Of a DNA stretch of 64,000 nt, positions 1-64,000 are shown piece by piece. This stretch comes from Kaistella sp. (GTDB lineage Bacteria; Bacteroidota; Bacteroidia; Flavobacteriales; Weeksellaceae). The position numbers were made by a program, and so were the translations under genes. The notes under the pieces were generated by a model, which searched no databases, was not told where the DNA came from, and saw only the letters and a program-made list of their open reading frames with translations. The first letter of the stretch is position 1; every line of letters begins with the position of its first letter. The stretch lies in assembly GCA_019459085.1 (NCBI GenBank), contig JAIBEW010000026.1:1-64000 (forward strand), read 5' to 3'.

Positions 1-153
1 CTGGAAACTTTCACCCGAAAAAATAAAAACCTCCCTTAAATCTGGTTTCTGAGCGAAACCGAAGAATAAAAGAGGTTGGTTTTTAGGGTCATTCCCTGGA
101 ATTTATTGAAAAGGAAGGTTGTGCAACGGTTACCCTTGTTAGCAGAAGTATCT

Positions 154-765
154 TTAGTTTGTCTTTAACTGATAAACACTCATTTTCATGTAAGGTTTTC
201 GGCTTTTAATTTCTGAAATTATGTTGTTAAATTTTGTCTTTAAATCTTCAGTATTTATTTCAGCGTAAGGTTGTATGGTAGAACTAAAAATTATAGATTC
301 TTTTTGATCGTTAAGTGCAACAAAATTTTCCTCTGATTCAATTCCGTATTTTTCTTTTATGTATTGTCTTAATTCTCTATAATCTTTTTCGTTAGAATCT
401 TTAAGTTTTATATCATATTGCTGAATATTTTTCTCATTAAAATTTTTCAAAAGATATTCAGATTTTTTTTTCAATTTGATATTTGGTTTATTAAACATCT
501 TGGCCAAATCATCATAACTCATCTTTTTGTCTTTTAACATTGTCTTGTTTTTAGAACTTTCCAAATTTATTTCTTCGTTAGGATGAAATATAAATAAAGT
601 AACGAGTAATGAATCTTTTTTGCTTAAATCATTACTTTTTACAGGTTCCGATATTGTGTTCAAGTATAAACCATCATCTATTTTTTTCCATTCATAGTTT
701 TGTGAACAAACTTTTGTAGAAAAAAATAATAAGATTAAGAAAGTGATAATTTTGGAGGATTTCAT
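154..765 (-). CDS. Secreted protein of unknown function (cassette 1)
   Basis: A 203-residue protein not recognised as any family. Residues 1-21 form a clear signal peptide (basic start, hydrophobic core, cleavage after VCSQ-like region), so it should be exported to the periplasm or beyond. The rest is Lys/Asn/Glu-rich and hydrophilic without cysteine pairs or transmembrane segments. The ATG at 765 directly precedes the signal peptide. Flanking inverted arms (139-152 and 785-798) mark it as one cassette, and a repeat-borne promoter box lies 115 nt upstream. Its AT content is visibly higher than the core genes from 6.4 kb onward, consistent with acquired DNA. Confidence 0.75.
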   Translation of the reverse strand: MKSSKIITFLILLFFSTKVCSQNYEWKKIDDGLYLNTISEPVKSNDLSKKDSLLVTLFIFHPNEEINLESSKNKTMLKDKKMSYDDLAKMFNKPNIKLKKKSEYLLKNFNEKNIQQYDIKLKDSNEKDYRELRQYIKEKYGIESEENFVALNDQKESIIFSSTIQPYAEINTEDLKTKFNNIISEIKSRKPYMKMSVYQLKTN

Positions 766-824
766 TTAGGTACGAGTTTTTTTTGATATTTCTGCTAACT
801 TCTATGTATGTCTCATATAATAAG

Positions 825-854
825 ACCAATACAACCGTATTATGTTGTATGGGC
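825..854 (-). promoter_or_regulatory. Leader hairpin of the array repeat
   Basis: ACCAATACAAC pairs with GTTGTATGGG around a loop of about 8 nt. The same place in R2, R3, R5 and R6 also forms a stem, with changed sequence in both arms (for example ACCAAT/ATTGGT at 5440-5467). It sits between the promoter box and the next gene, so it would be in the 5' leader. Function unknown. Confidence 0.55.
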
Positions 855-880
855 CTCAAAAATATGATCTTAATAGCAAT

Positions 881-914
881 CAAATATAAGCAAGTTTCAA
901 TAATAATGAATCAA
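881..914 (-). promoter_or_regulatory. Repeat-borne promoter for cassette 1
   Basis: On the minus strand TTG (912-914), 23 bases, then TATATTTG (881-888). This fits the Bacteroidota pattern TTG/TTTG-N(17-23)-TAnnTTTG. The -7 box is 115 nt before the gene start at 765. Confidence 0.65.
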
Positions 915-1030
915 GAGTCAATAAATGTAAATGACCACCAAAATATCCGGAATTTATAGAGTTCGGGTGGGCTGGAATCTCGTTTGAAGGGGAAGATTGG
1001 AAAGCAGAAGGGAGAATTGTTCGTGCGGTA

Positions 1031-1723
1031 TTATTTTTTGTTTAGTATTTCTTCTTCTAAATTATTCCATCCGCTCCAAACACAATGTCCATTTTTAATT
1101 TGTTTAGTTTTATTTTCAAACTCAATTGAATATATTTCTGTAGTAGTGCATAAACCATCATCAGAAATGGCATAGAGCTGAGACTCGAATTTAATCAAAT
1201 TATCTATTTGTTTTTTATCAATTTGTTTTTGTTGATTATTATATAGAATGTAATAATTTCCGTTTTTATTTGAAATTGTTAGCGAGTCAGATATTTTATG
1301 AAAACATCCCTGAGTATTATAATTAATATTCACCGATTTATTTCTCAAGTTCTTTATAATTGATTTATTAGAATATTTTTCAAAATCAAATTGGTCAGGA
1401 AAAATTGCAATTGTATCTATTTCCTTTTTATTTTCTATTTTAAATTGTCTTTTTGTTTTTTCGCCAAATAAATTATAATATTCAAATACATAGTTACCTT
1501 TTTCTATACTGTCTAATTTTATTGGACTTTCTAAGAAAAGCCCATCTATATTGATGATTTTCTTTAATAGAATTCCGTTTTTATAAACTGTTAACTCACT
1601 CAAAGGAAGATTTCCACTGTTTTTATTCGCATTATCAATTTTCACAATTAATTTGGAAAATTTATATTCTTTGCAGCCCATTAAAGATAAAAATATTGAT
1701 AGAAATAGAATTTTCACTTTCAT
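1031..1723 (-). CDS. Lipoprotein of unknown function (cassette 2)
   Basis: A 230-residue predicted lipoprotein: an N-terminal hydrophobic stretch ends in the lipobox-like LMGC at residues 14-17, so Cys17 would be lipidated. The body is rich in Lys, Asn and Ile. Residues 31-100 look like beta-strand-rich, carboxypeptidase-regulatory-like sequence, but I do not recognise a family. Two later cysteines (TQGCFH, DDGLCTT) could form a disulfide. The start ATG is at 1721-1723. It lies between repeats R1 and R2, with a promoter box 115 nt upstream in R2. The downstream arm overlaps the region just before its stop codon. Confidence 0.75.
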   Translation of the reverse strand: MKVKILFLSIFLSLMGCKEYKFSKLIVKIDNANKNSGNLPLSELTVYKNGILLKKIINIDGLFLESPIKLDSIEKGNYVFEYYNLFGEKTKRQFKIENKKEIDTIAIFPDQFDFEKYSNKSIIKNLRNKSVNINYNTQGCFHKISDSLTISNKNGNYYILYNNQQKQIDKKQIDNLIKFESQLYAISDDGLCTTTEIYSIEFENKTKQIKNGHCVWSGWNNLEEEILNKK

Positions 1724-1752
1724 GTTTTGTCTGGTTGTTGTGATATTGCAGC

Positions 1753-2145
1753 TAACTTGGGTATGGGTCTCCTATCATAAAGATCAATACCCCTATTGTG
1801 TTGTATTGGTCTCATAAAAGTAACCTTCGTGAGCAATCAAATATAAGCAAGTTTCGATAATAATGAATCAAGAGACGATCATTGTAGATGACCATCAAAA
1901 TATTCGGAATTTTATGGAGTTTGAGTGGGACGTGATTTCGTTTGAAGGGTAAGCTTTGCAAGCAGAAGTGAGAAGTTAGAAAATTCCCGGGATGTTTTGG
2001 CTGAGATGAAGGACGGTTTGAGCGCCAATGGTGCGGGTATTGCTGAGGCGGGCTAAAAATACAAAAACTATATACTTACTAAAAACTTAATTAATCGCTA
2101 AAATCTTCGATGAAAACTTTATACATGTTTGTAGAAATACTTTGC
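1753..2145 (-). repeat. Array repeat copy R2 (full length)
   Basis: Full-length copy filling the 420-bp gap between genes 2 and 3. In + orientation: TAACTTGGGTATGGGTCTCC, a hairpin, the promoter box, a decayed ORF (ATG at 1863, stop at 1950-1952), the GAAGTTAGAAAATTCCCGGG segment, an A/T-rich part, and the terminal GTAGAAATAC element. No other gene is visible in the gap. Confidence 0.85.
1838..1871 (-). promoter_or_regulatory. Repeat-borne promoter for cassette 2
   Basis: Minus-strand TTG (1869-1871), 23-base spacer, TATATTTG (1838-1845). The box lies 115 nt before the start of the lipoprotein gene, the same spacing as in cassette 1. Confidence 0.65.
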
Positions 2146-2690
2146 TAGCTGAAGCTATTTTTGGAGTAGATTCTGTTTTTAAAAAGTCCAGCTTTCACTA
2201 TTTGTTGAGCATCTATAGTGTAATCTACTGTCCAACTAGGATCAATGTCTAAATTATTGTTAATTTCCAAAGTAAATTTTGCAAAGCCAGGACTGTTATT
2301 AGAATTTATTTCAATAGATTTTTCTGCTGTTACAATTTCTAATCCTCCTTGAAATCCTCTTCCCATACTTACATAAAATTGGTTAATCTCTATAATTTCT
2401 GTCCACTTTATATATTCCATCGAGTTATTTCTTGTTAGGTAAAATCCATCATTTACATATCTAAAGATTCCATCTATTTCATAAATTTTATCCATTTCCT
2501 TTTCCGCTTCCTCATAAGTTGTTGGAGTTTCGTCTTTGTTTGTGAGCTTCACAATGGTCAAAACAATCACAGCTAAACAAATGAAAACAATGAAAAAAGA
2601 AAGGTTTTTACTTTGAACAGGATAGTTGAAATAAACAAGACCAATAATTGCACAACATATAAAAATTAAAATCTTAGTTGAGTTTTTCAA
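2145..2690 (-). CDS. Small membrane protein of unknown function (cassette 3)
   Basis: A 181-residue protein with two adjacent transmembrane segments (about residues 7-24 and 31-48), then a soluble domain of about 120 residues. The soluble part resembles a PH-like or bacterial PH fold (GIFRYVNDGFYLTR..MEYIKWTEI), as in small membrane proteins annotated DUF in Bacteroidota; this is only an impression. The start is a TTG at 2688-2690, with no in-frame ATG until residue 67, well after both membrane segments. The stop codon lies inside the downstream inverted arm (2146-2159), so cassette boundary and gene end coincide. Confidence 0.7.
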   Translation of the reverse strand: MKNSTKILIFICCAIIGLVYFNYPVQSKNLSFFIVFICLAVIVLTIVKLTNKDETPTTYEEAEKEMDKIYEIDGIFRYVNDGFYLTRNNSMEYIKWTEIIEINQFYVSMGRGFQGGLEIVTAEKSIEINSNNSPGFAKFTLEINNNLDIDPSWTVDYTIDAQQIVKAGLFKNRIYSKNSFS

Positions 2691-2719
2691 TTTTGCAGTT
2701 TTATTTAAACGGTTTCGGC

Positions 2720-3112
2720 TAACTTGTATATATGTCTCCTATCATCATACCATTAACCCTAATGTGTGGTATTGGTCTCATGAATGTGATCTTCGTGAGC
2801 AATCAAATATAAGCAAGTTCCTATAATATTGAACCAACAGACGCTCAATGTAAATGACCATCAAAAGATCCGGGATTTTATGGAGTTTGGTAGTAAGGAA
2901 TTTCGTTTGAAGGGGGAGCTTTAAAATGCAGAAGTGAGAAGTTAGAAAATTCCAGGGATGCTTTGGCTGCGATGAAGCAGGGTTTGGACAACAACGGTTG
3001 GGTTTTCTGTTGGAGGGGATTATTATAACTGGTTTTTGTAACTATAACGAAATGAATCACGATCGAAAATCTTTATGATGTACACTTCAACCCCGCTAAT
3101 AGAAATACACTT
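2720..3112 (-). repeat. Array repeat copy R3 (full length)
   Basis: Full-length copy filling the 438-bp gap between genes 3 and 4, ending in CCCCGCTAATAGAAATACAC. Its two outer ends (GGCTAAC and TTATCTGCA) belong to different cassettes and do not pair with each other, while each pairs with the far side of its own gene. Confidence 0.85.
2804..2837 (-). promoter_or_regulatory. Repeat-borne promoter for cassette 3
   Basis: Minus-strand TTG (2835-2837), 23-base spacer, TATATTTG (2804-2811), 114 nt before the TTG start of the membrane protein gene. Bases around the boxes have diverged from R2 while the boxes and spacing are kept. Confidence 0.65.
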
Positions 3113-3128
3113 TTATCTGCAGTGCGAA

Positions 3129-3731
3129 TTATTTTTCTAACTTAATTTCAATTTTATCTACATTATTATAACCAATTATTGAATTTTTCTTTTTATCAAA
3201 TTTTGTCAAGATGAAATTTCCAATTTCACTGAGAATTTCGACTTTACCATTTTCTGTATTCAAATTAATTAAATATGTTTTTACTTCGTTGTTTTCCACG
3301 CTCAGTTTTTGCAGAATAATATTATTTTCAGATTTGAATTCAAAATCGGTAATATAGCAATCATTTAATTCCGTAATTCTTTTTTCATCTATGATTTTAA
3401 AAATCAAAAATTCGTCGTCGTATTCTGCAAGATTCCAAAAGAATACATATAATGGTTCATTTTCTTTAGATTCATCAACAGGATCATAATATTCTTTTAT
3501 TATATGGAAATTTCCATCACTGAATAAAACATTTTCGGTTTTGTAATTTTCAGTTGGTTTTATTCCAAGAATATTTGTTTTAATTTTCTCATAAATCCAC
3601 ATAATTGGAATTACAATAATTAACATAATTAGGGCAAATGGAACAAGGATAAATGGAGCAAAAAAATTTAAAACCCTATTCAGTAGATTTGTTTTGGGAA
3701 TTTTATAGGTTAAAATTTCAATGATTTTCAT
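3129..3731 (-). CDS. Membrane-anchored protein of unknown function (cassette 4)
   Basis: A 200-residue protein. An N-terminal amphipathic part (residues 1-18) precedes one long hydrophobic segment at about residues 22-46, followed by a soluble beta-rich domain of about 150 residues with Asp/Glu/Asn. No family recognised. The frame is open for 31 more codons upstream, but those lie in the cassette arm and repeat. The ATG at 3729-3731 starts cleanly before the membrane segment. The unit arms TTATCTGCA and TGCAGATAA match perfectly, and 15 of 18 positions match over the longer stretch. Confidence 0.7.
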   Translation of the reverse strand: MKIIEILTYKIPKTNLLNRVLNFFAPFILVPFALIMLIIVIPIMWIYEKIKTNILGIKPTENYKTENVLFSDGNFHIIKEYYDPVDESKENEPLYVFFWNLAEYDDEFLIFKIIDEKRITELNDCYITDFEFKSENNIILQKLSVENNEVKTYLINLNTENGKVEILSEIGNFILTKFDKKKNSIIGYNNVDKIEIKLEK

Positions 3732-3760
3732 AATCGCAATATTGGAAATCGGATTGCAGA

Positions 3761-4099
3761 TAACTTGTATATATGAGATCTTAGTCAGATCAAATATAAG
3801 CAAGTTCCGATAATAATTTATCAACAGACGATAAATGTAATGACCATCAAAATATCCGGAATTTTATGGAGTTTGGGTGGGATGGGATTTCGTTCGAAGG
3901 GGAAGCTTTTGCAATCAGAAGTGAGAAGTTAGAAAATTCCCGGGATGCTTGGCTGCGATGAAGGATGGTTTGAGCGGCAACGGTTAGGTATTTCTGTTGG
4001 CGGGGATTATTATGACCGCTCTTTGTAAATACAAAGAAATGTACAACTAGCGAAAATCTTCATGATATAAACTTTAACCCCGCTAATAGAAATAACGTG
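3761..4099 (-). repeat. Array repeat copy R4 (leader hairpin deleted)
   Basis: Copy filling the 381-bp gap between genes 4 and 5. About 55 bases holding the hairpin are missing just after TAACTTGTATATATG, so the promoter box is only 60 nt from the start codon. The rest runs to CCCCGCTAATAGAAATAACG. It contains TTATTATGACC and the GATGGTTTGAGCGGCAACGG part shared with R2. Confidence 0.85.
3791..3824 (-). promoter_or_regulatory. Repeat-borne promoter for cassette 4
   Basis: Minus-strand TTG (3822-3824), 23-base spacer, TATATTTG (3791-3798). Because the hairpin part of this repeat is deleted, the box is 60 nt from the start at 3731 rather than 112-115. Confidence 0.6.
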
Positions 4100-4112
4100 T
4101 TATGCGATGTTT

Positions 4113-4646
4113 TTATTTCCACTCACCAGTTTCAACCCAATTTTCAGCAGCTTTTCTCTTTTTCATATTTTCTTGATTATTTTCTCCGTATTCTACATTT
4201 AGATAATTGTATTTTGGAAATTTCTGTCGTATTTTAATAAGATTGTTTGGGAAAATTGTCCAGCTCGCATGGAAATTTTTTAAATCTGAATTATAAATAT
4301 TCTTCAGACGATTCAGTTCGTTGTTAAATTGTTTCAATGAGTCATTTTTATAAGTCTTCTCATTAAGGTAAAATTCTGTCCAAAGGAACTGATTTGCGTC
4401 TTTGGTTCGTTTAAGCATTGAATCAGATTTTGTTATAAGAGTTTTCACGCTATCATTTGCGTTTAACTTCTTAAGTAATAAATTTCTCTCTTGTAGCTTT
4501 AAATTAAGTTGTGAATATGATTGTTCCACTTTATTGTGATCTTCAATACAACTTTTGTTTAGGTTCAGGAAATAGAAATAAATTCCACCAAAAATTAGAG
4601 TGCAACAAATAAGAAAAATAAATAAACAACTTTTAAAAGTTTTCAT
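4113..4646 (-). CDS. Membrane-anchored coiled-coil protein (cassette 5)
   Basis: A 177-residue protein with one N-terminal transmembrane or uncleaved signal segment (about residues 6-27). A helical, heptad-like region rich in Lys, Asn, Leu and Glu follows to about residue 140, then a basic tail. No family recognised; the topology suggests a periplasmic helical domain tethered to the inner membrane. The ATG at 4644-4646 is preferred to the frame's earlier ATG, which lies in the repeat boundary. The unit arms GTTATGCG (4099-4106) and CGCATAAC (4673-4680) are perfect complements. Confidence 0.7.
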   Translation of the reverse strand: MKTFKSCLFIFLICCTLIFGGIYFYFLNLNKSCIEDHNKVEQSYSQLNLKLQERNLLLKKLNANDSVKTLITKSDSMLKRTKDANQFLWTEFYLNEKTYKNDSLKQFNNELNRLKNIYNSDLKNFHASWTIFPNNLIKIRQKFPKYNYLNVEYGENNQENMKKRKAAENWVETGEWK

Positions 4647-4676
4647 TTTAGAAAATGATTTAAATAAAATGACGCA

Positions 4677-4832
4677 TAACTTGTATATATGTCTCATATA
4701 ATGATACCAATGACACTAATGTGTGGTAGTGGTCTCGTCAATGTGATCTTAGTTAGAAATCAAATATAAGCAAGTTTCGATCATAATGATAAGTTCAAAA
4801 TTAAATACAACGAAATGATCAATTAGCGAAAG
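4677..4832 (-). repeat. Array repeat copy R5 (central deletion)
   Basis: A short copy. It keeps the TAACTTGTATATATGTCTC end, hairpin and TATATTTG box, then jumps from the CATAATGAT stretch to the AATACAACGAAATGATCAATTAGCG part, losing about 200 central bases. The stop codon of gene 6 lies inside its distal end. Confidence 0.75.
4761..4798 (-). promoter_or_regulatory. Repeat-borne promoter for cassette 5
   Basis: TATATTTG on the minus strand at 4761-4768, 115 nt before the start of gene 5. The usual TTG at 23 bases is lost by the internal deletion; the nearest TTG (4796-4798) is 27 bases away, so this copy may be weaker. Confidence 0.5.
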
Positions 4833-5383
4833 TCTATATGTTTAGTTATTTCCTGATATTTAAAATCTCCGAACTTTAAAATTCTTCCCCTCTTATCAAT
4901 CAATCCATACTTTTGACATTCAGTAACATAATGTTCATCGTCTTTTTCTTTGTTAATACATTTTTCTCCGAAAACTGCTTTATCATTATAGAACTGTTCC
5001 GCATATTCAAATTTCGGCGGAATAATAATTTTCCCTTTGTGATTTCTAAATCCAATTTTGTTATTTTCAATAAATCTTATTCTGTTTTCAGATAAATAAG
5101 CAGGTGAAGGGATTTTGTATTCTTCGTTTGGAACTTCAAAAATTTTGATACCATTAATATCAATCGCGTCCCAATTGTTTTCTCCACTAAAAATTTTAAA
5201 ATATTCGAGCTTATCAGGTTGAAAGGCAAGAATATATTTTTTGTCAAGGATTTTAAGTCTTTTCGCATCTTTATCTGCGATGTAGTTTAAACTTTTTTTC
5301 TGGTCATAAACAATTTGAAATTTTTTCTGTGCAGAACAAGAAAACAAAAATAAAGTGATCAATAAAAATCTCAAAAGTTTCAT
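4823..5383 (-). CDS. WG-repeat lipoprotein (cassette 6)
   Basis: A 186-residue predicted lipoprotein. The N-terminus has a hydrophobic core ending in LFSC (Cys16). The body holds at least two WG-type repeats: IGFRNHKGKIIIPPKFEYAE at about residues 111-130 and YGLIDKRGRIL near residue 160. WG repeats are beta-rich modules common in secreted Bacteroidota proteins; their exact role is not known. The start ATG is at 5381-5383. The last few codons run into the distal end of repeat R5, so the natural C-terminus may have been trimmed and replaced. This is the only unit without recognisable flanking arms. Confidence 0.75.
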   Translation of the reverse strand: MKLLRFLLITLFLFSCSAQKKFQIVYDQKKSLNYIADKDAKRLKILDKKYILAFQPDKLEYFKIFSGENNWDAIDINGIKIFEVPNEEYKIPSPAYLSENRIRFIENNKIGFRNHKGKIIIPPKFEYAEQFYNDKAVFGEKCINKEKDDEHYVTECQKYGLIDKRGRILKFGDFKYQEITKHIDFR

Positions 5384-5410
5384 TTGGACGACTTTTTTAA
5401 TAGCATTGGG

Positions 5411-5668
5411 TACAATTTATATATGTCTCCTATCATAATACCAATGACCCTATAGTGTTGTATTGGTTTCATGAATGAGATCTTCGTGAGCAACCAAATA
5501 TAAGCAAGTTTTGATAAAAATGAAACAACAGACGATAAATGGAAATGGCCACTAAAACATCCGGAATTTTATGGAGTTTGGGTGGGAGGGAATCTCGTTC
5601 GAAGGGGAAGCTTTAAAAGCAGAAGTGAGAGGTTAGAAAATTCCCGGGATGCTTTGGCTGCGATGAAG
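5411..5668 (-). repeat. Array repeat copy R6
   Basis: Copy in the 332-bp gap between gene 6 and the toxin gene. It has the hairpin ACCAAT/ATTGGT (5440-5467), promoter box and the GAAGTGAGAGGTTAGAAAATTCCCGG part, and ends after GCGATGAAG. The remaining bases to 5701 are unique and AT-rich. No gene is visible in the gap. Confidence 0.8.
5495..5528 (-). promoter_or_regulatory. Repeat-borne promoter for cassette 6
   Basis: Minus-strand TTG (5526-5528), 23-base spacer, TATATTTG (5495-5502), 112 nt before the WG-repeat lipoprotein start. Confidence 0.6.
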
Positions 5669-5715
5669 TATTATAAATTCGGCAATTTCTTATGCTTGCT
5701 ATTACCGGGCGTTTA

Positions 5716-6039
5716 TCAATCTATATAAGTCTCTTTTAAAACCGCTTTGACTTTAGAAATTTCTTTCTCCGTCAAGATTTCGAAAGTTTTTATAATTCTT
5801 TGTCGATCAACGGTTCTAATTTGGTCTAAAGCTATTTGTCCTTTTTTCTTATTGTGAAAGACTTCCACACGAGTTGGATAAGATTTATCACTGCTTGTTA
5901 TCGGCGCGACAACAATAGTTTGTAAATATTTATTCATTTCATTAGGTGAAATGATTACGCATGGCCGCGTTTTTTTAATTTCGCTTCCGACTGTTGGATC
6001 AAGATTTATTAAAACGATTTGATATTGCTTCAACTCCAT
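5716..6039 (-). CDS. mazF: MazF/PemK-family toxin, predicted endoribonuclease
   Basis: A 107-residue toxin of the MazF/PemK family, which cleaves mRNA as a dimer until bound by its antitoxin. Recognisable family features: the N-terminal beta strand with VLINLDPTVGSEIKKTRPC, where the Arg-Pro after the loop is a family hallmark, then VVAPITSS, and GQIALDQIRTVDRQRI. Length is normal for MazF. It follows the antitoxin gene with a 10-bp overlap (6030-6039), so the two are translationally coupled. The unit is bounded by perfect arms TTACCGGGC/GCCCGGTAA. Toxin-antitoxin cassettes are typical stabilisers of integron arrays. Start ATG 6037-6039. Confidence 0.93.
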   Translation of the reverse strand: MELKQYQIVLINLDPTVGSEIKKTRPCVIISPNEMNKYLQTIVVAPITSSDKSYPTRVEVFHNKKKGQIALDQIRTVDRQRIIKTFEILTEKEISKVKAVLKETYID

Positions 6040-6275
6040 TCCTCAAGATTTTCGTCTTCAAAAACATTGTTAATCAGCAACACGTCATCACCGTTTTTGT
6101 GCATTTTTTCGAAGGCCTTTTCCCAATCTTTTCTGGGTGCTGTTTTTGGCTTCAATATGATATAACCTTTTTCCAGAATAAGTTCAACCTTATCGGTTAT
6201 GTTATATTTTTCAAGTAGCGTTTTTGATAAACGAATACCTTTTGAATTTCCAATGGGAATAACCGAAATATCCAT
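6030..6275 (-). CDS. mazE: MazE/AbrB-type antitoxin
   Basis: An 81-residue antitoxin. Residues 1-48 form an AbrB/SpoVT-like swapped-hairpin DNA-binding domain (IPIGNSKGIRLSKTLLEKYN is the signature region). The acidic C-terminal tail (about residues 55-81, with FEDENLEEW) would wrap the MazF toxin. It is upstream of the toxin as in standard mazEF pairs, and the complex presumably represses its own promoter. Start ATG at 6273-6275. A promoter box of its own lies about 22 nt upstream (6298-6305), so it does not depend on a repeat-borne promoter. Confidence 0.92.
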   Translation of the reverse strand: MDISVIPIGNSKGIRLSKTLLEKYNITDKVELILEKGYIILKPKTAPRKDWEKAFEKMHKNGDDVLLINNVFEDENLEEWS

Positions 6276-6297
6276 AGCTCAATATTTTTTGTGAGTA

Positions 6298-6305
6298 CAA
6301 AGTTA
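6298..6305 (-). promoter_or_regulatory. Promoter -7 box of the mazEF cassette
   Basis: TAACTTTG on the minus strand matches TAnnTTTG, about 22 nt before the antitoxin ATG. No convincing -33 TTG at normal spacing. Confidence 0.5.
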
Positions 6306-6359
6306 TTACAATTTTTCGGTTTACCTAATTTTTTCGGAAATTTTATTTTAATTGCCCGG

Positions 6360-6387
6360 TAACTTGTATAGATGTCTCCTATCATAA
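6360..6387 (-). repeat. Array repeat fragment R7, right end of the array
   Basis: Only the outer 28 bases of the repeat remain (TAACTTGTATAGATGTCTCC and the following ATCATAA), then the sequence changes to unrelated DNA leading to the DUF1501 gene terminator. This is either a truncated copy or a simpler attachment site at the array's promoter-proximal end. Confidence 0.7.
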
Positions 6388-6428
6388 GAAGCTTTGGGAG
6401 GTGGATTCCAAGACTGAAAAGATATAAA

Positions 6429-6460
6429 CAAAAGAACCACAGCTGATCGGTGGTTCTTTT
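6429..6460 (-). terminator. Intrinsic terminator after the DUF1501 gene
   Basis: AAAAGAACCAC (6430-6440) pairs with GTGGTTCTTTT (6450-6460) over a 9-base loop. On the minus strand it starts at the stop codon and ends in a T-rich run. Confidence 0.75.
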
Positions 6461-7646
6461 ATACAAAGTCATAAATTCCGTTTTTCCAGCCTAAAATTTT
6501 GGAGGAATCGGCACCCAGCCAGTTTTTCAAAACGGTTGCGTACACTTTCCGGAAATCTTCAGTGTAAATCAGATCCCCGTCATTGAGGTTTTCCAAATCG
6601 GGCAAAGGGTTGAGCATTCCTTTCTTTTTTAATCCACCTGAGACCAAAAACATCTGATTTGCGGTGCCGTGGTCTGTTCCTTTGCTGGCATTTTGGGAAA
6701 CACGCCGGCCGAATTCGGAGAACGTCATGATTAAAACATCCTTAAATCTTCCCTGGGATTTTAAATCTTTTACAAAGGCTTTCACGGCTTCATTGATTTC
6801 GGAAAAAAGCTGGGACTGTTTTTGATTCTGATTCACATGGGTATCAAAACTTCCGACGGAAAGGTAATACACTTTCGTATTGATATCAGAATTAATGAGG
6901 GAAGCAATGTTCTTAAAATCCTTTCCTAAAGCCGAATCGGGATACGTTGCGGTAGTGGCTTTCGCCTTGCTTTTTTCAAAAATATATCCGGCATTGCTGA
7001 TGGTAGAACCCATCGTCTGGTAAAGATATTCTACCGTTTCATCGTCGTGATGATGGGTATCGTAAAGCGATTTGAAGTATTTTTCCTGCGAAGTCTGATA
7101 CAGTCTTTTTGGATCTTTGAAGGCAAAGGCTTTTTTCTCTTTCCCTTTCAGCGCCAAACTCAACATGTCGTCAATTTCGAGTGCCTGTGTCGGATGATCG
7201 CAACGGTAACAGGCTTCATCGAGGTATCTTCCGACCCAGCCTGTTTCTAAAAATTCGTCGCTTTTGCTGGCGGAATGCCAAATATCCATACTTCTGAAAT
7301 GCGATTTGTCCGCATTTGGATAGCCTACATTATTCATAACGGCAAGCTCCCCTCCGTCAAAAAGTTCTTTAAAATAGCTTAGACTGGGATTGATTCCTGC
7401 TTCATCACTGAGACACAGGGAATCTTTGATCGCAATGGTCGCTCTTTCCCGAAAATAAATATCGTTTTGCGTGGGGATAATGGTGTTTAAACCATCATTT
7501 CCGCCACTGAACTGGAGGACTACCAATATCCTGTTTTCTTTGTCCAGAACGTCGGGCAAAGTCATGGCCTGCAGAAAATTGGGAATCATGAGAGAAGCCG
7601 CAGCCAAAGAAGATACTTTGAGAAAATCTCGTCTTTTGATTAACAT
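6459..7646 (-). CDS. DUF1501 family protein
   Basis: A 395-residue DUF1501 protein. Residues 1-25 look like a Tat signal (KRRDFLKVSSLAAASL: twin Arg followed by a hydrophobic stretch), so export in folded form is likely. The sulfatase/alkaline-phosphatase-like core is visible as VLQFSGGNDGLNTIIP near residue 45, SHFRSMDIWHSAS near 120, and TFSEFGRRVSQNASKGTDHG near 315. Substrate is not known. It sits 49 bp after the DUF1800 gene on the same strand; DUF1800-DUF1501 pairs are widespread in Bacteroidota and Planctomycetes and are presumed to act together in the envelope. Confidence 0.9.
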   Translation of the reverse strand: MLIKRRDFLKVSSLAAASLMIPNFLQAMTLPDVLDKENRILVVLQFSGGNDGLNTIIPTQNDIYFRERATIAIKDSLCLSDEAGINPSLSYFKELFDGGELAVMNNVGYPNADKSHFRSMDIWHSASKSDEFLETGWVGRYLDEACYRCDHPTQALEIDDMLSLALKGKEKKAFAFKDPKRLYQTSQEKYFKSLYDTHHHDDETVEYLYQTMGSTISNAGYIFEKSKAKATTATYPDSALGKDFKNIASLINSDINTKVYYLSVGSFDTHVNQNQKQSQLFSEINEAVKAFVKDLKSQGRFKDVLIMTFSEFGRRVSQNASKGTDHGTANQMFLVSGGLKKKGMLNPLPDLENLNDGDLIYTEDFRKVYATVLKNWLGADSSKILGWKNGIYDFV

Positions 7647-7695
7647 ATTTCAGAAATTAGAGGTTAGGATTTATCGAGGGATTTGCAACGCATCA

Positions 7696-9069
7696 TTAAC
7701 AAAGCTGAAATTCCGGTGTTGACATGAGGTTGATTATTTTTTGTTGTACCGAATTATTGGAAAACTGTTCCGAAGTTTTTTCAGAAAGTGACTTGCTTTT
7801 CTGAAGTAAAATAGTGATGGGTTCTTTATCTTTAAAAACCTCTTCCACCGCAAGCCAGTCGATTGAAATATTGGGGTTTTTAAAATTTTTATAATTCTGC
7901 GCATTTTTCATCCCCATTTCTACATCATCGTCACTTTTGGGTTTAAATTCTAAGGGTCTTAAACCCGACCAGATCTGGGGGATCTGCAATCTTAACATTA
8001 AAGTAGAACTGTCGATCCAGGCTTTCCCGGAAGGCCAACCGGCCACATTCGGCGGATAAAGCAGCATTTGTCCCAGCAATTTTTGATAGACAATTAAATT
8101 TTCGGGTTTTTCAATCTGCATGGGAAGAATGCGCATGATTCCTGCCATGAGTTCGATGGGTGATTTTATTTTTGCTCCAATATTTTCCGGGCTGTAAAAC
8201 CATTTTGCGGTGAATATTTCAGTCATCAAATCTTTAAGATCATACTTTGATGCATAGAACCGACCGCTTAAATGCTCAATAATATTGGCATCCGGTTTTT
8301 CGTTGACAAAAAATTGATAAATTTTAGTAACAATAAATCGGGCACATGCTTTTTGATCCAGAATAATGTTTAAAACATCGTTTCCATCAAAATTTCCTGT
8401 TTTGCCCAAAAATGTTTTGGCGCCAAAATCATGTTGTTTCGGTCTTTCGAAAAAACTTCCGTCGGGAAGAAAACTCCAGCCGGTAAAGGCACGCGCACCT
8501 TCCTGAACATCTTTTTCAGTGTAATTACCGCGGCCCAAGGTAAAAAGTTCCATGACTTCGCGGGCGAAATTTTCGTTGGGATGGCCTTTTTTATTCTGCT
8601 GATTATTGAGAAACTGCAGCATGGCGGGAGTTTGGGAAACTGCCCGGAGCAAATCGCCAAAATTCCCGAGGGCTTTTTCGCGGATGGTATTTAAAAGCTG
8701 AAGATTGAATCTGGAGTTTACAATTCGGGTTGCAAAATGACCATGCCAGAAAAAGGCCATTTTTTCCCGCAACTGATCTTCGGAATATACCATCTGATCA
8801 AAAAAGGCGAGGTTAATCTCCTGATTGCTTTTTCGGTTTTTCTGAAGAAAGGTTTTTTTGGCTTCCGCATCGAGTTTTGCGATTTGCTGATACTCTACAT
8901 TTTCGGGGGCGACTTTTAATTCAAGAGGTTTGAAGGGATAATCTGCGGCTAAATTCTTCCAGATTTCGGTGAGGGACCGGCCGGCTAAATTTTCTATCTG
9001 AGAAAGATTTGACCCAAAACCGGCACGTAAAAGCAGATGTTTGTTTTCTTGAAGTGGGGAAACACTCAT
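7696..9069 (-). CDS. DUF1800 family protein
   Basis: A 457-residue DUF1800 protein, first gene of a two-gene unit with DUF1501. Typical blocks seen: LLLRAGFGSNLSQIENLAG at the start, MAFFWHGHFATR (about 105-116), NFAREVMELFTLGRGNYTEKDVQEGARAFTGW (about 165-196, a family hallmark), and PPNVAGWPSGKAWID (about 335-349). No signal peptide is apparent at the ATG at 9067-9069, which is common for this family annotation. Function unknown; association with the Tat-exported DUF1501 partner suggests an envelope or polymer-related role. Confidence 0.9.
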   Translation of the reverse strand: MSVSPLQENKHLLLRAGFGSNLSQIENLAGRSLTEIWKNLAADYPFKPLELKVAPENVEYQQIAKLDAEAKKTFLQKNRKSNQEINLAFFDQMVYSEDQLREKMAFFWHGHFATRIVNSRFNLQLLNTIREKALGNFGDLLRAVSQTPAMLQFLNNQQNKKGHPNENFAREVMELFTLGRGNYTEKDVQEGARAFTGWSFLPDGSFFERPKQHDFGAKTFLGKTGNFDGNDVLNIILDQKACARFIVTKIYQFFVNEKPDANIIEHLSGRFYASKYDLKDLMTEIFTAKWFYSPENIGAKIKSPIELMAGIMRILPMQIEKPENLIVYQKLLGQMLLYPPNVAGWPSGKAWIDSSTLMLRLQIPQIWSGLRPLEFKPKSDDDVEMGMKNAQNYKNFKNPNISIDWLAVEEVFKDKEPITILLQKSKSLSEKTSEQFSNNSVQQKIINLMSTPEFQLC

Positions 9070-9235
9070 GGTACAATTTGAGGGTTTGATGATAAGTTTT
9101 AAAAGAGGTTAAAATGGAAAATACAGATAAGGAAAATTTCCTGTCGGATGAGGTGAGGAGATAATACGGGTTTTTTTTCAACCGTTGAAAAACCTTTGGC
9201 TTAATTCTTGAAACTCCATTCCGAAAATAAATATT

Positions 9236-9370
9236 ATGAATCCAGTATTATTAAGAAGAATCCTGATGTGGGTGGCGCCAATAGCCATCGGTTACGTAAT
9301 GAAAAAATACGAAGAAAAGCGGGTCCGAAAACAACAGGAAAAAGCAATGGCCAAAAACACGGCACTTTAA
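9236..9370 (+). CDS. 44-residue membrane peptide
   Basis: A small ORF with a good start (ATG 9236, AT-rich leader) and a strong terminator 1 base after its stop. It encodes one hydrophobic segment (about residues 4-21, RRILMWVAPIAIGYVM) followed by a very basic, charged helix (KKYEEKRVRKQQEKAMAK). Such single-pass peptides are common in this family of bacteria but the function is unknown. Its own terminator argues for real expression. Not recognised by name. Confidence 0.6.
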   Translation: MNPVLLRRILMWVAPIAIGYVMKKYEEKRVRKQQEKAMAKNTAL

Positions 9371-9409
9371 AAAAATATCCAACTCAGCAATGCAGTTGGA
9401 TATTTTTTT
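9371..9409 (+). terminator. Intrinsic terminator after the 44-residue gene
   Basis: AAAAATATCCAACT (9371-9384), 9-base loop, AGTTGGATATTTTTTT (9394-9409). Right after the stop codon. Confidence 0.85.
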
Positions 9410-9497
9410 GCGCAATTCTTCAGTAAAATTGAACAGATTTCTTCCTGAATATACTTTTCTTCCTAAATTTGATGAGGTAACCGCTAAATATTTCGCC

Positions 9498-10400
9498 ATG
9501 GAGAATCCACTGGAAATTCGGATCAAAATAATTCAGAAAAACCTTCAGGTTCCTCAGACCGGTGTTTTTGACGGAAAGACGTGTGATGAACTGATAAAAT
9601 TTCTTGGGCTTCAGGGATCAGGAATTAGTCTTGCAGAAAAGAAAAAGAACATCCAGAAAAAACTCGGTTTTACAGGAAAAATGGTTGATGGGATTTTTGG
9701 CGTGGCCACCCTTACGAGAATCGAATTTTTCCTTGACAAGAAACTTCCGGAACTGCCAAAGGGCGCGGTCATGATCATCTCACGAAAATCTGCTGAAATG
9801 ATCCTGGAATTCGAAATCGGTTCGCGCGCACGATATCTCTCGCTTTATCAAAATCCCATATGGCCGGAGGGACAAAGTGGCATTACCATAGGAATCGGTT
9901 ATGATCTGGGCTATACTACTCAGGCAAAATTTAAAAAAGATTGGGAACATCTTTTATCACCCACTGTTTTCAGCAGACTTAAAACCGTGGTTGGGCTTAA
10001 AGCCGCACGCGCTAAAAAGGCTTTGTCCACCGTAAAAAATCTGATTATACCGCTTGATGCAGCCCTTGAAATATTTTATACCAAATCCTTACCCGAGTAT
10101 GCTGCGATCACCGCGAAAACCTACCCGGGAATCGGGCTTTTGCCGCCCGATGCACAGGGCGCATTGCTCTCGTTGGTGTATAACAGGGGTGCAGGTACGG
10201 AAGGGGAGAGCAGAAGGGAGATGAAGAATATCCGAAAATGGATAAAGACTAAAGATCTTCAAAACATTTCGGATGAAATACGCAGCATGAAAAGATTATG
10301 GCCCAAGACCAAAGGTCTTCGCCAGCGTAGAGACCGCGAAGCAGATCTCGTGAAAAATGCATCGAATATTCTTCAGCCAAATGACTATATATTCGTTTAA
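9498..10400 (+). CDS. Peptidoglycan-binding muramidase, pesticin/T4-lysozyme-like
   Basis: A 300-residue protein with two parts. Residues 1-90 contain peptidoglycan-binding-like repeats (IQKNLQVPQTGVFDGKTCDEL and IQKKLGFTGKMVDGIFGVAT). Residues 95-300 resemble the pesticin/phage-T4 lysozyme (GH24-like) fold: a Glu in MILEFEIGSRARYLSLY, then SGITIGIGYDLGYTT, QGALLSLVYNRG and a basic RQRRDREADL end. It likely cleaves the glycan backbone of peptidoglycan. No signal peptide is visible. The frame is open further upstream, but that part overlaps the preceding terminator, so the ATG at 9498 is chosen. It is 14 bp before the patatin gene. Confidence 0.75.
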   Translation: MENPLEIRIKIIQKNLQVPQTGVFDGKTCDELIKFLGLQGSGISLAEKKKNIQKKLGFTGKMVDGIFGVATLTRIEFFLDKKLPELPKGAVMIISRKSAEMILEFEIGSRARYLSLYQNPIWPEGQSGITIGIGYDLGYTTQAKFKKDWEHLLSPTVFSRLKTVVGLKAARAKKALSTVKNLIIPLDAALEIFYTKSLPEYAAITAKTYPGIGLLPPDAQGALLSLVYNRGAGTEGESRREMKNIRKWIKTKDLQNISDEIRSMKRLWPKTKGLRQRRDREADLVKNASNILQPNDYIFV

Positions 10401-10414
10401 CCTTCAAAATTTCG

Positions 10415-11944
10415 ATGATGAACGATCTGCAGTTCGAGGAAATCATCCGCTACATTTCCGGTAAAGAAATAAAAAAAGACACCAATACAGATCCGATTTT
10501 GAAAAGGCTCCGCCTATTGAAACAGGAAGACAAAATCTTCTCGGATGTTTTTACAGAGGAAAATGGTGAAAAACTCCAGTACATTCAGTTGGTGCAGGAA
10601 GGTGGCGGTACTTTGGGGATTTCGCTTGTCGGTTTCTGTTTTGTCATGGAGTATGTCGGAATCCGCTTTACGAAACTAGCAGGAACCAGCGCCGGAGCCA
10701 TCAACACGCTGCTGATGGCCGCTTTGGGAAAAAGTAAAACAGAAGCGGTTACGCCCGAACTCTTCAGGATCATCAGGAATATGGATCTTTTTTCTTTTGT
10801 CGACGGCAATCCTCTGGCAAAAAGAATCATTAAAAGCATTATTTCAAAAGACGGCTGGTTCAAGGTTGCACTTATGGGTTATGCACTGCTTTTAGTGGCG
10901 CTCACGCTGATCTTTCCAGTTGTTTCAGCCTTTGCAATGATTGGCAAATCAGTATATTTCATCTTACTTGCGGTTTTTTTGTTGCTCACAGGGATGATCG
11001 TTTTTCTGCTCTTAAAATTCAAGAAAGCACGATTTGGCATTAATCCCGGTAATGTATTCCAAAAATTTCTCGAAAAAATTCTAGCTTCAAAAAATATTAC
11101 GAATAAATTGCAACTGGATCGTATTGCAAAATTCTATATTGATGAAAACGGCTTTGTGGAAGGCAATTCGAACTATCATTTCCAGCTTCGGGACGCAGGA
11201 AAACGGGAAAATGACCTGATCCTGCAGCAGCTGAATGAGCAGTATCACAAAAACGTTTACTATGAAAACACCCTCAAAGGTCTGGAAGCCAATTACACGT
11301 TTGTAACGGTGGATATTGCTTCTGAAAGAAAAATAGAACTTCCCGCGCATGCCGGTCTTTACTGGAAAAATGCCAGTCTCAATGTGAATCCGGCGGTTTT
11401 TGTACGTGCGTCGATGGCCATTCCTCTTTTTTTTGAACCGGTGATCGTGAGCATAGACCAAACCGACGAAAATATCATTCAAAACTGGGGAAATATTTTT
11501 GTCGGAAGAGACAGTATTCCGGATAAAGGAATTTTTATAGACGGCGGCTCCATCTCCAATTTTCCCATCAGTATTTTTCACAACAGCAGCATTGTTATTC
11601 CGCGTTTGCCGGTTTTCGGGTTGAGAATGAAAGATGCGAAGACCGACACGAGTCCGCAGATCAACTCTTTCTGGAATTATGCCGGAAAGATTTTGAATAC
11701 CATGAAAAGTAATTTTGACAAAGATTTCCTGTCTAAAAACAATTTTTACGAAAAATACAGCATTGCTGATATTGCGACTTTCGAAACCAAGGCCAACTGG
11801 CTCGATTTCAATATGGATGAAGAGACCAAAAAAGCCCTTTTTCTAAAAGGGGTTGAATCAGCTCTGGATTTCCTGGAAAAATTCGATTGGCTCGAATACA
11901 AAAAAGGCAGAGCAAAAGTCTATTTCGAAAGCAATCTTTCATAG
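10415..11944 (+). CDS. Patatin-like phospholipase with membrane segments
   Basis: A 509-residue patatin-family lipid hydrolase. The oxyanion loop (QEGGGTLGISLVGF, about residues 55-68), nucleophile elbow (AGTSAGAIN, about 88-96, Ser in GTSAG) and the catalytic Asp in FIDGGSISNFP (about 372-382) are all present. Two hydrophobic segments at about residues 150-172 and 178-203 interrupt the domain, so it is membrane-anchored, unlike plain patatins. Substrate is unknown; patatins cleave acyl chains from glycerophospholipids. It follows the muramidase gene by 14 bp, so the two are probably co-transcribed. Either of the two leading ATG codons may be used. Confidence 0.85.
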   Translation: MMNDLQFEEIIRYISGKEIKKDTNTDPILKRLRLLKQEDKIFSDVFTEENGEKLQYIQLVQEGGGTLGISLVGFCFVMEYVGIRFTKLAGTSAGAINTLLMAALGKSKTEAVTPELFRIIRNMDLFSFVDGNPLAKRIIKSIISKDGWFKVALMGYALLLVALTLIFPVVSAFAMIGKSVYFILLAVFLLLTGMIVFLLLKFKKARFGINPGNVFQKFLEKILASKNITNKLQLDRIAKFYIDENGFVEGNSNYHFQLRDAGKRENDLILQQLNEQYHKNVYYENTLKGLEANYTFVTVDIASERKIELPAHAGLYWKNASLNVNPAVFVRASMAIPLFFEPVIVSIDQTDENIIQNWGNIFVGRDSIPDKGIFIDGGSISNFPISIFHNSSIVIPRLPVFGLRMKDAKTDTSPQINSFWNYAGKILNTMKSNFDKDFLSKNNFYEKYSIADIATFETKANWLDFNMDEETKKALFLKGVESALDFLEKFDWLEYKKGRAKVYFESNLS

Positions 11945-12200
11945 ATTAAACCGGTACAGTGAATTATCATCAAAATTGTACAAATCATACCTGACAAAAT
12001 AGACAAATCGGGCGCCGAAATTCTGACAAAATCTGCATTTCTACGACATCATGATTCTTAAAACTTAAATGACTGTTTAGTTTTCAATTTATTGTAAATC
12101 AGGTATTTGTAAAATTTCTTCCTTGTTGCGACGCATTTAAAGACGTCTTTGGCATAAATTTTTCTTTTCTGAACTGATTAAAAAATTAAAATTAAAAATT

Positions 12201-12806
12201 ATGAAAATGATGAAATCAGCCATCTTATTGGCAGGGATTGTGGGAGCTTCTTTTATGAATGCTCAGGATAGCGACATGAAAAACATGCTTAAAGTTGGAG
12301 TGAATGCAGGAGTAGCAGTACCGTCTGAAAACGCTTCGGCAAATCTTGGTTTAGATGTTTCTTATCAGCATTTAGTAACACCAGGCTTTGGTTTGGGTCT
12401 TGCGACAGGTTACAACCAGTTCTTCGGTAAAACGAATACCATCAACGGAACTGAGGTTGAAAACAATGGTTTCGGTGTAGTACCGGTTGCCGCGTTAATC
12501 AGAGTATATCCTAAACAGTTCGGATTTTATGCAGGTGCAGATTTAGGTTACGGATTTATCGTTGGCGACGAAAAAGTAACGAATAACGCAGTTTATAATG
12601 CAGACATGCCAACAGGTGGTTTTTACCTGAGACCTGAAATCGGGTACCACAACAAAGACTGGAACTTCTTTGTACACTATACCAAAGTACTTACAGGAGA
12701 TAAAGGAGAATTTGCAGGACAGAAATTCAATGCAGGAACTCTAGGTTTAGGAGTAGGTTACAACATTCCTTTAGGAAGCGGGCCAGTAACAGCACCGGCA
12801 CAATAA
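12201..12806 (+). CDS. Outer-membrane beta-barrel protein
   Basis: A 201-residue exported protein. A signal peptide covers residues 1-21 (cleavage near FMNAQ). The rest shows alternating hydrophobic and polar strands with Gly/Tyr/Phe-rich turns (GFGLGLATGYNQFFG, GFYAGADLGYGF, GTLGLGVGYNIPLG), typical of an 8-stranded outer-membrane barrel of the OmpW/porin-like group. Function unknown. It is a monocistronic unit with a 255-bp gap before it and a terminator after it. Confidence 0.8.
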   Translation: MKMMKSAILLAGIVGASFMNAQDSDMKNMLKVGVNAGVAVPSENASANLGLDVSYQHLVTPGFGLGLATGYNQFFGKTNTINGTEVENNGFGVVPVAALIRVYPKQFGFYAGADLGYGFIVGDEKVTNNAVYNADMPTGGFYLRPEIGYHNKDWNFFVHYTKVLTGDKGEFAGQKFNAGTLGLGVGYNIPLGSGPVTAPAQ

Positions 12807-12827
12807 GAAAAAATCATTCAGATTTAG

Positions 12828-12857
12828 AACCTTTTCAATTCGAAAAGGTTTTTTTTA
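12828..12857 (+). terminator. Intrinsic terminator after the barrel gene
   Basis: AACCTTTTC (12828-12836), loop AATTC, GAAAAGGTT (12842-12850), then T run. Confidence 0.85.
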
Positions 12858-12883
12858 TTTCCCGAAATTGTCAAAACAATTAT

Positions 12884-12891
12884 TATCTTTG
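12884..12891 (+). promoter_or_regulatory. Promoter -7 box of glk
   Basis: TATCTTTG matches TAnnTTTG, 17 nt before the ATG. The nearest upstream TTG is only 13 bases away, so only the -7 box is called. Confidence 0.45.
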
Positions 12892-12908
12892 GTATTAAAG
12901 TTAAAACT

Positions 12909-13958
12909 ATGGATTCGGAATCAGGATACCGTCTTTACTTACCCGGTATTGGAAGTGAGCGGAATAAAAATATAGCAATTGTCGCTGCAGATGTGCGCGA
13001 AGAAAATACCGTATTCGGGTATTTCAGATCAGCAAACGGTACCGTGAATTTGGTGAAAGAAAGCACTTACTTCACTAAAAACTTCTCCTCTTTCTCTAAA
13101 ATGGCTGCAAAGTTTTTTCAGGAACACGATCTGAATGATATTGAAAGGCTCGCAGTTGCGGTTCCCGGTCCGGTAATCAACGCGACAAGTGCGCCTTCGC
13201 GACTGAATTGGGAGGTAAATGCAGAGGAAATTAAAAACACCCTTCAGCTAAAAAAAGTTCACCTTTTGAATGATCTTGAAGGTTTTGCTTACGGCTTGGC
13301 CTGTATTTCAGAAGAGGCGCTGATTCCCATTTATAAAGGTGAAAACAAGCCGAAAGGGAATATGGCGATTCTGGCTCCCGGAAACGGCCTTGGAGAATCA
13401 GGTCTGTTTTACGACGGCGAATATCTGAGACCTTTTGCCAGCGAAGGCGGTCACTCCGAATTTTCACCAAGAACCAATACCGAAGTTGAATTTTATCAGT
13501 TCCTGAACAATATTTACGGAATTGTAAGCTGGGAAAGTGTACTGTCGAAAAAAGGACTCTTCAACATTTACCGTTTTTTACGGGATGTAAAACGACATCC
13601 AGAACCGGAATGGCTCGGCGAAAGGCTTTCAAACGGTGATTTTATGACCGAACTTTTTAAAGCGGCCGTTGAAGATGATGTGCAGATCTGTAAAATATCC
13701 ATGAATACGTTTCTTGAGTTTCTGGCGCGTGAAGCCAACAACTTAGCCTTGAAACTGAAAGCAACCGGAGGTCTTCTGATCACAGGAGAAATTCCACTGG
13801 CAATGAGGGACTACATGGATAAGGACAGATTCTATCAGAAATTTAAAATCAGTGATAAAATGGAAAATCTCCTGAAGGAAATTCCGCTTTATCTTGCCGT
13901 AGACGATAGGGCGGGACTCAAAGGGGCCGCCATTTACGCAGCCTATTGCGAAATGTAA
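12909..13958 (+). CDS. glk: Glucokinase
   Basis: A 349-residue glucokinase of the Glk family (ATP + glucose to glucose 6-phosphate, cytoplasm). Seen: an ATP-binding start IAIVAADVREENTVFGYF, AVAVPGPVINAT near residue 78, LLNDLEGFAYGL near 119 with the catalytic Asp, APGNGLGESGLFYDGEY near 156 and the sugar-binding block FASEGGHSEFSPR near 178. Length is normal for the family. It stands alone between two terminators. Confidence 0.93.
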   Translation: MDSESGYRLYLPGIGSERNKNIAIVAADVREENTVFGYFRSANGTVNLVKESTYFTKNFSSFSKMAAKFFQEHDLNDIERLAVAVPGPVINATSAPSRLNWEVNAEEIKNTLQLKKVHLLNDLEGFAYGLACISEEALIPIYKGENKPKGNMAILAPGNGLGESGLFYDGEYLRPFASEGGHSEFSPRTNTEVEFYQFLNNIYGIVSWESVLSKKGLFNIYRFLRDVKRHPEPEWLGERLSNGDFMTELFKAAVEDDVQICKISMNTFLEFLAREANNLALKLKATGGLLITGEIPLAMRDYMDKDRFYQKFKISDKMENLLKEIPLYLAVDDRAGLKGAAIYAAYCEM

Positions 13959-13963
13959 AAAAA

Positions 13964-13990
13964 ACTCCGGCTGGTCCGGAGTTTTTTTTA
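13964..13990 (+). terminator. Intrinsic terminator after glk
   Basis: ACTCCGG (13964-13970), loop CTGGT, CCGGAGT (13976-13982), T run. Confidence 0.85.
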
Positions 13991-14054
13991 ATCTACATTT
14001 AAAAAAATTATTTTTTATTATCATAGGTCAATTATATATGAGAATGAAATCAGA

Positions 14055-14062
14055 TATATTTG
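14055..14062 (+). promoter_or_regulatory. Promoter -7 box of the first YceI gene
   Basis: TATATTTG matches TAnnTTTG, 21 nt before the ATG at 14084. Confidence 0.5.
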
Positions 14063-14083
14063 TGCTTATCAAATAAAAAAAAC

Positions 14084-14650
14084 ATGAAAAAATTAGCATT
14101 ATTTGCCGTCTTAATAGGTGGTTTAGCTTTTGGGCAGACCAAGAAAATTGTAGCTTCCGACGTACAGTGGTGGGGATATAAAGTAGCCAAAACCGAAGCC
14201 TCTTCGCACAGCGGAAACGTCAAAGTAAAATCCGGAACAATGGTGATGAAAGGCCAGGAATTGGTAGGTGGGAACTTCGTTCTCGATATGAACTCCATCA
14301 ACGCCACAGATCTTTCCGGCGAGTACCAGACAAAACTCAACAATCACCTGAAGAACGGAGATTTTTTTGAAACCGATAAATTTCCATTGGCTTCTTTTAA
14401 AATTACTTCGGTGAAGAAAAATGCCAATAAAATTTACAACCGACTCATTACAGGCAATTTAACTGTGAAGGGCAAGACCAACACGATTACTTTTCCAGCC
14501 AAAATCGCGTACAGCAAAGGGGTGGTAAGCCTGGTTTCAGATAAGTTTTCCTTCGACAGACAGAAATTTGATGTCGCTTACCGCTCGTCGATGCAGGATG
14601 TTTTTGTGAAAGACGAAGTAGACATGCTTGTGAAGGTTACCGCCAAATAA
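14084..14650 (+). CDS. YceI family periplasmic protein (copy 1)
   Basis: A 188-residue exported YceI-family protein; the family folds as a lipocalin-like barrel that binds isoprenoid or other long lipids. A signal peptide covers about residues 1-18 (ALFAVLIGGLAFGQ). Family blocks: VQWWGYKVAKTEASSHSG, LVGGNFVLDMNSINATDL, FPLASFKITSV, NRLITGNLTVKGKTNTITFPA and DRQKFDVAYRSS near the end. The ATG at 14084 starts just before the signal peptide. The next gene is a divergent paralogue, so the pair is a tandem duplication. Confidence 0.92.
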   Translation: MKKLALFAVLIGGLAFGQTKKIVASDVQWWGYKVAKTEASSHSGNVKVKSGTMVMKGQELVGGNFVLDMNSINATDLSGEYQTKLNNHLKNGDFFETDKFPLASFKITSVKKNANKIYNRLITGNLTVKGKTNTITFPAKIAYSKGVVSLVSDKFSFDRQKFDVAYRSSMQDVFVKDEVDMLVKVTAK

Positions 14651-14695
14651 TTTCAAATAAATTTTGGAAATCACCCATTATTCTGCGTTTTTTGT

Positions 14696-14703
14696 TATTT
14701 TTG
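14696..14703 (+). promoter_or_regulatory. Promoter -7 box of the second YceI gene
   Basis: TATTTTTG matches TAnnTTTG, 21 nt before the ATG at 14725. Suggests the second copy is transcribed on its own. Confidence 0.45.
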
Positions 14704-14724
14704 TTAAAATATAAATAAAAAGGA

Positions 14725-15318
14725 ATGAAAAAAATATTGTTATTTGCAATGATGGTGATGAGTGTTACTTTCATTTTCGCGCAGAAGAAAAAGAGTAATA
14801 CCAAAGTTTCTAAAGTAATTACGTCAGACATCAGATGGTGGGGATACAAACTCGTTAAAACCGAGGCCACGACCCATTCAGGTTATGTAAAACTCAAAAG
14901 CGGTAAATTCAATTTTGAAAAAGGAGAACTGGTTGACGGTGAGTTCGTGATTGATATGAGAAGTCTTTCGGCAACCGATTTAACAGGTGAGGATCAGGTG
15001 AAATTGACCAATGATCTTAAAAGCATCAATTTTTTTGAAGTGAAAAAATTCCCTGTTGCCAAATTTCACATGACGAAGATAATTCCGCTGAAAGATGAAG
15101 TGTACAATTATACAGTGATCGGGAATTTAACAATAAAAGGAAAGAGAAAAACCATTTCTTTCCCTGCAAGAATAAAAGTTGACAATTATTCTGTAAGCAT
15201 CGAATCTGCGAAATTCTCCATCAACAGACAGGATTACGGCGTATTTTACCGCTCGTCTCTGCGGGATGTGATCATTAAAGATGACATGGATATTCAGATT
15301 AAAGTGGCGACAAAATAA
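14725..15318 (+). CDS. YceI family periplasmic protein (copy 2)
   Basis: A 197-residue paralogue of the preceding protein, with signal peptide (residues 1-19), a Lys-rich linker, then the YceI barrel: IRWWGYKLVKTEATTHSG, LVDGEFVIDMRSLSATDL, FPVAKFHMTKI, NLTIKGKRKTISFPARI and INRQDYGVFYRSS. Identity between the two copies is moderate by eye, so the duplication is old and the ligand may differ. A terminator follows. Confidence 0.92.
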   Translation: MKKILLFAMMVMSVTFIFAQKKKSNTKVSKVITSDIRWWGYKLVKTEATTHSGYVKLKSGKFNFEKGELVDGEFVIDMRSLSATDLTGEDQVKLTNDLKSINFFEVKKFPVAKFHMTKIIPLKDEVYNYTVIGNLTIKGKRKTISFPARIKVDNYSVSIESAKFSINRQDYGVFYRSSLRDVIIKDDMDIQIKVATK

Positions 15319-15338
15319 GGTAGTCTTAAAAAATAAAG

Positions 15339-15366
15339 AAGAGCAGTTATTCTGCTCTTTTTTTAT
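15339..15366 (+). terminator. Intrinsic terminator after the YceI pair
   Basis: AAGAGCAG (15339-15346), loop TTATT, CTGCTCTT and T run. Confidence 0.85.
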
Positions 15367-15400
15367 GTAAAATTGAAAGAAAAAACAGCGGATAAAAAAG

Positions 15401-16042
15401 ATGAAACTGTATGTGATCAGTGGCCTGGGAGCCGATTTCAGCGTATTGAAAAAAATAAAATTTCCGGAACATCTGGAGGTGATCTGTATTGAATGGCTTA
15501 TTCCGGAAAGAAACGAGCATTTCAGAGATTATGTCGCACGAATGGCTGAAAAAATTGATGATTCTGAACCGTTTTATCTTCTCGGATATTCTTTCGGTGG
15601 GATCATGGTTCAGGAAATCGATAAACTCAAGCCGGCCGAGAAAATAGTTATTTTAGGTAGCATTAAATCAGACAAAGAAAAATCAAGATTCATCAGAGTA
15701 GGGGAGATCACCAAAATCCCTAAATATCTGCCCGAAAATATCTTCAACGAAAAATCGGCACTTGTGTATGCATTTTTAAGAAAACTATTTGATCCTAAAA
15801 ATCCAAAAATTTGGGAATATTTTACCGTCCGTAATCCTTATTATCTGAAGTGGTGCATCGAAAAAATTTCTGCCTGGAAGTTTGAGGAAAATCCGAAAGT
15901 CATTCAGATTTCAGCGGAAAACGATATTGTTTTTCCGTTGAAGTATTCAAAACCCGATTATGTCATTAAAAACGGTACCCACCTGTTTCCTGCTACAAAA
16001 CACCGCGAAGTTTCCGAGATTTTAAAGCAAATTTTCACGTAA
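15401..16042 (+). CDS. Alpha/beta hydrolase
   Basis: A 213-residue cytoplasmic alpha/beta-hydrolase. The nucleophile elbow is GYSFGG (about residues 67-72, Ser69), preceded by an early oxyanion-type VISGLGAD. A late ENDIVFPL (acid) and NGTHLF (His near residue 194) complete a plausible triad. Substrate unknown. It is 42 bp upstream of the serine dehydratase gene. Confidence 0.85.
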   Translation: MKLYVISGLGADFSVLKKIKFPEHLEVICIEWLIPERNEHFRDYVARMAEKIDDSEPFYLLGYSFGGIMVQEIDKLKPAEKIVILGSIKSDKEKSRFIRVGEITKIPKYLPENIFNEKSALVYAFLRKLFDPKNPKIWEYFTVRNPYYLKWCIEKISAWKFEENPKVIQISAENDIVFPLKYSKPDYVIKNGTHLFPATKHREVSEILKQIFT

Positions 16043-16047
16043 ATTTG
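16040..16047 (+). promoter_or_regulatory. Promoter -7 box of sdaA
   Basis: TAAATTTG matches TAnnTTTG; it overlaps the end of the hydrolase gene, 37 nt before the ATG of sdaA. Confidence 0.45.
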
Positions 16048-16084
16048 CAGCGTTTTTATAACGTTAATTTTTACAAAGTTCAGC

Positions 16085-17503
16085 ATGCAGTCTATTTCAG
16101 TTTTCGAAATCATAAAAATCGGAATTGGTCCTTCAAGTTCCCACACGATGGGTCCGTGGAATGCCGCAGAAAATTTTTTAATCCAGATCAGAACCGATCA
16201 CCGTCTTCAGGACGTGAAGGAGGTTTTCGTGGAATTTTTCGGTTCACTTGCAAAAACCGGCATCGGTCACGGAACTGATATTGCGGGAATGCTCGGACTT
16301 TCCGGCGAGAATTTTAAGACCATTGACACTTCTACAATCGATGCAAAAATTGAAGCCATCAAATTATCCGCTGAAATTAATTTAGGCGCAGAAAAAGTAA
16401 TTCCTTTTGTTTACGGCGTGCATTTAATTCTGAATAAAGGCAAAACCCTTGATTACCATCCGAACGGGATGATTTTCAGAGCGGTTTTCGATGACGGAAG
16501 AGAGCTGATTCAGGATTACTATTCCGTTGGAGGCGGTTTTATTGCCACGCAGAACGAAAATTCCTACGAAAAACACTGCATCAGAACGCTTTATCCGTGC
16601 CATCATGGCAGCGATGTGATGAAATATGTGGAACAGATGGGTCTGAATAAATTCTCCGACCTGATTTTCATGAATGAAGAATCCTGGCGTACAAAAGAAG
16701 AGACTGAAAAGCTTGCGCTTTACATTTGGGACGAGATTAAAGAATGCATTTACAAAGGGGTAAACAAGGAAGGCATCCTTCCCGGCGGCCTGAATGTCAC
16801 GCGACGAGCACCGGGTCTGAACCGCACGCTTCTCGGAGATCAGATTTACACCAATAAAGAAGAATGGTTTCAGCTGGTAAAAGAGTCTGAAGAAACATTT
16901 ATCCGCATCAACAAATGGGTTTCGTGTTTTGCCTTGGCCGTGAACGAAGAGAACGCGAGTTTCGGACGGATTATCACCGCGCCAACCAATGGAGCAAGCG
17001 GAGTGATTCCCGCGGTTTTAATGTATGCGCAGTGCTTCACGGAGTTTGCCAGTGAAGATGATATCATCCGTTTTCTTTTGGTTGCAGGAGAAATCGGGAC
17101 TTTATTTAAGAAAAATGCCACCATTTCGGCGGCGATGGGTGGCTGTCAGGCGGAAGTCGGCGTTTCATCAGCAATGGCAGCAGCCGGACTGACAGAAATA
17201 ATGGGCGGAACACCGGGACAGGTTTTAATGGCGGCTGAAATTGCGATGGAACATCATTTGGGAATGACCTGTGATCCGATTGCAGGCTTAGTCCAAATTC
17301 CGTGTATTGAAAGAAATTCCATGGGTGCCATCAAAGCCATCACTGCAGCCAATATTGCGATTGAATCTGATCCAAAAAAAGCCAAAGTTTCACTCGACCA
17401 GGTCATCCAGTCGATGTGGGAAACCGCACAGAACATGAGCGACAGATTCAAGGAAACCTCAGAAGGCGGACTGGCTATTGCGGTGAACGTGGCGGAATGC
17501 TAA
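16085..17503 (+). CDS. sdaA: L-serine ammonia-lyase (iron-sulfur type)
   Basis: A 472-residue single-chain L-serine dehydratase converting L-serine to pyruvate and ammonia with a [4Fe-4S] cluster. The N-terminal beta domain carries the signature IGIGPSSSHTMGPWNAA (residues 12-28). The C-terminal alpha domain has AAMGGCQAEVG, MTCDPIAGLVQIPCIERN, giving three cysteines likely to bind the cluster. Length fits the fused single-chain form. It ends 10 bp from a convergent gene with no terminator seen between them. Confidence 0.95.
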   Translation: MQSISVFEIIKIGIGPSSSHTMGPWNAAENFLIQIRTDHRLQDVKEVFVEFFGSLAKTGIGHGTDIAGMLGLSGENFKTIDTSTIDAKIEAIKLSAEINLGAEKVIPFVYGVHLILNKGKTLDYHPNGMIFRAVFDDGRELIQDYYSVGGGFIATQNENSYEKHCIRTLYPCHHGSDVMKYVEQMGLNKFSDLIFMNEESWRTKEETEKLALYIWDEIKECIYKGVNKEGILPGGLNVTRRAPGLNRTLLGDQIYTNKEEWFQLVKESEETFIRINKWVSCFALAVNEENASFGRIITAPTNGASGVIPAVLMYAQCFTEFASEDDIIRFLLVAGEIGTLFKKNATISAAMGGCQAEVGVSSAMAAAGLTEIMGGTPGQVLMAAEIAMEHHLGMTCDPIAGLVQIPCIERNSMGAIKAITAANIAIESDPKKAKVSLDQVIQSMWETAQNMSDRFKETSEGGLAIAVNVAEC

Positions 17504-17513
17504 TTTCACTGTT

Positions 17514-18086
17514 TCACTTACGGATATTGAACTGTAAATCCTGGATACATTTTTCGCGTATGTCCCAAATTTCTTCGAATGTATACGGAATGTTTTTCAT
17601 GGAAATCCACTCTTTCAGAAAGTTCTGATGCAGTGCAGTTTTTTCTTCAATAATCCTGTCATACTCAGTTTCCTTTTCCAGAATAAGCTTATTTTTAAAG
17701 TCGTTGTATGTGGACCTCCTTTTTGTGAAATCATAATATTGCCCTTCAATTTCAAGATAGTTGTGGGCTTCAGGAATATAAGAAAGATGTTTTTCTTCGA
17801 GTGTGTTTTTTATCAGGACGGAATATTCGGCATCCATCTTAAAGATTCCTGTGAGTAGTTTTACCTCTTCGTGATTATTTTCAAGGGCCAGTTTCCTTAA
17901 AGTAAGATGTTTTGTACTACAGGTTCCAGCTGATTCTTCCAGAACGCAATAAATATTACTTTTAGCACTGTTTCTTCTGTACGGCAAATTGGCAATGAAA
18001 TTACAGGCAGATTTAAAATCTCTGATGCCTTTATTCAAGAACAATTCAGAAATGCTTCCAGAAAAGTTAATTTGAAAATTTGTCAT
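17514..18086 (-). CDS. Conserved protein, possible transglutaminase-like fold
   Basis: A 190-residue cytoplasmic protein without signal or membrane segments. A GTCSTKHLTLRKLALEN block (about residues 54-70) resembles the Cys-containing helix of transglutaminase-like proteins, and HNYLEIEGQYYDFT (about 108-121) could supply His and Asp. This would be a Cys-His-Asp arrangement, but I infer it from motif order only. No operon partner; it converges on sdaA. Confidence 0.55.
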   Translation of the reverse strand: MTNFQINFSGSISELFLNKGIRDFKSACNFIANLPYRRNSAKSNIYCVLEESAGTCSTKHLTLRKLALENNHEEVKLLTGIFKMDAEYSVLIKNTLEEKHLSYIPEAHNYLEIEGQYYDFTKRRSTYNDFKNKLILEKETEYDRIIEEKTALHQNFLKEWISMKNIPYTFEEIWDIREKCIQDLQFNIRK

Positions 18087-18131
18087 GTAAAGGAAGACTT
18101 ACTGAATGATCATAAATGATGCGTTCAAATA

Positions 18132-18160
18132 TAAAAAAAACTCCCGAAAATTCGGGAGTA
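18132..18160 (-). terminator. Intrinsic terminator after the RNase E/G gene
   Basis: ACTCCCGAA and TTCGGGAGT form a stem with a 2-base loop; on the minus strand it is followed by a run of eight T. Confidence 0.85.
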
Positions 18161-18233
18161 ATGATTTTTGAATAAGCTCTCTTCATCAGCTTCAGCTGAA
18201 AACCTGGCTCTTTTTAGTTTTACCTTGGCTCTT

Positions 18234-19793
18234 CTAATTCGAATGACCCATCAGTTCAACTTTCTGGGAGTTAACCAGTTTGTATTCCAGATATTTAAAG
18301 GAATCACGTGGAATAATGGTCACCCATTTCTTGTATTTCAGATACCATTTTACCTGAATGCTGATCAGACCCTTCGTCAGATAAGCTTCCACAAAAGGAT
18401 GAACATGCAGGAACACTTTTCCTTTTTCGATCTGAATGATATTCCGGATTACTTCTTCCATTCTTTCCACAACTACAATCGGAGCAAGAATTTCACCGGC
18501 GATATTCGGGTTTTCTTCTTTCGTTTCGATGATATTTTCAGGGCGTGTCCGCTGTCTGGTGAGCTGGATGAGTCCGAATTTGCTTGGCGGTAAGATTTTG
18601 TGACGCGCTTTGTCGCGTTGCATTTCCTCTTTCAGATGCTCGTAAAGGTCTCGGCGGTGGTCAGCATTGATCATGTCGATAAAATCCACCACAATGATTC
18701 CGCCCATGTCGCGCAGCCTGAGCTGACGGGCGATTTCGGTGGCCGCCATTTTATTGATGTTCAGTGCGTGTTCTTTGCTCGCAGAATTGCCGGAAGAAAT
18801 GTTGTTTCCGGAATTCACGTCGATCACGTGAAGGGCTTCTGTATGTTCAATGACGAGATAGGCGCCCTTTGAACTTGGAATGTTGACGTGTTTCCCGAAA
18901 CTCTGTTTCAGCTGTTTTTCAACATTATAATATTCCAGAAGCGGAAGCGGTTTGTCGTAAAACTGAACGATGTTTTTTCTTTCGGGCGCAATGACTTCAA
19001 TATAAGCTTTCATATCATTCACCATCTGTTCATCGTCGCAGATGATGGAAACGAAATCGGCATTGAAATTATCTCGGAGGATGGAGGAAGCTTTGTCTTC
19101 TTCACTCAAAATCTTTCCGGGCGCTTTGTTTTTCTGAATGTTTTTGAAAGTGGTTTCCCATTTCTGAACCAATTGGTTCATGTCGTTGTGCAGTTCTGCA
19201 ACTTTTTTGCCTTCGGCAACGGTTCTGATGATGACGCCGAAACCTTCCGGTTTAATGCTTTCGATTAAAGTGCGTAAACGTTCTCTTTCTTCAGCGCTGC
19301 CTATCTTTTTTGAAATGGAGACGCTTTTGTCGAATGGAATGAGTACTAAAAATCTTCCGGTTAGGGAAATTTGGGTGGAAATTCGGGGACCTTTGGTGGA
19401 AATCGGTTCTTTCGTAATCTGCAGAATAACCAGATCATCCTTTGCCAGAACTTTGTCAATGATTCCGTTTTTATGGATTTCCGGCTGAACTTCAAAATTT
19501 TTCAGGGAAGAATTCTGTTGTTTTTTGGAAACGGTGTCTTTCAGGAATTTTTTATACGTTGGATACTGCGGTCCCAGATCCTGATAATGCAGAAATGCAT
19601 CTTTTTCATAACCAATGCTCACAAATGCGGCATTGAGGTTGGGCGCGAGTTTTTTTACTTTACCGATAAATAGGTCACCTACTACGAAGTCGCTTTTGTC
19701 CTCCTGTTCATGGAGTTCGAAAAGGCGGCCGTCTTCCAGCAGGGCAATTTTAGATTGCTCATCTTCATGTGATATAATCAGTTCTTTCTTCAT
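18234..19793 (-). CDS. rng: Ribonuclease E/G family protein
   Basis: A 519-residue Rne/Rng endoribonuclease, which cleaves single-stranded AU-rich RNA in rRNA maturation and mRNA decay. It has an S1 domain (GDLFIGKVKKLAPNLNAAFVSIG, about residues 33-55), an AKDDLVILQITKEP stretch, and the catalytic core with Asp residues in HVIDVNSGNN and GGIIVVDFIDM. The length is that of the short RNase G form, without the RNase E scaffold tail. The ATG at 19791-19793 is chosen because upstream codons of the frame are not conserved-looking; a promoter box lies at 19927-19934. Confidence 0.93.
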   Translation of the reverse strand: MKKELIISHEDEQSKIALLEDGRLFELHEQEDKSDFVVGDLFIGKVKKLAPNLNAAFVSIGYEKDAFLHYQDLGPQYPTYKKFLKDTVSKKQQNSSLKNFEVQPEIHKNGIIDKVLAKDDLVILQITKEPISTKGPRISTQISLTGRFLVLIPFDKSVSISKKIGSAEERERLRTLIESIKPEGFGVIIRTVAEGKKVAELHNDMNQLVQKWETTFKNIQKNKAPGKILSEEDKASSILRDNFNADFVSIICDDEQMVNDMKAYIEVIAPERKNIVQFYDKPLPLLEYYNVEKQLKQSFGKHVNIPSSKGAYLVIEHTEALHVIDVNSGNNISSGNSASKEHALNINKMAATEIARQLRLRDMGGIIVVDFIDMINADHRRDLYEHLKEEMQRDKARHKILPPSKFGLIQLTRQRTRPENIIETKEENPNIAGEILAPIVVVERMEEVIRNIIQIEKGKVFLHVHPFVEAYLTKGLISIQVKWYLKYKKWVTIIPRDSFKYLEYKLVNSQKVELMGHSN

Positions 19794-19926
19794 TTTACAG
19801 GTCTTGTATTTTTTAAGAAATAATGAATCAGTTTTCCCCAAACCTAAAAGGCCAACTGATCTTTTTGGTGGAATTTAGAAATCTCCTCAGAAGTATCCGG
19901 AAGATGTTTCTAAACCTGCATTAAAA

Positions 19927-19934
19927 CAAAAATA
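19927..19934 (-). promoter_or_regulatory. Promoter -7 box of rng
   Basis: TATTTTTG on the minus strand matches TAnnTTTG, 134 nt before the ATG, leaving a long leader as is common for RNase E/G genes. Confidence 0.4.
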
Positions 19935-19998
19935 TAGTCGGTGAAATTTATACATATAAAACACCAACTATATTAATATATTGTAAATCTCTCAGAGA

Positions 19999-20088
19999 TT
20001 ATTTTTTCTTATGTCTGTTTGCTCTCCTCCTTTTCTTTCTCTTGTGTGTAGCAACTTTGTGTCTTTTTCTTTTCTTTCCGCTTGGCAT
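19999..20088 (-). CDS. 29-residue very basic ribosome-type protein
   Basis: A tiny ORF, MPSGKKRKRHKVATHKRKKR followed by nine more residues, mostly Lys/Arg/His. I recognise this as the short protein found across Bacteroidota that is annotated as AURKAIP1/COX24-domain (mitochondrial mS38-like) and thought to be ribosome-associated. It lies between the HU gene and rng on the same strand, 40 bp after the HU gene. Its identity as a ribosomal protein is from family knowledge, not shown here. Confidence 0.85.
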   Translation of the reverse strand: MPSGKKRKRHKVATHKRKKRRRANRHKKK

Positions 20089-20128
20089 AATTTAAAATTT
20101 TATATGTAAGTTATTGATTTGCAAATGA

Positions 20129-20419
20129 TTATTTAATCGCTACTTTGGTTTTTACCTTTTCTACAAAAGTTTTTGAAGGTTTGAAAGCAGGAATATTGTG
20201 AGCAGGGATTTCGATGGCAGTGTTTTTTGAGATATTTCTTCCCGTTTTAGCTGCTCTGGTTTTAATAACAAACGAACCGAAGCCTCTTAAATAAACGTTA
20301 TCTCCATTGTACATTGATGTTCTGATTTCCTGCATAAATGCTTCTACAACTTTCTGTGTTTCATTCTTTTCAGTTCCCAATTTATTTGAGATCGTGTTTA
20401 CCAATTCTGCCTTTGTCAT
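20129..20419 (-). CDS. HU family DNA-binding protein
   Basis: A 96-residue HU/IHF-family nucleoid protein. The N-terminal helix pair (TKAELVNTISNKLGTEKNET) is followed by the beta arm with GFGSFVIKTRAAKTGRN and the tip IPAHNIPAFKPSK. It binds and bends DNA as a dimer. The start ATG is at 20417-20419 with a promoter box 30 nt upstream. The basic 29-residue gene follows on the same strand, so they may share a transcript. Confidence 0.95.
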   Translation of the reverse strand: MTKAELVNTISNKLGTEKNETQKVVEAFMQEIRTSMYNGDNVYLRGFGSFVIKTRAAKTGRNISKNTAIEIPAHNIPAFKPSKTFVEKVKTKVAIK

Positions 20420-20448
20420 TTCCTTTATTTATTTATATTTTTGGTGTG

Positions 20449-20456
20449 CAAATATA
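20449..20456 (-). promoter_or_regulatory. Promoter -7 box of the HU gene
   Basis: TATATTTG on the minus strand matches TAnnTTTG. It lies in the short divergent gap before mutY, whose TTG start is at 20467. Confidence 0.55.
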
Positions 20457-20466
20457 AAACTTATTT

Positions 20467-21516
20467 TTGAAAACTAAAAAACAAAATGCTGATTTTCTTC
20501 ACGTTGGTGTAAAATTATTGGCCTGGTATAAAATCCACGGAAGACATTTGCCTTTTCGGAATACGAAAGATCCGTATAAAATCTGGATCTGTGAAATAAT
20601 TTTCCAGCAAACCCGTATTGAGCAGGGTTTGAATCATTATAACGCCTTCATCAAAAGATTTCCCGATGTTGAGACTCTCGGCAATGCTGAAAATGATGAG
20701 GTTTTACTGTATTGGAAGGGTTTAGGCTACTATTCACGCGCAATCAACCTTCATACTGCCGCGAAACAGATTCTGGTAGATTTCGGCGGCAAATTCCCCG
20801 AAAATTACGACGACATCCTGAATCTTAAAGGTGTTGGAAAATATACGGCAGCCGCGGTCTCCAGTATTTGCTTCGGGAAAGCCATTCCTGCTGTTGATGG
20901 AAATTTTTACCGCGTGCTGTCCCGGGTTTTTGCGGATGACTTTAATGTCCCGAATCCCAAAGCCTTCGCGTATTTTTCTGAACTTGCCTTCAGAATGATG
21001 CCTGTAAATGAAGCTGGACATTTTAATGAAGCCATGATGGATCTGGGTTCCGCAATCTGCAAACCAAGAAATCCGGAGTGTGAAATCTGTCCTTTAAATA
21101 CAGACTGTCTTGCGTTTAATTTAGGACTTGTCCAGAATTTTCCTGTGAAAACAAAGAAACTGAAGCCCACAGATCTGGAACTGACTTATTATTTTGTGGA
21201 GTTCAATGGTGATTTTTTAATCCGGCAAAGAAAGGAAGACTTCATCTGGAAAAGGCTTTTTGAATTTCCAAGTGAAATTCCTGCCGAATTTGAGGAGTTT
21301 ATTACGCATCATAAAACCGTTCTCCACAAGCTTACACACAAAAGCCTCACAATTCAGATCTACAGGGTTCAGCCGGATTCTGAAAATGCTTTCAGGAGTT
21401 TTGCGGAAAAGGAAGCTTTCAGTATTGTGAATGTGGAGGAATTTCACCGCAAATCATTTCCAAAACCTCTGGAAAATTATGTCAACTCCATCTTTCAAAA
21501 CAATGAAACCGATTAA
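20467..21516 (+). CDS. mutY: A/G-specific adenine glycosylase MutY
   Basis: A 349-residue MutY: removes A mispaired with 8-oxoG. The HhH-glycosylase core shows FQQTRIEQG (catalytic Glu), the hairpin LKGVGKYTAAAVSSICFGK and VDGNFYRVLSR (catalytic Asp). The iron-sulfur site C-x6-C-x2-C-x5-C is CKPRNPECEICPLNTDC. A NUDIX-like C-terminal domain (about 235-345) would read 8-oxoG. The start is a TTG (20467-20469); no in-frame ATG lies near the conserved start. gldD follows, the usual flavobacterial neighbour. Confidence 0.95.
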   Translation: MKTKKQNADFLHVGVKLLAWYKIHGRHLPFRNTKDPYKIWICEIIFQQTRIEQGLNHYNAFIKRFPDVETLGNAENDEVLLYWKGLGYYSRAINLHTAAKQILVDFGGKFPENYDDILNLKGVGKYTAAAVSSICFGKAIPAVDGNFYRVLSRVFADDFNVPNPKAFAYFSELAFRMMPVNEAGHFNEAMMDLGSAICKPRNPECEICPLNTDCLAFNLGLVQNFPVKTKKLKPTDLELTYYFVEFNGDFLIRQRKEDFIWKRLFEFPSEIPAEFEEFITHHKTVLHKLTHKSLTIQIYRVQPDSENAFRSFAEKEAFSIVNVEEFHRKSFPKPLENYVNSIFQNNETD

Positions 21517-21550
21517 CCATCATCTAAAATCAAATTCGTATTTTTGCAAA

Positions 21551-22105
21551 ATGTTTAAAAAACTTATTGTCGTTTTTGCAGGCACACTGCTGTTTTCATG
21601 CAGTAAAGACCCGGTTCCGAAACCTTCCGGTGAGCTTCGCTTGGAATATCCCGCACCAAAATATAAGCCCTTTGTAAATTCATGTTCCTATACGTTCGAA
21701 TATTCGGATTTTGCAGAAATTACCGATGCTAAAAAGCAGTGCTGGTTCTATCTTACTTATCCTGAAATGAAGGCCAAGGTTTTTCTCACTTATTATCCAA
21801 TCAATAACGACTTCGATCTTCATATAAAAGAGGCTGAAAAAATGGTATACGAACATACCATTAAGGCGAGTTCCATCGAAACAAAATCCTTTGCATACCC
21901 GGAAAGGAATGTTTTCGGGAATTTTTATGAGCTGAAGGGTCAAAGCGCATCGAACCTGCAGTTTTATGCGACCGATTCCACTAAGCATTTTGTAACGGGA
22001 TATCTGTATTTCAACACCAGACCGAAACCGGATTCTCTGGCTCCCGCTGTTGATTATGTGAAAAAAGACCTGCTTCATCTGCTCGAAACTTTTGAGTGGA
22101 AATAA
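21551..22105 (+). CDS. gldD: Gliding motility lipoprotein GldD
   Basis: A 184-residue lipoprotein of the GldD family, required for gliding motility and type IX secretion in Flavobacterium. The lipobox is LLFSC (Cys17), then PVPKPSGELRLEYPAPKY, the family start. The rest is a GldD-like globular domain with CSYTFEYSDFA and CWFYLTYPEMKAKVFLTYYP. The ATG at 21551 follows the end of mutY by 34 bp; mutY-gldD order is typical in Flavobacteriia. It supports an active T9SS in this organism, together with the sorting domains elsewhere in the window. Confidence 0.92.
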   Translation: MFKKLIVVFAGTLLFSCSKDPVPKPSGELRLEYPAPKYKPFVNSCSYTFEYSDFAEITDAKKQCWFYLTYPEMKAKVFLTYYPINNDFDLHIKEAEKMVYEHTIKASSIETKSFAYPERNVFGNFYELKGQSASNLQFYATDSTKHFVTGYLYFNTRPKPDSLAPAVDYVKKDLLHLLETFEWK

Positions 22106-22176
22106 GCGAAATTCAATATAGACAGAAGTGTCCGTTCGGGATTCTCAAAAATAAATCCAATAATAAAAAATTATAA

Positions 22177-23097
22177 ATGAAACTTTTAGTAGTAGGAAGT
22201 GTAGCCTTTGACGCGATAGAAACCCCATTCGGGAAAACAGATAAAATTTTAGGAGGTGCCGCGACGTATATCGGTTTGGCCGCTTCTGTAATGAACGTAA
22301 AATCGGGCATAGTTTCGGTTGTGGGCGGCGATTTTCCGCAAACTGATCTGGATATGCTCTCAGACCGGGGCGTAAATATAGAAGGAATTGAAATCGTGAA
22401 GGAAGGAAAAACTTTTTTCTGGAGCGGCAAATACCATAACGACCTGAATACAAGAGACACTTTGATCACCGAAGTGAATGTTCTTGAGAATTTCGATCCA
22501 AAAATTCCGGCTTCTATGCAGGATGCGGAGATTTTACTATTGGGAAATCTTCATCCCGGCGTTCAGCTTTCAGTTCTGGAAAAAATGGAAAAAAGGCCAA
22601 AACTTGTTATTTTGGACACGATGAATTTCTGGATGGATTCGGCATTGGATATTTTAATGGAAATGGTGAAAAAAACTGATGTAATCACCATTAACGATGA
22701 AGAAGCCCGACAGCTTTCGGGTGAATATTCGCTGATGAAGGCCGCCAAAAAAATTCATGAAATGGGTCCGCAGTTCGTCATCATTAAAAAAGGCGAGCAC
22801 GGCGCGCTGCTCTTCCACGAAGGAAAAATATTTGCGATTCCGGCATTGCCGCTCGAGGAAGTTTTTGATCCAACAGGAGCAGGAGATACTTTTGCCGGAG
22901 GTTTTGCCTCTTATCTGGCCAGGAAAAAATCGGTGAGTTTCGAGACCATGAAAGCCGCACTTATTGTAGGATCTGCGATGGCTTCCTTCACCGTTGAAAA
23001 ATTCGGGACGGAAAGGCTTCAGGAAATTACAGCAGAAGATATGAACCGAAGAATTAAGGAATTTAAAGAACTCACTACTTTTGAAGTAGAAGTTTGA
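22177..23097 (+). CDS. PfkB family carbohydrate kinase
   Basis: A 306-residue ribokinase/PfkB kinase. The N-terminal substrate part has GSVAFDAIETPFGKTDKILGG, and the C-terminal ATP/anion-hole motif is DPTGAGDTFAGGF (about residues 230-242) with catalytic Asp. Substrate is not clear from sequence: ribokinase, adenosine or sugar kinase are all possible. It is followed by an unrelated SurA gene with its own promoter. Confidence 0.9.
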   Translation: MKLLVVGSVAFDAIETPFGKTDKILGGAATYIGLAASVMNVKSGIVSVVGGDFPQTDLDMLSDRGVNIEGIEIVKEGKTFFWSGKYHNDLNTRDTLITEVNVLENFDPKIPASMQDAEILLLGNLHPGVQLSVLEKMEKRPKLVILDTMNFWMDSALDILMEMVKKTDVITINDEEARQLSGEYSLMKAAKKIHEMGPQFVIIKKGEHGALLFHEGKIFAIPALPLEEVFDPTGAGDTFAGGFASYLARKKSVSFETMKAALIVGSAMASFTVEKFGTERLQEITAEDMNRRIKEFKELTTFEVEV

Positions 23098-23132
23098 TTC
23101 TTACAATTTTAAGAAATAATTATCAAAAAAAA

Positions 23133-23164
23133 TTGAGACTTATTCAATTAGAATTCTAAATTTG
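23133..23164 (+). promoter_or_regulatory. Promoter of the SurA-like gene
   Basis: TTG (23133-23135), 21-base spacer, TAAATTTG (23157-23164). One of the best two-part matches to the Bacteroidota consensus in the window, 21 nt before the ATG. Confidence 0.6.
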
Positions 23165-23184
23165 CAACTTACTAAAAATAAAAC

Positions 23185-24552
23185 ATGATTAACAGATTAA
23201 AAATCACTTTACTGTTGGGGATTTTTTCACTTCTATTTTCTTCAAATTTTAACGCACAGATAAAACCGGGAGATCTTATTGACGGCATTGCCGCTGTGGT
23301 AGGAAATGAAATCGTTTTGGAATCGGATATCGAGGAGCAGGCCAACTATGCAAAACAGCAGGGCGCAAACGTTTCCGACAAATGCGAGTTTCTGGAAAGT
23401 ATTGTGAACAATAAACTGCTTATTTACGAAGCGAAAAAAGATACGCTGATCGAAAACCGTTCTGCAGCCATTAAAGAACAGGCGAATGCAAAATATCAGC
23501 AGATTGTGGGTCAGTTTCCGGATGAAAAAACCATGCTTGCGACGTACAAGTTCCGTACTTCATATGAAATGAAAAATGCCATTGAGAAAATTGATACCGA
23601 TAATTATTACGGACAGGCAAAATACCAGCGGATTACCGAAAAAGCCGATGTTACTCCGAATGAAGTGACCGATTTTTTCAATATGTTCAAAATACAGCTG
23701 CCCGAGGTAAAAGATGAGGTTTCACTGGCGCAGATCAGTATGTATCCTAAACTTACCGAAGCACATAAAGCAGAAATCATCGGAAGACTTACAAAAATCC
23801 GTCAGGATATCCTGAACGGTGAAAGTTTCGAAAGCCAGGCGAGAATTTATTCTGAAGATCCGGGTTCCGCCGCAAACGGAGGATTATATAAGAACATTTC
23901 CAAAGGTAAAATGGTAAAACCGTTTGAAGCTGCTGCACTGAATCTTCAGGAAGGCGAGATTTCTGAACCTATTGAATCCGAATTCGGTTACCACATCATT
24001 CAGCTTGAAAAAAGATCAGGAAAAATGTATGATGCCCGTCATATTCTTATTAAAGCTGAACCCAATGTTGTAGAAATTGAAAATGCCAGAAAAGAACTCG
24101 ACAGCATTAAAAATCAGATCACACTGGGTAAAATGACCTTCAAGGAAGCAGCATTTAAATATTCTGATGACAAAAAAACCAAGTTCAACGGAGGAATGCT
24201 TGCAAACAACGAAACAGGATCCGACAGACTGGAAAAAATCAATCTTCCGCCAACGGTAAGTTACCAGATCGCAGGGTTAAACCAGGGAGATTTCACCGAC
24301 GTTTTTGAAGACGAAATGAACCAGAAAAAAACCGTTACCCTCATTAAAGTGAACGAAATTATTCCGGCTCACCAACTTGATATTGCCACCGATTATGACC
24401 GTATCAAACAGATGGCTCTTAACAAAAAGAAAAATGAAATGGTTGAAAAGTGGGTAAACGAAAAACTACCGAATACTTTTATTTCCATCGATAACCGATA
24501 TAAGGATTGCACCTTTAAAACCGACTGGAACAAAAAGGCTCTCGCCAAATAA
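23185..24552 (+). CDS. Periplasmic peptidyl-prolyl isomerase, SurA/PpiC type
   Basis: A 455-residue periplasmic chaperone/isomerase for outer-membrane protein biogenesis. Signal peptide at residues 1-25 (SNFNAQ). The N-terminal SurA-like helical domain starts DGIAAVVGNEIVLESDIEEQ. Two parvulin domains follow: about residues 178-280 (GGLYKNISKGKMVKPFEAA, GYHIIQLEKRSG) and 283-390 (ARHILIKAEPN, GGMLANNETGSDRL). Length and order match SurA. A terminator follows directly. Confidence 0.92.
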   Translation: MINRLKITLLLGIFSLLFSSNFNAQIKPGDLIDGIAAVVGNEIVLESDIEEQANYAKQQGANVSDKCEFLESIVNNKLLIYEAKKDTLIENRSAAIKEQANAKYQQIVGQFPDEKTMLATYKFRTSYEMKNAIEKIDTDNYYGQAKYQRITEKADVTPNEVTDFFNMFKIQLPEVKDEVSLAQISMYPKLTEAHKAEIIGRLTKIRQDILNGESFESQARIYSEDPGSAANGGLYKNISKGKMVKPFEAAALNLQEGEISEPIESEFGYHIIQLEKRSGKMYDARHILIKAEPNVVEIENARKELDSIKNQITLGKMTFKEAAFKYSDDKKTKFNGGMLANNETGSDRLEKINLPPTVSYQIAGLNQGDFTDVFEDEMNQKKTVTLIKVNEIIPAHQLDIATDYDRIKQMALNKKKNEMVEKWVNEKLPNTFISIDNRYKDCTFKTDWNKKALAK

Positions 24553-24559
24553 ATCAATC

Positions 24560-24588
24560 AATCCCTGAAACTTCAGGGATTTTTTTTG
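24560..24588 (+). terminator. Intrinsic terminator after the SurA-like gene
   Basis: ATCCCTGAA (24561-24569) and TTCAGGGAT (24572-24580) around a 2-base loop, then T run. Confidence 0.85.
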
Positions 24589-24615
24589 TCATCAAATTAT
24601 TTTTAAATTTACGCA

Positions 24616-25596
24616 ATGAGCAGTTATATCGATTTCGGGACCGCCGGAAAGCTTTACAGCGAAAAAAGAAACAGAATTTCCCAACTTTTCGACATTCAAT
24701 ATCCCATTATTCAGGGCGGCATGATCTGGCATTCAGGCTGGAAACTCGCTTCAGCCGTTTCCAACTGCGGAGGTTTGGGCTTGATAGGAGCGGGAAGCAT
24801 GTATCCTGATGTTTTAAGAGAAAATATAAGAAAGTGCAAATCAGCGACTGATAAACCTTTCGGGGTGAATGTTCCGATGCTGTACCCGAATCTTGAGGAA
24901 ATTTTTAAAATTATTTTGGAAGAAGGTGTGAAAATCGTTTTTACTTCTGCCGGAAATCCCAAAACCTATACCGAAACGCTTAAAAAGGAAGGACTGAAGG
25001 TGGCCCACGTGGTTTCCTCCACAAAATTTGCCTTAAAATGTCAGGAAGCAGGCGTTGATGCTGTAGTAGCCGAAGGTTTCGAAGCTGGCGGACATAACGG
25101 CCGCGACGAAACCACCACGTTCTGTCTGATTCCGAACGTCAGAAAAAATATTGAACTTCCTTTGATCGCCGCCGGCGGAATTGCACTCGGGTCGCAAATG
25201 AAGGCTGCAATGATTTTGGGAGCAGACGGCGTTCAGATCGGGTCGCGGTTTGCGGCAACCACTGAAGCAAGTTCTCATGAAAACTGGAAAAACAAAATCA
25301 CCGAACTTCAGGAAGGCGACACCCAGCTCACTTTAAAGGAACTGGCGCCCGTACGTCTGGTAAAAAACGATTTTTTTTACGATCTGGAAAGGCTTTATGA
25401 AACAGGAAGAGATGTGGAAGCCTTGAAGGAGACCCTAGGTCGCGCGCGTGCAAAACGCGGAATGTTCGAAGGAGACCTGAAAGAAGGCGAGCTGGAAATT
25501 GGCCAGGTTTCCGCTTTAATTGATGAAATTCTGCCTGTGGAAACCGTTTTTAAAAATCTGTTAAAAGAGTTTGAAGCGGCGGATTTTAAGTTGTAG
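24616..25596 (+). CDS. FMN-dependent oxidoreductase, nitronate monooxygenase/FabK family
   Basis: A 326-residue TIM-barrel flavoprotein of the 2-nitropropane dioxygenase (NMO)/FabK family. FMN-binding blocks: YPIIQGGMIWHSGWKLASAV at the start, GVNVPMLYPN, VAEGFEAGGHNGRDETTTF (about 150-168) and the GGIALGSQMKAAMILGADGVQIGSRF region (about 191-216). It could be an enoyl-ACP reductase II (FabK) or a nitronate-detoxifying enzyme; the sequence alone does not decide. It ends before a bidirectional terminator shared with the convergent acyl-CoA synthetase. Confidence 0.85.
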   Translation: MSSYIDFGTAGKLYSEKRNRISQLFDIQYPIIQGGMIWHSGWKLASAVSNCGGLGLIGAGSMYPDVLRENIRKCKSATDKPFGVNVPMLYPNLEEIFKIILEEGVKIVFTSAGNPKTYTETLKKEGLKVAHVVSSTKFALKCQEAGVDAVVAEGFEAGGHNGRDETTTFCLIPNVRKNIELPLIAAGGIALGSQMKAAMILGADGVQIGSRFAATTEASSHENWKNKITELQEGDTQLTLKELAPVRLVKNDFFYDLERLYETGRDVEALKETLGRARAKRGMFEGDLKEGELEIGQVSALIDEILPVETVFKNLLKEFEAADFKL

Positions 25597-25641
25597 CGCA
25601 AGGAAATTCTTTCTGTAACCTTTCAGTTGAATATAAAAAAA

Positions 25642-25662
25642 AACACGGCTCAAGGCCGTGTT
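25642..25662. terminator. Bidirectional terminator between convergent genes
   Basis: AACACGGC and GCCGTGTT form the stem (loop TCAAG). A run flank it on the left and T run on the right, so it can end transcripts from both sides. Confidence 0.85.
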
Positions 25663-25684
25663 TTAAATTTTTAAATGCTTAAAA

Positions 25685-27457
25685 TTAGTGTCCGTACATG
25701 CTGTTGTACAGATCCATGTATCTTTCTTTCACTGCTTTTCGTTTAAGCTTTAGAGTCGGCGTCAGCAGACCCAGATCAATGGACCATACTTCGGGCGTAA
25801 GTTCAAACTTTTTAATCTGTTCCCAGCTGCCGAGTTTTGTATTCAGGTAATCGATTTCTTTTCCGATTCGGTCTTTCAGTTCAGTGCTTTTAACCATTTC
25901 CGTCGGGGTGGTTCCGATGTTGAGGTGGTGTCTCTCTGCCCAGTTTTTTACAAAATCGAAATTGGGCTGGATGAATGCAGTCGGCATTTTTTCGCCGTCG
26001 CCCACCACCATGATCTGTTCGATGAATTTTGAAGATTTTGCAAGATTTTCAATGACCTGCGGTGCAATATATTTTCCACCGGAAGTTTTAAACATCTCTT
26101 TTTTCCGGTCGGTAATTTTAAGGAAACCCTCGCTGTCGATGTGGCCGATGTCACCGGTTTTAAAGAATCCGTCTTCGGTAAAGACTTCTTTCGTCATGGT
26201 GTCGTTCTTGAAATAGCCTTTAAAAACAGATGGACCTTTAACGGTAATTTCGCCATCTTCCTGAATTTTTACCGTAAGGTTATCCAAAACGTGGCCGACC
26301 GTCCCAACTTTCATTTTTTCGAAACTGTTTACCGAGATTACAGGAGAAGTTTCGGTGAGACCGTACCCTTCCAGAATAGGAATCCCTGCATTCTGAAACA
26401 TTTTGTTCAGGCTTTCAGACAGCGCTGCTGATCCCGAAACAAGCGTGATGATATTTCCGCCCAAACCTTCTCTCCATTTCGAAAACACGAGTTTATCGGC
26501 AATAATTTCTTTGATGCCTGAAGGTTTTCCGATGTTCTGTTTTGCTTTGTTTACCCCAAGTGCCCAAAGGAATATTTTGGATTTAAGTCCGCCTGCATGG
26601 GTACCTTTATCGTATATTTTGTCGTACACTTTCTCGATGAGTCGTGGCACAACCGACATGATGTGCGGTTTTACTTCTTTAATGTTTTCGCCCATTTTCT
26701 CGATGCTTTCAGCAAAATAAACGGTAAAACCGTTGTACTGGTAAAGATAGAAAAGCATTCTTTCGAAGATGTGGCAGATCGGCAGGAAACTGAGAACGAC
26801 CACTTCCTGATTGTCCATTCCTTTTTTCCGCGGAATACGGGGATCCGAAGCCATTACATTCGCAACTATATTGTGATGCGTGAGCATCACGCCTTTCGGC
26901 TTTCCGGTAGTTCCTGATGTGTAAATAATGGTCGCCAAATCTTCTGAATTGATGCTGTTGGAAAGATCGTCCACTTCATTTTGAGTAGAGTGGTCTTCTC
27001 CCAGATCCAGTATTTCATTCCAGCTGGCTTCCCCTTCAACCGTGTCAAAGGTAAAAACACCCTGTAATGTGGGTACTTTTGATTTAATGAGTAGCACTTT
27101 ATCCAAAAGATCGCGGTCTGAAACAAAACAGTACTTTACTTCTGCATCATTGAAGATAAAATCGTAATCCTCCGGTGAAATGGTAGGATATACAGGAACA
27201 GAAACAGCACCGATCTGCGAAATTCCCAGATCCATTACGGCCCATTCTGTACGTGTAGCCGAGGTGATAAGGGCAATTTTGTCGCCCGGCTTTATACCGG
27301 ATTTCAGCAGACCGCGGGAAATTTTGTTTCCTAAATTAATAAATTCCTGAGTGGAGGTTTTCTTCCATTCACCGTGATATTTCGTCACAAACATATCATC
27401 TTTAGGATATTTATCCAAAGCCTGATGTGCAAAATCAAAGAGTCTTTTTATCGGCAT
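25685..27457 (-). CDS. Long-chain acyl-CoA synthetase
   Basis: A 590-residue AMP-forming acyl-CoA ligase that activates long-chain fatty acids. Seen: the P-loop-like IIYTSGTTGKPKGVML (about 175-190), the A5 block GYGLTETSPVISVNS, the adenylate motif FKTGDIGHIDSEGFLKITDRKKEMFKTSGG and the C-terminal Lys domain. Length matches the AMP-binding long-chain type. Divergent from the acyl-CoA dehydrogenase gene at 27590, so both belong to fatty-acid use. Confidence 0.93.
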   Translation of the reverse strand: MPIKRLFDFAHQALDKYPKDDMFVTKYHGEWKKTSTQEFINLGNKISRGLLKSGIKPGDKIALITSATRTEWAVMDLGISQIGAVSVPVYPTISPEDYDFIFNDAEVKYCFVSDRDLLDKVLLIKSKVPTLQGVFTFDTVEGEASWNEILDLGEDHSTQNEVDDLSNSINSEDLATIIYTSGTTGKPKGVMLTHHNIVANVMASDPRIPRKKGMDNQEVVVLSFLPICHIFERMLFYLYQYNGFTVYFAESIEKMGENIKEVKPHIMSVVPRLIEKVYDKIYDKGTHAGGLKSKIFLWALGVNKAKQNIGKPSGIKEIIADKLVFSKWREGLGGNIITLVSGSAALSESLNKMFQNAGIPILEGYGLTETSPVISVNSFEKMKVGTVGHVLDNLTVKIQEDGEITVKGPSVFKGYFKNDTMTKEVFTEDGFFKTGDIGHIDSEGFLKITDRKKEMFKTSGGKYIAPQVIENLAKSSKFIEQIMVVGDGEKMPTAFIQPNFDFVKNWAERHHLNIGTTPTEMVKSTELKDRIGKEIDYLNTKLGSWEQIKKFELTPEVWSIDLGLLTPTLKLKRKAVKERYMDLYNSMYGH

Positions 27458-27589
27458 TGTAGGTGTTTTTAAATTATTTCTGATAAGCTATTCGTAAAAG
27501 TATCAATTTTATTCCAAATTTCAAAAAAATATTTTTCTTTCAGGGGTTTGCGAAAAATCGTAAATTTACCCGCAAACAATTAATATTTT

Positions 27590-28732
27590 ATGGACTTTAA
27601 TTTATCAGAAGAGCAGTTGATGATTCAGCAGGCAGCCAGAGACTTTGCCCAAACTGAACTTTTGCCGGGAGTTATTGAAAGAGACAACGCACAGAAATTT
27701 CCTCATGAGCAGGTAAAAAAAATGGGAGAACTGGGTTTTCTCGGAATGATGGTAGATCCAAAATACGGCGGTGCAGGAATGGACAGTGTTTCCTATGTAT
27801 TGGCAATTGAAGAAATTGCAAAAGTGGATGCTTCGGCAGCAGTGGTGATGTCAGTTAACAACTCTTTGGTATGTGCAGGTTTGGAAAAATTCTGTAACGA
27901 AGAGCAGAAAATGAAATACCTGAAACCTTTGGCCAGCGGTGAAGTAATCGGTGCATTTGCACTTTCTGAACCAGAAGCGGGATCAGACGCCACTTCGCAG
28001 AGAACAACTGCCATTGACATGGGAGATCATTATTTACTGAACGGTACCAAAAACTGGATCACGAACGGCGGAACCGCGACCTACTATGTCGTGATCGCAC
28101 AAACTGATGTAGACAAAAAACATAAAGGAATCAATGCTTTCATCGTTGAAAAAGGATGGAAAGGATTTGAAATAGGACTGAAGGAAGACAAACTCGGAAT
28201 CCGCGGAAGCGATACGCATTCGCTTTTATTCACGGATGTTAAAGTTCCAAAGGAAAACAGAATTGGTGAAGACGGTTTCGGATTCGGTTTTGCAATGGCG
28301 GTATTGAACGGCGGCAGAATCGGGATTGCTTCACAGGCTTTGGGAATTGCTTCCGGAGCGTATGAACTGGCGCTGAAATATGCAAAAACAAGAAAAGCTT
28401 TCGGTACAGAAATAATCAATCATCAGGCGATCGCTTTTAAGCTGGCCGATATGGCAACGCAGATTACTGCAGCCAGAATGCTTTGTTATAAAGCTGCAAC
28501 CGAAAAAGATGAAGGCAAGGATATCTCTGAAAGCGGAGCCATGGCGAAACTTTATGCTTCACAGGTAGCAATGGACACGAGTATTGAAGCGGTTCAGATT
28601 CACGGCGGTTACGGTTATGTGAAGGAGTATCATGTGGAAAGAATGATGCGTGACGCGAAAATCACCCAGATTTATGAAGGAACTTCAGAGATTCAGAGAA
28701 TTGTGATCTCAAGAAGTATTGCGAAGAAATAA
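27590..28732 (+). CDS. Acyl-CoA dehydrogenase
   Basis: A 380-residue FAD-dependent acyl-CoA dehydrogenase of beta-oxidation. Family motifs: AFALSEPEAGSDATSQRTTA (FAD/substrate), GTKNWITNGGTATYYVV and the C-terminal QIYEGTSEIQRIVISRSI, whose Glu is the catalytic base of short/medium-chain enzymes. Divergent from the acyl-CoA synthetase. The downstream small membrane gene is 31 bp away. Confidence 0.94.
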   Translation: MDFNLSEEQLMIQQAARDFAQTELLPGVIERDNAQKFPHEQVKKMGELGFLGMMVDPKYGGAGMDSVSYVLAIEEIAKVDASAAVVMSVNNSLVCAGLEKFCNEEQKMKYLKPLASGEVIGAFALSEPEAGSDATSQRTTAIDMGDHYLLNGTKNWITNGGTATYYVVIAQTDVDKKHKGINAFIVEKGWKGFEIGLKEDKLGIRGSDTHSLLFTDVKVPKENRIGEDGFGFGFAMAVLNGGRIGIASQALGIASGAYELALKYAKTRKAFGTEIINHQAIAFKLADMATQITAARMLCYKAATEKDEGKDISESGAMAKLYASQVAMDTSIEAVQIHGGYGYVKEYHVERMMRDAKITQIYEGTSEIQRIVISRSIAKK

Positions 28733-28763
28733 ACGCTATCTTTAACGAACAAATACCAAAATC

Positions 28764-29129
28764 ATGAAATATTTCTGGATCTTTTTTGCAGTAATTCTGC
28801 TACTTTTCGGAGGATTTGTTTGGTATAAATACTATTTCGTCTTCGGCGAAGGAGTAAAATCGGGAATTCTGAATTATGCGGTGAAAAAAGGCAATGTCTT
28901 TAAAACGTATGAAGGAAAACTCATTCAGGAAGGTTTTGGAGCCAATCCGAAAACCGGGAGTTTAACCAGTTACGAATTTGAATTTTCAATTGAAAATGAG
29001 GAAATCTTCAGACAGCTGGAAATCAATAATGGTAAAACCTTTGATCTTCATTACAAAGAATACCATGGTGCGCTTCCATGGCGCGGAAATACGTCTTATG
29101 TCGTTGATAAGATCGTGAATATGAAATAG
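28764..29129 (+). CDS. Small membrane-anchored protein, conserved in Bacteroidota
   Basis: A 121-residue protein. One N-terminal membrane segment (about residues 4-24) anchors a beta-rich domain: FGEGVKSGILNYAVKKGNVFKTYEGKLIQEGFG, with LTSYEFEFSIEN and FDLHYKEYHGALPWRGNTSY. I know this type from many Flavobacteriia genomes, where it is uncharacterised (sometimes mislabelled). The ATG at 28764 is directly before the membrane segment. A bidirectional terminator follows. Confidence 0.75.
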   Translation: MKYFWIFFAVILLLFGGFVWYKYYFVFGEGVKSGILNYAVKKGNVFKTYEGKLIQEGFGANPKTGSLTSYEFEFSIENEEIFRQLEINNGKTFDLHYKEYHGALPWRGNTSYVVDKIVNMK

Positions 29130-29131
29130 AA

Positions 29132-29163
29132 AAATGCCTTCCAAATCCGGAAGGCATTTTTTT
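29132..29163. terminator. Bidirectional terminator
   Basis: AAATGCCTTCC (29132-29142) pairs with GGAAGGCATTT (29149-29159); T run on the + side, A run on the other, serving convergent genes. Confidence 0.85.
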
Positions 29164-29164
29164 G

Positions 29165-30280
29165 TTAGTTTTTTGGAAGATATTTGGAGTAATCCGTCTC
29201 GGGATCGTCGTTCGGTTTGGCTTCGTCAACTTCCGCCGTGGAGGTTTGGTTTTGAGAAGGATATTGTATGGTCTGCTGATTCAGCATTTGCTGTCTTTCA
29301 AAAGCTTTCCGTTCCCGGTTTTTGTTATTTCGGTTGACAAAATACCAAACCAACCCGCCAATCAGAAACACTGGCCAGAACGGCAGCAGGAACAGCAGTC
29401 CGTCTCCAAGAGCCCGAAAGCCTTTCATAAAAGCGCCACCGATAGTGTTGGCGTTTTCCTCTTTTTGAGTGCCATTGATGGCAAGATCCGCCAAGTTTTC
29501 ATTCTGCAGGAGCGTAATTTCCACCTCGCACATTTGGGAATCGATATAATCGTTTCCTTCAGATTCAGTCGTTTTCAGTTTTACTTCGCCCAACTGACCG
29601 GAAAGATTCTCCACGAGACGGTCGAAATTCTGAAGCGGCACTTTCACCGTAACAAATTCACGTTGGATGCCTTCATTCTGAGTGAAATTTTCACTGACCA
29701 AATCTGCGTTGTTTTCCCGGATTTTCTGTTTCAGGAGTGCTTTTGCGCTGTTTAAATCATCCACCTGAATTTCCAGTTTGGCAGTTTTTATGAGCGGATC
29801 GGTTGCGGGTGAAGGTGGAACAACAACGGTATTATTGTTTTGATTTTCTGTTTTGTCCGCTGTTTTAGTCTGTTTCAGGATCCGGTTGGCAGTTCTGGTC
29901 AGCACTTTTAGCGCGCTTTCTCCATTTTTAATGGATTGATTGGCCGAATCCAGCGTTTTTGCCACCTCGGTTCCGGATTTTACATTTTTGGTGATTTTTT
30001 CAATCTCTTTATTAATAGAATCGATCCTGAAACCGCCCGATTTAATCGTACTGTCAATGACTTTTTTCTGTTTTTCAATTTCGGGGATAATGACTGTTTT
30101 TGCAATGCCATTCGAATCATTGATGGTCTTGGAAATAGAATCTAGTGTTTTCAGACCGTCGTTAGCTTTCGTGAAAAGGCTGTCGGCGGTTTTGATGGAA
30201 TCTGTAGTCTGCTGAATGGAGCTTTTGTCGCAGGAAATCAAAGCAACTGTTGCAGAGAGAACAAGAAATATTTTTTTCAT
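29165..30280 (-). CDS. DUF4349 lipoprotein
   Basis: A 371-residue predicted lipoprotein: signal ending in ALISC (Cys17), a long coiled-coil-like region (about residues 20-130), then the DUF4349 domain (about 165-270: LIKTAKLEIQVDDLNSAKAL, FVTVKVPLQNFDRLVENLSG) and one C-terminal transmembrane segment (LLFLLPFWPVFLIGGLVWYFV) with a basic tail. DUF4349 proteins are envelope proteins of unknown function. The lipid anchor plus a terminal membrane helix is typical of the family. Confidence 0.85.
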   Translation of the reverse strand: MKKIFLVLSATVALISCDKSSIQQTTDSIKTADSLFTKANDGLKTLDSISKTINDSNGIAKTVIIPEIEKQKKVIDSTIKSGGFRIDSINKEIEKITKNVKSGTEVAKTLDSANQSIKNGESALKVLTRTANRILKQTKTADKTENQNNNTVVVPPSPATDPLIKTAKLEIQVDDLNSAKALLKQKIRENNADLVSENFTQNEGIQREFVTVKVPLQNFDRLVENLSGQLGEVKLKTTESEGNDYIDSQMCEVEITLLQNENLADLAINGTQKEENANTIGGAFMKGFRALGDGLLFLLPFWPVFLIGGLVWYFVNRNNKNRERKAFERQQMLNQQTIQYPSQNQTSTAEVDEAKPNDDPETDYSKYLPKN

Positions 30281-30446
30281 GATTGATTTTATTTTTTAAA
30301 ACAGTGGAGTAGAATCAAATAGTATTCCCCAAAAAAGAAATATTTCCGGCTGTTTTTATTAACGCGCTGGCTTTTAGTTTTTTGCAAATCGTTTTACAGA
30401 ATCATTACAAAAACTGAAACGCTATTTCTCACCTTTCAGAAAAAAA

Positions 30447-30469
30447 AATCTCCAGGCGAACCGGAGATT
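30447..30469 (-). terminator. Intrinsic terminator after prfC
   Basis: AATCTCC (30447-30453) and GGAGATT (30463-30469); on the minus strand it runs into nine T. Confidence 0.8.
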
Positions 30470-30480
30470 GTTATTTAGTT

Positions 30481-32079
30481 TTACAGATCATTGCGGAATT
30501 CACTGATGAAATGCAGTTTCACATTCGGAAATTTTTCCTGAGTCATATGAATTGTAAACGACGAATCTGCCAGAAATACCGGCTGATTGTATTTGTCCCG
30601 CGCCAGAAAACGCTGTTTCAGTCGCGCGAATTCTTTGAATTCATCCGATTTTTCATCGGCTTCAATCCAGCAGGCTTTGTGAATGGAAAGCGGTTCATAC
30701 GTGCATTTTGCGCCGTATTCATGCTCAAGTCGGTACTGAATTACTTCATACTGAAGTGCACCCACGGTTCCGATGATTTTCCTGTTGTTCATTTCCATCG
30801 TGAAAAGCTGCGCAACACCTTCGTCCATCAGCTGGTCGATTCCTTTGTTGAGCTGTTTTGCCTTAAGCGGATCATCGTTGTTGATGTAACGGAAATGTTC
30901 CGGAGAAAAACTCGGTATTCCTTTAAAGAAAATCTTTTCACCTGCGGTTAAAGTATCGCCAATCCTGAAATTTCCAGTGTCGTGGAGACCAACAATATCG
31001 CCTGGAAAACTTTCATCAACCACTTCTTTTTTATCGGCAAAAAATGCGTTTGGAGACGAGAATTTCATTTTCTTATTTTCACGAACCAAGAGGTAATTTT
31101 CATTTCTTTTAAAAGTTCCAGAAACGATTTTCACGAAAGCCAGACGGTCCCGGTGTTTCGGGTCCATATTCGCATGGATTTTAAACACAAATCCTGTGAA
31201 ATCCTTTTCTTCGGGTTTTACGATGCGCGTTTCGCTTTCTTTTGGCTGCGGCTTCGGTGCGATGTCGATAAAGGCATCCAAAAGCTCGCGGACTCCGAAA
31301 TTATTGAGTGCAGAACCAAAGAAAACCGGCTGCAAATCACCGTTCATATAATCTTCGCGGTTAAATTCCGGGTAAACAGACTGGATAAGTTCCAGTTCTT
31401 CCCTTAAAGTAGCGGCGGCTTTTTCACCAATAATTTCATCGATTTTGGAATCGGTAATGTCATCAAATTTAATGGCTTCGCCAACTTTCTGCTTTTTTTC
31501 CTCCAGAAACAGCTGGATATTATTTTCCCAGATATTATAAATTCCCTGAAAATCCGCGCCCATCCCAATCGGCAAAGAGAGCGGACAAACGGTTAAACCC
31601 AGTTTCTGTTCCACTTCATCAAGCAAATCAAAGGCATCTTTCCCCTCGCGGTCGAGTTTGTTGATGAAAACGAGCATCGGGATGTTTCTCATGCGGCAGA
31701 CCTGCACGAGTTTTTCTGTCTGCTCTTCAACTCCTTTTGCAACGTCGATGACCACGATTACGGAATCTACTGCGGTTAAAGTCCGGTAAGTATCTTCCGC
31801 AAAATCTTTGTGACCTGGCGTATCCAGGATGTTGATCTTGTGGTTTTTATATTCGAAAGCCAGAACGGAAGTCGCGACAGAAATTCCTCTCTGTCTCTCG
31901 ATTTCCATGAAATCGGAAGTGGCTCCTTTTTTAATTTTATTCGATTTCACCGCACCTGCCTCCTGAATCGCGCCTCCAAAAAGGAGCAGCTTTTCCGTTA
32001 AAGTGGTTTTTCCGGCATCGGGATGCGAGATAATTCCGAAGGTTTTTCTTCTTTCTATTTCTTTGATGAGTTCTGACAT
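30481..32079 (-). CDS. prfC: Peptide chain release factor 3
   Basis: A 532-residue RF3 GTPase, which recycles RF1/RF2 from the ribosome after termination. G motifs: SHPDAGKTTLTEKLL, ATSDFMEIERQRGISVATSV (switch I), ILDTPGHKDFAEDTYRTL and FINKLDREGKDAFDLLDEVE. Length normal. Monocistronic on the minus strand with its own terminator; divergent from the toxin-antitoxin pair at 32198. Confidence 0.96.
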   Translation of the reverse strand: MSELIKEIERRKTFGIISHPDAGKTTLTEKLLLFGGAIQEAGAVKSNKIKKGATSDFMEIERQRGISVATSVLAFEYKNHKINILDTPGHKDFAEDTYRTLTAVDSVIVVIDVAKGVEEQTEKLVQVCRMRNIPMLVFINKLDREGKDAFDLLDEVEQKLGLTVCPLSLPIGMGADFQGIYNIWENNIQLFLEEKKQKVGEAIKFDDITDSKIDEIIGEKAAATLREELELIQSVYPEFNREDYMNGDLQPVFFGSALNNFGVRELLDAFIDIAPKPQPKESETRIVKPEEKDFTGFVFKIHANMDPKHRDRLAFVKIVSGTFKRNENYLLVRENKKMKFSSPNAFFADKKEVVDESFPGDIVGLHDTGNFRIGDTLTAGEKIFFKGIPSFSPEHFRYINNDDPLKAKQLNKGIDQLMDEGVAQLFTMEMNNRKIIGTVGALQYEVIQYRLEHEYGAKCTYEPLSIHKACWIEADEKSDEFKEFARLKQRFLARDKYNQPVFLADSSFTIHMTQEKFPNVKLHFISEFRNDL

Positions 32080-32176
32080 AATAATATTTGAATCTGCAAA
32101 AATCGTGTTTTTTTATGGAAAATGAAAACGCTTAGTTTCCCAATTCACCCGAATGCTGTTTTTGCCATTTTTGAAT

Positions 32177-32184
32177 TATATTTG
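32177..32184 (+). promoter_or_regulatory. Promoter -7 box of the second toxin-antitoxin pair
   Basis: TATATTTG matches TAnnTTTG, 13 nt before the first ATG, leaving a very short leader. Confidence 0.5.
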
Positions 32185-32197
32185 TTGAAAATATATA

Positions 32198-32434
32198 ATG
32201 ATGGACAGAATTGCTATCATAGAGAAAACAGTAAGCATCATCAATAAACTTCCGGAACAGAAAGCCGAGGAGATTTCGGATTTTGCGGCTTTCATTCTTA
32301 AAAAACATGAGGAAAGCTTAATCAATAAAAATATTACTGAACTTACCGATAACAGTAAATCTTATGATTTTTTGAGAGAAGACGAAGTTACTTATTCTGT
32401 TTCCGACATCAAGTTACCTTACAGGAATGATTAA
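32198..32434 (+). CDS. Predicted antitoxin of a type II toxin-antitoxin pair
   Basis: A 78-residue protein: an N-terminal helical half (IEKTVSIINKLPEQKAEEISDFAAFILKK), as in DUF2281-like antitoxins, then a polar acidic half that could bind the toxin. Stop overlaps the toxin start by 8 bp. The order antitoxin-toxin and the overlap are typical. A second ATG, one codon in, could also be used. Confidence 0.75.
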   Translation: MMDRIAIIEKTVSIINKLPEQKAEEISDFAAFILKKHEESLINKNITELTDNSKSYDFLREDEVTYSVSDIKLPYRND

Positions 32435-32747
32435 AGGAGATATTGTTTTAATCCCCTTTCCTTTTACCGATTTATCGGGCAATAAACTGCGCCCGGCTGT
32501 AGTTTTGTTTGCCAATGAATTGGATGTGACCGTTTCTTTTATTACTTCAAAAATTAAATGGAAAGATGGTTATGATGTGGAAATTAAGAAATCAAATAAC
32601 AATGCACTTAAAGTAGATTCGGTCTTAAAAATTTCAAAGATTGCAACACTTGACAGAGATTTAGTAGTAGGGAAATTAGGAGTCTTAAATAAGGAAGAGA
32701 TCCGCCAAATGAATGAAAAACTCAAAGAATTACTCAATTTAAAATAA
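32427..32747 (+). CDS. MazF/PemK-family toxin
   Basis: A 106-residue toxin of the MazF/PemK family, expected to be a ribosome-independent mRNA endonuclease. Family features: GDIVLIPFPFTDLSGNKLRPAVVL at the N-terminus (the Arg-Pro hallmark), and the middle KVDSVLKISKIATLDRDLV. Clearly different from the cassette MazF at 5716. It is followed after 4 bp by a CPBP protease gene, so it is wedged into a core region. Confidence 0.87.
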   Translation: MIKGDIVLIPFPFTDLSGNKLRPAVVLFANELDVTVSFITSKIKWKDGYDVEIKKSNNNALKVDSVLKISKIATLDRDLVVGKLGVLNKEEIRQMNEKLKELLNLK

Positions 32748-32751
32748 TTTA

Positions 32752-33585
32752 ATGGAAGAAACGGAGCTCAATAAAAAATATATTTTCGACTGGAAAGGCG
32801 CAGTGGCATTAATTGGCGGAATGGTGGTCGGATCTTCTCTGTTTTCGCTGATCAATGTTTTTTCCGTATTCGTTTTCAATGAAGACCTGCAGTACAGAGG
32901 TTTTTATCTGCTGATTGTAAATGCAGCAGGTTTTGGAGGTGCCATCTTCGCTTTCGACTATTTTATTGCGCGTCCGCAAACCGGAAGGAAACTCAATTTT
33001 AATTTTTCGACTACCAATTTTGTAACCTGGCTTTTGATTTTCCCGATGATGTTTGGTATGATGCTCATTGCTGAATTCATTACCGGTCAGATTCCGATTA
33101 CCGGCCCGTTCTTCGGTCCTTTTTATGAATTTTTCTCCGGTCTTATGGAGAGAATGACGAAAGATGAAGCAACGCTGATTCTGCTTGCAGTAGTGATGGC
33201 GCCGATTTTCGAAGAAATTATTTTCCGCGGGATCATTCAGAAGGGACTCACGAACAAAGGCATGAAACCGCTGTATGCCATCCTTATTTCTTCGGTAATT
33301 TTCGGGCTGGTTCACGCCAATCCGTGGCAGTTTGTGGGCGCGGTGCTGCTCGGTTGTGTGTTGGGACTTGTATATGAGAAAACCAAATCGCTGCTTTTGC
33401 CGATGCTGCTTCATGCGTTCAACAATCTGTGCTCTTCACTTCTTATCTTTTACGGGAACACCGAAAGCTTTGCGGATGCCTTCAATGTATCCGAATTGCT
33501 GATTTTAGGAATTGGAATCTTGCTTTTTTCGCTGTTTTTCTTTTTGTTTACGAAAAAATACAGGGTTCATTATTCTGACAATTAA
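32752..33585 (+). CDS. CPBP family intramembrane metalloprotease
   Basis: A 277-residue polytopic membrane protein of the CPBP (CAAX protease, type II) family. About seven hydrophobic segments. Family motifs: EEIIFRGIIQKGL (metal/catalytic Glu pair and Arg, about residues 158-170), FGLVHANPWQFVGAVLLG and a late LHAFNNL with His. Substrate is unknown; relatives cleave prenylated or peptide substrates. Confidence 0.9.
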   Translation: MEETELNKKYIFDWKGAVALIGGMVVGSSLFSLINVFSVFVFNEDLQYRGFYLLIVNAAGFGGAIFAFDYFIARPQTGRKLNFNFSTTNFVTWLLIFPMMFGMMLIAEFITGQIPITGPFFGPFYEFFSGLMERMTKDEATLILLAVVMAPIFEEIIFRGIIQKGLTNKGMKPLYAILISSVIFGLVHANPWQFVGAVLLGCVLGLVYEKTKSLLLPMLLHAFNNLCSSLLIFYGNTESFADAFNVSELLILGIGILLFSLFFFLFTKKYRVHYSDN

Positions 33586-33621
33586 ATTACACCATTATTC
33601 ATCATATTTTACTTAATATTT

Positions 33622-34197
33622 ATGGCCAAAGAAATTCTCATCGCCACGCATAACGAGCATAAAAAGGAAGAAATTCAACAGATTTTTGGCGACCGGTTTA
33701 AAGTGACTTCGCTTACCGATTATCATATTCACGATGAAATTGTGGAAGACGGCAACACCTTTCACGAAAATGCCTTAATCAAAGCAAAATACTGTTTCGA
33801 AAATACCGGAAAGCCCAGTCTGGGCGATGATTCCGGACTGGTGGTAGAAGCACTGGACGGCCGACCGGGGATTTTTTCTGCACGTTACGCCGGCAATCAC
33901 GATTTTGCTAAAAATATGGCCCGCGTTTTAGAGGAAATGAAAGATTCCGAAAACCGGAAAGCCTATTTTGTTACGGTGATGTGTCTCGCTGATGAAACGG
34001 GCGAACATTATTTCGAAGGCCGTATTTACGGCAATCTGACAAAAGAAATCAGCGGTGCAAAAGGCTTTGGCTACGATCCGATATTTATTCCGGAAAATCT
34101 TGGTTTGACTTTTGCAGAAATGCTTCCGGAGGAAAAAAACAAGATCAGCCACCGCCGGAAAGCCCTCGATCAGTTTCTGGATTATCTGAATAACTGA
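33622..34197 (+). CDS. rdgB: Non-canonical purine NTP pyrophosphatase
   Basis: A 191-residue RdgB/HAM1 family enzyme, hydrolysing ITP/XTP/dITP to monophosphates and so sanitising the nucleotide pool. Motifs: IATHNEHKKEEIQQIFG at the N-terminus, LGDDSGLVVEALDGRPGIFSARYAG (about residues 68-92, metal/base Asp) and the end GFGYDPIFIPENLGLTFAEM with HRRKAL. Length normal. It begins a short run with rnz and the TIGR02757 gene. Confidence 0.94.
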   Translation: MAKEILIATHNEHKKEEIQQIFGDRFKVTSLTDYHIHDEIVEDGNTFHENALIKAKYCFENTGKPSLGDDSGLVVEALDGRPGIFSARYAGNHDFAKNMARVLEEMKDSENRKAYFVTVMCLADETGEHYFEGRIYGNLTKEISGAKGFGYDPIFIPENLGLTFAEMLPEEKNKISHRRKALDQFLDYLNN

Positions 34198-34207
34198 TTA
34201 TTTACCT

Positions 34208-34215
34208 TAAATTTG
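34208..34215 (+). promoter_or_regulatory. Promoter -7 box of rnz
   Basis: TAAATTTG matches TAnnTTTG, 16 nt before the TTG start at 34232. Confidence 0.45.
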
Positions 34216-34231
34216 CATTTATAACTAAATT

Positions 34232-35146
34232 TTGAGTACTTACCTTACCATTCTCGGTTACAATTCGGCGATTCCCACAGTGAATGCTTCACCTACCGCA
34301 CAGTTTCTGGAGATGGAGGAACGTGCTTTCCTTATCGACTGCGGCGAGGGAACTCAGGTTCAGCTGCGCAAAGCCAAAGCCAGATTTTCTAAAATCAACC
34401 ATATTTTCATATCGCATCTTCACGGTGACCACTGTTTCGGTCTCCCCGGACTCATCGCGAGTTTCAGATTGTTGGGGCGTGATAATCCGCTTCATGTTTA
34501 CGGTCCGAAAGGCATCAAGAAAATGATGGAAACGATTTTCACCATCACCGAAACGCACCGCGGCTTTGAAGTGATTTATCATGAACTGGAGAATAAGGGT
34601 TCAGAAAAAATTTATGAAGACAGCAGGGTAGAAGTGTATACAATTCCGCTTGATCACCGCATTTACTGCAATGGTTATCTTTTCCGGGAAAAAACGAAGG
34701 AAAGGCATCTGAACATGCAGGAAATTTCAAAATATCCCGAAATCGAGACCTGTGATTACCACAACCTCAAAATCGGCAAAGATTTCAAGTTGAGTGATGG
34801 TTATGTGCTGAAAAACGAAATCCTGACCACAGAACCTTCCAAATCGGTTTCGTATGCGTTCTGCAGTGATACGCGGTATCGGGAAGAAATTATTCCGATT
34901 ATTGAAAATGTAGATGTGCTGTACCATGAAGCAACTTTTTTACACGATTTAAAGGAAATGGCCGATTATACCGGTCATACCACCGCTCTGGAAGCGGCCC
35001 GAATTGCCAGGAAAGCCAATGTTGGAAAACTCATTCTCGGACATTTTTCGAACCGTTACGGTGACCTTACCGTGTTTACCGATGAAGCCCGTGAAGTTTT
35101 TCCGAATACTTTTCTGCCCAAAGCTCTAGAAGCGATAAAGCTTTAG
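34232..35146 (+). CDS. rnz: Ribonuclease Z
   Basis: A 304-residue metallo-beta-lactamase-fold tRNA 3'-processing nuclease. The HxHxDH zinc site is SHLHGDHCFGLPGL (about residues 60-73). Later conserved parts: SYAFCSDTRYREE, VLYHEATFLHDLK and the HTTALEAARIARKA end. The start is TTG at 34232; there is no nearby ATG that keeps the conserved start. Confidence 0.93.
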   Translation: MSTYLTILGYNSAIPTVNASPTAQFLEMEERAFLIDCGEGTQVQLRKAKARFSKINHIFISHLHGDHCFGLPGLIASFRLLGRDNPLHVYGPKGIKKMMETIFTITETHRGFEVIYHELENKGSEKIYEDSRVEVYTIPLDHRIYCNGYLFREKTKERHLNMQEISKYPEIETCDYHNLKIGKDFKLSDGYVLKNEILTTEPSKSVSYAFCSDTRYREEIIPIIENVDVLYHEATFLHDLKEMADYTGHTTALEAARIARKANVGKLILGHFSNRYGDLTVFTDEAREVFPNTFLPKALEAIKL

Positions 35147-35190
35147 TCTAACTTTTTACCGCTACCTAAAACCTAAAACCTGCTTCCTTC

Positions 35191-35955
35191 ATGAATTTTT
35201 TGGATTTAAAAGATTTTCTGGACGAGAAGGCAGATCTCTACAACAACCGCAGTTTTATAGAAAATGATCCGATTTCGATTCCGCACCGCTTTGATCTGAA
35301 ACAGGATATTGAGATTGCCGGTTTTCTGACTGCCACCATTTCCTGGGGAAACCGCAAATCAATCATTAATGATGCTGAAAAGATGATGGAAATCATGGAA
35401 GATGCGCCATATGATTTTATCCGGAATGTTTCTGAAAAAGATTTGAGTTTTCTGGAAGATAAAAGCATTCACAGGACCTTTACAGGTGAAGATTTCAGAG
35501 CATTTATTCTGCATCTGAAAAGAATTTATGCTGAAAATGACACTCTTGAAAATCTGTTCGAAGTAAAACAAGGAGAAGAAAATTTTTACCATTCCCTGGA
35601 GCGGTTCCGGCAATTTTTCATCGGTGAAGATCCCCACCGAAGCCGCAAGCACGTAAGTTCGACCTATAAAAATTCCTCTGCCAAACGCCTCATGATGTTC
35701 CTGCGATGGATGGTCCGCAAGGACAGCAGGGGAGTTGATTTCGGAATCTGGCCGATTATTGACCAGAAATACCTGTCGGTTCCGCTTGATGTGCACACCG
35801 GAAATATTTCCCGTAAACTCAGTATCATTCACCGGAAGCAGAACGATTGGAAAACGGTGGAGGAAATGGATGCTGTGCTGAGAAAATGGGACGCTTCTGA
35901 TCCTGCAAAATATGATTTTGCACTCTTCGGGTTGGGCGTTTCCGGAGATTTTTAA
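35191..35955 (+). CDS. TIGR02757 family protein
   Basis: A 254-residue cytoplasmic protein of the TIGR02757 family, common in Bacteroidota and Epsilonproteobacteria; function unknown. Typical start NDPISIPHRF...EIAGFLTATISWGNRKSI and the C-terminal VDFGIWPIIDQKYLSVPLDVHTGNISRKL, AKYDFALFGLGVSGDF. The block resembles an HhH-type helical protein but that is only an impression. It may be transcribed with the coiled-coil membrane gene that follows 25 bp later. Confidence 0.88.
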   Translation: MNFLDLKDFLDEKADLYNNRSFIENDPISIPHRFDLKQDIEIAGFLTATISWGNRKSIINDAEKMMEIMEDAPYDFIRNVSEKDLSFLEDKSIHRTFTGEDFRAFILHLKRIYAENDTLENLFEVKQGEENFYHSLERFRQFFIGEDPHRSRKHVSSTYKNSSAKRLMMFLRWMVRKDSRGVDFGIWPIIDQKYLSVPLDVHTGNISRKLSIIHRKQNDWKTVEEMDAVLRKWDASDPAKYDFALFGLGVSGDF

Positions 35956-35980
35956 GTATATTTATCGAAATATTCTGAAG

Positions 35981-36526
35981 ATGGAAATAAGGGAACAAAA
36001 CCAGGAAAAACTGCTGTTTTTAGATAAAATTGCGAACGGTATTATCGGATGGATTGGGTCCATCGCTTCATTGGTTGTTCATACCATTCTTTTTATCTCG
36101 TCGTTTTTGCTTTCCATTTTTAAAATCGTGCCTTTTGAGCAGATGCTTCTCGTGCTCACGACCATTGTTTCCCTCGAAGCGATTTATCTTGCTATTTTCA
36201 TTCAGATGTCGGTGAACAAAAGTTCACAGCACATCGAGAATATTAAGGACGACGTTTTGGAAATTCAGGAAGATCTGGAAGAAATCCAGGAGGATATTGA
36301 AGAAATCAGTGAGGATATTGAGGAAATTAATGAAGACATCGATGAAATCCAGGAAGATATCGAGGATATTGCCGAAGATGAGGATGATGAGGACCATAAT
36401 GAAAGGGCAAAAACCGTCATGCTGAAAAGTAGCGTGTCTCTGAATAAAACTGAGATTAAGAGTCTTAAAGATAAGATTCGGGAACTGGAAAATATGGTTG
36501 AACATTTGAAGAAAGAACAGAAGTAG
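35981..36526 (+). CDS. Membrane protein with acidic heptad coiled coil
   Basis: A 181-residue protein: two transmembrane segments (about residues 19-45 and 50-72) then a striking acidic heptad stretch (about residues 84-130) built on IQEDIEEI-type units, about six in a row, and a second basic helix (LKDKIRELENMVEHLKKEQK) at the end. It is likely a dimeric or higher coiled coil projecting from the membrane. The two-helix start with QMSVNKSSQH resembles the DUF1003 type. The ATG at 35981 is chosen. Confidence 0.75.
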   Translation: MEIREQNQEKLLFLDKIANGIIGWIGSIASLVVHTILFISSFLLSIFKIVPFEQMLLVLTTIVSLEAIYLAIFIQMSVNKSSQHIENIKDDVLEIQEDLEEIQEDIEEISEDIEEINEDIDEIQEDIEDIAEDEDDEDHNERAKTVMLKSSVSLNKTEIKSLKDKIRELENMVEHLKKEQK

Positions 36527-36629
36527 TATTTACTGCATAGCAATTGGTTTTATGGTATTAATTTGCGTTAAATTCCATTCTTCGTGTTAAAAAACAGGAG
36601 AATTATTCGCTGTTATTCAAAAAAAATAT

Positions 36630-36637
36630 TAATTTTG
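36630..36637 (+). promoter_or_regulatory. Promoter -7 box of the T9SS adhesin-like gene
   Basis: TAATTTTG matches TAnnTTTG, 16 nt before the ATG at 36654. Confidence 0.45.
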
Positions 36638-36653
36638 GTGAAAAGTATCCAAA

Positions 36654-39284
36654 ATGAAAGTCTATCGATTAAAAAGCTATCTTCTTTTTTGTTTAACGCT
36701 TTTCAGCGTATGTTTAATGAACTCGCAGCAGGTTCAGGACAGAAGTTCGAAAGCTGCGAAACCCACAGCAGAAACATTTAGAGCCGGCGCGTTTATAGAT
36801 GTTAACACCGCTGCTTATCCTGAGTCCAATTTTACTATTGAACAATTAGTTAAGCAGGTTTTAATTACCGGAGGGTCTACATGTACCACCCCAAACGTTA
36901 CCAATGTAACTGTTTCTCCTAATTTAGCGGCGAGCAGTGCCAACAGATCATGGGGTTATTTCAATAAATCAACTTCCAGTTTTCCCTTTAATGAAGGGAT
37001 TGTACTTACTACAGGATATGCGAATAAATCGGGCAACAATTTTATTTCAAGTACCCTAAGTGATAATTTAGGAACAACTGGTGATGTGGATTTAGCAGCT
37101 GCTCTTTCTGTTAGTAACAGTAGTTTGAATGACCCTGTTTTTATCGAATTTGATTTTGTACCCAGTACCACACAAATTAAGTTTAACTATATTTTCGTTT
37201 CAGAGGAATACACGGGAGGATTTCCGTGCAGCTTTACAGACGGTTTTGCTTTACTTTTAAAAAAAGTAGGAGATCCTACTTATACAAATATGGCGATCCT
37301 GCCTGCAGGAGCTGGGCCGGTGAGTGTTACCAACATTCGGCCAGCAACGACCGATACCGGAGGCAGTTTATTCTGTGGTCCAATGAATCCAACTTTTTTT
37401 GCGGGATACAATACCACGCAGACACAGACAAATTTCAACGGCAGGGTAATTCCTATGGAAGCTACAGCCACTGTAATTCCAGGACAGACCTACCATTTTA
37501 AAATGGTTTTAGCCGATTATAGTGATCATTCCTGGGATTCAGGCGTTTTTCTCGAAGCCGGCTCCTTTAATATTGGTGTTCAGCTATTGGGACCAACAGG
37601 CGTTGCTTTACCGGAGTCCATTAATATGTGCGACAATACACCGCAATCGTTGACGGCTTCTGTACAAACTGCGGGTGCCACTTATCAGTGGTTCAACGGC
37701 ACTACCTTGATTCAGGGCGCTACGGGAGCAACGTATATTGCCACGCAGCCAGGTGTTTATTCGGTGCAGGTGACAATTCCGGGTAATCAATGTCCCGGTT
37801 CTGCATCAGTAACGATTGTGGGAGGTACTTCCCCGACGGTTCAGAATGTTACTTTAACAGCATGTTATGCTCCGGGAAATGCCATATTTAATCTCACCAA
37901 TACGCAGGCATCGGTAACCTCAACACCGGGCGCAACTTTTTCATATTATGTGAATCAGGCAGATGCCATTGCCGGAAATTCAAATAACATAGCTGCACCA
38001 GCAGCTTTTTCAAGTGCAGGTAATCAGGTGGTTTATGTAGTAGTGAAATCAGGATTCTGTTCTAAAATTGCGCAGATTCAGTTGGTGAAAGCACCCCAGA
38101 TGATCGCGACTATTGTACCGCCAACTCCGCTTAGCTGTACAAATCCTCAAATTGTACTCAATGCCCAAAACTCCATTTATCCTGCAGGTTCAACCTTTTT
38201 ATGGACAGCTTCTGCAGGCGGATATATTGTGTCAGGCGGCAATACATTAGGACCAACTGTAAATACAGCAGGAACGTATACTTTAACCATCGTTAAAACA
38301 TACCAACCGGGAGACATTGCCTGTACGGTAACAGCTGCTGTAAATGTAACGAGTGATCTGGTAAAACCGAATACGTCAGTTACTGCACCTAAAATGACCA
38401 TCTGTAACGGTGAATCTGTAATGCTCATAGCCGCCGGAGGACCCAATTACATTTGGCAGAATATTGCAGGAATAGGAAATACTCAGACGGTTTCTCCTAC
38501 TGTTACTACCACTTATACCGTAACTGCGGTAGGTGCAAACGGATGTGCCGATGATACTCCTGCTACCATCACCATTAACGTTATTCCTGCGATTACTTCA
38601 ACACTTACAGGCGGACAGATCTGTCCAGGCGATGAAATTGTATTGGATGCAGGAACAGGACCAAATTACACTTACCTCTGGAGTACCGGTGATACCACTC
38701 AAACTATTGTGGCCGATACGCCGGGAACCTACACGGTGACCATCAACAATGGGGTGTGTACCAAATCTTTTTCCACTGATGTTATTCAGGCACTTGTTCC
38801 TGCAGTGACCAATGTGGTTTTCGAAAATAATACACTGACCCTTACCGCCAGCAATCCAAGTAACGGAGTTTTGGAGTATTCTGTTGACGGAGGCGTTACA
38901 TGGCAGTCTTCAAATGTTTTCACGAATGTGATGAGTAATGTGAATATTGTAATTAAAGTTAAAGTGAAAAATACTAGCTGTATAGGTACATTAGAGTATT
39001 TCACGTTCAGCATGGCAAATATTATTACACCGAATGGTGATGGTATTAATGATGAGATTGATGTCTCCGGTGTTAGCCGCTACAAAAATTTCGGCGGAAA
39101 TATCTTCGACCGTTACGGTAAAATTATTCAGAAATTGGATAAGACGAAAACCAGCTGGGACGGAAGATTTCAGGGGAGAACACTTCCTACCGCTACTTAT
39201 TGGTATCAGTTGAACTGGGAAGATCCGGCCAATAAATCCACAGTGATCAAAACAGGTTGGATTATGCTGAAAAACAGAGAATAG
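36654..39284 (+). CDS. T9SS-exported protein, choice-of-anchor L domain and type B sorting domain
   Basis: An 876-residue exported protein. A signal peptide (about residues 1-24), then the choice-of-anchor L domain (about 40-305: ITGGSTCTTPNVTNV, GIVLTTGYAN, FIEFDFVPSTTQIKFNYIFVSEEYTGG-type core), then several Ig-like/PKD-type modules (for example about 320-395, 520-600 and 600-690, with QWFNGTTLIQGATGATY-type and GPNYIWQN-type repeats). The C-terminal about 90 residues are the gliding-motility-associated type B T9SS sorting domain (ITPNGDGINDEIDVSG, SWDGRFQG, ATYWYQLNW). Cell surface or secreted, possibly adhesive. Monocistronic, terminator follows. Confidence 0.93.
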   Translation: MKVYRLKSYLLFCLTLFSVCLMNSQQVQDRSSKAAKPTAETFRAGAFIDVNTAAYPESNFTIEQLVKQVLITGGSTCTTPNVTNVTVSPNLAASSANRSWGYFNKSTSSFPFNEGIVLTTGYANKSGNNFISSTLSDNLGTTGDVDLAAALSVSNSSLNDPVFIEFDFVPSTTQIKFNYIFVSEEYTGGFPCSFTDGFALLLKKVGDPTYTNMAILPAGAGPVSVTNIRPATTDTGGSLFCGPMNPTFFAGYNTTQTQTNFNGRVIPMEATATVIPGQTYHFKMVLADYSDHSWDSGVFLEAGSFNIGVQLLGPTGVALPESINMCDNTPQSLTASVQTAGATYQWFNGTTLIQGATGATYIATQPGVYSVQVTIPGNQCPGSASVTIVGGTSPTVQNVTLTACYAPGNAIFNLTNTQASVTSTPGATFSYYVNQADAIAGNSNNIAAPAAFSSAGNQVVYVVVKSGFCSKIAQIQLVKAPQMIATIVPPTPLSCTNPQIVLNAQNSIYPAGSTFLWTASAGGYIVSGGNTLGPTVNTAGTYTLTIVKTYQPGDIACTVTAAVNVTSDLVKPNTSVTAPKMTICNGESVMLIAAGGPNYIWQNIAGIGNTQTVSPTVTTTYTVTAVGANGCADDTPATITINVIPAITSTLTGGQICPGDEIVLDAGTGPNYTYLWSTGDTTQTIVADTPGTYTVTINNGVCTKSFSTDVIQALVPAVTNVVFENNTLTLTASNPSNGVLEYSVDGGVTWQSSNVFTNVMSNVNIVIKVKVKNTSCIGTLEYFTFSMANIITPNGDGINDEIDVSGVSRYKNFGGNIFDRYGKIIQKLDKTKTSWDGRFQGRTLPTATYWYQLNWEDPANKSTVIKTGWIMLKNRE

Positions 39285-39305
39285 TTATTTTTAAAATTAA
39301 ACAAG

Positions 39306-39337
39306 AAGAGTCCGGTGCAATACCGGACTCTTTTTTT
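39306..39337 (+). terminator. Intrinsic terminator after the T9SS protein
   Basis: AGAGTCCGGT (39307-39316), loop GCAAT, ACCGGACTCT (39322-39331), T run. Confidence 0.9.
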
Positions 39338-39361
39338 GTTATCACTCAAAGGAAGCGAGCT

Positions 39362-40132
39362 TCAGCTGTTTTCCTTCCATAATCTTGTGAAAAGGATGAA
39401 ATCCTCTACAGAAAGTTCTTCGGCTCTTTTGTCCATGAATTCATGGTTTTGTAACGCTTCGGGAATGTTGAGGATTTTCAGAGCATTCGACAGTTTTTTC
39501 CGTCTTTGGTTGAAGCCGGTTTTTACAATCTGTTTGAACAAAACTTCATTGCCCGCCAAGCCTTCCTTTGGATTCCGCGTGAGCCTGATGACGCCGGATT
39601 TCACCTTCGGCGGCGGATTGAATACGTTTTCATGAACGGTAAACAGATACGTAACATCATAATAAGCCTGCACAAGAACCGAAAGAATTCCGTATTCCTT
39701 TGTGCGCGGAACTGCTGCAGTCCTCTCGGCTACTTCCTTCTGAAACATGCCCACCATTTCCGGAACCTGTTTGTAAAAATCAATGATTTTAAAAAGAATC
39801 TGCGATGAAATATTGTAAGGAAAATTTCCGATGACCGCTACCTGATCATCAAAGTTTTCATAAAGGTCGATTTTAAGAAAATCGCCGCTGAAATGCTTCT
39901 CTTCAAGTTTGGAAAAATGCTTTTTCAGATATTCAATCGATTCCTGATCGATCTCGGCCACATAAAGTTCCACTTCTTTATCCAAAAGATACTTCGTGAG
40001 GACGCCCATTCCGGGGCCAATTTCCAGCACCTTATCATAATTTCCGAAACTCAGTCCGTCTACAATATTTCTGGCTATATTCTCGTCTTTTAAGAAATGC
40101 TGGCCCAGATGTTTTTTTGCTCTTACACTCAT
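39362..40132 (-). CDS. rsmA: 16S rRNA dimethyladenosine transferase
   Basis: A 256-residue RsmA/KsgA methyltransferase that dimethylates two adjacent adenines near the 3' end of 16S rRNA. Motifs: KKHLGQHFL at the start, LEIGPGMGVLTKYLL (SAM), the catalytic NFPYNISSQIL and the C-terminal helical domain with FNQRRKKLSNALK. Convergent with the T9SS gene; divergent from ftsX. Confidence 0.95.
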   Translation of the reverse strand: MSVRAKKHLGQHFLKDENIARNIVDGLSFGNYDKVLEIGPGMGVLTKYLLDKEVELYVAEIDQESIEYLKKHFSKLEEKHFSGDFLKIDLYENFDDQVAVIGNFPYNISSQILFKIIDFYKQVPEMVGMFQKEVAERTAAVPRTKEYGILSVLVQAYYDVTYLFTVHENVFNPPPKVKSGVIRLTRNPKEGLAGNEVLFKQIVKTGFNQRRKKLSNALKILNIPEALQNHEFMDKRAEELSVEDFILFTRLWKENS

Positions 40133-40240
40133 GAAGTCCTGATCAGGAGATTTTAATTATACTTTTTTTAACATGCATTTTCCCTGATTCACGGCAAATT
40201 TCGGAAGATTTTTTCTAATTTAGCAGAAAATTTTTATTTG

Positions 40241-41140
40241 ATGGCAAAAACTGTGGATGATTTTAACCAAAGGCGACTCAGATCCAGCAATATTACCGTG
40301 GTAATCTCAATTGCTCTGGTGTTGTTTCTGTTAGGTTTAATGGGGCTTATCCTCATCAATGCCCAGAAATATTCAGATTATATCAAGGAACAGCTTGTGG
40401 TAAATGCTTATTTCGATGACAATTACGATGCAAAAGATTCTTTGAAGATTATTACTCAGGAACAGGCCGCTTTCAAAAAAATTGAAACGTTGAATTCGGT
40501 TAAAAAAGCCACCTATATTTCGCGAGAAATGGCTTCGAAAGAGGCCAAAGCGAGCATGGGGATCGACAGTGATGCGCTCTTTGAGGAGAATATCTTTCCT
40601 GCATCTGTGGAAGTTGCTCTTAAACCTGAATTTGTTGATCCCGAAAAAATTGATCTTGCTATAAAAGAAATAAAATCCGTTCCCGGAATCGTAGATGTTA
40701 AAAACAACAGCACCTTAATGGTGGAAGTATACAACAACCTGAACCGGATCCTGAAATGGATTTTAGGGTTCTCGCTTCTGTTTCTTATTCTTGCGGTTGT
40801 ATTGATTAACAATTCGATCAGACTGAAAATATTTTCGAAACGTTTCATCATCAAAACCATGCAGTTAGTCGGTGCAAAACGCCGGTTCATCCTGATGCCT
40901 TTCATCAAAGAAGCGATGATTCTGGGCGTGATTGGAGCCGTGTTGGGACTTCTTGTACTCTTCGGAGTGTGGTATTATTTCATCACAGAAATCGGGACTC
41001 CGTTTGCGCAGGACAACAACAAACTTATTCTGCTGATTGTCGGAATTTTTCTTCTGGGCGTTTTAATAACTGTGATAAGCACAATTTTTGCCACTTGGCG
41101 TTTTCTCCGTTCTAATGTTGATGACCTATATTATTCTTAA
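40241..41140 (+). CDS. ftsX: Cell division permease-like protein FtsX
   Basis: A 299-residue FtsX. One early membrane segment (about residues 20-42), an extracellular domain with LVVNAYFDDNYDAKDSLKII, then a C-terminal three-helix permease part (about 170-295). With FtsE it regulates peptidoglycan hydrolases at the septum; ftsE itself is not in the window. The ATG at 40241 is preferred to a TTG one codon upstream. It starts the run ftsX-DUF3098-uppP. Confidence 0.92.
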   Translation: MAKTVDDFNQRRLRSSNITVVISIALVLFLLGLMGLILINAQKYSDYIKEQLVVNAYFDDNYDAKDSLKIITQEQAAFKKIETLNSVKKATYISREMASKEAKASMGIDSDALFEENIFPASVEVALKPEFVDPEKIDLAIKEIKSVPGIVDVKNNSTLMVEVYNNLNRILKWILGFSLLFLILAVVLINNSIRLKIFSKRFIIKTMQLVGAKRRFILMPFIKEAMILGVIGAVLGLLVLFGVWYYFITEIGTPFAQDNNKLILLIVGIFLLGVLITVISTIFATWRFLRSNVDDLYYS

Positions 41141-41143
41141 AAA

Positions 41144-41443
41144 ATGGCAAAAAAAACAGCTAAATTTTCTGCAGACCGTTTCGGAGCTGCAAAAGAAGTT
41201 CCTCAGGAAAAAAAATTTTATTTTGGCAGGGATAATTATAGACTCATGCTCATCGGTCTTGCGCTGATTGTTGTCGGATTTTTACTGATGATGGGCGCTG
41301 ATGCCAACACGGTAGACGGAAAATACGATCCCAATTCCTGGAACGAAGACATTTTCTCCATCAGAAGGATCCGAATTGCCCCTTTTTTGGTAATTGCAGG
41401 GTTCGCAGTGGAAGTGTATGCCATTCTTAAGAGGAATAAATAG
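41144..41443 (+). CDS. DUF3098 membrane protein
   Basis: A 99-residue DUF3098 protein, three bases after ftsX. Two transmembrane segments (about residues 33-50 and 78-95) flank a short Asp/Asn-rich loop (DPNSWNEDIFSIRRIRIAP). It is conserved next to ftsX in Bacteroidota; function unknown, probably linked to cell division or envelope. Confidence 0.9.
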   Translation: MAKKTAKFSADRFGAAKEVPQEKKFYFGRDNYRLMLIGLALIVVGFLLMMGADANTVDGKYDPNSWNEDIFSIRRIRIAPFLVIAGFAVEVYAILKRNK

Positions 41444-41483
41444 TTTCCGGGACTCTTTTCATTAACTTTTTCAGTCAAAATAA

Positions 41484-42296
41484 ATGGATTTATTCAGAGC
41501 AATTCTTATTGCCATTATCGAGGGACTTACGGAATATTTACCGGTTTCTTCCACAGCACACATGATTTTCATGAGTTCGATTTTCGGCATTCAGGAAGAT
41601 GAATTTGTAAAAATGTTTCAGGTTTCCATTCAGTTTGGGGCGATTTTAGCGGTGGTTTTTCTGTATTGGAAAAAATTCTTCGATTTTAAAAACATAAGTT
41701 TCTATCTCAAGCTTGCTGTAGCAGTTGTTCCGGCCCTGGTTTTGGGAAAACTCTTCGATGATAAAATTGAATCCGTTCTAGGCGATCCCGTTCCGATTGC
41801 AATCGTTTTGATTTTGGGAGGAGTGGTCTTACTCTTCATCGACAAACTTTTTAAAGTCCATAATGTGGATGATGAAAAAGACATTACATATAAAAGCGCG
41901 ATTATTATTGGCTTTTGGCAGTGTCTGGCGATGATGCCCGGAACGAGCCGAAGCGCCGCTTCCATTATCGGCGGAATGCAACAGAAACTCACCAGAAAAG
42001 CTGCCGCCGAATTTTCTTTTTTTCTTGCCGTGCCTACGATGTTGGCGGTAAGTTTTTATTCCATTTTTTTAAAAGACTGGAATCATAAAGGAGTGAAACA
42101 GAAAGGGTACGAAATGCTGATGCAGGGCGACAATCTCATGTATTTTTTGATTGGAAATCTAGTGGCATTTGTCGTGGCGGTTCTTGCGATTAAATTCTTT
42201 ATTGGTGTTTTAATGAAGTATGGCTTTAAGCCGTGGGGTTGGTACAGAATTATTGTCGGGATTATTTTGCTGATTTATTTTACGCAGTTTACATAA
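41484..42296 (+). CDS. uppP: Undecaprenyl-diphosphatase
   Basis: A 270-residue UppP/BacA family integral membrane phosphatase that regenerates undecaprenyl phosphate for cell wall synthesis. Catalytic motifs: EGLTEYLPVSSTAHMI at residues 13-28 and PGTSRSAASIIGGM (about 154-167). Eight or so hydrophobic segments. Its stop (TAA at 42294-42296) overlaps the ATG of the next small gene by one base. Confidence 0.95.
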   Translation: MDLFRAILIAIIEGLTEYLPVSSTAHMIFMSSIFGIQEDEFVKMFQVSIQFGAILAVVFLYWKKFFDFKNISFYLKLAVAVVPALVLGKLFDDKIESVLGDPVPIAIVLILGGVVLLFIDKLFKVHNVDDEKDITYKSAIIIGFWQCLAMMPGTSRSAASIIGGMQQKLTRKAAAEFSFFLAVPTMLAVSFYSIFLKDWNHKGVKQKGYEMLMQGDNLMYFLIGNLVAFVVAVLAIKFFIGVLMKYGFKPWGWYRIIVGIILLIYFTQFT

Positions 42297-42706
42297 TGGA
42301 AAAAAGAATTTTTACTAAGAGATTTGTTTATGTATTCTCTTTGTCATTTTTTTTCTTTGCAGGTTTGTTCTTCATTCCATTTAACATACAACCATTTGCT
42401 ACTAATTTTGGTTATGAACATACTATTTTTATAATTCTTATTGTAGTATTTGCATTAGCTGTATTGCTTTGTCTTTTGAATAAGGAGAAAGTTTCGGTAA
42501 GATTAATGAATATTTATCTGCTAATAATTTTATTGAGTAATATTAAATCCTTTCTATCTTTGTTTTTCAATAAACATTATGATTATTCAAGCTATTATTA
42601 TAAAGCGGTGTTAACTTTCATGGCTCTTTTACTTTTGTATTTTGGGAATAAATATAAGAGTAACTCCGAAACTAGTGACGAAATTGATAAAATAGGAAAA
42701 GAATGA
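42296..42706 (+). CDS. Small AT-rich membrane protein of unknown function
   Basis: A 136-residue protein with four predicted transmembrane segments (about residues 9-30, 40-60, 70-88 and 105-121) and an acidic C-terminal tail (SNSETSDEIDKIGKE). I do not recognise a family. Its start overlaps uppP by one base and its end overlaps truB by four bases, so all three are translationally coupled. Codon use is visibly more AT-rich than both neighbours, suggesting a later insertion into a conserved operon. ATG at 42296-42298. Confidence 0.65.
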   Translation: MEKRIFTKRFVYVFSLSFFFFAGLFFIPFNIQPFATNFGYEHTIFIILIVVFALAVLLCLLNKEKVSVRLMNIYLLIILLSNIKSFLSLFFNKHYDYSSYYYKAVLTFMALLLLYFGNKYKSNSETSDEIDKIGKE

Positions 42707-43404
42707 TTGCAGAAGATTTCCTGGAAGGACACATCATTCTTCTCGACAAACCTTTAGACTGGACCAGTTTTCAGGCGGTGAATAAACTCAAATACAAACT
42801 CAAAAGCGAATTCGGTCTTCCGAAGAAATTCAAAATTGGTCATGCCGGAACCTTGGATCCGAGAGCCACAGGTTTACTCATCATCTGCACCGGAAAATTC
42901 ACCAAAAAAATTCCTGAAATTCAGGATGCGCCGAAAGAATATTTAACGGAAATCAAAATCGGCGTGCAGACCGAATCTTACGATACCGAAAAACCGGAAA
43001 TGCTCCATAAAGATTTTTCCCACATTTCGGAAGAGAACATCAACGAGGCTTTAAAAAAATTTTTAGGAGAAATCGACCAGAAACCGCCGGTTTTCTCGGC
43101 GATCATGATTGATGGACAACGCGCTTACGATCTCGCTAGAAAAGGTCAGGAAGTAGAAATGAAATTCCGGAAAACAACCGTTCATTATATTACAGAGGTT
43201 GAAATCGATTTGCCTTTCATCCGTTTTACCGTTGGCTGTTCGAAAGGAACCTACATCCGCAGTCTTGCGCACGATATCGGTCAGGAACTGGGAGTCGGCG
43301 CTTATCTTACCAATTTAAGAAGGACGAAAATCGGAGAATATACAGTTGAAAATGCTTCAGCTGAGCTGCTTGAAAACGAGTTCCGCTTTTCCGAAAATCA
43401 ATAA
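42703..43404 (+). CDS. truB: tRNA pseudouridine(55) synthase
   Basis: A 233-residue TruB that makes pseudouridine 55 in the T loop of tRNAs. The catalytic Asp lies in GHAGTLDPRATGLLIICTG (about residues 46-64). Also KPLDWTSFQAVNK at the N-terminus and FTVGCSKGTYIRSLAHDIG. The length is the shorter Bacteroidota form without a PUA domain. Confidence 0.95.
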   Translation: MIAEDFLEGHIILLDKPLDWTSFQAVNKLKYKLKSEFGLPKKFKIGHAGTLDPRATGLLIICTGKFTKKIPEIQDAPKEYLTEIKIGVQTESYDTEKPEMLHKDFSHISEENINEALKKFLGEIDQKPPVFSAIMIDGQRAYDLARKGQEVEMKFRKTTVHYITEVEIDLPFIRFTVGCSKGTYIRSLAHDIGQELGVGAYLTNLRRTKIGEYTVENASAELLENEFRFSENQ

Positions 43405-43433
43405 TTATCAGAGTCAAAACCGACTTTTATCAG

Positions 43434-44156
43434 ATGGAAAAAACCCGCATCAATAAATACCTTTCCGAAATCGGTTTCTGTTCCCGTCGGGAAGCCGACA
43501 GATTTCTGGAACAGGGCAGAATCACCGTCAACGGAACCGTGCCGGAAATGGGTACGAAAGTTTCCGAAGAAGATGAAATCTTTGTCGATGGCGTCTCCAT
43601 TAAAAAAAACGAAGAAGAACACATTTACATTGCCTTTAACAAGCCGGTCGGAATTGTCTGTACGACCGATACGAAGCGCGAAAAAAACAATATCATCGAC
43701 TTCATCAACCATCCCAAAAGGATTTTTCCGGTCGGAAGGCTCGATAAACCAAGTGAAGGACTTATTTTACTCACCTCAGACGGCGACATTGTTAATAAAA
43801 TCCTGCGCGCCAGAAATAATCACGAAAAGGAATACATTGTAAGAGTCGACAGGCCTATTACGCCGCAGTTTCTGCATAAAATGCGCAACGGAGTTCCCAT
43901 TCTGGATACCGTTACCAAAAAATGCGAAGTGGACCAGATTGACACGCTTTCTTTCCGTATCGTTCTGACTCAGGGTTTGAACCGACAGATCCGAAGAATG
44001 TGCGAATATTTAGGTTATGAAGTCAAAAAACTGAAACGGATCAGGATCATGAACATCAAACTGGATATGCCGGTCGGAAAATGGCGCGACTTAACCGCAG
44101 AAGAAATGAAAGAACTGGACCAGCTTCTGGAAGATTCTGCCAAAACGGTTGATTAG
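43434..44156 (+). CDS. rluF: 23S rRNA pseudouridine synthase RluF type
   Basis: A 240-residue RsuA/RluB/RluE/RluF-family enzyme. An N-terminal S4 domain (RINKYLSEIGFCSRREADRF) precedes the synthase domain with the catalytic Asp in PVGRLDKPSEGLILLTSDGD and the GLNRQIRRMCEYLGYEVKKL part. RluF modifies U2604 of 23S rRNA; other members of the subfamily are possible. Its end overlaps the convergent gene by 4 bp. Confidence 0.9.
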   Translation: MEKTRINKYLSEIGFCSRREADRFLEQGRITVNGTVPEMGTKVSEEDEIFVDGVSIKKNEEEHIYIAFNKPVGIVCTTDTKREKNNIIDFINHPKRIFPVGRLDKPSEGLILLTSDGDIVNKILRARNNHEKEYIVRVDRPITPQFLHKMRNGVPILDTVTKKCEVDQIDTLSFRIVLTQGLNRQIRRMCEYLGYEVKKLKRIRIMNIKLDMPVGKWRDLTAEEMKELDQLLEDSAKTVD

Positions 44157-45505
44157 TTTTTAAGATAAAGCCGCATCCTTGCTTCGTACTCAGGTTTCAG
44201 TTTCAGAAACTTCCAGATTTTTTTCTCATCAGGATTCGAGGTTCGGTAATAAATGATTTTATCGGCCGAATATTTGAAATACGGATGATTTTGAAGCCAC
44301 TCGGCAGGCGCCTCAACCAAAGTGTATTTCTGTACCTTGGAATCATCCAAAAAAGCAGTAGAAATTAATTTCTGCGCCAGATCTTTGTCAATATCATAAG
44401 TCTCTACGATTTGCTTCGTGTTTACAAAACCACCCAGTTTTTTGCGGAAACCGATCATCATTCCCGCACTTTTTTCATCCAAGCCAAATTCAATGAGCTG
44501 TCTGTAGGTAATTTGATTCAAATCAACTTTTGAAAAATCAGTTTTTACTGCATTTTCTGCCGGTTTTGATGAACTTTCCGCCGCAGTTTTCTTCATTGTC
44601 TCCACGTTCAGACGGATAAACGGTTTCAGTTCTTCAAATTTCTCCTCTGAAATCACAAAACAGTTTTTAATGTCTTCCAAGGATTTAAAACTTCCTTTTA
44701 AATTCCGTTCGCGGTAATTGAGGATGACCTGCGTTTGTTTTTCTGAAAATCCCAGTGCTTTCCAGCCTTCCGCGCCAATTACATTTGGATCAAAAACCTC
44801 ATAACTGATCTTTTCTTTTTCCGGATAACTGTATTTTGCAAAACCCGGTCGCGTTTGAACTGGCGTTTTTTCGGGAAGAAGTAAATACGGCGCCATCTGA
44901 CGGTAATTTTCTTCACTGATCACAAAACATTCTTTGAATTTTTCTTTGCTGAGAAAGCTTCCGCCCAGATAATTTTTATACTTGATAATCGCTGCCGCCT
45001 GTTTTTCTGAAAAACCCATCTTTTCAAACTCAACGGCAGAAAAATGGTCGGGATTGAATTTTCCCGGGATGTTAAGATGCTTGTTTTTATCTTTCTGATA
45101 ATTTCCAAAAGAAGAGCTGTAGGAAGTCTTTTTTCCGGGTGAAGTTTCGGGCAAAAGAAGGTAAGGCTCCATTTCCTCAAATTTTTCTTCGGAAATCACG
45201 TAGCATTTCTTCAGTTCATCTTTTGAGGAGAAACTTCCACCCAGAAGATCCTTGTATTTCAGAATCGTGGCGGCCTGTTTTTCCGAGAAACCCATTTCCA
45301 TCCATTGCGTCTGTTCCAGATCGTTCGGATTGAATTTTGTGAAGGTTTTTTGGTCTTTTTCTACAAAGTGAAGTGCAGTTGGGGGCGTGTTTTGCGCAGG
45401 CGGATCATTTCTGTAATAAAAAAGTGCTGCTACAATAATGATTCCCGCGGCAGAGAAAGCAAGAAAGTACTTTTTGCTGTCTGTAAACTTAAGTTTTGAT
45501 TTCAT
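44153..45505 (-). CDS. Helix-hairpin-helix repeat protein
   Basis: A 450-residue protein with one N-terminal membrane anchor (about residues 13-27), so the rest is periplasmic or surface. Then at least three ComEA-like helix-hairpin-helix units separated by linkers, each with FSEKQAATILKYK...GGSF...VISEEKFEEM-type sequence (about residues 65-120, 153-208 and 240-296), and a fourth divergent unit around 320-390. HhH units bind DNA in ComEA; here repeat number and membrane anchoring suggest a DNA-binding or scaffold role, not proven. Overlaps rluF's end by 4 bp. Confidence 0.82.
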   Translation of the reverse strand: MKSKLKFTDSKKYFLAFSAAGIIIVAALFYYRNDPPAQNTPPTALHFVEKDQKTFTKFNPNDLEQTQWMEMGFSEKQAATILKYKDLLGGSFSSKDELKKCYVISEEKFEEMEPYLLLPETSPGKKTSYSSSFGNYQKDKNKHLNIPGKFNPDHFSAVEFEKMGFSEKQAAAIIKYKNYLGGSFLSKEKFKECFVISEENYRQMAPYLLLPEKTPVQTRPGFAKYSYPEKEKISYEVFDPNVIGAEGWKALGFSEKQTQVILNYRERNLKGSFKSLEDIKNCFVISEEKFEELKPFIRLNVETMKKTAAESSSKPAENAVKTDFSKVDLNQITYRQLIEFGLDEKSAGMMIGFRKKLGGFVNTKQIVETYDIDKDLAQKLISTAFLDDSKVQKYTLVEAPAEWLQNHPYFKYSADKIIYYRTSNPDEKKIWKFLKLKPEYEARMRLYLKN

Positions 45506-45582
45506 CTCTTTAGTCTGACAGGTGAAAATTGAAGCAAGCTAAATTCAGGAAAAGATAAAAATCATTCTCTTGAAGGAAAAAC

Positions 45583-45927
45583 TCAGGTTTCGGTTTTTTC
45601 GACCAGAGAATCTTTTAATTTCAGCAATTCAGCTTTTACAAATTGAAGTCGGTCAATCATGCTGATGGTTTCAGAAATCTTGGAGTTGGTGGTGAGTGCC
45701 ACTCTGGCTCCGTCCAGGGTATACCCTTTTTCTTTCACCAGGTGATAAATCATTTTCAGATTTTTAATGTCTTCCGGAGTAAAATACCGGTTTCCTTTTT
45801 TGTTTTTTTTAGGTCTGATGATGGGGAATTCCTGCTCCCAGTAACGTATCAATGAGGCGTTTACGTCGAAAGCTTTCGCCACTTCGCCGATGGAGTAATA
45901 AAGTTTGTCTGGTAAATTAAGATTCAT
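45583..45927 (-). CDS. MerR family transcriptional regulator
   Basis: A 114-residue regulator: an N-terminal MerR winged helix-turn-helix (YYSIGEVAKAFDVNASLIRYW then FTPEDIKNLKMIYHLV) and a short coiled-coil dimer helix (about 80-110). No ligand-binding domain is visible. It is between the HhH gene and the helicase gene on the minus strand, with a two-part promoter upstream. Confidence 0.9.
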   Translation of the reverse strand: MNLNLPDKLYYSIGEVAKAFDVNASLIRYWEQEFPIIRPKKNKKGNRYFTPEDIKNLKMIYHLVKEKGYTLDGARVALTTNSKISETISMIDRLQFVKAELLKLKDSLVEKTET

Positions 45928-45946
45928 TTTGAAAATAGTGCAGAAA

Positions 45947-45980
45947 CAAAATTACATAAAAATTGGATTTAAAAACACAA
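45947..45980 (-). promoter_or_regulatory. Promoter of the MerR gene
   Basis: Minus-strand TTG (45978-45980), 23-base spacer, TAATTTTG (45947-45954), 20 nt before the ATG. Spacing identical to that of the array-repeat promoters. Confidence 0.55.
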
Positions 45981-45996
45981 ATTTTTGTGTTAAAAA

Positions 45997-47304
45997 TTAA
46001 TAGGCAATCTCGATTTTCAGTTTTTTGTTTTTGAGCCTTTCATTCTCGAGTTTTTTAAGCAGCGGAACTACTTTTTGACGGTTCACCGCGACATAAGAAG
46101 TGGTGTCTTTAACTTCAATAAGGCCGATATCTTCTTTTTCAAGACCTCCTTTTTTAATGAGAAATCCAACGATATCCACTTTGTTCACCTTGTCTTTTTT
46201 TCCGGCACTGATGTAAACGGTTAGATTTGGCGTTTTTTCAGGAATTTTGTATTTGTTCGTGAGGCTTTCTTCCGGCGTGTTGTTTTTTATGAAAGGGAAT
46301 TTTTCGTCTTCGGTCATGATCAGATACACAAAACCTTTTGCATTCATTCTGGCAGTACGTCCGTTGCGGTGGATGAAAGCATCTTCTTTCGGAGGCAGCT
46401 GATAATGAACAATTGATTCCACTTCCGCAATGTCGAGACCGCGCGACGCCAAATCGGTCGTGATGAGAATTCTTGAAGAATCATTTCTGAATTTGAGCAG
46501 TGCGCGTTCGCGTTCGTCCTGTTCCATTCCGCCGTGAAAAGTTTCGCGGGAAATTCCTTTCTCGCGCAAAAGTTCAGAAATACGGTCAACCGCATCGCGG
46601 TGGTTACAGAAAATCAGGCATCTTTTGTTGCCAATTTTGCAGAGCAGATTAAAAAGCGTGTCCAGTTTTTCTTCCGAAGTCGTCATGACCTTCCGGAGCT
46701 GTAAATCCGGTTTTGATGCCAGAACTTTTAGAAAATCTACGGTTTCGGGGTTTTTCATGCCGGTAAACGTTGGAATTTCCGGCATCGCTGTCGCGGAAGT
46801 CAGAATTCTTTGGGAAAGATTCTCCATGGAACTGATGATGAAATCCATATCGTCGTGGAAACCGAATTCAAGCGCTTTATCGAACTCGTCCAGCACCATC
46901 GTTTCAATGGAATCGGGATCGAAATTGTCGTTTTTTAAATGGTAGGCAATTCTTCCGGGCGTTCCAATTATTAAAGCAGGAGCTTCGGTCAGGTTATTTT
47001 TTTCGATTTTTTTATCGTGTCCGCCGTAGCAAACTGTCACTTTGAAGTCGGTACCCATCGATTTGAAAACCTGCTCGATCTGTAAAGCCAGTTCGCGCGA
47101 CGGTGCCAGAACAATCGCCTGGATTCCTGAAACATCGCGGCGCAGATTCCGGAGCACAGGAAATAAAAAACCTAGCGTTTTCCCCGAACCTGTAGGAGAT
47201 AAAAGGATAAGGTCTTTGCCTTTTCCGGTGGCTTTGTAAGCGGATTTCTGCATCTGATTCATGTCCTGAATCTGCAGATTTTCATAAACTGACTGTAATT
47301 CCAT
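45997..47304 (-). CDS. DEAD/DEAH-box RNA helicase
   Basis: A 435-residue ATP-dependent RNA helicase. Motif I is SPTGSGKT, motif Ib GTPGRI, motif II is DEFD rather than DEAD, motif III SAT, and motif VI HRNGRTARMNA. The C-terminal part (about 340-435) resembles the DbpA RNA-binding domain, which would direct it to 23S rRNA, but this is inference. The start ATG at 47302-47304 follows its promoter box by only a few bases. Confidence 0.88.
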   Translation of the reverse strand: MELQSVYENLQIQDMNQMQKSAYKATGKGKDLILLSPTGSGKTLGFLFPVLRNLRRDVSGIQAIVLAPSRELALQIEQVFKSMGTDFKVTVCYGGHDKKIEKNNLTEAPALIIGTPGRIAYHLKNDNFDPDSIETMVLDEFDKALEFGFHDDMDFIISSMENLSQRILTSATAMPEIPTFTGMKNPETVDFLKVLASKPDLQLRKVMTTSEEKLDTLFNLLCKIGNKRCLIFCNHRDAVDRISELLREKGISRETFHGGMEQDERERALLKFRNDSSRILITTDLASRGLDIAEVESIVHYQLPPKEDAFIHRNGRTARMNAKGFVYLIMTEDEKFPFIKNNTPEESLTNKYKIPEKTPNLTVYISAGKKDKVNKVDIVGFLIKKGGLEKEDIGLIEVKDTTSYVAVNRQKVVPLLKKLENERLKNKKLKIEIAY

Positions 47305-47308
47305 GCTG

Positions 47309-47316
47309 CAAAGTTA
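47309..47316 (-). promoter_or_regulatory. Promoter -7 box of the helicase gene
   Basis: TAACTTTG on the minus strand matches TAnnTTTG, ending 4 nt before the ATG. If used, the transcript would be nearly leaderless. Confidence 0.45.
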
Positions 47317-47390
47317 AGCCAAAGGCGGTAAAGATGAATTTATTTCTGGATAATTCCTGACAGAAGCTTCAATATCTGAAAATAATACCG

Positions 47391-47398
47391 TATTTTTG
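47391..47398 (+). promoter_or_regulatory. Promoter -7 box of rpsA
   Basis: TATTTTTG matches TAnnTTTG, 120 nt before the S1 ATG, leaving a long AT-rich leader with a small GTTAA/TTAAC hairpin potential. Confidence 0.45.
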
Positions 47399-47518
47399 CA
47401 CCACTTTTTGTGGAAGCATTTGGCGAAGTTAAAATCTTAACAATTAACATCTTCCGTATTTTTCAAGAGCCACATTCAGCCAAAATTTGAAAAAGAAGGA
47501 ATACAAATTATTTTTATT

Positions 47519-49318
47519 ATGTCAGAAACGACAACAAAAGAAGAGGTTCTTATGAACCAGAACGTAGCACCTGAACAGTTTGACTGGGATTCTTTCGAAT
47601 CAGGTCTTGATGCAGATGCGAGAAAAGAAAAAAGCGATTTAGAAGAAATCTACAACGGTTCACTTAATAACCTACAGGACAATGACGTTCTTGTTGGTAG
47701 AGTAGTGAGATTAACCGATAAAGAAGCGATCGTTGACATCAACTTCAAATCTGAAGGGGTAATTTCTCTTAACGAATTCCGTTACAACCAAGGGCTTGCA
47801 GTAGGCGATGAAGTTGAAGTAATGGTAGACAGAAGAGAAGACAAATCAGGTCAGCTTCAGTTGTCTCACAAAAAAGCAAGAACGCTTAAAGCTTGGGACA
47901 GAGTAAACGAACTTCACGAAACAGGTGAAATCGTTAACGGTTTTGTTAAATCAAGAACCAAAGGTGGTATGATCGTAGACGTTCACGGTATTGAAGCTTT
48001 CTTACCGGGATCACAAATCGATGTGAAGCCAATTAAAGATTACGATCAGTTTGTTGGAAAAACAATGGAGTTCAAAGTTGTGAAAATCAACCCTGAGTTT
48101 AAAAACGTTGTAGTTTCTCACAAAGCGTTGATCGAAGCAGATCTTGAAGGTCAGAAAAGAGAAATCATCGGTCAGTTAGAAAAAGGACAGGTTCTTGAAG
48201 GAACTGTTAAAAATATTACTTCTTACGGGGTATTCGTAGATTTAGGTGGTGTTGATGGTTTAATCCACATTACTGACCTTTCTTGGAGCCGTGTGAACCA
48301 TCCTTCAGAAATTCTGGAAGACGGACAGACTGTAAAAGTGGTAATCCTTGATTTCGATGACGAGAAAACAAGAATCCAGTTAGGTATGAAACAGTTGGAG
48401 GCTCATCCTTGGGATGCTCTTTCTGCAGACCTTAAAATTGGTGATAAAGTAAAAGGAAAAGTAGTGGTTCTTGCAGATTATGGCGCATTCGTTGAGGTTG
48501 CTCCGGGTGTTGAAGGACTGATCCACGTTTCTGAAATGTCTTGGTCAACTCACTTAAGAAGTGCAGGTGATTTCGTAAAAGTTGGTGATGAAGTGGAAGC
48601 TGAAGTATTGACTTTAGATAGAGAAGACAGAAAAATCTCTTTAGGAATCAAGCAACTGAGCAAAGATCCTTGGGAAAATATCGAAACCAAATATCCAATC
48701 GGTTCAACTCACACAGGAACGGTAAGAAACTTTACCAACTTCGGTGTATTTGTTGAACTGGAAGAAGGAATTGACGGTCTTGTTTATATTTCAGACCTTT
48801 CTTGGACTAAAAAAATTAAGCACCCATCAGAATTCTGTGCAGTTGGGGATAAACTGGAAGTAATCGTTCTTGAATTGGATACCAATGCAAGAAGACTTTC
48901 TTTAGGTCACAAACAGTTACAGGAAAATCCTTGGGATAAATTTGAAACCAAATATGCTGAAGGAACTGTACACGCAGGAAAAGCAACAGAAGTATTCGAC
49001 AAAGGAGCTCAGGTTCAGTTCGAAGATGCTGAAGTAGAAGCTTTCTGCCCATCAAGATTACTGGAAAAAGAAGACGGTTCCAAAATCAAGAAAGGTGAAG
49101 ATGCTCAGTTCAAAGTAATTGAATTCAATAAAGAATTCAAAAGAGTAGTGGTTTCTCATACAGGAATCTTCAGAGACGAAGAAAAGAAAAACATGAGAGA
49201 ATCATCAGGATCTAACAAACCGGCAGGAAGCAGTTCAGGCAACGAAGAGAAATCAACGCTTGGAGACCTTGACGTTTTGGCAGAACTGAAAAAGAAAATG
49301 GAAGGAGGAGGAAACTAA
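47519..49318 (+). CDS. rpsA: 30S ribosomal protein S1
   Basis: A 599-residue S1, with at least five S1 RNA-binding repeats (each with a VxGxVxxxxxxGxFVxLxxxxxGLIHxSxLS pattern; e.g. LEGTVKNITSYGVFVDLGG and the repeat at about residues 395-465). The acidic N-terminal stretch and a charged, Ser/Asn-rich C-terminal tail are also typical. S1 helps mRNAs bind the 30S subunit, important in a genome that lacks strong Shine-Dalgarno sequences. A terminator follows. Confidence 0.95.
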   Translation: MSETTTKEEVLMNQNVAPEQFDWDSFESGLDADARKEKSDLEEIYNGSLNNLQDNDVLVGRVVRLTDKEAIVDINFKSEGVISLNEFRYNQGLAVGDEVEVMVDRREDKSGQLQLSHKKARTLKAWDRVNELHETGEIVNGFVKSRTKGGMIVDVHGIEAFLPGSQIDVKPIKDYDQFVGKTMEFKVVKINPEFKNVVVSHKALIEADLEGQKREIIGQLEKGQVLEGTVKNITSYGVFVDLGGVDGLIHITDLSWSRVNHPSEILEDGQTVKVVILDFDDEKTRIQLGMKQLEAHPWDALSADLKIGDKVKGKVVVLADYGAFVEVAPGVEGLIHVSEMSWSTHLRSAGDFVKVGDEVEAEVLTLDREDRKISLGIKQLSKDPWENIETKYPIGSTHTGTVRNFTNFGVFVELEEGIDGLVYISDLSWTKKIKHPSEFCAVGDKLEVIVLELDTNARRLSLGHKQLQENPWDKFETKYAEGTVHAGKATEVFDKGAQVQFEDAEVEAFCPSRLLEKEDGSKIKKGEDAQFKVIEFNKEFKRVVVSHTGIFRDEEKKNMRESSGSNKPAGSSSGNEEKSTLGDLDVLAELKKKMEGGGN

Positions 49319-49343
49319 TCCCGCTCATTTCTTTATAAAAATG

Positions 49344-49372
49344 ACGCATCACTACGGTGGTGCGTTTTTTTG
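49344..49372 (+). terminator. Intrinsic terminator after rpsA
   Basis: ACGCATCAC (49344-49352) pairs with GTGGTGCGT (49357-49365) with one mismatch, then a T run. Confidence 0.8.
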
Positions 49373-49417
49373 TGCCTGAATTTGGATGAAGGTCATACAA
49401 AACTTGACCGTATGTAT

Positions 49418-49446
49418 TCAAAAAAAACGCATCCTCAGATGCGTTT
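49418..49446 (-). terminator. Intrinsic terminator after speA
   Basis: AAACGCATC (49425-49433) and GATGCGTTT (49438-49446); on the minus strand a run of seven or more T follows. Confidence 0.85.
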
Positions 49447-49475
49447 GATGTGTTCTAAATCGATTTCAGAAAATA

Positions 49476-50867
49476 TTAATATCCCAAAAGTTTCAGGACT
49501 TCCTCAGGCTTCTGTTCTTCCCGAAAAACTTCATAGGTGAAATTTCCTTCCTCATCTTTGTCGATGAGGATATGCTTTGGCTGCGGCATCAGGCAGTGAT
49601 GAACACCGCCGTAACCTCCAATCGTTTCCTGATACGCACCGGTATGGAAAAAACCGATATAAAGCGGCTTTGTGTCGCTGAAAACAGGCAGATAAATAGC
49701 GTTCGTATGCTGTTCAGAATTGTAATAATCATCCGAATCGCAGGTCAGACCTCCTAAAAAGACTCTTTCATACGTATCTTCCCAGCGGTTCAGCGGAAGC
49801 ATGATGAAATGGCGCGAAATTGCCCACGTATCAGGAAGGGTAGTCATGAAAGACGAATCGATCATATTCCATTTTTCCCTGTCGTTCTGTCTTTTTTGCG
49901 AAATGATTTTGTAAAGATGGCCGCCGCTTTCGCCAACGGTAAAACTCCCGAATTCAGTGTAGATATTTGGTTCTTCAACACCTTCTTCTTCACATAATTT
50001 CTTGATCTGCGACACGATTTCTTTCACCATATACTGGTAATCGTAATCGAAATTCAGAGAAGTTTTAATAGGAAAACCGCCGCCGATATTCAGGGAATCC
50101 ACTTCCGGCGCAATTTTTTTCAGTCGTGCGTAAACACGCAGACATTTATACAGTTCATTCCAGTAATAAGCGGTATCCTTGATTCCGGTATTGATGAAAA
50201 AATGCAGCATTTTCAGCCTTGCATTCGGGTGTTCCGCTATTTTCTGACTGTAATAAGGGATAATATCTTTGTATCCGATTCCTAGTCGCGATGTATAAAA
50301 TTCAAATTTCGGCTCCTCTTCAGAAGCGATTCTGATCCCGATATTGAAGGTAGAATCAATGCTTTCTGTGAGTTTATCGAGTTCACGGTAATTATCGAGA
50401 ATTGGAGTGATATTTTCGAAGCCACTGTTGATCAGATCTGAAATTTTCGCCAGATAATCATCGGTCTTAAAACCGTTGCAGATCACTTCCACCGTTTTGT
50501 CGAATTTGCCTTTGTCGTAAAGCGATTTTACAATGTCCATATCATACGCCGATGACGTTTCCAGGGAAATGTCATTTTTCAGCGCTTCTTCCAGAACGAA
50601 GGCAAAATGGCTCGATTTGGTGCAGTAGCAGTATCGGTACCCTTTCTTATACTCGTTTTTTTCGATCGCTTCCTTGAACCAGGCTTTAGCGCGCTGAATG
50701 TTCGTAGAGATTTTCGGCAGATAATTAAATTTCAAAGGCGTTCCAAACTTTTCCACCACCTCCATTAAAGGGATGTCGTGAAATTGTAATGTATTTTCCG
50801 CGACGTTGAATTCTTCGGTCGGGAAATACAGAGTCTGGTCAATAAGTTCTGAATATTTAATTTTCAT
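49476..50867 (-). CDS. speA: Arginine decarboxylase (PLP, ODC-like fold)
   Basis: A 463-residue type III PLP decarboxylase, most like biosynthetic arginine decarboxylase of Bacteroidota (arginine to agmatine, a polyamine precursor). The PLP-binding Lys is in YCTKSSHF (about residue 84), GGGFPIKTS (about 260) is the phosphate-binding loop, and CDSDDYY (about 377) is the active-site Cys block. Shorter than the E. coli type SpeA (about 630 residues), as usual for this group. Other decarboxylases of the same fold cannot be excluded. Confidence 0.85.
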   Translation of the reverse strand: MKIKYSELIDQTLYFPTEEFNVAENTLQFHDIPLMEVVEKFGTPLKFNYLPKISTNIQRAKAWFKEAIEKNEYKKGYRYCYCTKSSHFAFVLEEALKNDISLETSSAYDMDIVKSLYDKGKFDKTVEVICNGFKTDDYLAKISDLINSGFENITPILDNYRELDKLTESIDSTFNIGIRIASEEEPKFEFYTSRLGIGYKDIIPYYSQKIAEHPNARLKMLHFFINTGIKDTAYYWNELYKCLRVYARLKKIAPEVDSLNIGGGFPIKTSLNFDYDYQYMVKEIVSQIKKLCEEEGVEEPNIYTEFGSFTVGESGGHLYKIISQKRQNDREKWNMIDSSFMTTLPDTWAISRHFIMLPLNRWEDTYERVFLGGLTCDSDDYYNSEQHTNAIYLPVFSDTKPLYIGFFHTGAYQETIGGYGGVHHCLMPQPKHILIDKDEEGNFTYEVFREEQKPEEVLKLLGY

Positions 50868-51054
50868 GTTTTCGTGCTCGTGTTACGGTTCGGAATGCAA
50901 ATTTGGTAAAAAAAGTTGGTTTTAAAGGTAAAAATTTTTGTTAATGGCAGTTACGGCACTTCATTAATACTCAATTAAAGATGTATTGCATAATGAGTGA
51001 AATTCCGACATTTCTTGAAGAAGTTTCCGAGAATTTTTCAACGTCCGGCTTTTT

Positions 51055-51675
51055 TCATTGATGGGAGATAAAAACAACGAGATCGCCACTTTCATAACGG
51101 ATCACCACCGTTCCTTCCGCAGCAAAATTCCGGGTTCCGATTTTTTGGGTAAGTTGAAGGTTTTCACTGTTCAGCGGCCAGTTTAAACCCGAAGTAGTAA
51201 TGTTACCGGCTGTGGGAAAAGGAAAAAGTGAAATGATTTTACCTTTTGCCTGTTCCAGGACCAGATGTTTCGGCGCAAAATAATAGGTGGAAAATTCATC
51301 AACGAAGGTAATGTCCATGTCACCTTTGAATAGAAAAGCAACCGTCAGATTTCCGAGAAAATGATCCATTTCGCCGCCGCTGCCGCCATATACATCCACT
51401 TTTTTAAAGCCTTTTTCCTTAATGATTTCCAAAGATTTCTGAAAATCGGTTTTATCCTGATCCGGGGTGTAAATAAATTTTTCGTTGTAAATGCTTTCGT
51501 CGGCACCTGAATGAGAATCAAAGTCACCGGAAATAAAATCGAGCCGCTCAAAAGGAAAATTTTTCTCTTTCAGATAGTGAAAAGCTCCGTCAGAACAGGC
51601 GATAAGGTCATAATCTTCTGTTTCCGGAAGATTTTGGGGCGGAATTCCGTTGATGAAAAGTAGGGCTTTTTTCAT
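51055..51675 (-). CDS. thiN: Thiamine pyrophosphokinase
   Basis: A 206-residue enzyme transferring pyrophosphate from ATP to thiamine to make TPP. Conserved: ISGDFDSHSGA near residue 48, YTPDQDKTDFQKSLEII (about 70-86) and GGSGGEMDHFLGN (about 97-109). Length normal. No thiamine riboswitch is seen in the short gap upstream, so it may be co-transcribed with the cobalamin gene 60 bp upstream. Confidence 0.92.
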   Translation of the reverse strand: MKKALLFINGIPPQNLPETEDYDLIACSDGAFHYLKEKNFPFERLDFISGDFDSHSGADESIYNEKFIYTPDQDKTDFQKSLEIIKEKGFKKVDVYGGSGGEMDHFLGNLTVAFLFKGDMDITFVDEFSTYYFAPKHLVLEQAKGKIISLFPFPTAGNITTSGLNWPLNSENLQLTQKIGTRNFAAEGTVVIRYESGDLVVFISHQ

Positions 51676-51734
51676 TGTAGTTTAAAGCACGAAAAGAAAA
51701 AGATTAAATGGAAATTTGAAGAAAATAAAGTGTT

Positions 51735-52304
51735 TTACCGGTCATTGGGATTCCAGTATTCTTCCTTTTCGCCGGTTATTTTTGAGACATATCTTGCCAA
51801 AACGAACAGGTAATCTGAAAGTCGGTTGAGATATTTTATGAGTTCAGGTCTCACTTCTTCGGTTTCATTCAGAAAAACCATACTCCGTTCCGCTCGTCTG
51901 CAGACGGTTCGGCAGATATGAAGCGAGGTTGCGGCTTTACCGCCACCCGGAAGAATAAAAAACTGCAAAGGTTCCAGATCTTTTTCAAAATCATCCATCC
52001 AATTCTCAAGCTCTTCGATTTCGATATCGGAAATCATGAGCGTTAACCGTGATTTTCCGTTGGCCAAAGTAAGTTTGTCAACGGGAGTCGCCGATTCTGA
52101 GCCTACGGTAAATAAATCAAACTGAATTTTTTTCAGCTGGCTCAGTACTTTTTCATCCGCGATTTCGCATTTTGCAAAACCGATAAAAGAGTTGAGTTCA
52201 TCGATGTTTCCGTACGATTCAACGCGTGCTGATGCTTTGGAAACCCGGGTTCCGCCATAAAGAGCAGTTTCGCCTTTGTCGCCGGTCTTGGTATAGATTT
52301 TCAT
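51735..52304 (-). CDS. Cob(I)yrinic acid a,c-diamide adenosyltransferase, PduO type
   Basis: A 189-residue PduO-type ATP:cob(I)alamin adenosyltransferase, which makes the coenzyme form of B12. The N-terminal TKTGDKGETALYGGTRVSK binds ATP, and RTVCRRAERSMVFLNE plus the NRLSDYLFVLARY end are family hallmarks. Length normal. Upstream and downstream genes on the minus strand are close (39 and 59 bp), suggesting one transcript. Confidence 0.92.
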   Translation of the reverse strand: MKIYTKTGDKGETALYGGTRVSKASARVESYGNIDELNSFIGFAKCEIADEKVLSQLKKIQFDLFTVGSESATPVDKLTLANGKSRLTLMISDIEIEELENWMDDFEKDLEPLQFFILPGGGKAATSLHICRTVCRRAERSMVFLNETEEVRPELIKYLNRLSDYLFVLARYVSKITGEKEEYWNPNDR

Positions 52305-52343
52305 GAATACTATTTAAAAAGAAGAAAAAAGGATAAGATTACC

Positions 52344-53066
52344 TTACTCAGTCCATTTTTTAGATTTTTTCATATAACGCACGCTTACATAGTACACCGC
52401 AAATACGAGAATGAACATGATGGCAAGCATATTTCTTAAATTATGATCGTCATGGGTGAAATGCGGATATTTAAAAAGCAGAATCAGGGCGATCCCGCAA
52501 AGCCACACAAACTGCGTGTTGTACTCTTTAATCAGCCATCTTTTCCAGTTAAAATCCATCGTAGAAAATGTTTTGCCGATTCCGGAAAGGTTCGGAAACC
52601 AACGGTGAACATTTTTCGTGTACTCATTAAATCCGTCGCCGAATTTCTGTCTGAGGAAATTTTCTTCCGCCAAAACAATACACTGATAAATAAACAGGAA
52701 AATCGGCATTACAATTCCGACAAAATAAAGTGAATTTGCTAAAATCCCGACGCCCAAAAGCATCAGGATATTCCCAACGTAAAGCGGATTCCGCACGTGG
52801 CTGAAAATTCCTTCCGTCACGAGGCCGTCTGCATACACTTTTTTGTCTTTTCCGCCTCTCACGATATACGCCAAACCAATGGTTCCGCCGCGGATGATCT
52901 GTCCGGTTACCGTTACAAAAAGCCCCAAAACAATAGGAATCCAGTAGAAATGACGGCCAAAAGTATCTTCACCGAAAAGTGGAGGAGAAGGCAGAAAAAG
53001 CAGCAGATAAAGGAGAATAAAAAGCTGATTTCTGTATTTAAAGAAAAAGTTACCGATCTGTATCAT
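52344..53066 (-). CDS. Membrane methyltransferase, ICMT/PEMT-like
   Basis: A 240-residue integral membrane protein of the isoprenylcysteine/phospholipid methyltransferase superfamily. The typical TEGIFSHVRNPLYVGNIL motif (about residues 86-103, RNPLY) is followed by AEENFLRQKFGDGFNEYTKNV, which matches the conserved SAM-binding/EE region. Five or so membrane segments. Substrate unknown. Its ATG overlaps the last base of the CmoA-type gene (53066), so the two are translationally coupled. Confidence 0.85.
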   Translation of the reverse strand: MIQIGNFFFKYRNQLFILLYLLLFLPSPPLFGEDTFGRHFYWIPIVLGLFVTVTGQIIRGGTIGLAYIVRGGKDKKVYADGLVTEGIFSHVRNPLYVGNILMLLGVGILANSLYFVGIVMPIFLFIYQCIVLAEENFLRQKFGDGFNEYTKNVHRWFPNLSGIGKTFSTMDFNWKRWLIKEYNTQFVWLCGIALILLFKYPHFTHDDHNLRNMLAIMFILVFAVYYVSVRYMKKSKKWTE

Positions 53067-53806
53067 TATATTTTTTTTGCGATGATTCCTGTGAAATTAT
53101 ACCATTTGAAAAACACTTCAGTCTCTTCGAAACCGGCTTCTTTCAGCATGTTTAAATTTTCGCTTAGTTTATAAGGGATTAAAACATTTTCCAGCGCCTC
53201 TCTTTTCTGCGAGATTTCGAGTTCACTGTAATTATTCCTTCTTTTGAATTCGTAATAATAATCGATGAAACTGCGGTTGAAAGATTTTTCTTCCGTCAGG
53301 ATTTTTTCAATTAAAATGAAAACACCGCCCTTATTCATGCCTTCATAAATTTTTCTCACAATTTCAAGCCTGTGAATCGGACGGATGAACTGCAGAACCA
53401 GCACCATCATTACTACCGATGCGTTTTCAACAGGTACTTCTTCGGTTAAATCTGCTACTTTTAAATCGATTTCGCGGTGCAGTTTAAAACGGTCGAGTTT
53501 TTCGCGGCATTTAATGATCATTTCTTCGGAATCATCAATCCCAACAAACTTTATATCCGGATCAACGGTTTTGTCCATTAAAATCATCGTGGTTCCTGTG
53601 GAACATCCCAAATCATAAACAAGTGAATCTTTTTTGGCAAAATCCTTCACCAGTTCGCTCGTCATGCGTTGCATTTCGTCGTAATAAGGAACCGACCGGC
53701 TTACCATATCATCAAAAACTCCCGCAACCTTATCATTAAATTCAAAATCATTCAGGTGGCTGAGTTTTTCACGGAAAACCTCGTCGTTTTTATCAGTTTT
53801 GGACAT
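53066..53806 (-). CDS. cmoA: CmoA-like SAM-dependent methyltransferase
   Basis: A 246-residue protein of the CmoA type. CmoA makes carboxy-SAM from SAM and prephenate for the cmo5U34 tRNA modification. Recognised by KVAGVFDDMVSRSVPYYDEMQ (family start), the SAM loop VYDLGCSTGTTMILMD and the ending block. The tRNA partner CmoB is not in the window; a membrane methyltransferase follows instead. So this could serve another pathway. Confidence 0.8.
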   Translation of the reverse strand: MSKTDKNDEVFREKLSHLNDFEFNDKVAGVFDDMVSRSVPYYDEMQRMTSELVKDFAKKDSLVYDLGCSTGTTMILMDKTVDPDIKFVGIDDSEEMIIKCREKLDRFKLHREIDLKVADLTEEVPVENASVVMMVLVLQFIRPIHRLEIVRKIYEGMNKGGVFILIEKILTEEKSFNRSFIDYYYEFKRRNNYSELEISQKREALENVLIPYKLSENLNMLKEAGFEETEVFFKWYNFTGIIAKKI

Positions 53807-53855
53807 GATTTAATTTTTTTCAAATATAAACATTTGATCACCATTTTATTGGATA

Positions 53856-54428
53856 TTATTTCTGAATTTCCACAAACTGGTACACCATACTGTTTTTAGG
53901 ACTTACAATGATGGTGCTTTTGTTGGGGAATCTTCTGAGCTGATAATATTCCATGGTTTTATCAGTTTTAAGATCCTGAAGAAAACCGGTTCCCAACATG
54001 CTTTCCGGCAAGAATTTCTCCACGAAACTTATTTTTTCGATGATGTTTTCGCCGCTTATTTTCTGTGCCGTTTTATCGGATTTTTCTTCCTGTGCTGTCG
54101 CCTGGCTTTCCAGGAAAGGAATCAGAACTTCCGGGTCGGCTTTGTATTTAAAGAAATAAGCAGGACTTCCGTTCGGGAACTGCAGTTTTTTGCCGGTGAA
54201 TTCGGTAACCATTGTCGCATCACCATTTGGGAACACTTCATCGAACGCTGCGTTTTCAGTTTTCGCAATGGAATTGATGGAATTGCTGATGGTCTCGTTC
54301 ACCGTTTCCTGCGCTTTCTGTTTGGCAGTTTCGGTGGTTTGGGTCACCACTTCACTGATTTTTTCTTCCATTTTGCTGCAGGAAGCGAGAAGAGCGGTGG
54401 TGCTGAATAATAGAATGTATTTTTTCAT
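53856..54428 (-). CDS. Lipoprotein of unknown function
   Basis: A 190-residue predicted lipoprotein. The signal ends in ALLASC (Cys17). A long Thr/Glu/Lys-rich helical linker (about residues 18-55) precedes a globular part without a recognisable family. The ATG at 54426-54428 lies 16 bp from the ABC transporter's stop. Possible shared transcript with that exporter. Confidence 0.7.
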   Translation of the reverse strand: MKKYILLFSTTALLASCSKMEEKISEVVTQTTETAKQKAQETVNETISNSINSIAKTENAAFDEVFPNGDATMVTEFTGKKLQFPNGSPAYFFKYKADPEVLIPFLESQATAQEEKSDKTAQKISGENIIEKISFVEKFLPESMLGTGFLQDLKTDKTMEYYQLRRFPNKSTIIVSPKNSMVYQFVEIQK

Positions 54429-54444
54429 TTTTTTTGATTTAAAG

Positions 54445-56253
54445 TTAATTTTCACGGTACGAACTCATGAGTTTGTCCAGATTCAGGCTTCTGGCGGAAG
54501 CATCAAAGATTTCGCGGTACATTCCATGCATCTGCATGAGTTCATCGTGCGTTCCATTTTCCACGACTTCCCCTTTTTTCATGACATAAATAGCATCACT
54601 GTCCAGAATTTGTGACAAAGAATGCGAAATAATGATCACGGTTCTGCCTTCTTTTATCGCGTCAAGCGAATTTTTAATCTGTTCAGTAGCAATGGCATCA
54701 AGACTTGCCGTAGGTTCATCAAGGAAAATAATGGGTGGATCTTTAAGAAATAAACGCGCAATCGCAATCCGCTGCTGCTGTCCGCCGGAAAGCTGTGTCG
54801 CATCATGCAGGTATTTTTCAGGCAAATCCAGAATCTGGTCATGAAGATAGGCTTTTTTTGCAGCAGTTTCAATTTCTTCGAAGGTCGCGTTCATGTCTCC
54901 ATACCGGATATTGTCTTCGATACTTCCCTGAAAAATGTGATTTTTTTGAAGTACCAAACCGATGTCATCGCGCAGAAAAGTATTTTCATACTCGTTAAGA
55001 TTGATGTCATCCAGAAGAATTTCTCCGGAATCAGGAAGATAAAATTTACAGAGCAGATTGATGACCGTTGATTTTCCGGCGCCGCTCAAACCTACCAAAG
55101 CCGTGGTTTTTCCGTTTTCGATGAGCATTGAAACATTGTTGAGAGCTTTTGTACCGTTTGGATACGAAAAATCAACATTTTTGAGTTCAAAAGTTCCTTT
55201 GATGTTTTTTTCAATCAGACTTCCGTTCGGTTCCGTTTCTTCGTCAGCATTTAAAATATCGAAATATCCTTCAGCATAAATAAAGGCATCGTTCATATCG
55301 TCGTAAATCCGGTGGAGCTGCCTGATCGGGGAGGAAACATTATTGAAAAGCATGATGTGAAGCATGATCGCGCCAATCGTCATTTGCTGGTCCAACACTA
55401 GATAAACTGTGAGTAAAATGATGAGCACCACACCAAACTGTTCGATGAAAGTTTTAAGTCCGTCATAAATAAAATTCGTTCTGCGCGTGAAAAGCTGGCT
55501 TCCCATGAGTTGCATCTGCAGATCGTACTGTTTTTTGCCTTCAAATTTCTCCCGCACGAAACTTTTGATGACCATAATCGAATTGATGAGGTTCAGAAGG
55601 CCCGAAGTTTTCTGTTCCCGCTGATTTCTCAGAGTCCGCCGAACTCCTGATAGTTTTTTTGCCTGCAAAGAACTCACGTAAAAATAAATAGGAACTACGA
55701 CTGTGGACACCAAACCGACATACACATTCTGCATATACATGATGACCAGCGCGATGAGGGCATTCGAAAAAAGCGGTAAAATATCGATGAAAAAGTTCTG
55801 GACGAGTTTCGTGAGACTTTCAATTCCGCGGTCAATGCGGATCTGCAGTTTGCCGGTTTCGTGGTTTTCATCATTAAAATACGCAATCCGGTAGCGCAGG
55901 ATTTTATCAATCGCTGACTGGGCCAGAACCGAACTCACGCTGATCCTGATCTTTTCGCCGTAAAATTTCTGCCCGAACTGAATGAAGATATTGGCGAGTT
56001 CTTTTCCCAGTAAAATGGCGGTGATAATGACCAGAACATGGATTCCTTCCGACATCGGATCGGGAAGCTGGGTGAGCACCGTTACTTCATCCACCGTATA
56101 TTTCAACACAAGCGGATTAACCTGCGCCGCAAGCGCGCCGAGAAAAGTGAGGAAAAGCGTGCCGTAAATCATTCGCCGGTAAGGCGTGATGAATGGCCGC
56201 AACTGCTTATAAATACTGATTAAATTGGAGGTACGCGTAAAAGCTTTCGGCAT
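54445..56253 (-). CDS. ABC exporter (permease and ATPase fused)
   Basis: A 602-residue MsbA-like half-transporter. Six-helix membrane domain (about residues 20-320) followed by an ATPase: Walker A GLSGAGKST, signature LSGGQQQRIAIARLFL, Walker B IIFLDEPTASLDA, H-loop IIISHSL. Homodimer. Substrate unknown: lipids, peptides or drugs are possible. A lipoprotein gene lies 16 bp downstream. Confidence 0.9.
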   Translation of the reverse strand: MPKAFTRTSNLISIYKQLRPFITPYRRMIYGTLFLTFLGALAAQVNPLVLKYTVDEVTVLTQLPDPMSEGIHVLVIITAILLGKELANIFIQFGQKFYGEKIRISVSSVLAQSAIDKILRYRIAYFNDENHETGKLQIRIDRGIESLTKLVQNFFIDILPLFSNALIALVIMYMQNVYVGLVSTVVVPIYFYVSSLQAKKLSGVRRTLRNQREQKTSGLLNLINSIMVIKSFVREKFEGKKQYDLQMQLMGSQLFTRRTNFIYDGLKTFIEQFGVVLIILLTVYLVLDQQMTIGAIMLHIMLFNNVSSPIRQLHRIYDDMNDAFIYAEGYFDILNADEETEPNGSLIEKNIKGTFELKNVDFSYPNGTKALNNVSMLIENGKTTALVGLSGAGKSTVINLLCKFYLPDSGEILLDDINLNEYENTFLRDDIGLVLQKNHIFQGSIEDNIRYGDMNATFEEIETAAKKAYLHDQILDLPEKYLHDATQLSGGQQQRIAIARLFLKDPPIIFLDEPTASLDAIATEQIKNSLDAIKEGRTVIIISHSLSQILDSDAIYVMKKGEVVENGTHDELMQMHGMYREIFDASARSLNLDKLMSSYREN

Positions 56254-56321
56254 TTTTCTGAGAATTGAAACGGTTTTTAATTTTCAATGCTGAATTTAAC
56301 AAAAATTCGACCAAAAACTTT

Positions 56322-57383
56322 TTAGGCTTCGTAATGATAGGTTGTTAAATAATGCAGTTCTGGCTTCGCGGCCACTTTCGAATCCGATTCTGCGAGTTCC
56401 GAAGGGTAAGTGGATGTGATTTCTTTTTTCTGAAAAAGAAAAGAATTGTTCGCGTTTTTATCCACCACATCATTGAAAATATGTTCGATTTCCGAATTGG
56501 CCAAAGAGGCAAAACTGATGTCTTCGAAACCGTACATAAGCCGCAGATTATCCAGTTTGGCGAAATTCTCATCCACAAAATGCTGAAACTGGTTTTTAGA
56601 ATCGAAATTTCCTGCCCAAATGTTGTACACATAAGACTTCTTTTTCGATTTGCTCAGAATATCCTGATAAACGAAGTTTTCTCCAAGATATGCTTCCCGA
56701 ACCTGTGGATCATTGGCGAGTTCGTGTGGAAGGCCTTCTTTAAGGATTTTCCCTTCGAACATAATATAGGTTTTGTGTGTAATGGCTAAAGTCTGCTGCA
56801 CGTTGTGATCGGTAATCAGAATCCCGATGTTTTTATCGACCAGACTTCTTACAATTTTTTGGATGTCTTCCACCGCAATCGGGTCAACGCCCGCAAAAGG
56901 CTCATCCAGTAAAATGAAGTTCGGGCTTGTCGCGAGACATCGTGCGATTTCCGTTCTCCGTCTTTCCCCGCCCGAAAGCAGGTCGCCACGGTTTTTGCGG
57001 ACGTGCTGCAGAGAAAATTCTTCAATCAGCTCATCGCATTTGATCTGCTGTTCGCGTTTTGAAAGATTCGTAAGCTGTAAAACGCCTAAAATATTGTCTT
57101 CTACCGAAAGTTTGCGAAACACGGAAGCTTCCTGAGCCAGATAACCGATTCCTTTCTGCGCACGTCGGTACATCGCATCGGTTGTAATTTCCTTGTTGTC
57201 GAGAAAAATTTTTCCTGAAGTGGGTTTTACCAACCCAACAATCATATAAAAGGAAGTGGTTTTTCCGGCACCGTTCGGCCCGAGAAGTCCGACAATTTCG
57301 CCCTGTGCAACTTCCACAGTAACTCCTTTTACCACTTTTTTTGGTCCGTATTCCTTGATTAAATTTTCTCCGCGTAAAATCAT
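56322..57383 (-). CDS. lptB: LPS export ABC ATPase LptB with C-terminal extension
   Basis: A 353-residue protein. Residues 1-240 are LptB, the ATPase powering lipopolysaccharide extraction from the inner membrane: Walker A GPNGAGKTT, signature LSGGERRRTEIARCL, Walker B ILLDEPFAGVDP and the H-loop ITDHNVQQ. LptB is normally about 240 residues; here about 110 more follow (SKKKSYVYNIWAGNFDSKNQ and on), ending in a His/Tyr-rich tail. The extension looks like a separate small domain, possibly Imm22-like. The ATG at 57381-57383 is the usual LptB start; the frame's longer upstream part does not resemble LptB. Confidence 0.88.
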   Translation of the reverse strand: MILRGENLIKEYGPKKVVKGVTVEVAQGEIVGLLGPNGAGKTTSFYMIVGLVKPTSGKIFLDNKEITTDAMYRRAQKGIGYLAQEASVFRKLSVEDNILGVLQLTNLSKREQQIKCDELIEEFSLQHVRKNRGDLLSGGERRRTEIARCLATSPNFILLDEPFAGVDPIAVEDIQKIVRSLVDKNIGILITDHNVQQTLAITHKTYIMFEGKILKEGLPHELANDPQVREAYLGENFVYQDILSKSKKKSYVYNIWAGNFDSKNQFQHFVDENFAKLDNLRLMYGFEDISFASLANSEIEHIFNDVVDKNANNSFLFQKKEITSTYPSELAESDSKVAAKPELHYLTTYHYEA

Positions 57384-57503
57384 GGCGCAAATATAATAAA
57401 TTTGAAGAAAGGCGGGGCCAAAGAATCCCTGCAGCAGGATGTAACAAAATATTACAGATTCAGACTCATTGGGCAAACTATCAATCATTTAAATTTCAAA
57501 AAA

Positions 57504-57806
57504 ATGGAAACTTACGGTTACAACAATCCAGGAAATCAGGGTCAGTATCAACAGAATTTCGAAAACAGGAATTACAGGTCCGAGAAAAAGCTCGCGGCAG
57601 GGCTTTTAGGGATTCTTCTTGGTGCTTTTGGTGCCAACAAATTTTATCTCGGCTACATCAACGAAGGAATCATTCAGATTGTGCTGAATATCTGTACCTG
57701 CGGTATTGCGACCGTAATTCCTTTTATTGAGGGAATTATTTACTTAACTATGAGTGATGAACAGTTTGACAGGACTTATGTTCAGAACAAAAAAGGCTGG
57801 TTCTGA
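57504..57806 (+). CDS. TM2 domain protein
   Basis: A 100-residue TM2 protein. A Gly/Asn/Gln-rich N-terminus precedes KKLAAGLLGILLGAFGANKFYLGYINEG, a TM2 hallmark, and a second hydrophobic segment with ICTCGIATVIPFIEGI. Two membrane helices, short loop between. Function unknown. The ATG at 57504 is the first one that keeps the TM2 start. Confidence 0.88.
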   Translation: METYGYNNPGNQGQYQQNFENRNYRSEKKLAAGLLGILLGAFGANKFYLGYINEGIIQIVLNICTCGIATVIPFIEGIIYLTMSDEQFDRTYVQNKKGWF

Positions 57807-57867
57807 TCCGGCTGCTGAAAGCCTGAACTTTCTGCCGGAATTTTATTAATTTTAATAAAAATTTGTC

Positions 57868-58596
57868 ATGGCAACCAACAAAGAACTTACCGAACTGCTG
57901 TCTTCAGAACTGGGCATTAACATCCAAAACAGAAGACCGCACGCCAATGAAATCTTCAAATGGCAGGATCTGGATTTGCTTCCGCATTCATCCACTGATA
58001 CTTTGCTTTGCGAAATCTTTGAATGGAACGGCAGAAACTGGCGCAGTACCGGAAATAATCTAATTGGATTTTTATTTTCAGGAGAAACCCTCGAAAGGAT
58101 AAAAAATCAGCTCATCAGCATTCCGAAAAACAATGCATTGATTCCTGATTTTGAATTTACGAAAAGCAATCTGCTGGAGTTTGGCGTCGGAATTCCGTCT
58201 TTATTCAATATTGGAATTAAAGGAAACATCAGCAATGCGAAAGATTTCTCGATTAAAGTAAACGGCGTTACAAAATCAAGAATCACCAATATTGATGCAC
58301 CCGGAATTGAAATCCTGAGAAATTTTTCAGCCTTTACGCTTTCAAAAACCAAGACTTACCGCAAAAATGTGAAGTTCAATTACCTGAGTACGGCGCTTTT
58401 CTATGCCGAAAGTGTTGAAATTCTGCTTGAAAAAGACGCAGCTACGAATTTGGAAGTCAGTTTTGGCACAGCAGGAGTCAACGTGGAAGCCATCGTGAAT
58501 TCCGCAACAAAAAAGAATTTCAAACTTACCTATTCAGGTAATCAGGCGCCATTTGCGGCAAAATTCACGAAAGGAAAGGATTTTGATATTTCCTGA
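57868..58596 (+). CDS. Uncharacterised soluble protein
   Basis: A 242-residue protein not recognised. No signal peptide, no membrane segment. The N-terminal half has FKWQDLDLLPHSSTDTLL and FEWNGRNWRSTGN, and the second half is beta-rich with repeated NGVTKSRITNIDAPG-type stretches. The ATG at 57868 begins with MATNKELTELLSSELG. A terminator follows. Confidence 0.6.
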   Translation: MATNKELTELLSSELGINIQNRRPHANEIFKWQDLDLLPHSSTDTLLCEIFEWNGRNWRSTGNNLIGFLFSGETLERIKNQLISIPKNNALIPDFEFTKSNLLEFGVGIPSLFNIGIKGNISNAKDFSIKVNGVTKSRITNIDAPGIEILRNFSAFTLSKTKTYRKNVKFNYLSTALFYAESVEILLEKDAATNLEVSFGTAGVNVEAIVNSATKKNFKLTYSGNQAPFAAKFTKGKDFDIS

Positions 58597-58601
58597 CACA
58601 A

Positions 58602-58632
58602 AAAGAGTCTGCAGGAAAGCAGACTCTTTTTT
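58602..58632. terminator. Bidirectional terminator before hemB
   Basis: AAAGAGTCTGC and GCAGACTCTTT with loop AGGAAA; T and A runs on the two sides serve both convergent genes. Confidence 0.85.
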
Positions 58633-58651
58633 CAGTAACATTTTTATAAAA

Positions 58652-59647
58652 TTATCTTTCATTCAGCAAAATTGCTGCTTCTTTTGCCGCGTAGGTGAAA
58701 ATGAGGTCGGCGCCGGCTCTTTTAATACAGGTTAAACTTTCAATAATGGCTTTGTCATTGTCGAGCCAGCCGTTTTGGGCAGCGGCTTTCAGCATGGCGT
58801 ATTCTCCGCTCACGTTATACACGGCAATCGGCAAATCAATGGCATCGCGGACTTTAGCTACAATGTCAAGATATGGCATTCCAGGTTTTATCATAATGAT
58901 GTCGGCACCTTCAGCTACATCTTTCAGTACTTCATCAATCGCTTCGCGGGAGTTGTGAAAATCCATCTGGTAGGTTTTTTTGTCTTTCGGAATTTCGGCT
59001 GAATCCACCGGTGCAGAATCGAGCGCACTTCTGAAAGGGCCGTAAAAAGAACTCGCATATTTTGCAGCGTAACTCAAAATTCCAACATCGGTAAAGCCGC
59101 TTTCTTCGAGACCGGTTCTGATGGCTGCGACTCTTCCGTCCATCATATCACTGGGCGCGACAATATCGGCGCCAGCTTCAGCGAGGGAAACCGACATTTG
59201 AACGAGTGCGTCATTGGTAGCGTCGTTATCAATTTTTCCGTTATTGATAATGCCGTCGTGTCCGTAAACCGAATAAGGATCCAAAGCGACGTCGGGCATA
59301 ATGACCATTCCCGGAACCGCATCTTTAATCGCTTTGATTGTATTCTGCATGAGACCGTTTTTGTTCCAGGCTTCTTTTCCGGTGTTGTCCTTCAGGTTTT
59401 CGGAAACTTTCATGTACAGGTTCACCGCTTTTACGCCGAGCGAATACAGTTCCTGACATTCTTTTACGGTTAAATCAAGCGTCCTGCGGAAAATTCCGGG
59501 CATGGAAGAGATGGGTTCCTGGATGTTGTTCCCTTCCATGACGAAAATCGGCATGACAAAATCGTTGGTGGTGAGAACAGTTTCCTGTACGAGGCTTCGG
59601 ATGGAAGCGTTGGTTCTTAATCTTCGGTTTCTAGAATATATGATCAT
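58652..59647 (-). CDS. hemB: Porphobilinogen synthase
   Basis: A 331-residue delta-aminolevulinic acid dehydratase, early heme pathway. The Schiff-base Lys is in DIIMIKPGMPYLD; YQMDFHNSREA and DVALDPYSVYGHDG are also seen. The latter lacks the Cys triplet of the zinc type, so this is the magnesium-type enzyme. A promoter box lies upstream. Confidence 0.95.
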   Translation of the reverse strand: MIIYSRNRRLRTNASIRSLVQETVLTTNDFVMPIFVMEGNNIQEPISSMPGIFRRTLDLTVKECQELYSLGVKAVNLYMKVSENLKDNTGKEAWNKNGLMQNTIKAIKDAVPGMVIMPDVALDPYSVYGHDGIINNGKIDNDATNDALVQMSVSLAEAGADIVAPSDMMDGRVAAIRTGLEESGFTDVGILSYAAKYASSFYGPFRSALDSAPVDSAEIPKDKKTYQMDFHNSREAIDEVLKDVAEGADIIMIKPGMPYLDIVAKVRDAIDLPIAVYNVSGEYAMLKAAAQNGWLDNDKAIIESLTCIKRAGADLIFTYAAKEAAILLNER

Positions 59648-59673
59648 TTGGAATGGTATTTGAAATAACCCTG

Positions 59674-59681
59674 CAAATTTA
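59674..59681 (-). promoter_or_regulatory. Promoter -7 box of hemB
   Basis: TAAATTTG on the minus strand matches TAnnTTTG, 26 nt before the hemB ATG. Confidence 0.5.
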
Positions 59682-59704
59682 AATATAGTTTTACATAAAA
59701 ACTA

Positions 59705-59734
59705 TTGCATATTAATTTGAATTTTCTATTTTTG
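59705..59734 (+). promoter_or_regulatory. Promoter of the small T9SS-sorted gene
   Basis: TTG (59705-59707), 19-base spacer, TATTTTTG (59727-59734). Good two-part match. Confidence 0.6.
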
Positions 59735-59766
59735 TGAGTAGAAAACTAAATATAAAGATATTATAA

Positions 59767-60123
59767 GTGAAAAAATTACTACTTTCTTTACTGTTTATCG
59801 GAAGTTTAACCGTTTTTTCGGAAAAAGTTTCCGCGCAGACTGTTTATAGAGAACCTGCCGCTGCCTCACAGAAATCTGATGACGGCGTTTTGGTGGCGTA
59901 TCCAAATCCTGCAAGGGACTTCATTATTGTTAAAGCAAAAGATTCTTCTGTAAAAATAAAATCTGTCACTTTTTATTCCATTCTGGGAATGCAGATGCTT
60001 CACGTGAATGTCAATATGAATTCGGGGGAAATCAATCTCGAAAAACTGAGACCGGGCAAGTATCTCATGCGATACATTATGACCGACAATACCCAGCGGA
60101 TCACGCAGATCATCAAACAATAA
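59767..60123 (+). CDS. Small secreted protein with type A T9SS sorting domain
   Basis: A 118-residue exported protein. Signal peptide (about residues 1-24, ending VSAQ), a short linker, then a type A T9SS C-terminal domain that fills nearly the whole mature protein (VAYPNPARDFIIVKA, SILGMQMLHV, LRPGKYLMRYIM). Almost nothing else is present, so it is a sorting domain with a small cargo. The start is a GTG at 59767. A terminator follows. Confidence 0.85.
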   Translation: MKKLLLSLLFIGSLTVFSEKVSAQTVYREPAAASQKSDDGVLVAYPNPARDFIIVKAKDSSVKIKSVTFYSILGMQMLHVNVNMNSGEINLEKLRPGKYLMRYIMTDNTQRITQIIKQ

Positions 60124-60150
60124 TCCTGAAGAATTTCAGGATTTTTTTTG
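60122..60150 (+). terminator. Intrinsic terminator
   Basis: AATCCTGAA (60122-60130) and TTCAGGATT (60135-60143), then T run. Confidence 0.8.
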
Positions 60151-60264
60151 TTCTTTAAAGTACTTAACTTCCATAAATTTTAAGAAAAATTTATCATTTT
60201 TTTAAGATGAACGCTCCATATTATGAGTAAATTTGATTCTTATTTAACATTAAATCATCCAACT

Positions 60265-60744
60265 ATGAAAAAAACATTCGCAATGGCTGCATTAACACTT
60301 GCAGTCGCCTTCGGATCTATCGCCTGTAAAAAGAAAGTTACTGATACCGAGTTACAAACTCAGGCCACGACAGTAGTGACTTCAAATCCAAATGCTTCAG
60401 TTGAAGTTAAAGACGGTACTGCTCATTTAAGCGGAACCTTTGCTGACGAAGCTTCCAGAGATAATATGATTGCTTCACTGAAAGCAATTCCCGGAATTAA
60501 AGAGGTTATGGATATGACCACAATCGCAGAGCCGGCACCGGTAGTCACCACATCGGCAGTTTATCCTGCAAATGTGCAGAAAGTTCAGGATGCCCTGAAA
60601 GATTTCCCTTCTGTAAAAGCTGAAGTCATCAATGGTGAATTAACTTTAACCGGAAACGTTTCTGCTGCACAGTCCCGACAGATTAAAATGTCAGTAGATG
60701 CGCTTCAGGTAGGAAAAGTAAACTATAATTACATTGTAAAATAA
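60265..60744 (+). CDS. BON domain lipoprotein
   Basis: A 159-residue predicted lipoprotein: signal with a lipobox-like GSIAC, then two BON domains (about residues 28-88: ELQTQATTVVTSNPNASVEV, DGTAHLSGTF; about 100-158: VQDALKDFPSVKAEVINGEL). BON domains bind phospholipid or associate with outer-membrane assembly in other bacteria. The ATG at 60265 is preferred; the frame's earlier start adds an unlikely 14 residues. Five bases separate it from the next gene. Confidence 0.85.
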   Translation: MKKTFAMAALTLAVAFGSIACKKKVTDTELQTQATTVVTSNPNASVEVKDGTAHLSGTFADEASRDNMIASLKAIPGIKEVMDMTTIAEPAPVVTTSAVYPANVQKVQDALKDFPSVKAEVINGELTLTGNVSAAQSRQIKMSVDALQVGKVNYNYIVK

Positions 60745-60749
60745 TTAAA

Positions 60750-61169
60750 ATGAGTACACTACAAAATAAATATGCGGCCGTAATATCCGCCGCACAAGCT
60801 GGAGGAGTTTCGAATCTTCAGGTTTCAGAACAGGACGGAATTCTTTATATTTCAGGAAATGCATCTTCAACAGGAGCCAAAGACGCGGTTTGGAACGCAT
60901 TGGGAACCATAGATTCCACTTATTCAGCTTCCGACATCAATCTTGATGTTCAGGTAGCGGGTTTGGCTTCCGGAGCTTCCCTGAAAGTTTCCACAGAAGA
61001 TTCGAATCTAAATATCAGACAGGAACCTTCAACGGATGCGGCTATTGTAGGAAAGGCAGCAAAAGGAGAATCGGTGACCCTAGTTGAGCAGACTTCTGAT
61101 GACTGGTGGAAAGTAAGAACCGCCGATGGTGAAGAAGGCTATGCTTATGCAAGATATCTTCAGGCATAA
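60750..61169 (+). CDS. BON-like and SH3b domain protein
   Basis: A 139-residue protein without a signal peptide. The N-terminal half (about residues 1-72, VSNLQVSEQDGILYISGNAS) resembles a BON domain; the C-terminal half is a bacterial SH3 (SH3b) domain (LNIRQEPSTDAAIVGKAAKG, DDWWKVRTADGEEGYAYARYL). The order resembles the potassium-binding Kbp (BON plus LysM) with SH3b replacing LysM. SH3b may bind peptidoglycan peptides. Clearly co-transcribed with the preceding BON gene. Confidence 0.8.
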   Translation: MSTLQNKYAAVISAAQAGGVSNLQVSEQDGILYISGNASSTGAKDAVWNALGTIDSTYSASDINLDVQVAGLASGASLKVSTEDSNLNIRQEPSTDAAIVGKAAKGESVTLVEQTSDDWWKVRTADGEEGYAYARYLQA

Positions 61170-61186
61170 ATTTTTAAAAGTATTTC

Positions 61187-61215
61187 AAAAACCTCCGGAT
61201 TTTCCGGAGGTTTTT
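61187..61215 (+). terminator. Intrinsic terminator after the BON/SH3 pair
   Basis: AAAAACCTCCGGA (61187-61199) and TCCGGAGGTTTTT (61203-61215), short loop. Confidence 0.85.
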
Positions 61216-61275
61216 CATTTCTGATTCTCAAAAAACACCAAACATACTTTCCCCACGGTTTTTCACAAAAAAACA

Positions 61276-61283
61276 TATATTTG
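61276..61283 (+). promoter_or_regulatory. Promoter -7 box of the symporter gene
   Basis: TATATTTG matches TAnnTTTG, 19 nt before the ATG at 61303. Confidence 0.5.
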
Positions 61284-61302
61284 TAAATCTTAGAAAAATA
61301 TT

Positions 61303-62730
61303 ATGAGTCCTACACTTCTGAAAATCTTTCCCTTCTTCACTTTAACCATTGTGGTTTTTCTTCATGGCATTAATCTCATCAACCCTTTGCCCGATGATTA
61401 TCTGGTGTTTGGGCATTTGCTTTTTGTTTTGGGAATGGTGACTTATGCACTGCGTAGAAAAAATTTAACGACATGGATTTTAATCAGTATCGTGATTGGA
61501 GTGATTGTCGGTAAAGATTATCCGGGAGTAGCATTGTCATTACAGCCGCTAAGTCAGGGCTTCATCAGGTTGGTAAAGACCATTGTAGGTCCAATTTTGT
61601 TTGCGACTTTGGTCTATGGTATTGCCGGACATTCCGATTTGAAGCAGGTGGGAAGAATGGCTTGGAAATCTCTGCTCTATTTCTATACGGCAACTACGAT
61701 TGCTTTATTTATAGGTCTTGCGGCGATAAATATTTCAAAAGCTGGAGTAGGAATTGATGCTTCAAAAATTCCCCATCAGGAACTTCCGAAAACTTCTTCA
61801 GTAAAAGAAGCGGATTTAAGAGCACTGGAGAGTATTCCCGAAGCGAATCACTGGCTGTTTAAAACAACGGCATTTTTCAGAGACGTTTTTCCTGAGAATA
61901 TCATCAAATCCATTTATGACAACCAGGTTTTACAGATTGTGGTTTTTGCGGTGATTTTCGGTATCGGTCTGGCAAAACTTCCCGAAAAAAAGAAAAAACC
62001 GATGGTTGATTTTATGGAAAGTCTCGCTGAAACAATGTTCAAATACACGCACATCATCATGTATTTTGCACCCATTGGAGTTGGGGCGGCGATGGCATAT
62101 ACAGTCGGACATATGGGAATCGATATCCTGAAATATTTATTCATGCTTCTTCTGACTTTATATTGCGCACTGATCGCGTTTATACTTTTAGTGCTTCTGC
62201 CCATCGCACTTTACATGAAAGTACCCATTAAAAAATTCATTGAGGCAATAAAAGAACCGGTATCCATCGCATTTGCAACCACGAGTTCCGATGCCGCTTT
62301 GCCCGTTGTAATGCAGAATATGGAGAAATTTGGCGTACCGAGAAAAATTGTTTCATTCGTAGTACCAACCGGTTATTCCTTCAATTTGGACGGAACAACG
62401 CTCTATCTCTCTTTGGCTTCAATTTTTGTCGCGCAGGCCGCCGGAATGGATCTTTCTTTCGGACAGCAGTTACTGATCTGTTTAACGCTGATGATTACGA
62501 GCAAAGGTGTTGCCGCAATTCCGCGTGCATCGCTGATCATCTTAATTGCCACAGCCGATCAGTTTGGGCTTCCAATTTTTATCATTGCCGCTATTTTAGG
62601 CATTGATGAGTTGATGGATATGGGAAGAACATCTGTAAACGTGATCGGAAACTGTCTCGCCTCTGTAGTGATTGCGAAATGGGAAGGTGAATTCGACCAG
62701 GAAAAGGCGCTCGCCTTCGAGGCAGATTAA
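61303..62730 (+). CDS. Dicarboxylate/amino acid:cation symporter
   Basis: A 475-residue DAACS family transporter (glutamate/aspartate/dicarboxylate uptake with Na+ or H+). Extra N-terminal helices (about residues 1-60) precede the usual core. The serine-rich hairpin is ATTSSDAALPVVMQNME and the following GYSFNLDGTTLYLSLASIF is the substrate/cation motif; a third hallmark is the late DRARTSVNV-type region (DMGRTSVNVIGN). Substrate not decided by sequence. Confidence 0.92.
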   Translation: MSPTLLKIFPFFTLTIVVFLHGINLINPLPDDYLVFGHLLFVLGMVTYALRRKNLTTWILISIVIGVIVGKDYPGVALSLQPLSQGFIRLVKTIVGPILFATLVYGIAGHSDLKQVGRMAWKSLLYFYTATTIALFIGLAAINISKAGVGIDASKIPHQELPKTSSVKEADLRALESIPEANHWLFKTTAFFRDVFPENIIKSIYDNQVLQIVVFAVIFGIGLAKLPEKKKKPMVDFMESLAETMFKYTHIIMYFAPIGVGAAMAYTVGHMGIDILKYLFMLLLTLYCALIAFILLVLLPIALYMKVPIKKFIEAIKEPVSIAFATTSSDAALPVVMQNMEKFGVPRKIVSFVVPTGYSFNLDGTTLYLSLASIFVAQAAGMDLSFGQQLLICLTLMITSKGVAAIPRASLIILIATADQFGLPIFIIAAILGIDELMDMGRTSVNVIGNCLASVVIAKWEGEFDQEKALAFEAD

Positions 62731-62884
62731 CTTTAAGAAATATTAAAGGTTTTATACTATTAAAGGTGAGAAAGATTTTCATCCGGAAAACTTTCGGGAG
62801 AAATAGCCATCGTGTAATATATAAGGCTGATTGATGTCATCAGTTTAATGTTACTTCTATTCATTCTAAATAAGAAATAATCCG

Positions 62885-62892
62885 TAAATTTG
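62885..62892 (+). promoter_or_regulatory. Promoter -7 box of the Mrp ATPase gene
   Basis: TAAATTTG matches TAnnTTTG, 22 nt before the ATG. Confidence 0.5.
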
Positions 62893-62914
62893 TCCCTCAA
62901 TTTACCGTATAATT

Positions 62915-64000
62915 ATGTTGACGAAAGCTAAAGTTCAGGAGTTTCTGAAAGAGATAGAAGTAGATGATCTGGTGAACAATTTCCAGGTCGTGGGGAATGA
63001 TGTTTATATTGATATGACCGCCCATTCACCCGCAATGCACGAAAAGAAAAAACTCGAAGCTGCCATGAAACAGGCGTTTGCTTCTGAATTTGGAGAAGAA
63101 ATCGTTCTGAAACTGAAAATCGCTTCTCCGGAGCCATCTCAGGTTCAGCAGAACCAGATCAAAGGAAAACAGATTCCGGGAATCCAGAACATCATTGCCG
63201 TAGCCTCCGGAAAAGGTGGAGTAGGGAAATCTACAGTTGCTGCAAACCTGGCGGTGACCTTAGCAAAAATGGGTTTCAAAGTCGGAATTCTTGATGCTGA
63301 TATTTACGGACCTTCAGTTCCAACAATGTTTGATACAGAAGGGGCAAAACCTATTTCGGTGGAAGTTGACGGTAAAAACTTGATGAAACCTATAGAAAAT
63401 TACGGCGTGAAAATGCTGTCTATCGGTTATTTTTCCGGGGCAAATCAGGCTGTTGTGTGGCGGGGACCGATGGCGAGCAAAGCTTTAAACCAAATGATTC
63501 GCGACGCAGATTGGGGTGAACTGGATTTTCTTTTAATCGATTTACCGCCGGGAACGGGCGATATCCATTTGTCCATTATTCAGGAAGTTCCGGTAACAGG
63601 AGCCGTGATTGTAAGTACGCCGCAGCATATTGCGCTGGCTGATGTCCGCAAAGGAATCGCGATGTTCCAGATGGAAAGCATCAATATTCCGGTTTTAGGG
63701 CTGATTGAAAATATGTCGTACTTTACGCCTGAAGAATTACCGGACAATAAATATTACATTTTCGGAAATCAGGGTGCGCAGTATCTGGCGGAAGATTTGG
63801 GAATTCCTGTTTTAGGTGAAATTCCATTGATCCAGAGCATCCGTGAGGCGGGTGACGTCGGAAGACCGGCCGCACTTCAGGAAGGTTCTAAAATCGAGGA
63901 AATCTATAAAACCACGGCTCAGAATATGATTGAAAGTCTGGTTGAAAGAAATAAAAGTCTACCCGCAACCGAAGCCGTAAAAATTACGACCATGGCCGGC
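62915..64000 (+). CDS. Mrp/NBP35 family iron-sulfur carrier ATPase (3' end cut by window)
   Basis: 362 codons from ATG 62915 to the end of the window, no stop reached. An N-terminal MIP18/DUF59-like domain (about residues 1-75) leads to the deviant Walker A ASGKGGVGKST (about 98-108), then DADIYGPSVPTMF, IDLPPGTGDIHLSII and ENMSYF. Mrp carriers transfer Fe-S clusters. The normal length in this group is only slightly longer, so little is missing. The two CxxC cysteines sometimes present in this family are not visible in the part seen. Confidence 0.92.
   Translation, partial: MLTKAKVQEFLKEIEVDDLVNNFQVVGNDVYIDMTAHSPAMHEKKKLEAAMKQAFASEFGEEIVLKLKIASPEPSQVQQNQIKGKQIPGIQNIIAVASGKGGVGKSTVAANLAVTLAKMGFKVGILDADIYGPSVPTMFDTEGAKPISVEVDGKNLMKPIENYGVKMLSIGYFSGANQAVVWRGPMASKALNQMIRDADWGELDFLLIDLPPGTGDIHLSIIQEVPVTGAVIVSTPQHIALADVRKGIAMFQMESINIPVLGLIENMSYFTPEELPDNKYYIFGNQGAQYLAEDLGIPVLGEIPLIQSIREAGDVGRPAALQEGSKIEEIYKTTAQNMIESLVERNKSLPATEAVKITTMAG

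Follow-up and report, generated by a model that had tools for sequence, protein, structure and literature searches.

The window analysed here comprises 64,000 nucleotides of a Kaistella sp. contig (JAIBEW010000026.1). Seven units in the same orientation, separated by a common repeat, are found at positions 138–6388, as had been recognised in a first-pass annotation made from the sequence alone. By its features, the locus is to be regarded as an array of cassettes without an integrase, belonging to an integron-like system. The individual elements are as follows.

1..137 (end approximate), + strand: right end of an insertion sequence (IS); window positions 1–155 are 97% identical to an IS end in L006
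138..799, − strand: cassette 1; ORF 154–765, secreted-looking protein of unknown function; arms 10/10
797..1016, − strand: module A1; hopJ 3′ remnant, TATATTTG at 881–888, attI
1019..1756, − strand: cassette 2; ORF 1031–1723, lipoprotein-like; arms weak (4/10)
1751..2020, − strand: module A2; TATATTTG at 1838–1845
2022..2153, − strand: diverged attC of cassette 3, overlapping the cassette 3 end arm
2144..2723, − strand: cassette 3; ORF 2145–2690, membrane-type protein
2718..2987, − strand: module A3; TATATTTG at 2804–2811
2988..3121, − strand: attC of cassette 4, class B
3112..3764, − strand: cassette 4; ORF 3129–3734
3765..3973, − strand: module A4, attI shortened; TATATTTG at 3791–3798
3974..4108, − strand: attC of cassette 5, class B; top-scoring attC of this genome
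4099..4680, − strand: cassette 5; ORF 4113–4646
4677..4789, − strand: module A5, consisting of attI and the promoter-like part; TATATTTG at 4761–4768
4823..5416, − strand: cassette 6; ORF 4823–5383, WG repeat, lipoprotein-like; end arm unrecognisable
5418..5668, − strand: module A6; TATATTTG at 5495–5502
5701..6363, − strand: cassette 7; PemK/MazF-family toxin 5716–6039, putative antitoxin 6030–6275
6364..6388, − strand: attI remnant of 25 nt upstream of cassette 7

No attC was recognised for cassette 2, and the stretch from module A6 to about position 5702 is read as an attC remnant. The attI remnant is followed by a DUF1501 gene (6459–7646). A Pfam search of the cargo revealed the PemK/MazF toxin in cassette 7 and the WG repeat in cassette 6, with nothing above the cut-off in cassettes 1–5; an Rfam search of window positions 1–7000 gave no match. 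The first-pass annotation had described the cargo as small secreted, membrane or lipoprotein genes of unknown function plus a toxin-antitoxin pair. The IS to the left of the array, which we take to be IS1182-like, has a transposase with DUF772 and DDE domains, and a second copy of the IS left end terminates contig C23.

Spacers, private arms and attC sites

The spacers are long because each holds an attC-like site of about 125 nt, or its remnant, together with a second module of about 110–270 nt, designated A. Sites of this attC-like kind form long arrays in relatives. A spacer of about 390 bp, formerly taken for one long attC, was resolved into an attC-like site of ordinary length (121–135 nt) and an attI/promoter-like-box module, and the idea of a single long attC was dropped. 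Module A contains a remnant of the hopJ gene, the box TATATTTG and, at its right end, sequence homologous to the attI found beside recombinases of relatives. It precedes six of the seven cassettes, while cassette 7 keeps the attI remnant instead. Two modules with shortened attI still hold cassettes. A was also considered as a coding gene; the frame turned out to be a decayed, interrupted 3′ part of hopJ.

The TATATTTG box, which we take to be promoter-like from its resemblance to a promoter consensus, occurs in 6/6 spacers (five at 86–89 nt before the cassette start, one at 34 nt), and the wider motif TAnnTTTG is found 11 times in 6400 bases vs. 3.5 times in mononucleotide shuffles. The region upstream of cassette 7 has no TATATTTG box. 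At the sequence level, similar boxes that might act as a Pc promoter for the cassettes are present both in the attI regions of relatives and in the window spacers.

When the first 10 bases of the cassette arms were compared, a clear match was seen in five of the seven cassettes (10, 8, 9, 8 and 9 for cassettes 1, 3, 4, 5 and 7), not in six as originally proposed, since cassette 2 reached only 4/10 and no end arm could be recognised for cassette 6. Mismatched pairings in the window (36 in all) averaged 5.3/10 and five of them reached 8 or 9; arm pairing within the window is therefore suggestive, not decisive. The rule is far clearer in relatives. For 140 cassettes from 17 array segments (173 sites minus two partial ones; 153 adjacent pairs minus 13 failing length or anchor limits) the mean was 9.25/12 for a cassette's own arms vs. 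6.65 for other pairings, and at least 9/12 was reached in 99 of the 140 own pairings vs. 12% of 19,460 others. Complementary R″/R′ arms private to each cassette, by which integrons are recognised, are hence present in this system. Among the sites with well-paired arms (104 of 140) the bottom strand gives the more stable fold (−27.2 vs. −22.0 kcal/mol), and in 48 chosen sites double changes occur in 6 of 15 stem pairs while two stem pairs are near-fixed G.U wobbles.

Recombinase and attI in related genomes

High-scoring recombinases were examined at 35 distinct loci; class-B attC sites were found at 18 of these and not found, within the stretch read, at the other 17. The 5′ end of the array faces the recombinase in 18/18 loci having both; many loci were fetched because attC already matched there, which bears on the co-presence and not on this orientation. 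The attI of relatives consists of a conserved stem-loop and CATATAAACAAG^TT about 90–140 nt after the stop of type-ii recombinases. Thus, attI adjoins a recombinase gene in relatives, whereas the attI copies of the window stand without one.

The linked tyrosine recombinase has no IntI additional domain and falls outside the canonical IntI clade. The tree carries long-branch warnings (Xer, 2A3V, and the joining of IntI with two IS-linked recombinases), so that the exact place of IntI relative to the new clade is unsure. The additional domain has been reported as required for integron activity; a recombinase without it may handle attC differently. To all appearances the system works like an integron, yet it fails one defining feature of IntI.

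A scan of the whole genome (G000) for a recombinase linked to the repeats had been proposed. Three genes with PF00589 (307, 300 and 495 aa) are present, none recognised as being of this kind, and a search with the recombinase alignment at E ≤ 1e−75 gave no match. With no such enzyme detected, the array has probably become frozen. No strong match was obtained in the relative G026 either; this genome has an interrupted recombinase-like frame at C2:139194.

An attC cluster without nearby integrase, here with attC of a divergent kind, is what defines a CALIN, and arm logic, G^TT crossover and site size would all suit a canonical chromosomal integron remnant with unusual spacers. We consider this explanation very unlikely, given that the linked recombinases do not group with the IntI clade and are without its insertion, and that canonical IntI above the TIGR02249 cut-off was detected in 0/36 genus genomes. 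The cut-off was passed in 105 of 395 genomes of the phylum; a single one of these shares the class of the present genome, and none shares its family or order.

Cassette exchange and the row of A modules

Cassette 4 with its attC matches positions 3235–4005 of L088, a plain array of another species, at 96% over 773 bp. The match extends from GTT to CCGTT without module A. Since it stops at the G^TT crossovers and omits A, this cassette moved alone and sits at attI; travel of A together with its cassette was ruled out in this case. Exchange at G^TT is also seen in genome G021, where three copies of one attC are identical up to GTTAT and then continue into three different cassettes. Among the loci compared, only one of the seven window cassettes was seen elsewhere.

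Full arrays of A were seen in two genomes only, the present one and that of a relative; a third genome has two partial copies. In a tree, the A copies from G000 are intermixed with those from G026, and their similarity is about the same between the genomes (mean 0.72) as within them (0.69 and 0.74), while none of the window's cassette genes was found in the G026 array. Docks therefore persist while the cargo turns over. A pattern of point mutations only, with scattered armless repeats, which would have spoken against gene capture, was not seen in the comparison, which covered genomes of other species.

A simple state of the locus is seen in G008 (L173), with the order hopJ, attI, cassette, attC, cassette, one further gene and pnp; neither recombinase of G008 is located there. 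We hold it as probable, with good confidence, that the window locus represents an integron-like capture system, as a cassette array in which a hopJ-attI platform was multiplied and cassettes were docked singly. The gene-capture reading of the first-pass annotation is partly supported in this form: homologues show attI, arrays of attC with a recombinase linked to them, boundaries at G^TT and one shared cassette. The 390-bp spacer is not a single long attC, however, and no recombinase of this kind was found in the genome. In the proposed mechanism, the tyrosine recombinase would act on folded attC sites, release the cassettes as circles and insert them at attI, cutting at G^TT. The docking site lies upstream of hopJ, between hopJ and pnp, and not beside a recombinase gene, so that the enzyme must presumably have worked in trans. 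Most of hopJ would have disappeared from the platform in this lineage, and the platform would have multiplied to give the row of A modules, at which cassettes were docked one by one. Because A also brings the promoter-like box, almost all cassettes would occupy a first position and be expressed, whereas an ordinary array silences distal cassettes by their distance from the promoter.

The A modules might instead be no docking sites, tandem A-cassette-attC units having been spread by homologous recombination between 270-bp repeats, with the boundaries as old relics. The length of the copies would suffice for exchange by RecA, G000 and G026 have an attC-A junction in common (window 1754–2138 vs. 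L082 18468–18849), and neither genome has a strong recombinase match, the G026 frame being interrupted. This remains an unlikely account, as cassette 4 arrived bounded by G^TT and lacking A, and the ends of A are homologous to attI beside recombinases. It is doubtful, too, that A is a mobile promoter/attI cassette which inserted at existing attC-cassette junctions and gave silent cassettes promoters afterwards. By reading, 8 of 23 matches keep the left end of A, a TT(G/A)GCGC-like sequence beginning at the attC crossover, and so does one further copy in G289; moreover, A is found behind attC sites of more than one class. Such mobility is at odds with the left ends altered or lost in the remaining 15 copies and with the lack of any A-A junction among the copies read, and cassette 4 fits better to insertion at a pre-existing A.

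Distribution and relation to known systems

The strand asymmetry of the present sites comes from near-fixed A.C/G.T positions, whereas canonical attC sites use extrahelical bases. Further differences from integrons and CALIN are the recombinase type described above, the longer private arms and the attI before 6/7 window cassettes. Shared with integrons and CALIN are cassettes in one orientation, private start and end arms, the G^TT crossover, an attI with promoter-like box beside the recombinase, integrase-less clusters, and an attC of about 125 nt with the better-folding bottom strand (PMC9024848). Extra attI copies inside arrays are also known from delta-attI-type cassettes of class 1 and 2 integrons, mostly as 14–18 nt pieces (one type 244 nt) replacing attC; one complete attI1-cassette-attI1 example is described, and excision of an engineered attI1-aadB-attI1 reached 100% (PMC12901181). 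Here, in contrast, six modules of about 110–270 nt with attI and promoter-like box lie before cassettes. Vibrio superintegrons likewise have promoters within the array, on scattered gene-less cassettes with measured activity (PMC11014356), whereas the boxes here are predicted, occur in 6/6 spacers and lie inside the attI module. The Treponema chromosomal integrons named as atypical in the same source belong to another phylum and are reported as having integron integrases (PMC11014356). An IntegronFinder 2.0 screen recorded one complete integron in Bacteroidetes proper (PMC9024848).

The search for the repeat in relatives, which had been proposed as a check, was positive: a spacer query of 422 bp, made up of A and a class-B attC, matched 31 of 36 genus genomes. 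An attC model built from genus sequences matched 36/36 genus and 152/316 family genomes; attC was present in 75/79 family genomes with a strong recombinase match vs. 77/237 without (phylogeny uncorrected). The recombinase-attC pair is thus common across one family and present in another, while canonical IntI in the phylum is almost wholly confined to other classes. The chances seem about even that Bacteroidia possess their own capture system parallel to integrons, with a separate tyrosine-recombinase lineage lacking the IntI insertion and an own attI/attC plan, on chromosomes and at least one plasmid, and that one lineage evolved integrase-free docking arrays, with almost as many sites as cassettes, by which captured genes would stay expressed from a first position. 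If active, the system would represent a large reservoir of mobile cassettes so far uncounted. The system is also a test of whether attC recombination truly requires the IntI insertion, and with its predicted promoters the docking array would offer a natural answer to silent distal cassettes.

Twenty recombinase loci were fetched for the search outside the family, 19 of them from beyond it. No clear array was seen beside the recombinase at 15 of the 19, some having weak or distant repeats. At the other four (L218, L220, L231 and L237, all of one genus) attC-like arrays were read, and these arrays of another family follow a similar plan with different sequence.

Spacer elements and cassette boundaries

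In a search of 36 genus genomes, including that of the window (G000), a 422-bp spacer probe resolved into two elements, A and B. Element B, an attC-like site of about 125 nt, is present in many of these genomes, and dense arrays elsewhere carry one B site per 0.5–2 kb in nearly uniform orientation; 41 sites were counted across two adjoining stretches (L080 and L081) of genome G014. Near-full matches to element A (about 270 nt) occurred, among the matches listed for the genus, only in G000 and G026.

Arm statistics were calculated for 17 array segments with 173 B sites, yielding 153 adjacent pairs and 140 usable cassettes with a median of 641 bp and sites of 121–135 nt. The first bases of a cassette pair with its own last bases at 9.25 of 12 positions compared to 6.65 of 12 with those of other cassettes, and one single position is mismatched in 99% of cases. 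Furthermore, one attC of G021 exists in three copies, which are identical through GTTAT, beyond which each leads into a different cassette. Arm pairing and boundary pattern follow integron logic. Twice in the G021 array (L070 9122–9441; L071 10997–11314) a forward attC is followed about 50 nt on by a reversed attC, both reversed copies being the same site with the same flank.

Folding favours the bottom strand in the 104 of 140 circularised sites whose arms pair well (mean −27.2 kcal/mol, against −22.0 kcal/mol for the top strand); 40 of these 104 gave a mean of −10.6 kcal/mol after mononucleotide shuffling. Among 48 chosen attC sites, 6 of 15 stem pairs were changed on both sides, and two pairs are G·U in 46/48 and 48/48 sites. 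Since these near-fixed pairs are A·C mismatches on the other strand, strand asymmetry is built in, via wobbles; in canonical attC sites extrahelical bases are used.

Recombinases linked to the arrays

The integron-integrase profile TIGR02249 matched in 36/36 genus genomes, every time below its cut-off, and is not specific at the threshold used, because matches were also obtained in 14/14 control genomes. Using a sharper profile, we read 35 distinct loci whose recombinase scored high, many of them chosen on attC already seen there; 18 contain class-B sites and 17, several of them at contig ends, have none in the stretch read. The 5′ end of the array lies toward the recombinase gene in all 18 loci, at a distance of 0.5 to 7.4 kb, and one of these arrays includes reversed sites too. 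The recombinase gene is divergent from the cassettes in type i and codirectional with them in type ii.

All four proteins of the new family tested were under the cut-off of the IntI profile; with the NCBIfam profile 'site-specific tyrosine recombinase/integron integrase' three of four exceeded the cut-off by 1.5–6.3 bits and one was 0.5 bit under. About 40 residues of 2A3V, the IntI insertion among them, are absent from the one new-family recombinase compared. A 48-row tree, with long-branch warnings, placed the new recombinases in a clade (97/87) separate from canonical IntI (100/99), and in the underlying alignment the IntI insertion is found in ten of ten full-length IntI rows and in no new-family row. 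A 2021 classification describes this insertion as not fully conserved within its integron-like subgroup, yet essential for integron function. By the IntI criterion the array system is not a member of the integrons; judged from its sequence organisation, it would work like one.

Chryseobacterium sp. SNU WT5 has a 66,482-bp plasmid that bears a type-ii recombinase together with its attI and attC sites (L122, G025 C2; NZ_CP041688.1 16035–17084), possibly a mobile form of the capture system. Across 76% of its length, a recombinase of Acinetobacter plasmids, named TnpF in one record, is 48.7% identical to the new family. A different tyrosine recombinase was found at five positions, each some 75 nt away from an attC:

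L110 6592–7783, attC-adjacent recombinase
L110 9751–10959, attC-adjacent recombinase
L126 7595–8784, attC-adjacent recombinase
L126 15637–16823, attC-adjacent recombinase
L127 2238–3426, attC-adjacent recombinase

In L040 it neighbours a transposase that we take to be IS91-like, and it may represent a mobile element with a link to attC.

Module A and the hopJ-pnp locus

About 90–140 nt past the stop codon of type-ii recombinases a stem-loop, in most cases ending ...GACATATAAACAAG^TT (^, crossover point), precedes the first cassette. The right end of module A, ...GAGACATATATACAAG^TT, is homologous to this attI end, and module A is thus a predicted attI. The same attI half was found upstream of intact hopJ in G005, G008, G020, G027 and G034. 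The G008 locus reads hopJ, attI, cassette, class-B attC, cassette, an additional gene and pnp, a gene named here from its sequence; both recombinases of this genome are away from the locus. Since attI adjoins intact hopJ and the G008 recombinases lie elsewhere, hopJ-pnp resembles an ancient orphan dock, and A looks like this dock with hopJ cut to a 3′ remnant. Module A would supply a predicted promoter, and the recombinase would act in trans. A profile search gave no strong recombinase match in G000 and G026; G026 has one interrupted recombinase-like frame.

Module A is multiplied between pnp and the DUF1501 gene in G026, and likewise in G000 (DUF1501 gene at window 6459–7646) if contigs C23 and C30 join. 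The window is C30 of this draft genome (2.57 Mb, 99.9% complete, 35 contigs). C23 has further array units and pnp, and its terminus (111068) is formed by the left-hand end of the insertion sequence that opens the window with its right-hand end. The array seems to continue beyond window base 1 into C23, both contigs probably being joined at this element. This insertion sequence twice adjoins a cassette-end GTTAGC arm in the array (L006 11300–13105; L006 15960–16069 with window 1–137) and may use attC as its target.

Copies of A from different genomes are interleaved in a tree. Two partial copies separated by 45 kb occur in G289, a genome of another genus, which has a recombinase of the new family on a different contig. 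The intervening stretch of about 45 kb (C13 280174–325593, L169–L172) carries a 405-aa tyrosine integrase and looks like a mobile element that used or split the dock. The attC model detected 11 sites in G000 (E ≤ 0.01), four of them in a second, decayed plain array (C27:58372–61516, L258), where neither A (blastn) nor a recombinase (tblastn) was found within the stretch read, so that A appears to belong to the hopJ locus.

Cassette 4 (window 3112–3764) with its attC is 96% identical to L088 of G015 over 773 bp. The similarity is bounded by GTT at the start and CCGTT at the end, the flanks are unrelated and L088 has no A. For seven of eight window cassette proteins tblastn (1e-5) found no relative in the loci read, the G026 array included, and the C23 cassettes (blastn only, matches >150 nt listed) gave matches exclusively within A. 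These comparisons suggest that cargo moves and docks stay. The attC of cassette 4 (window 2988–3121 vs. L088 3235–3363) is visibly more diverged than the ORF.

Distribution in the family and phylum

A recombinase at E ≤ 1e-75 was detected in 119 of 316 Weeksellaceae genomes, strong matches (E ≤ 1e-125, our own cut; mostly full-length) in 79/316 and attC-model matches in 152/316. With kinship ignored and both samples taken as the same genomes, attC occurs in 75 of 79 strong-recombinase genomes compared to 77 of 237 without. In the phylum sample the recombinase (E ≤ 1e-75) was present in 109/395 genomes and canonical IntI above cut-off in 105/395, one of the latter from the same class and none from the same order or family.

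For Bacteroidetes proper, IntegronFinder 2.0 (PMC9024848) mentions In0 as reported earlier and then a single complete integron, that of Salinibacter ruber. A Bacteroidetes/Chlorobi group is listed (Nemergut 2008), Bacteroidota are among the integron-bearing phyla (Ghaly 2022), and delta-attI cassettes are known extra attI copies (PMC12901181). Among the entries listed in our search of open-access articles, none describes arrays of this kind in Weeksellaceae or one attI per cassette.

Outside the family, four loci (L218, L220, L231, L237) from one genus of another family of the order combine a recombinase, a promoter-like box, an attI with stem-loop and attC-like arrays; the other 15 loci showed no clear array. 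The arrays of these four loci are unrelated in sequence and have the same plan.
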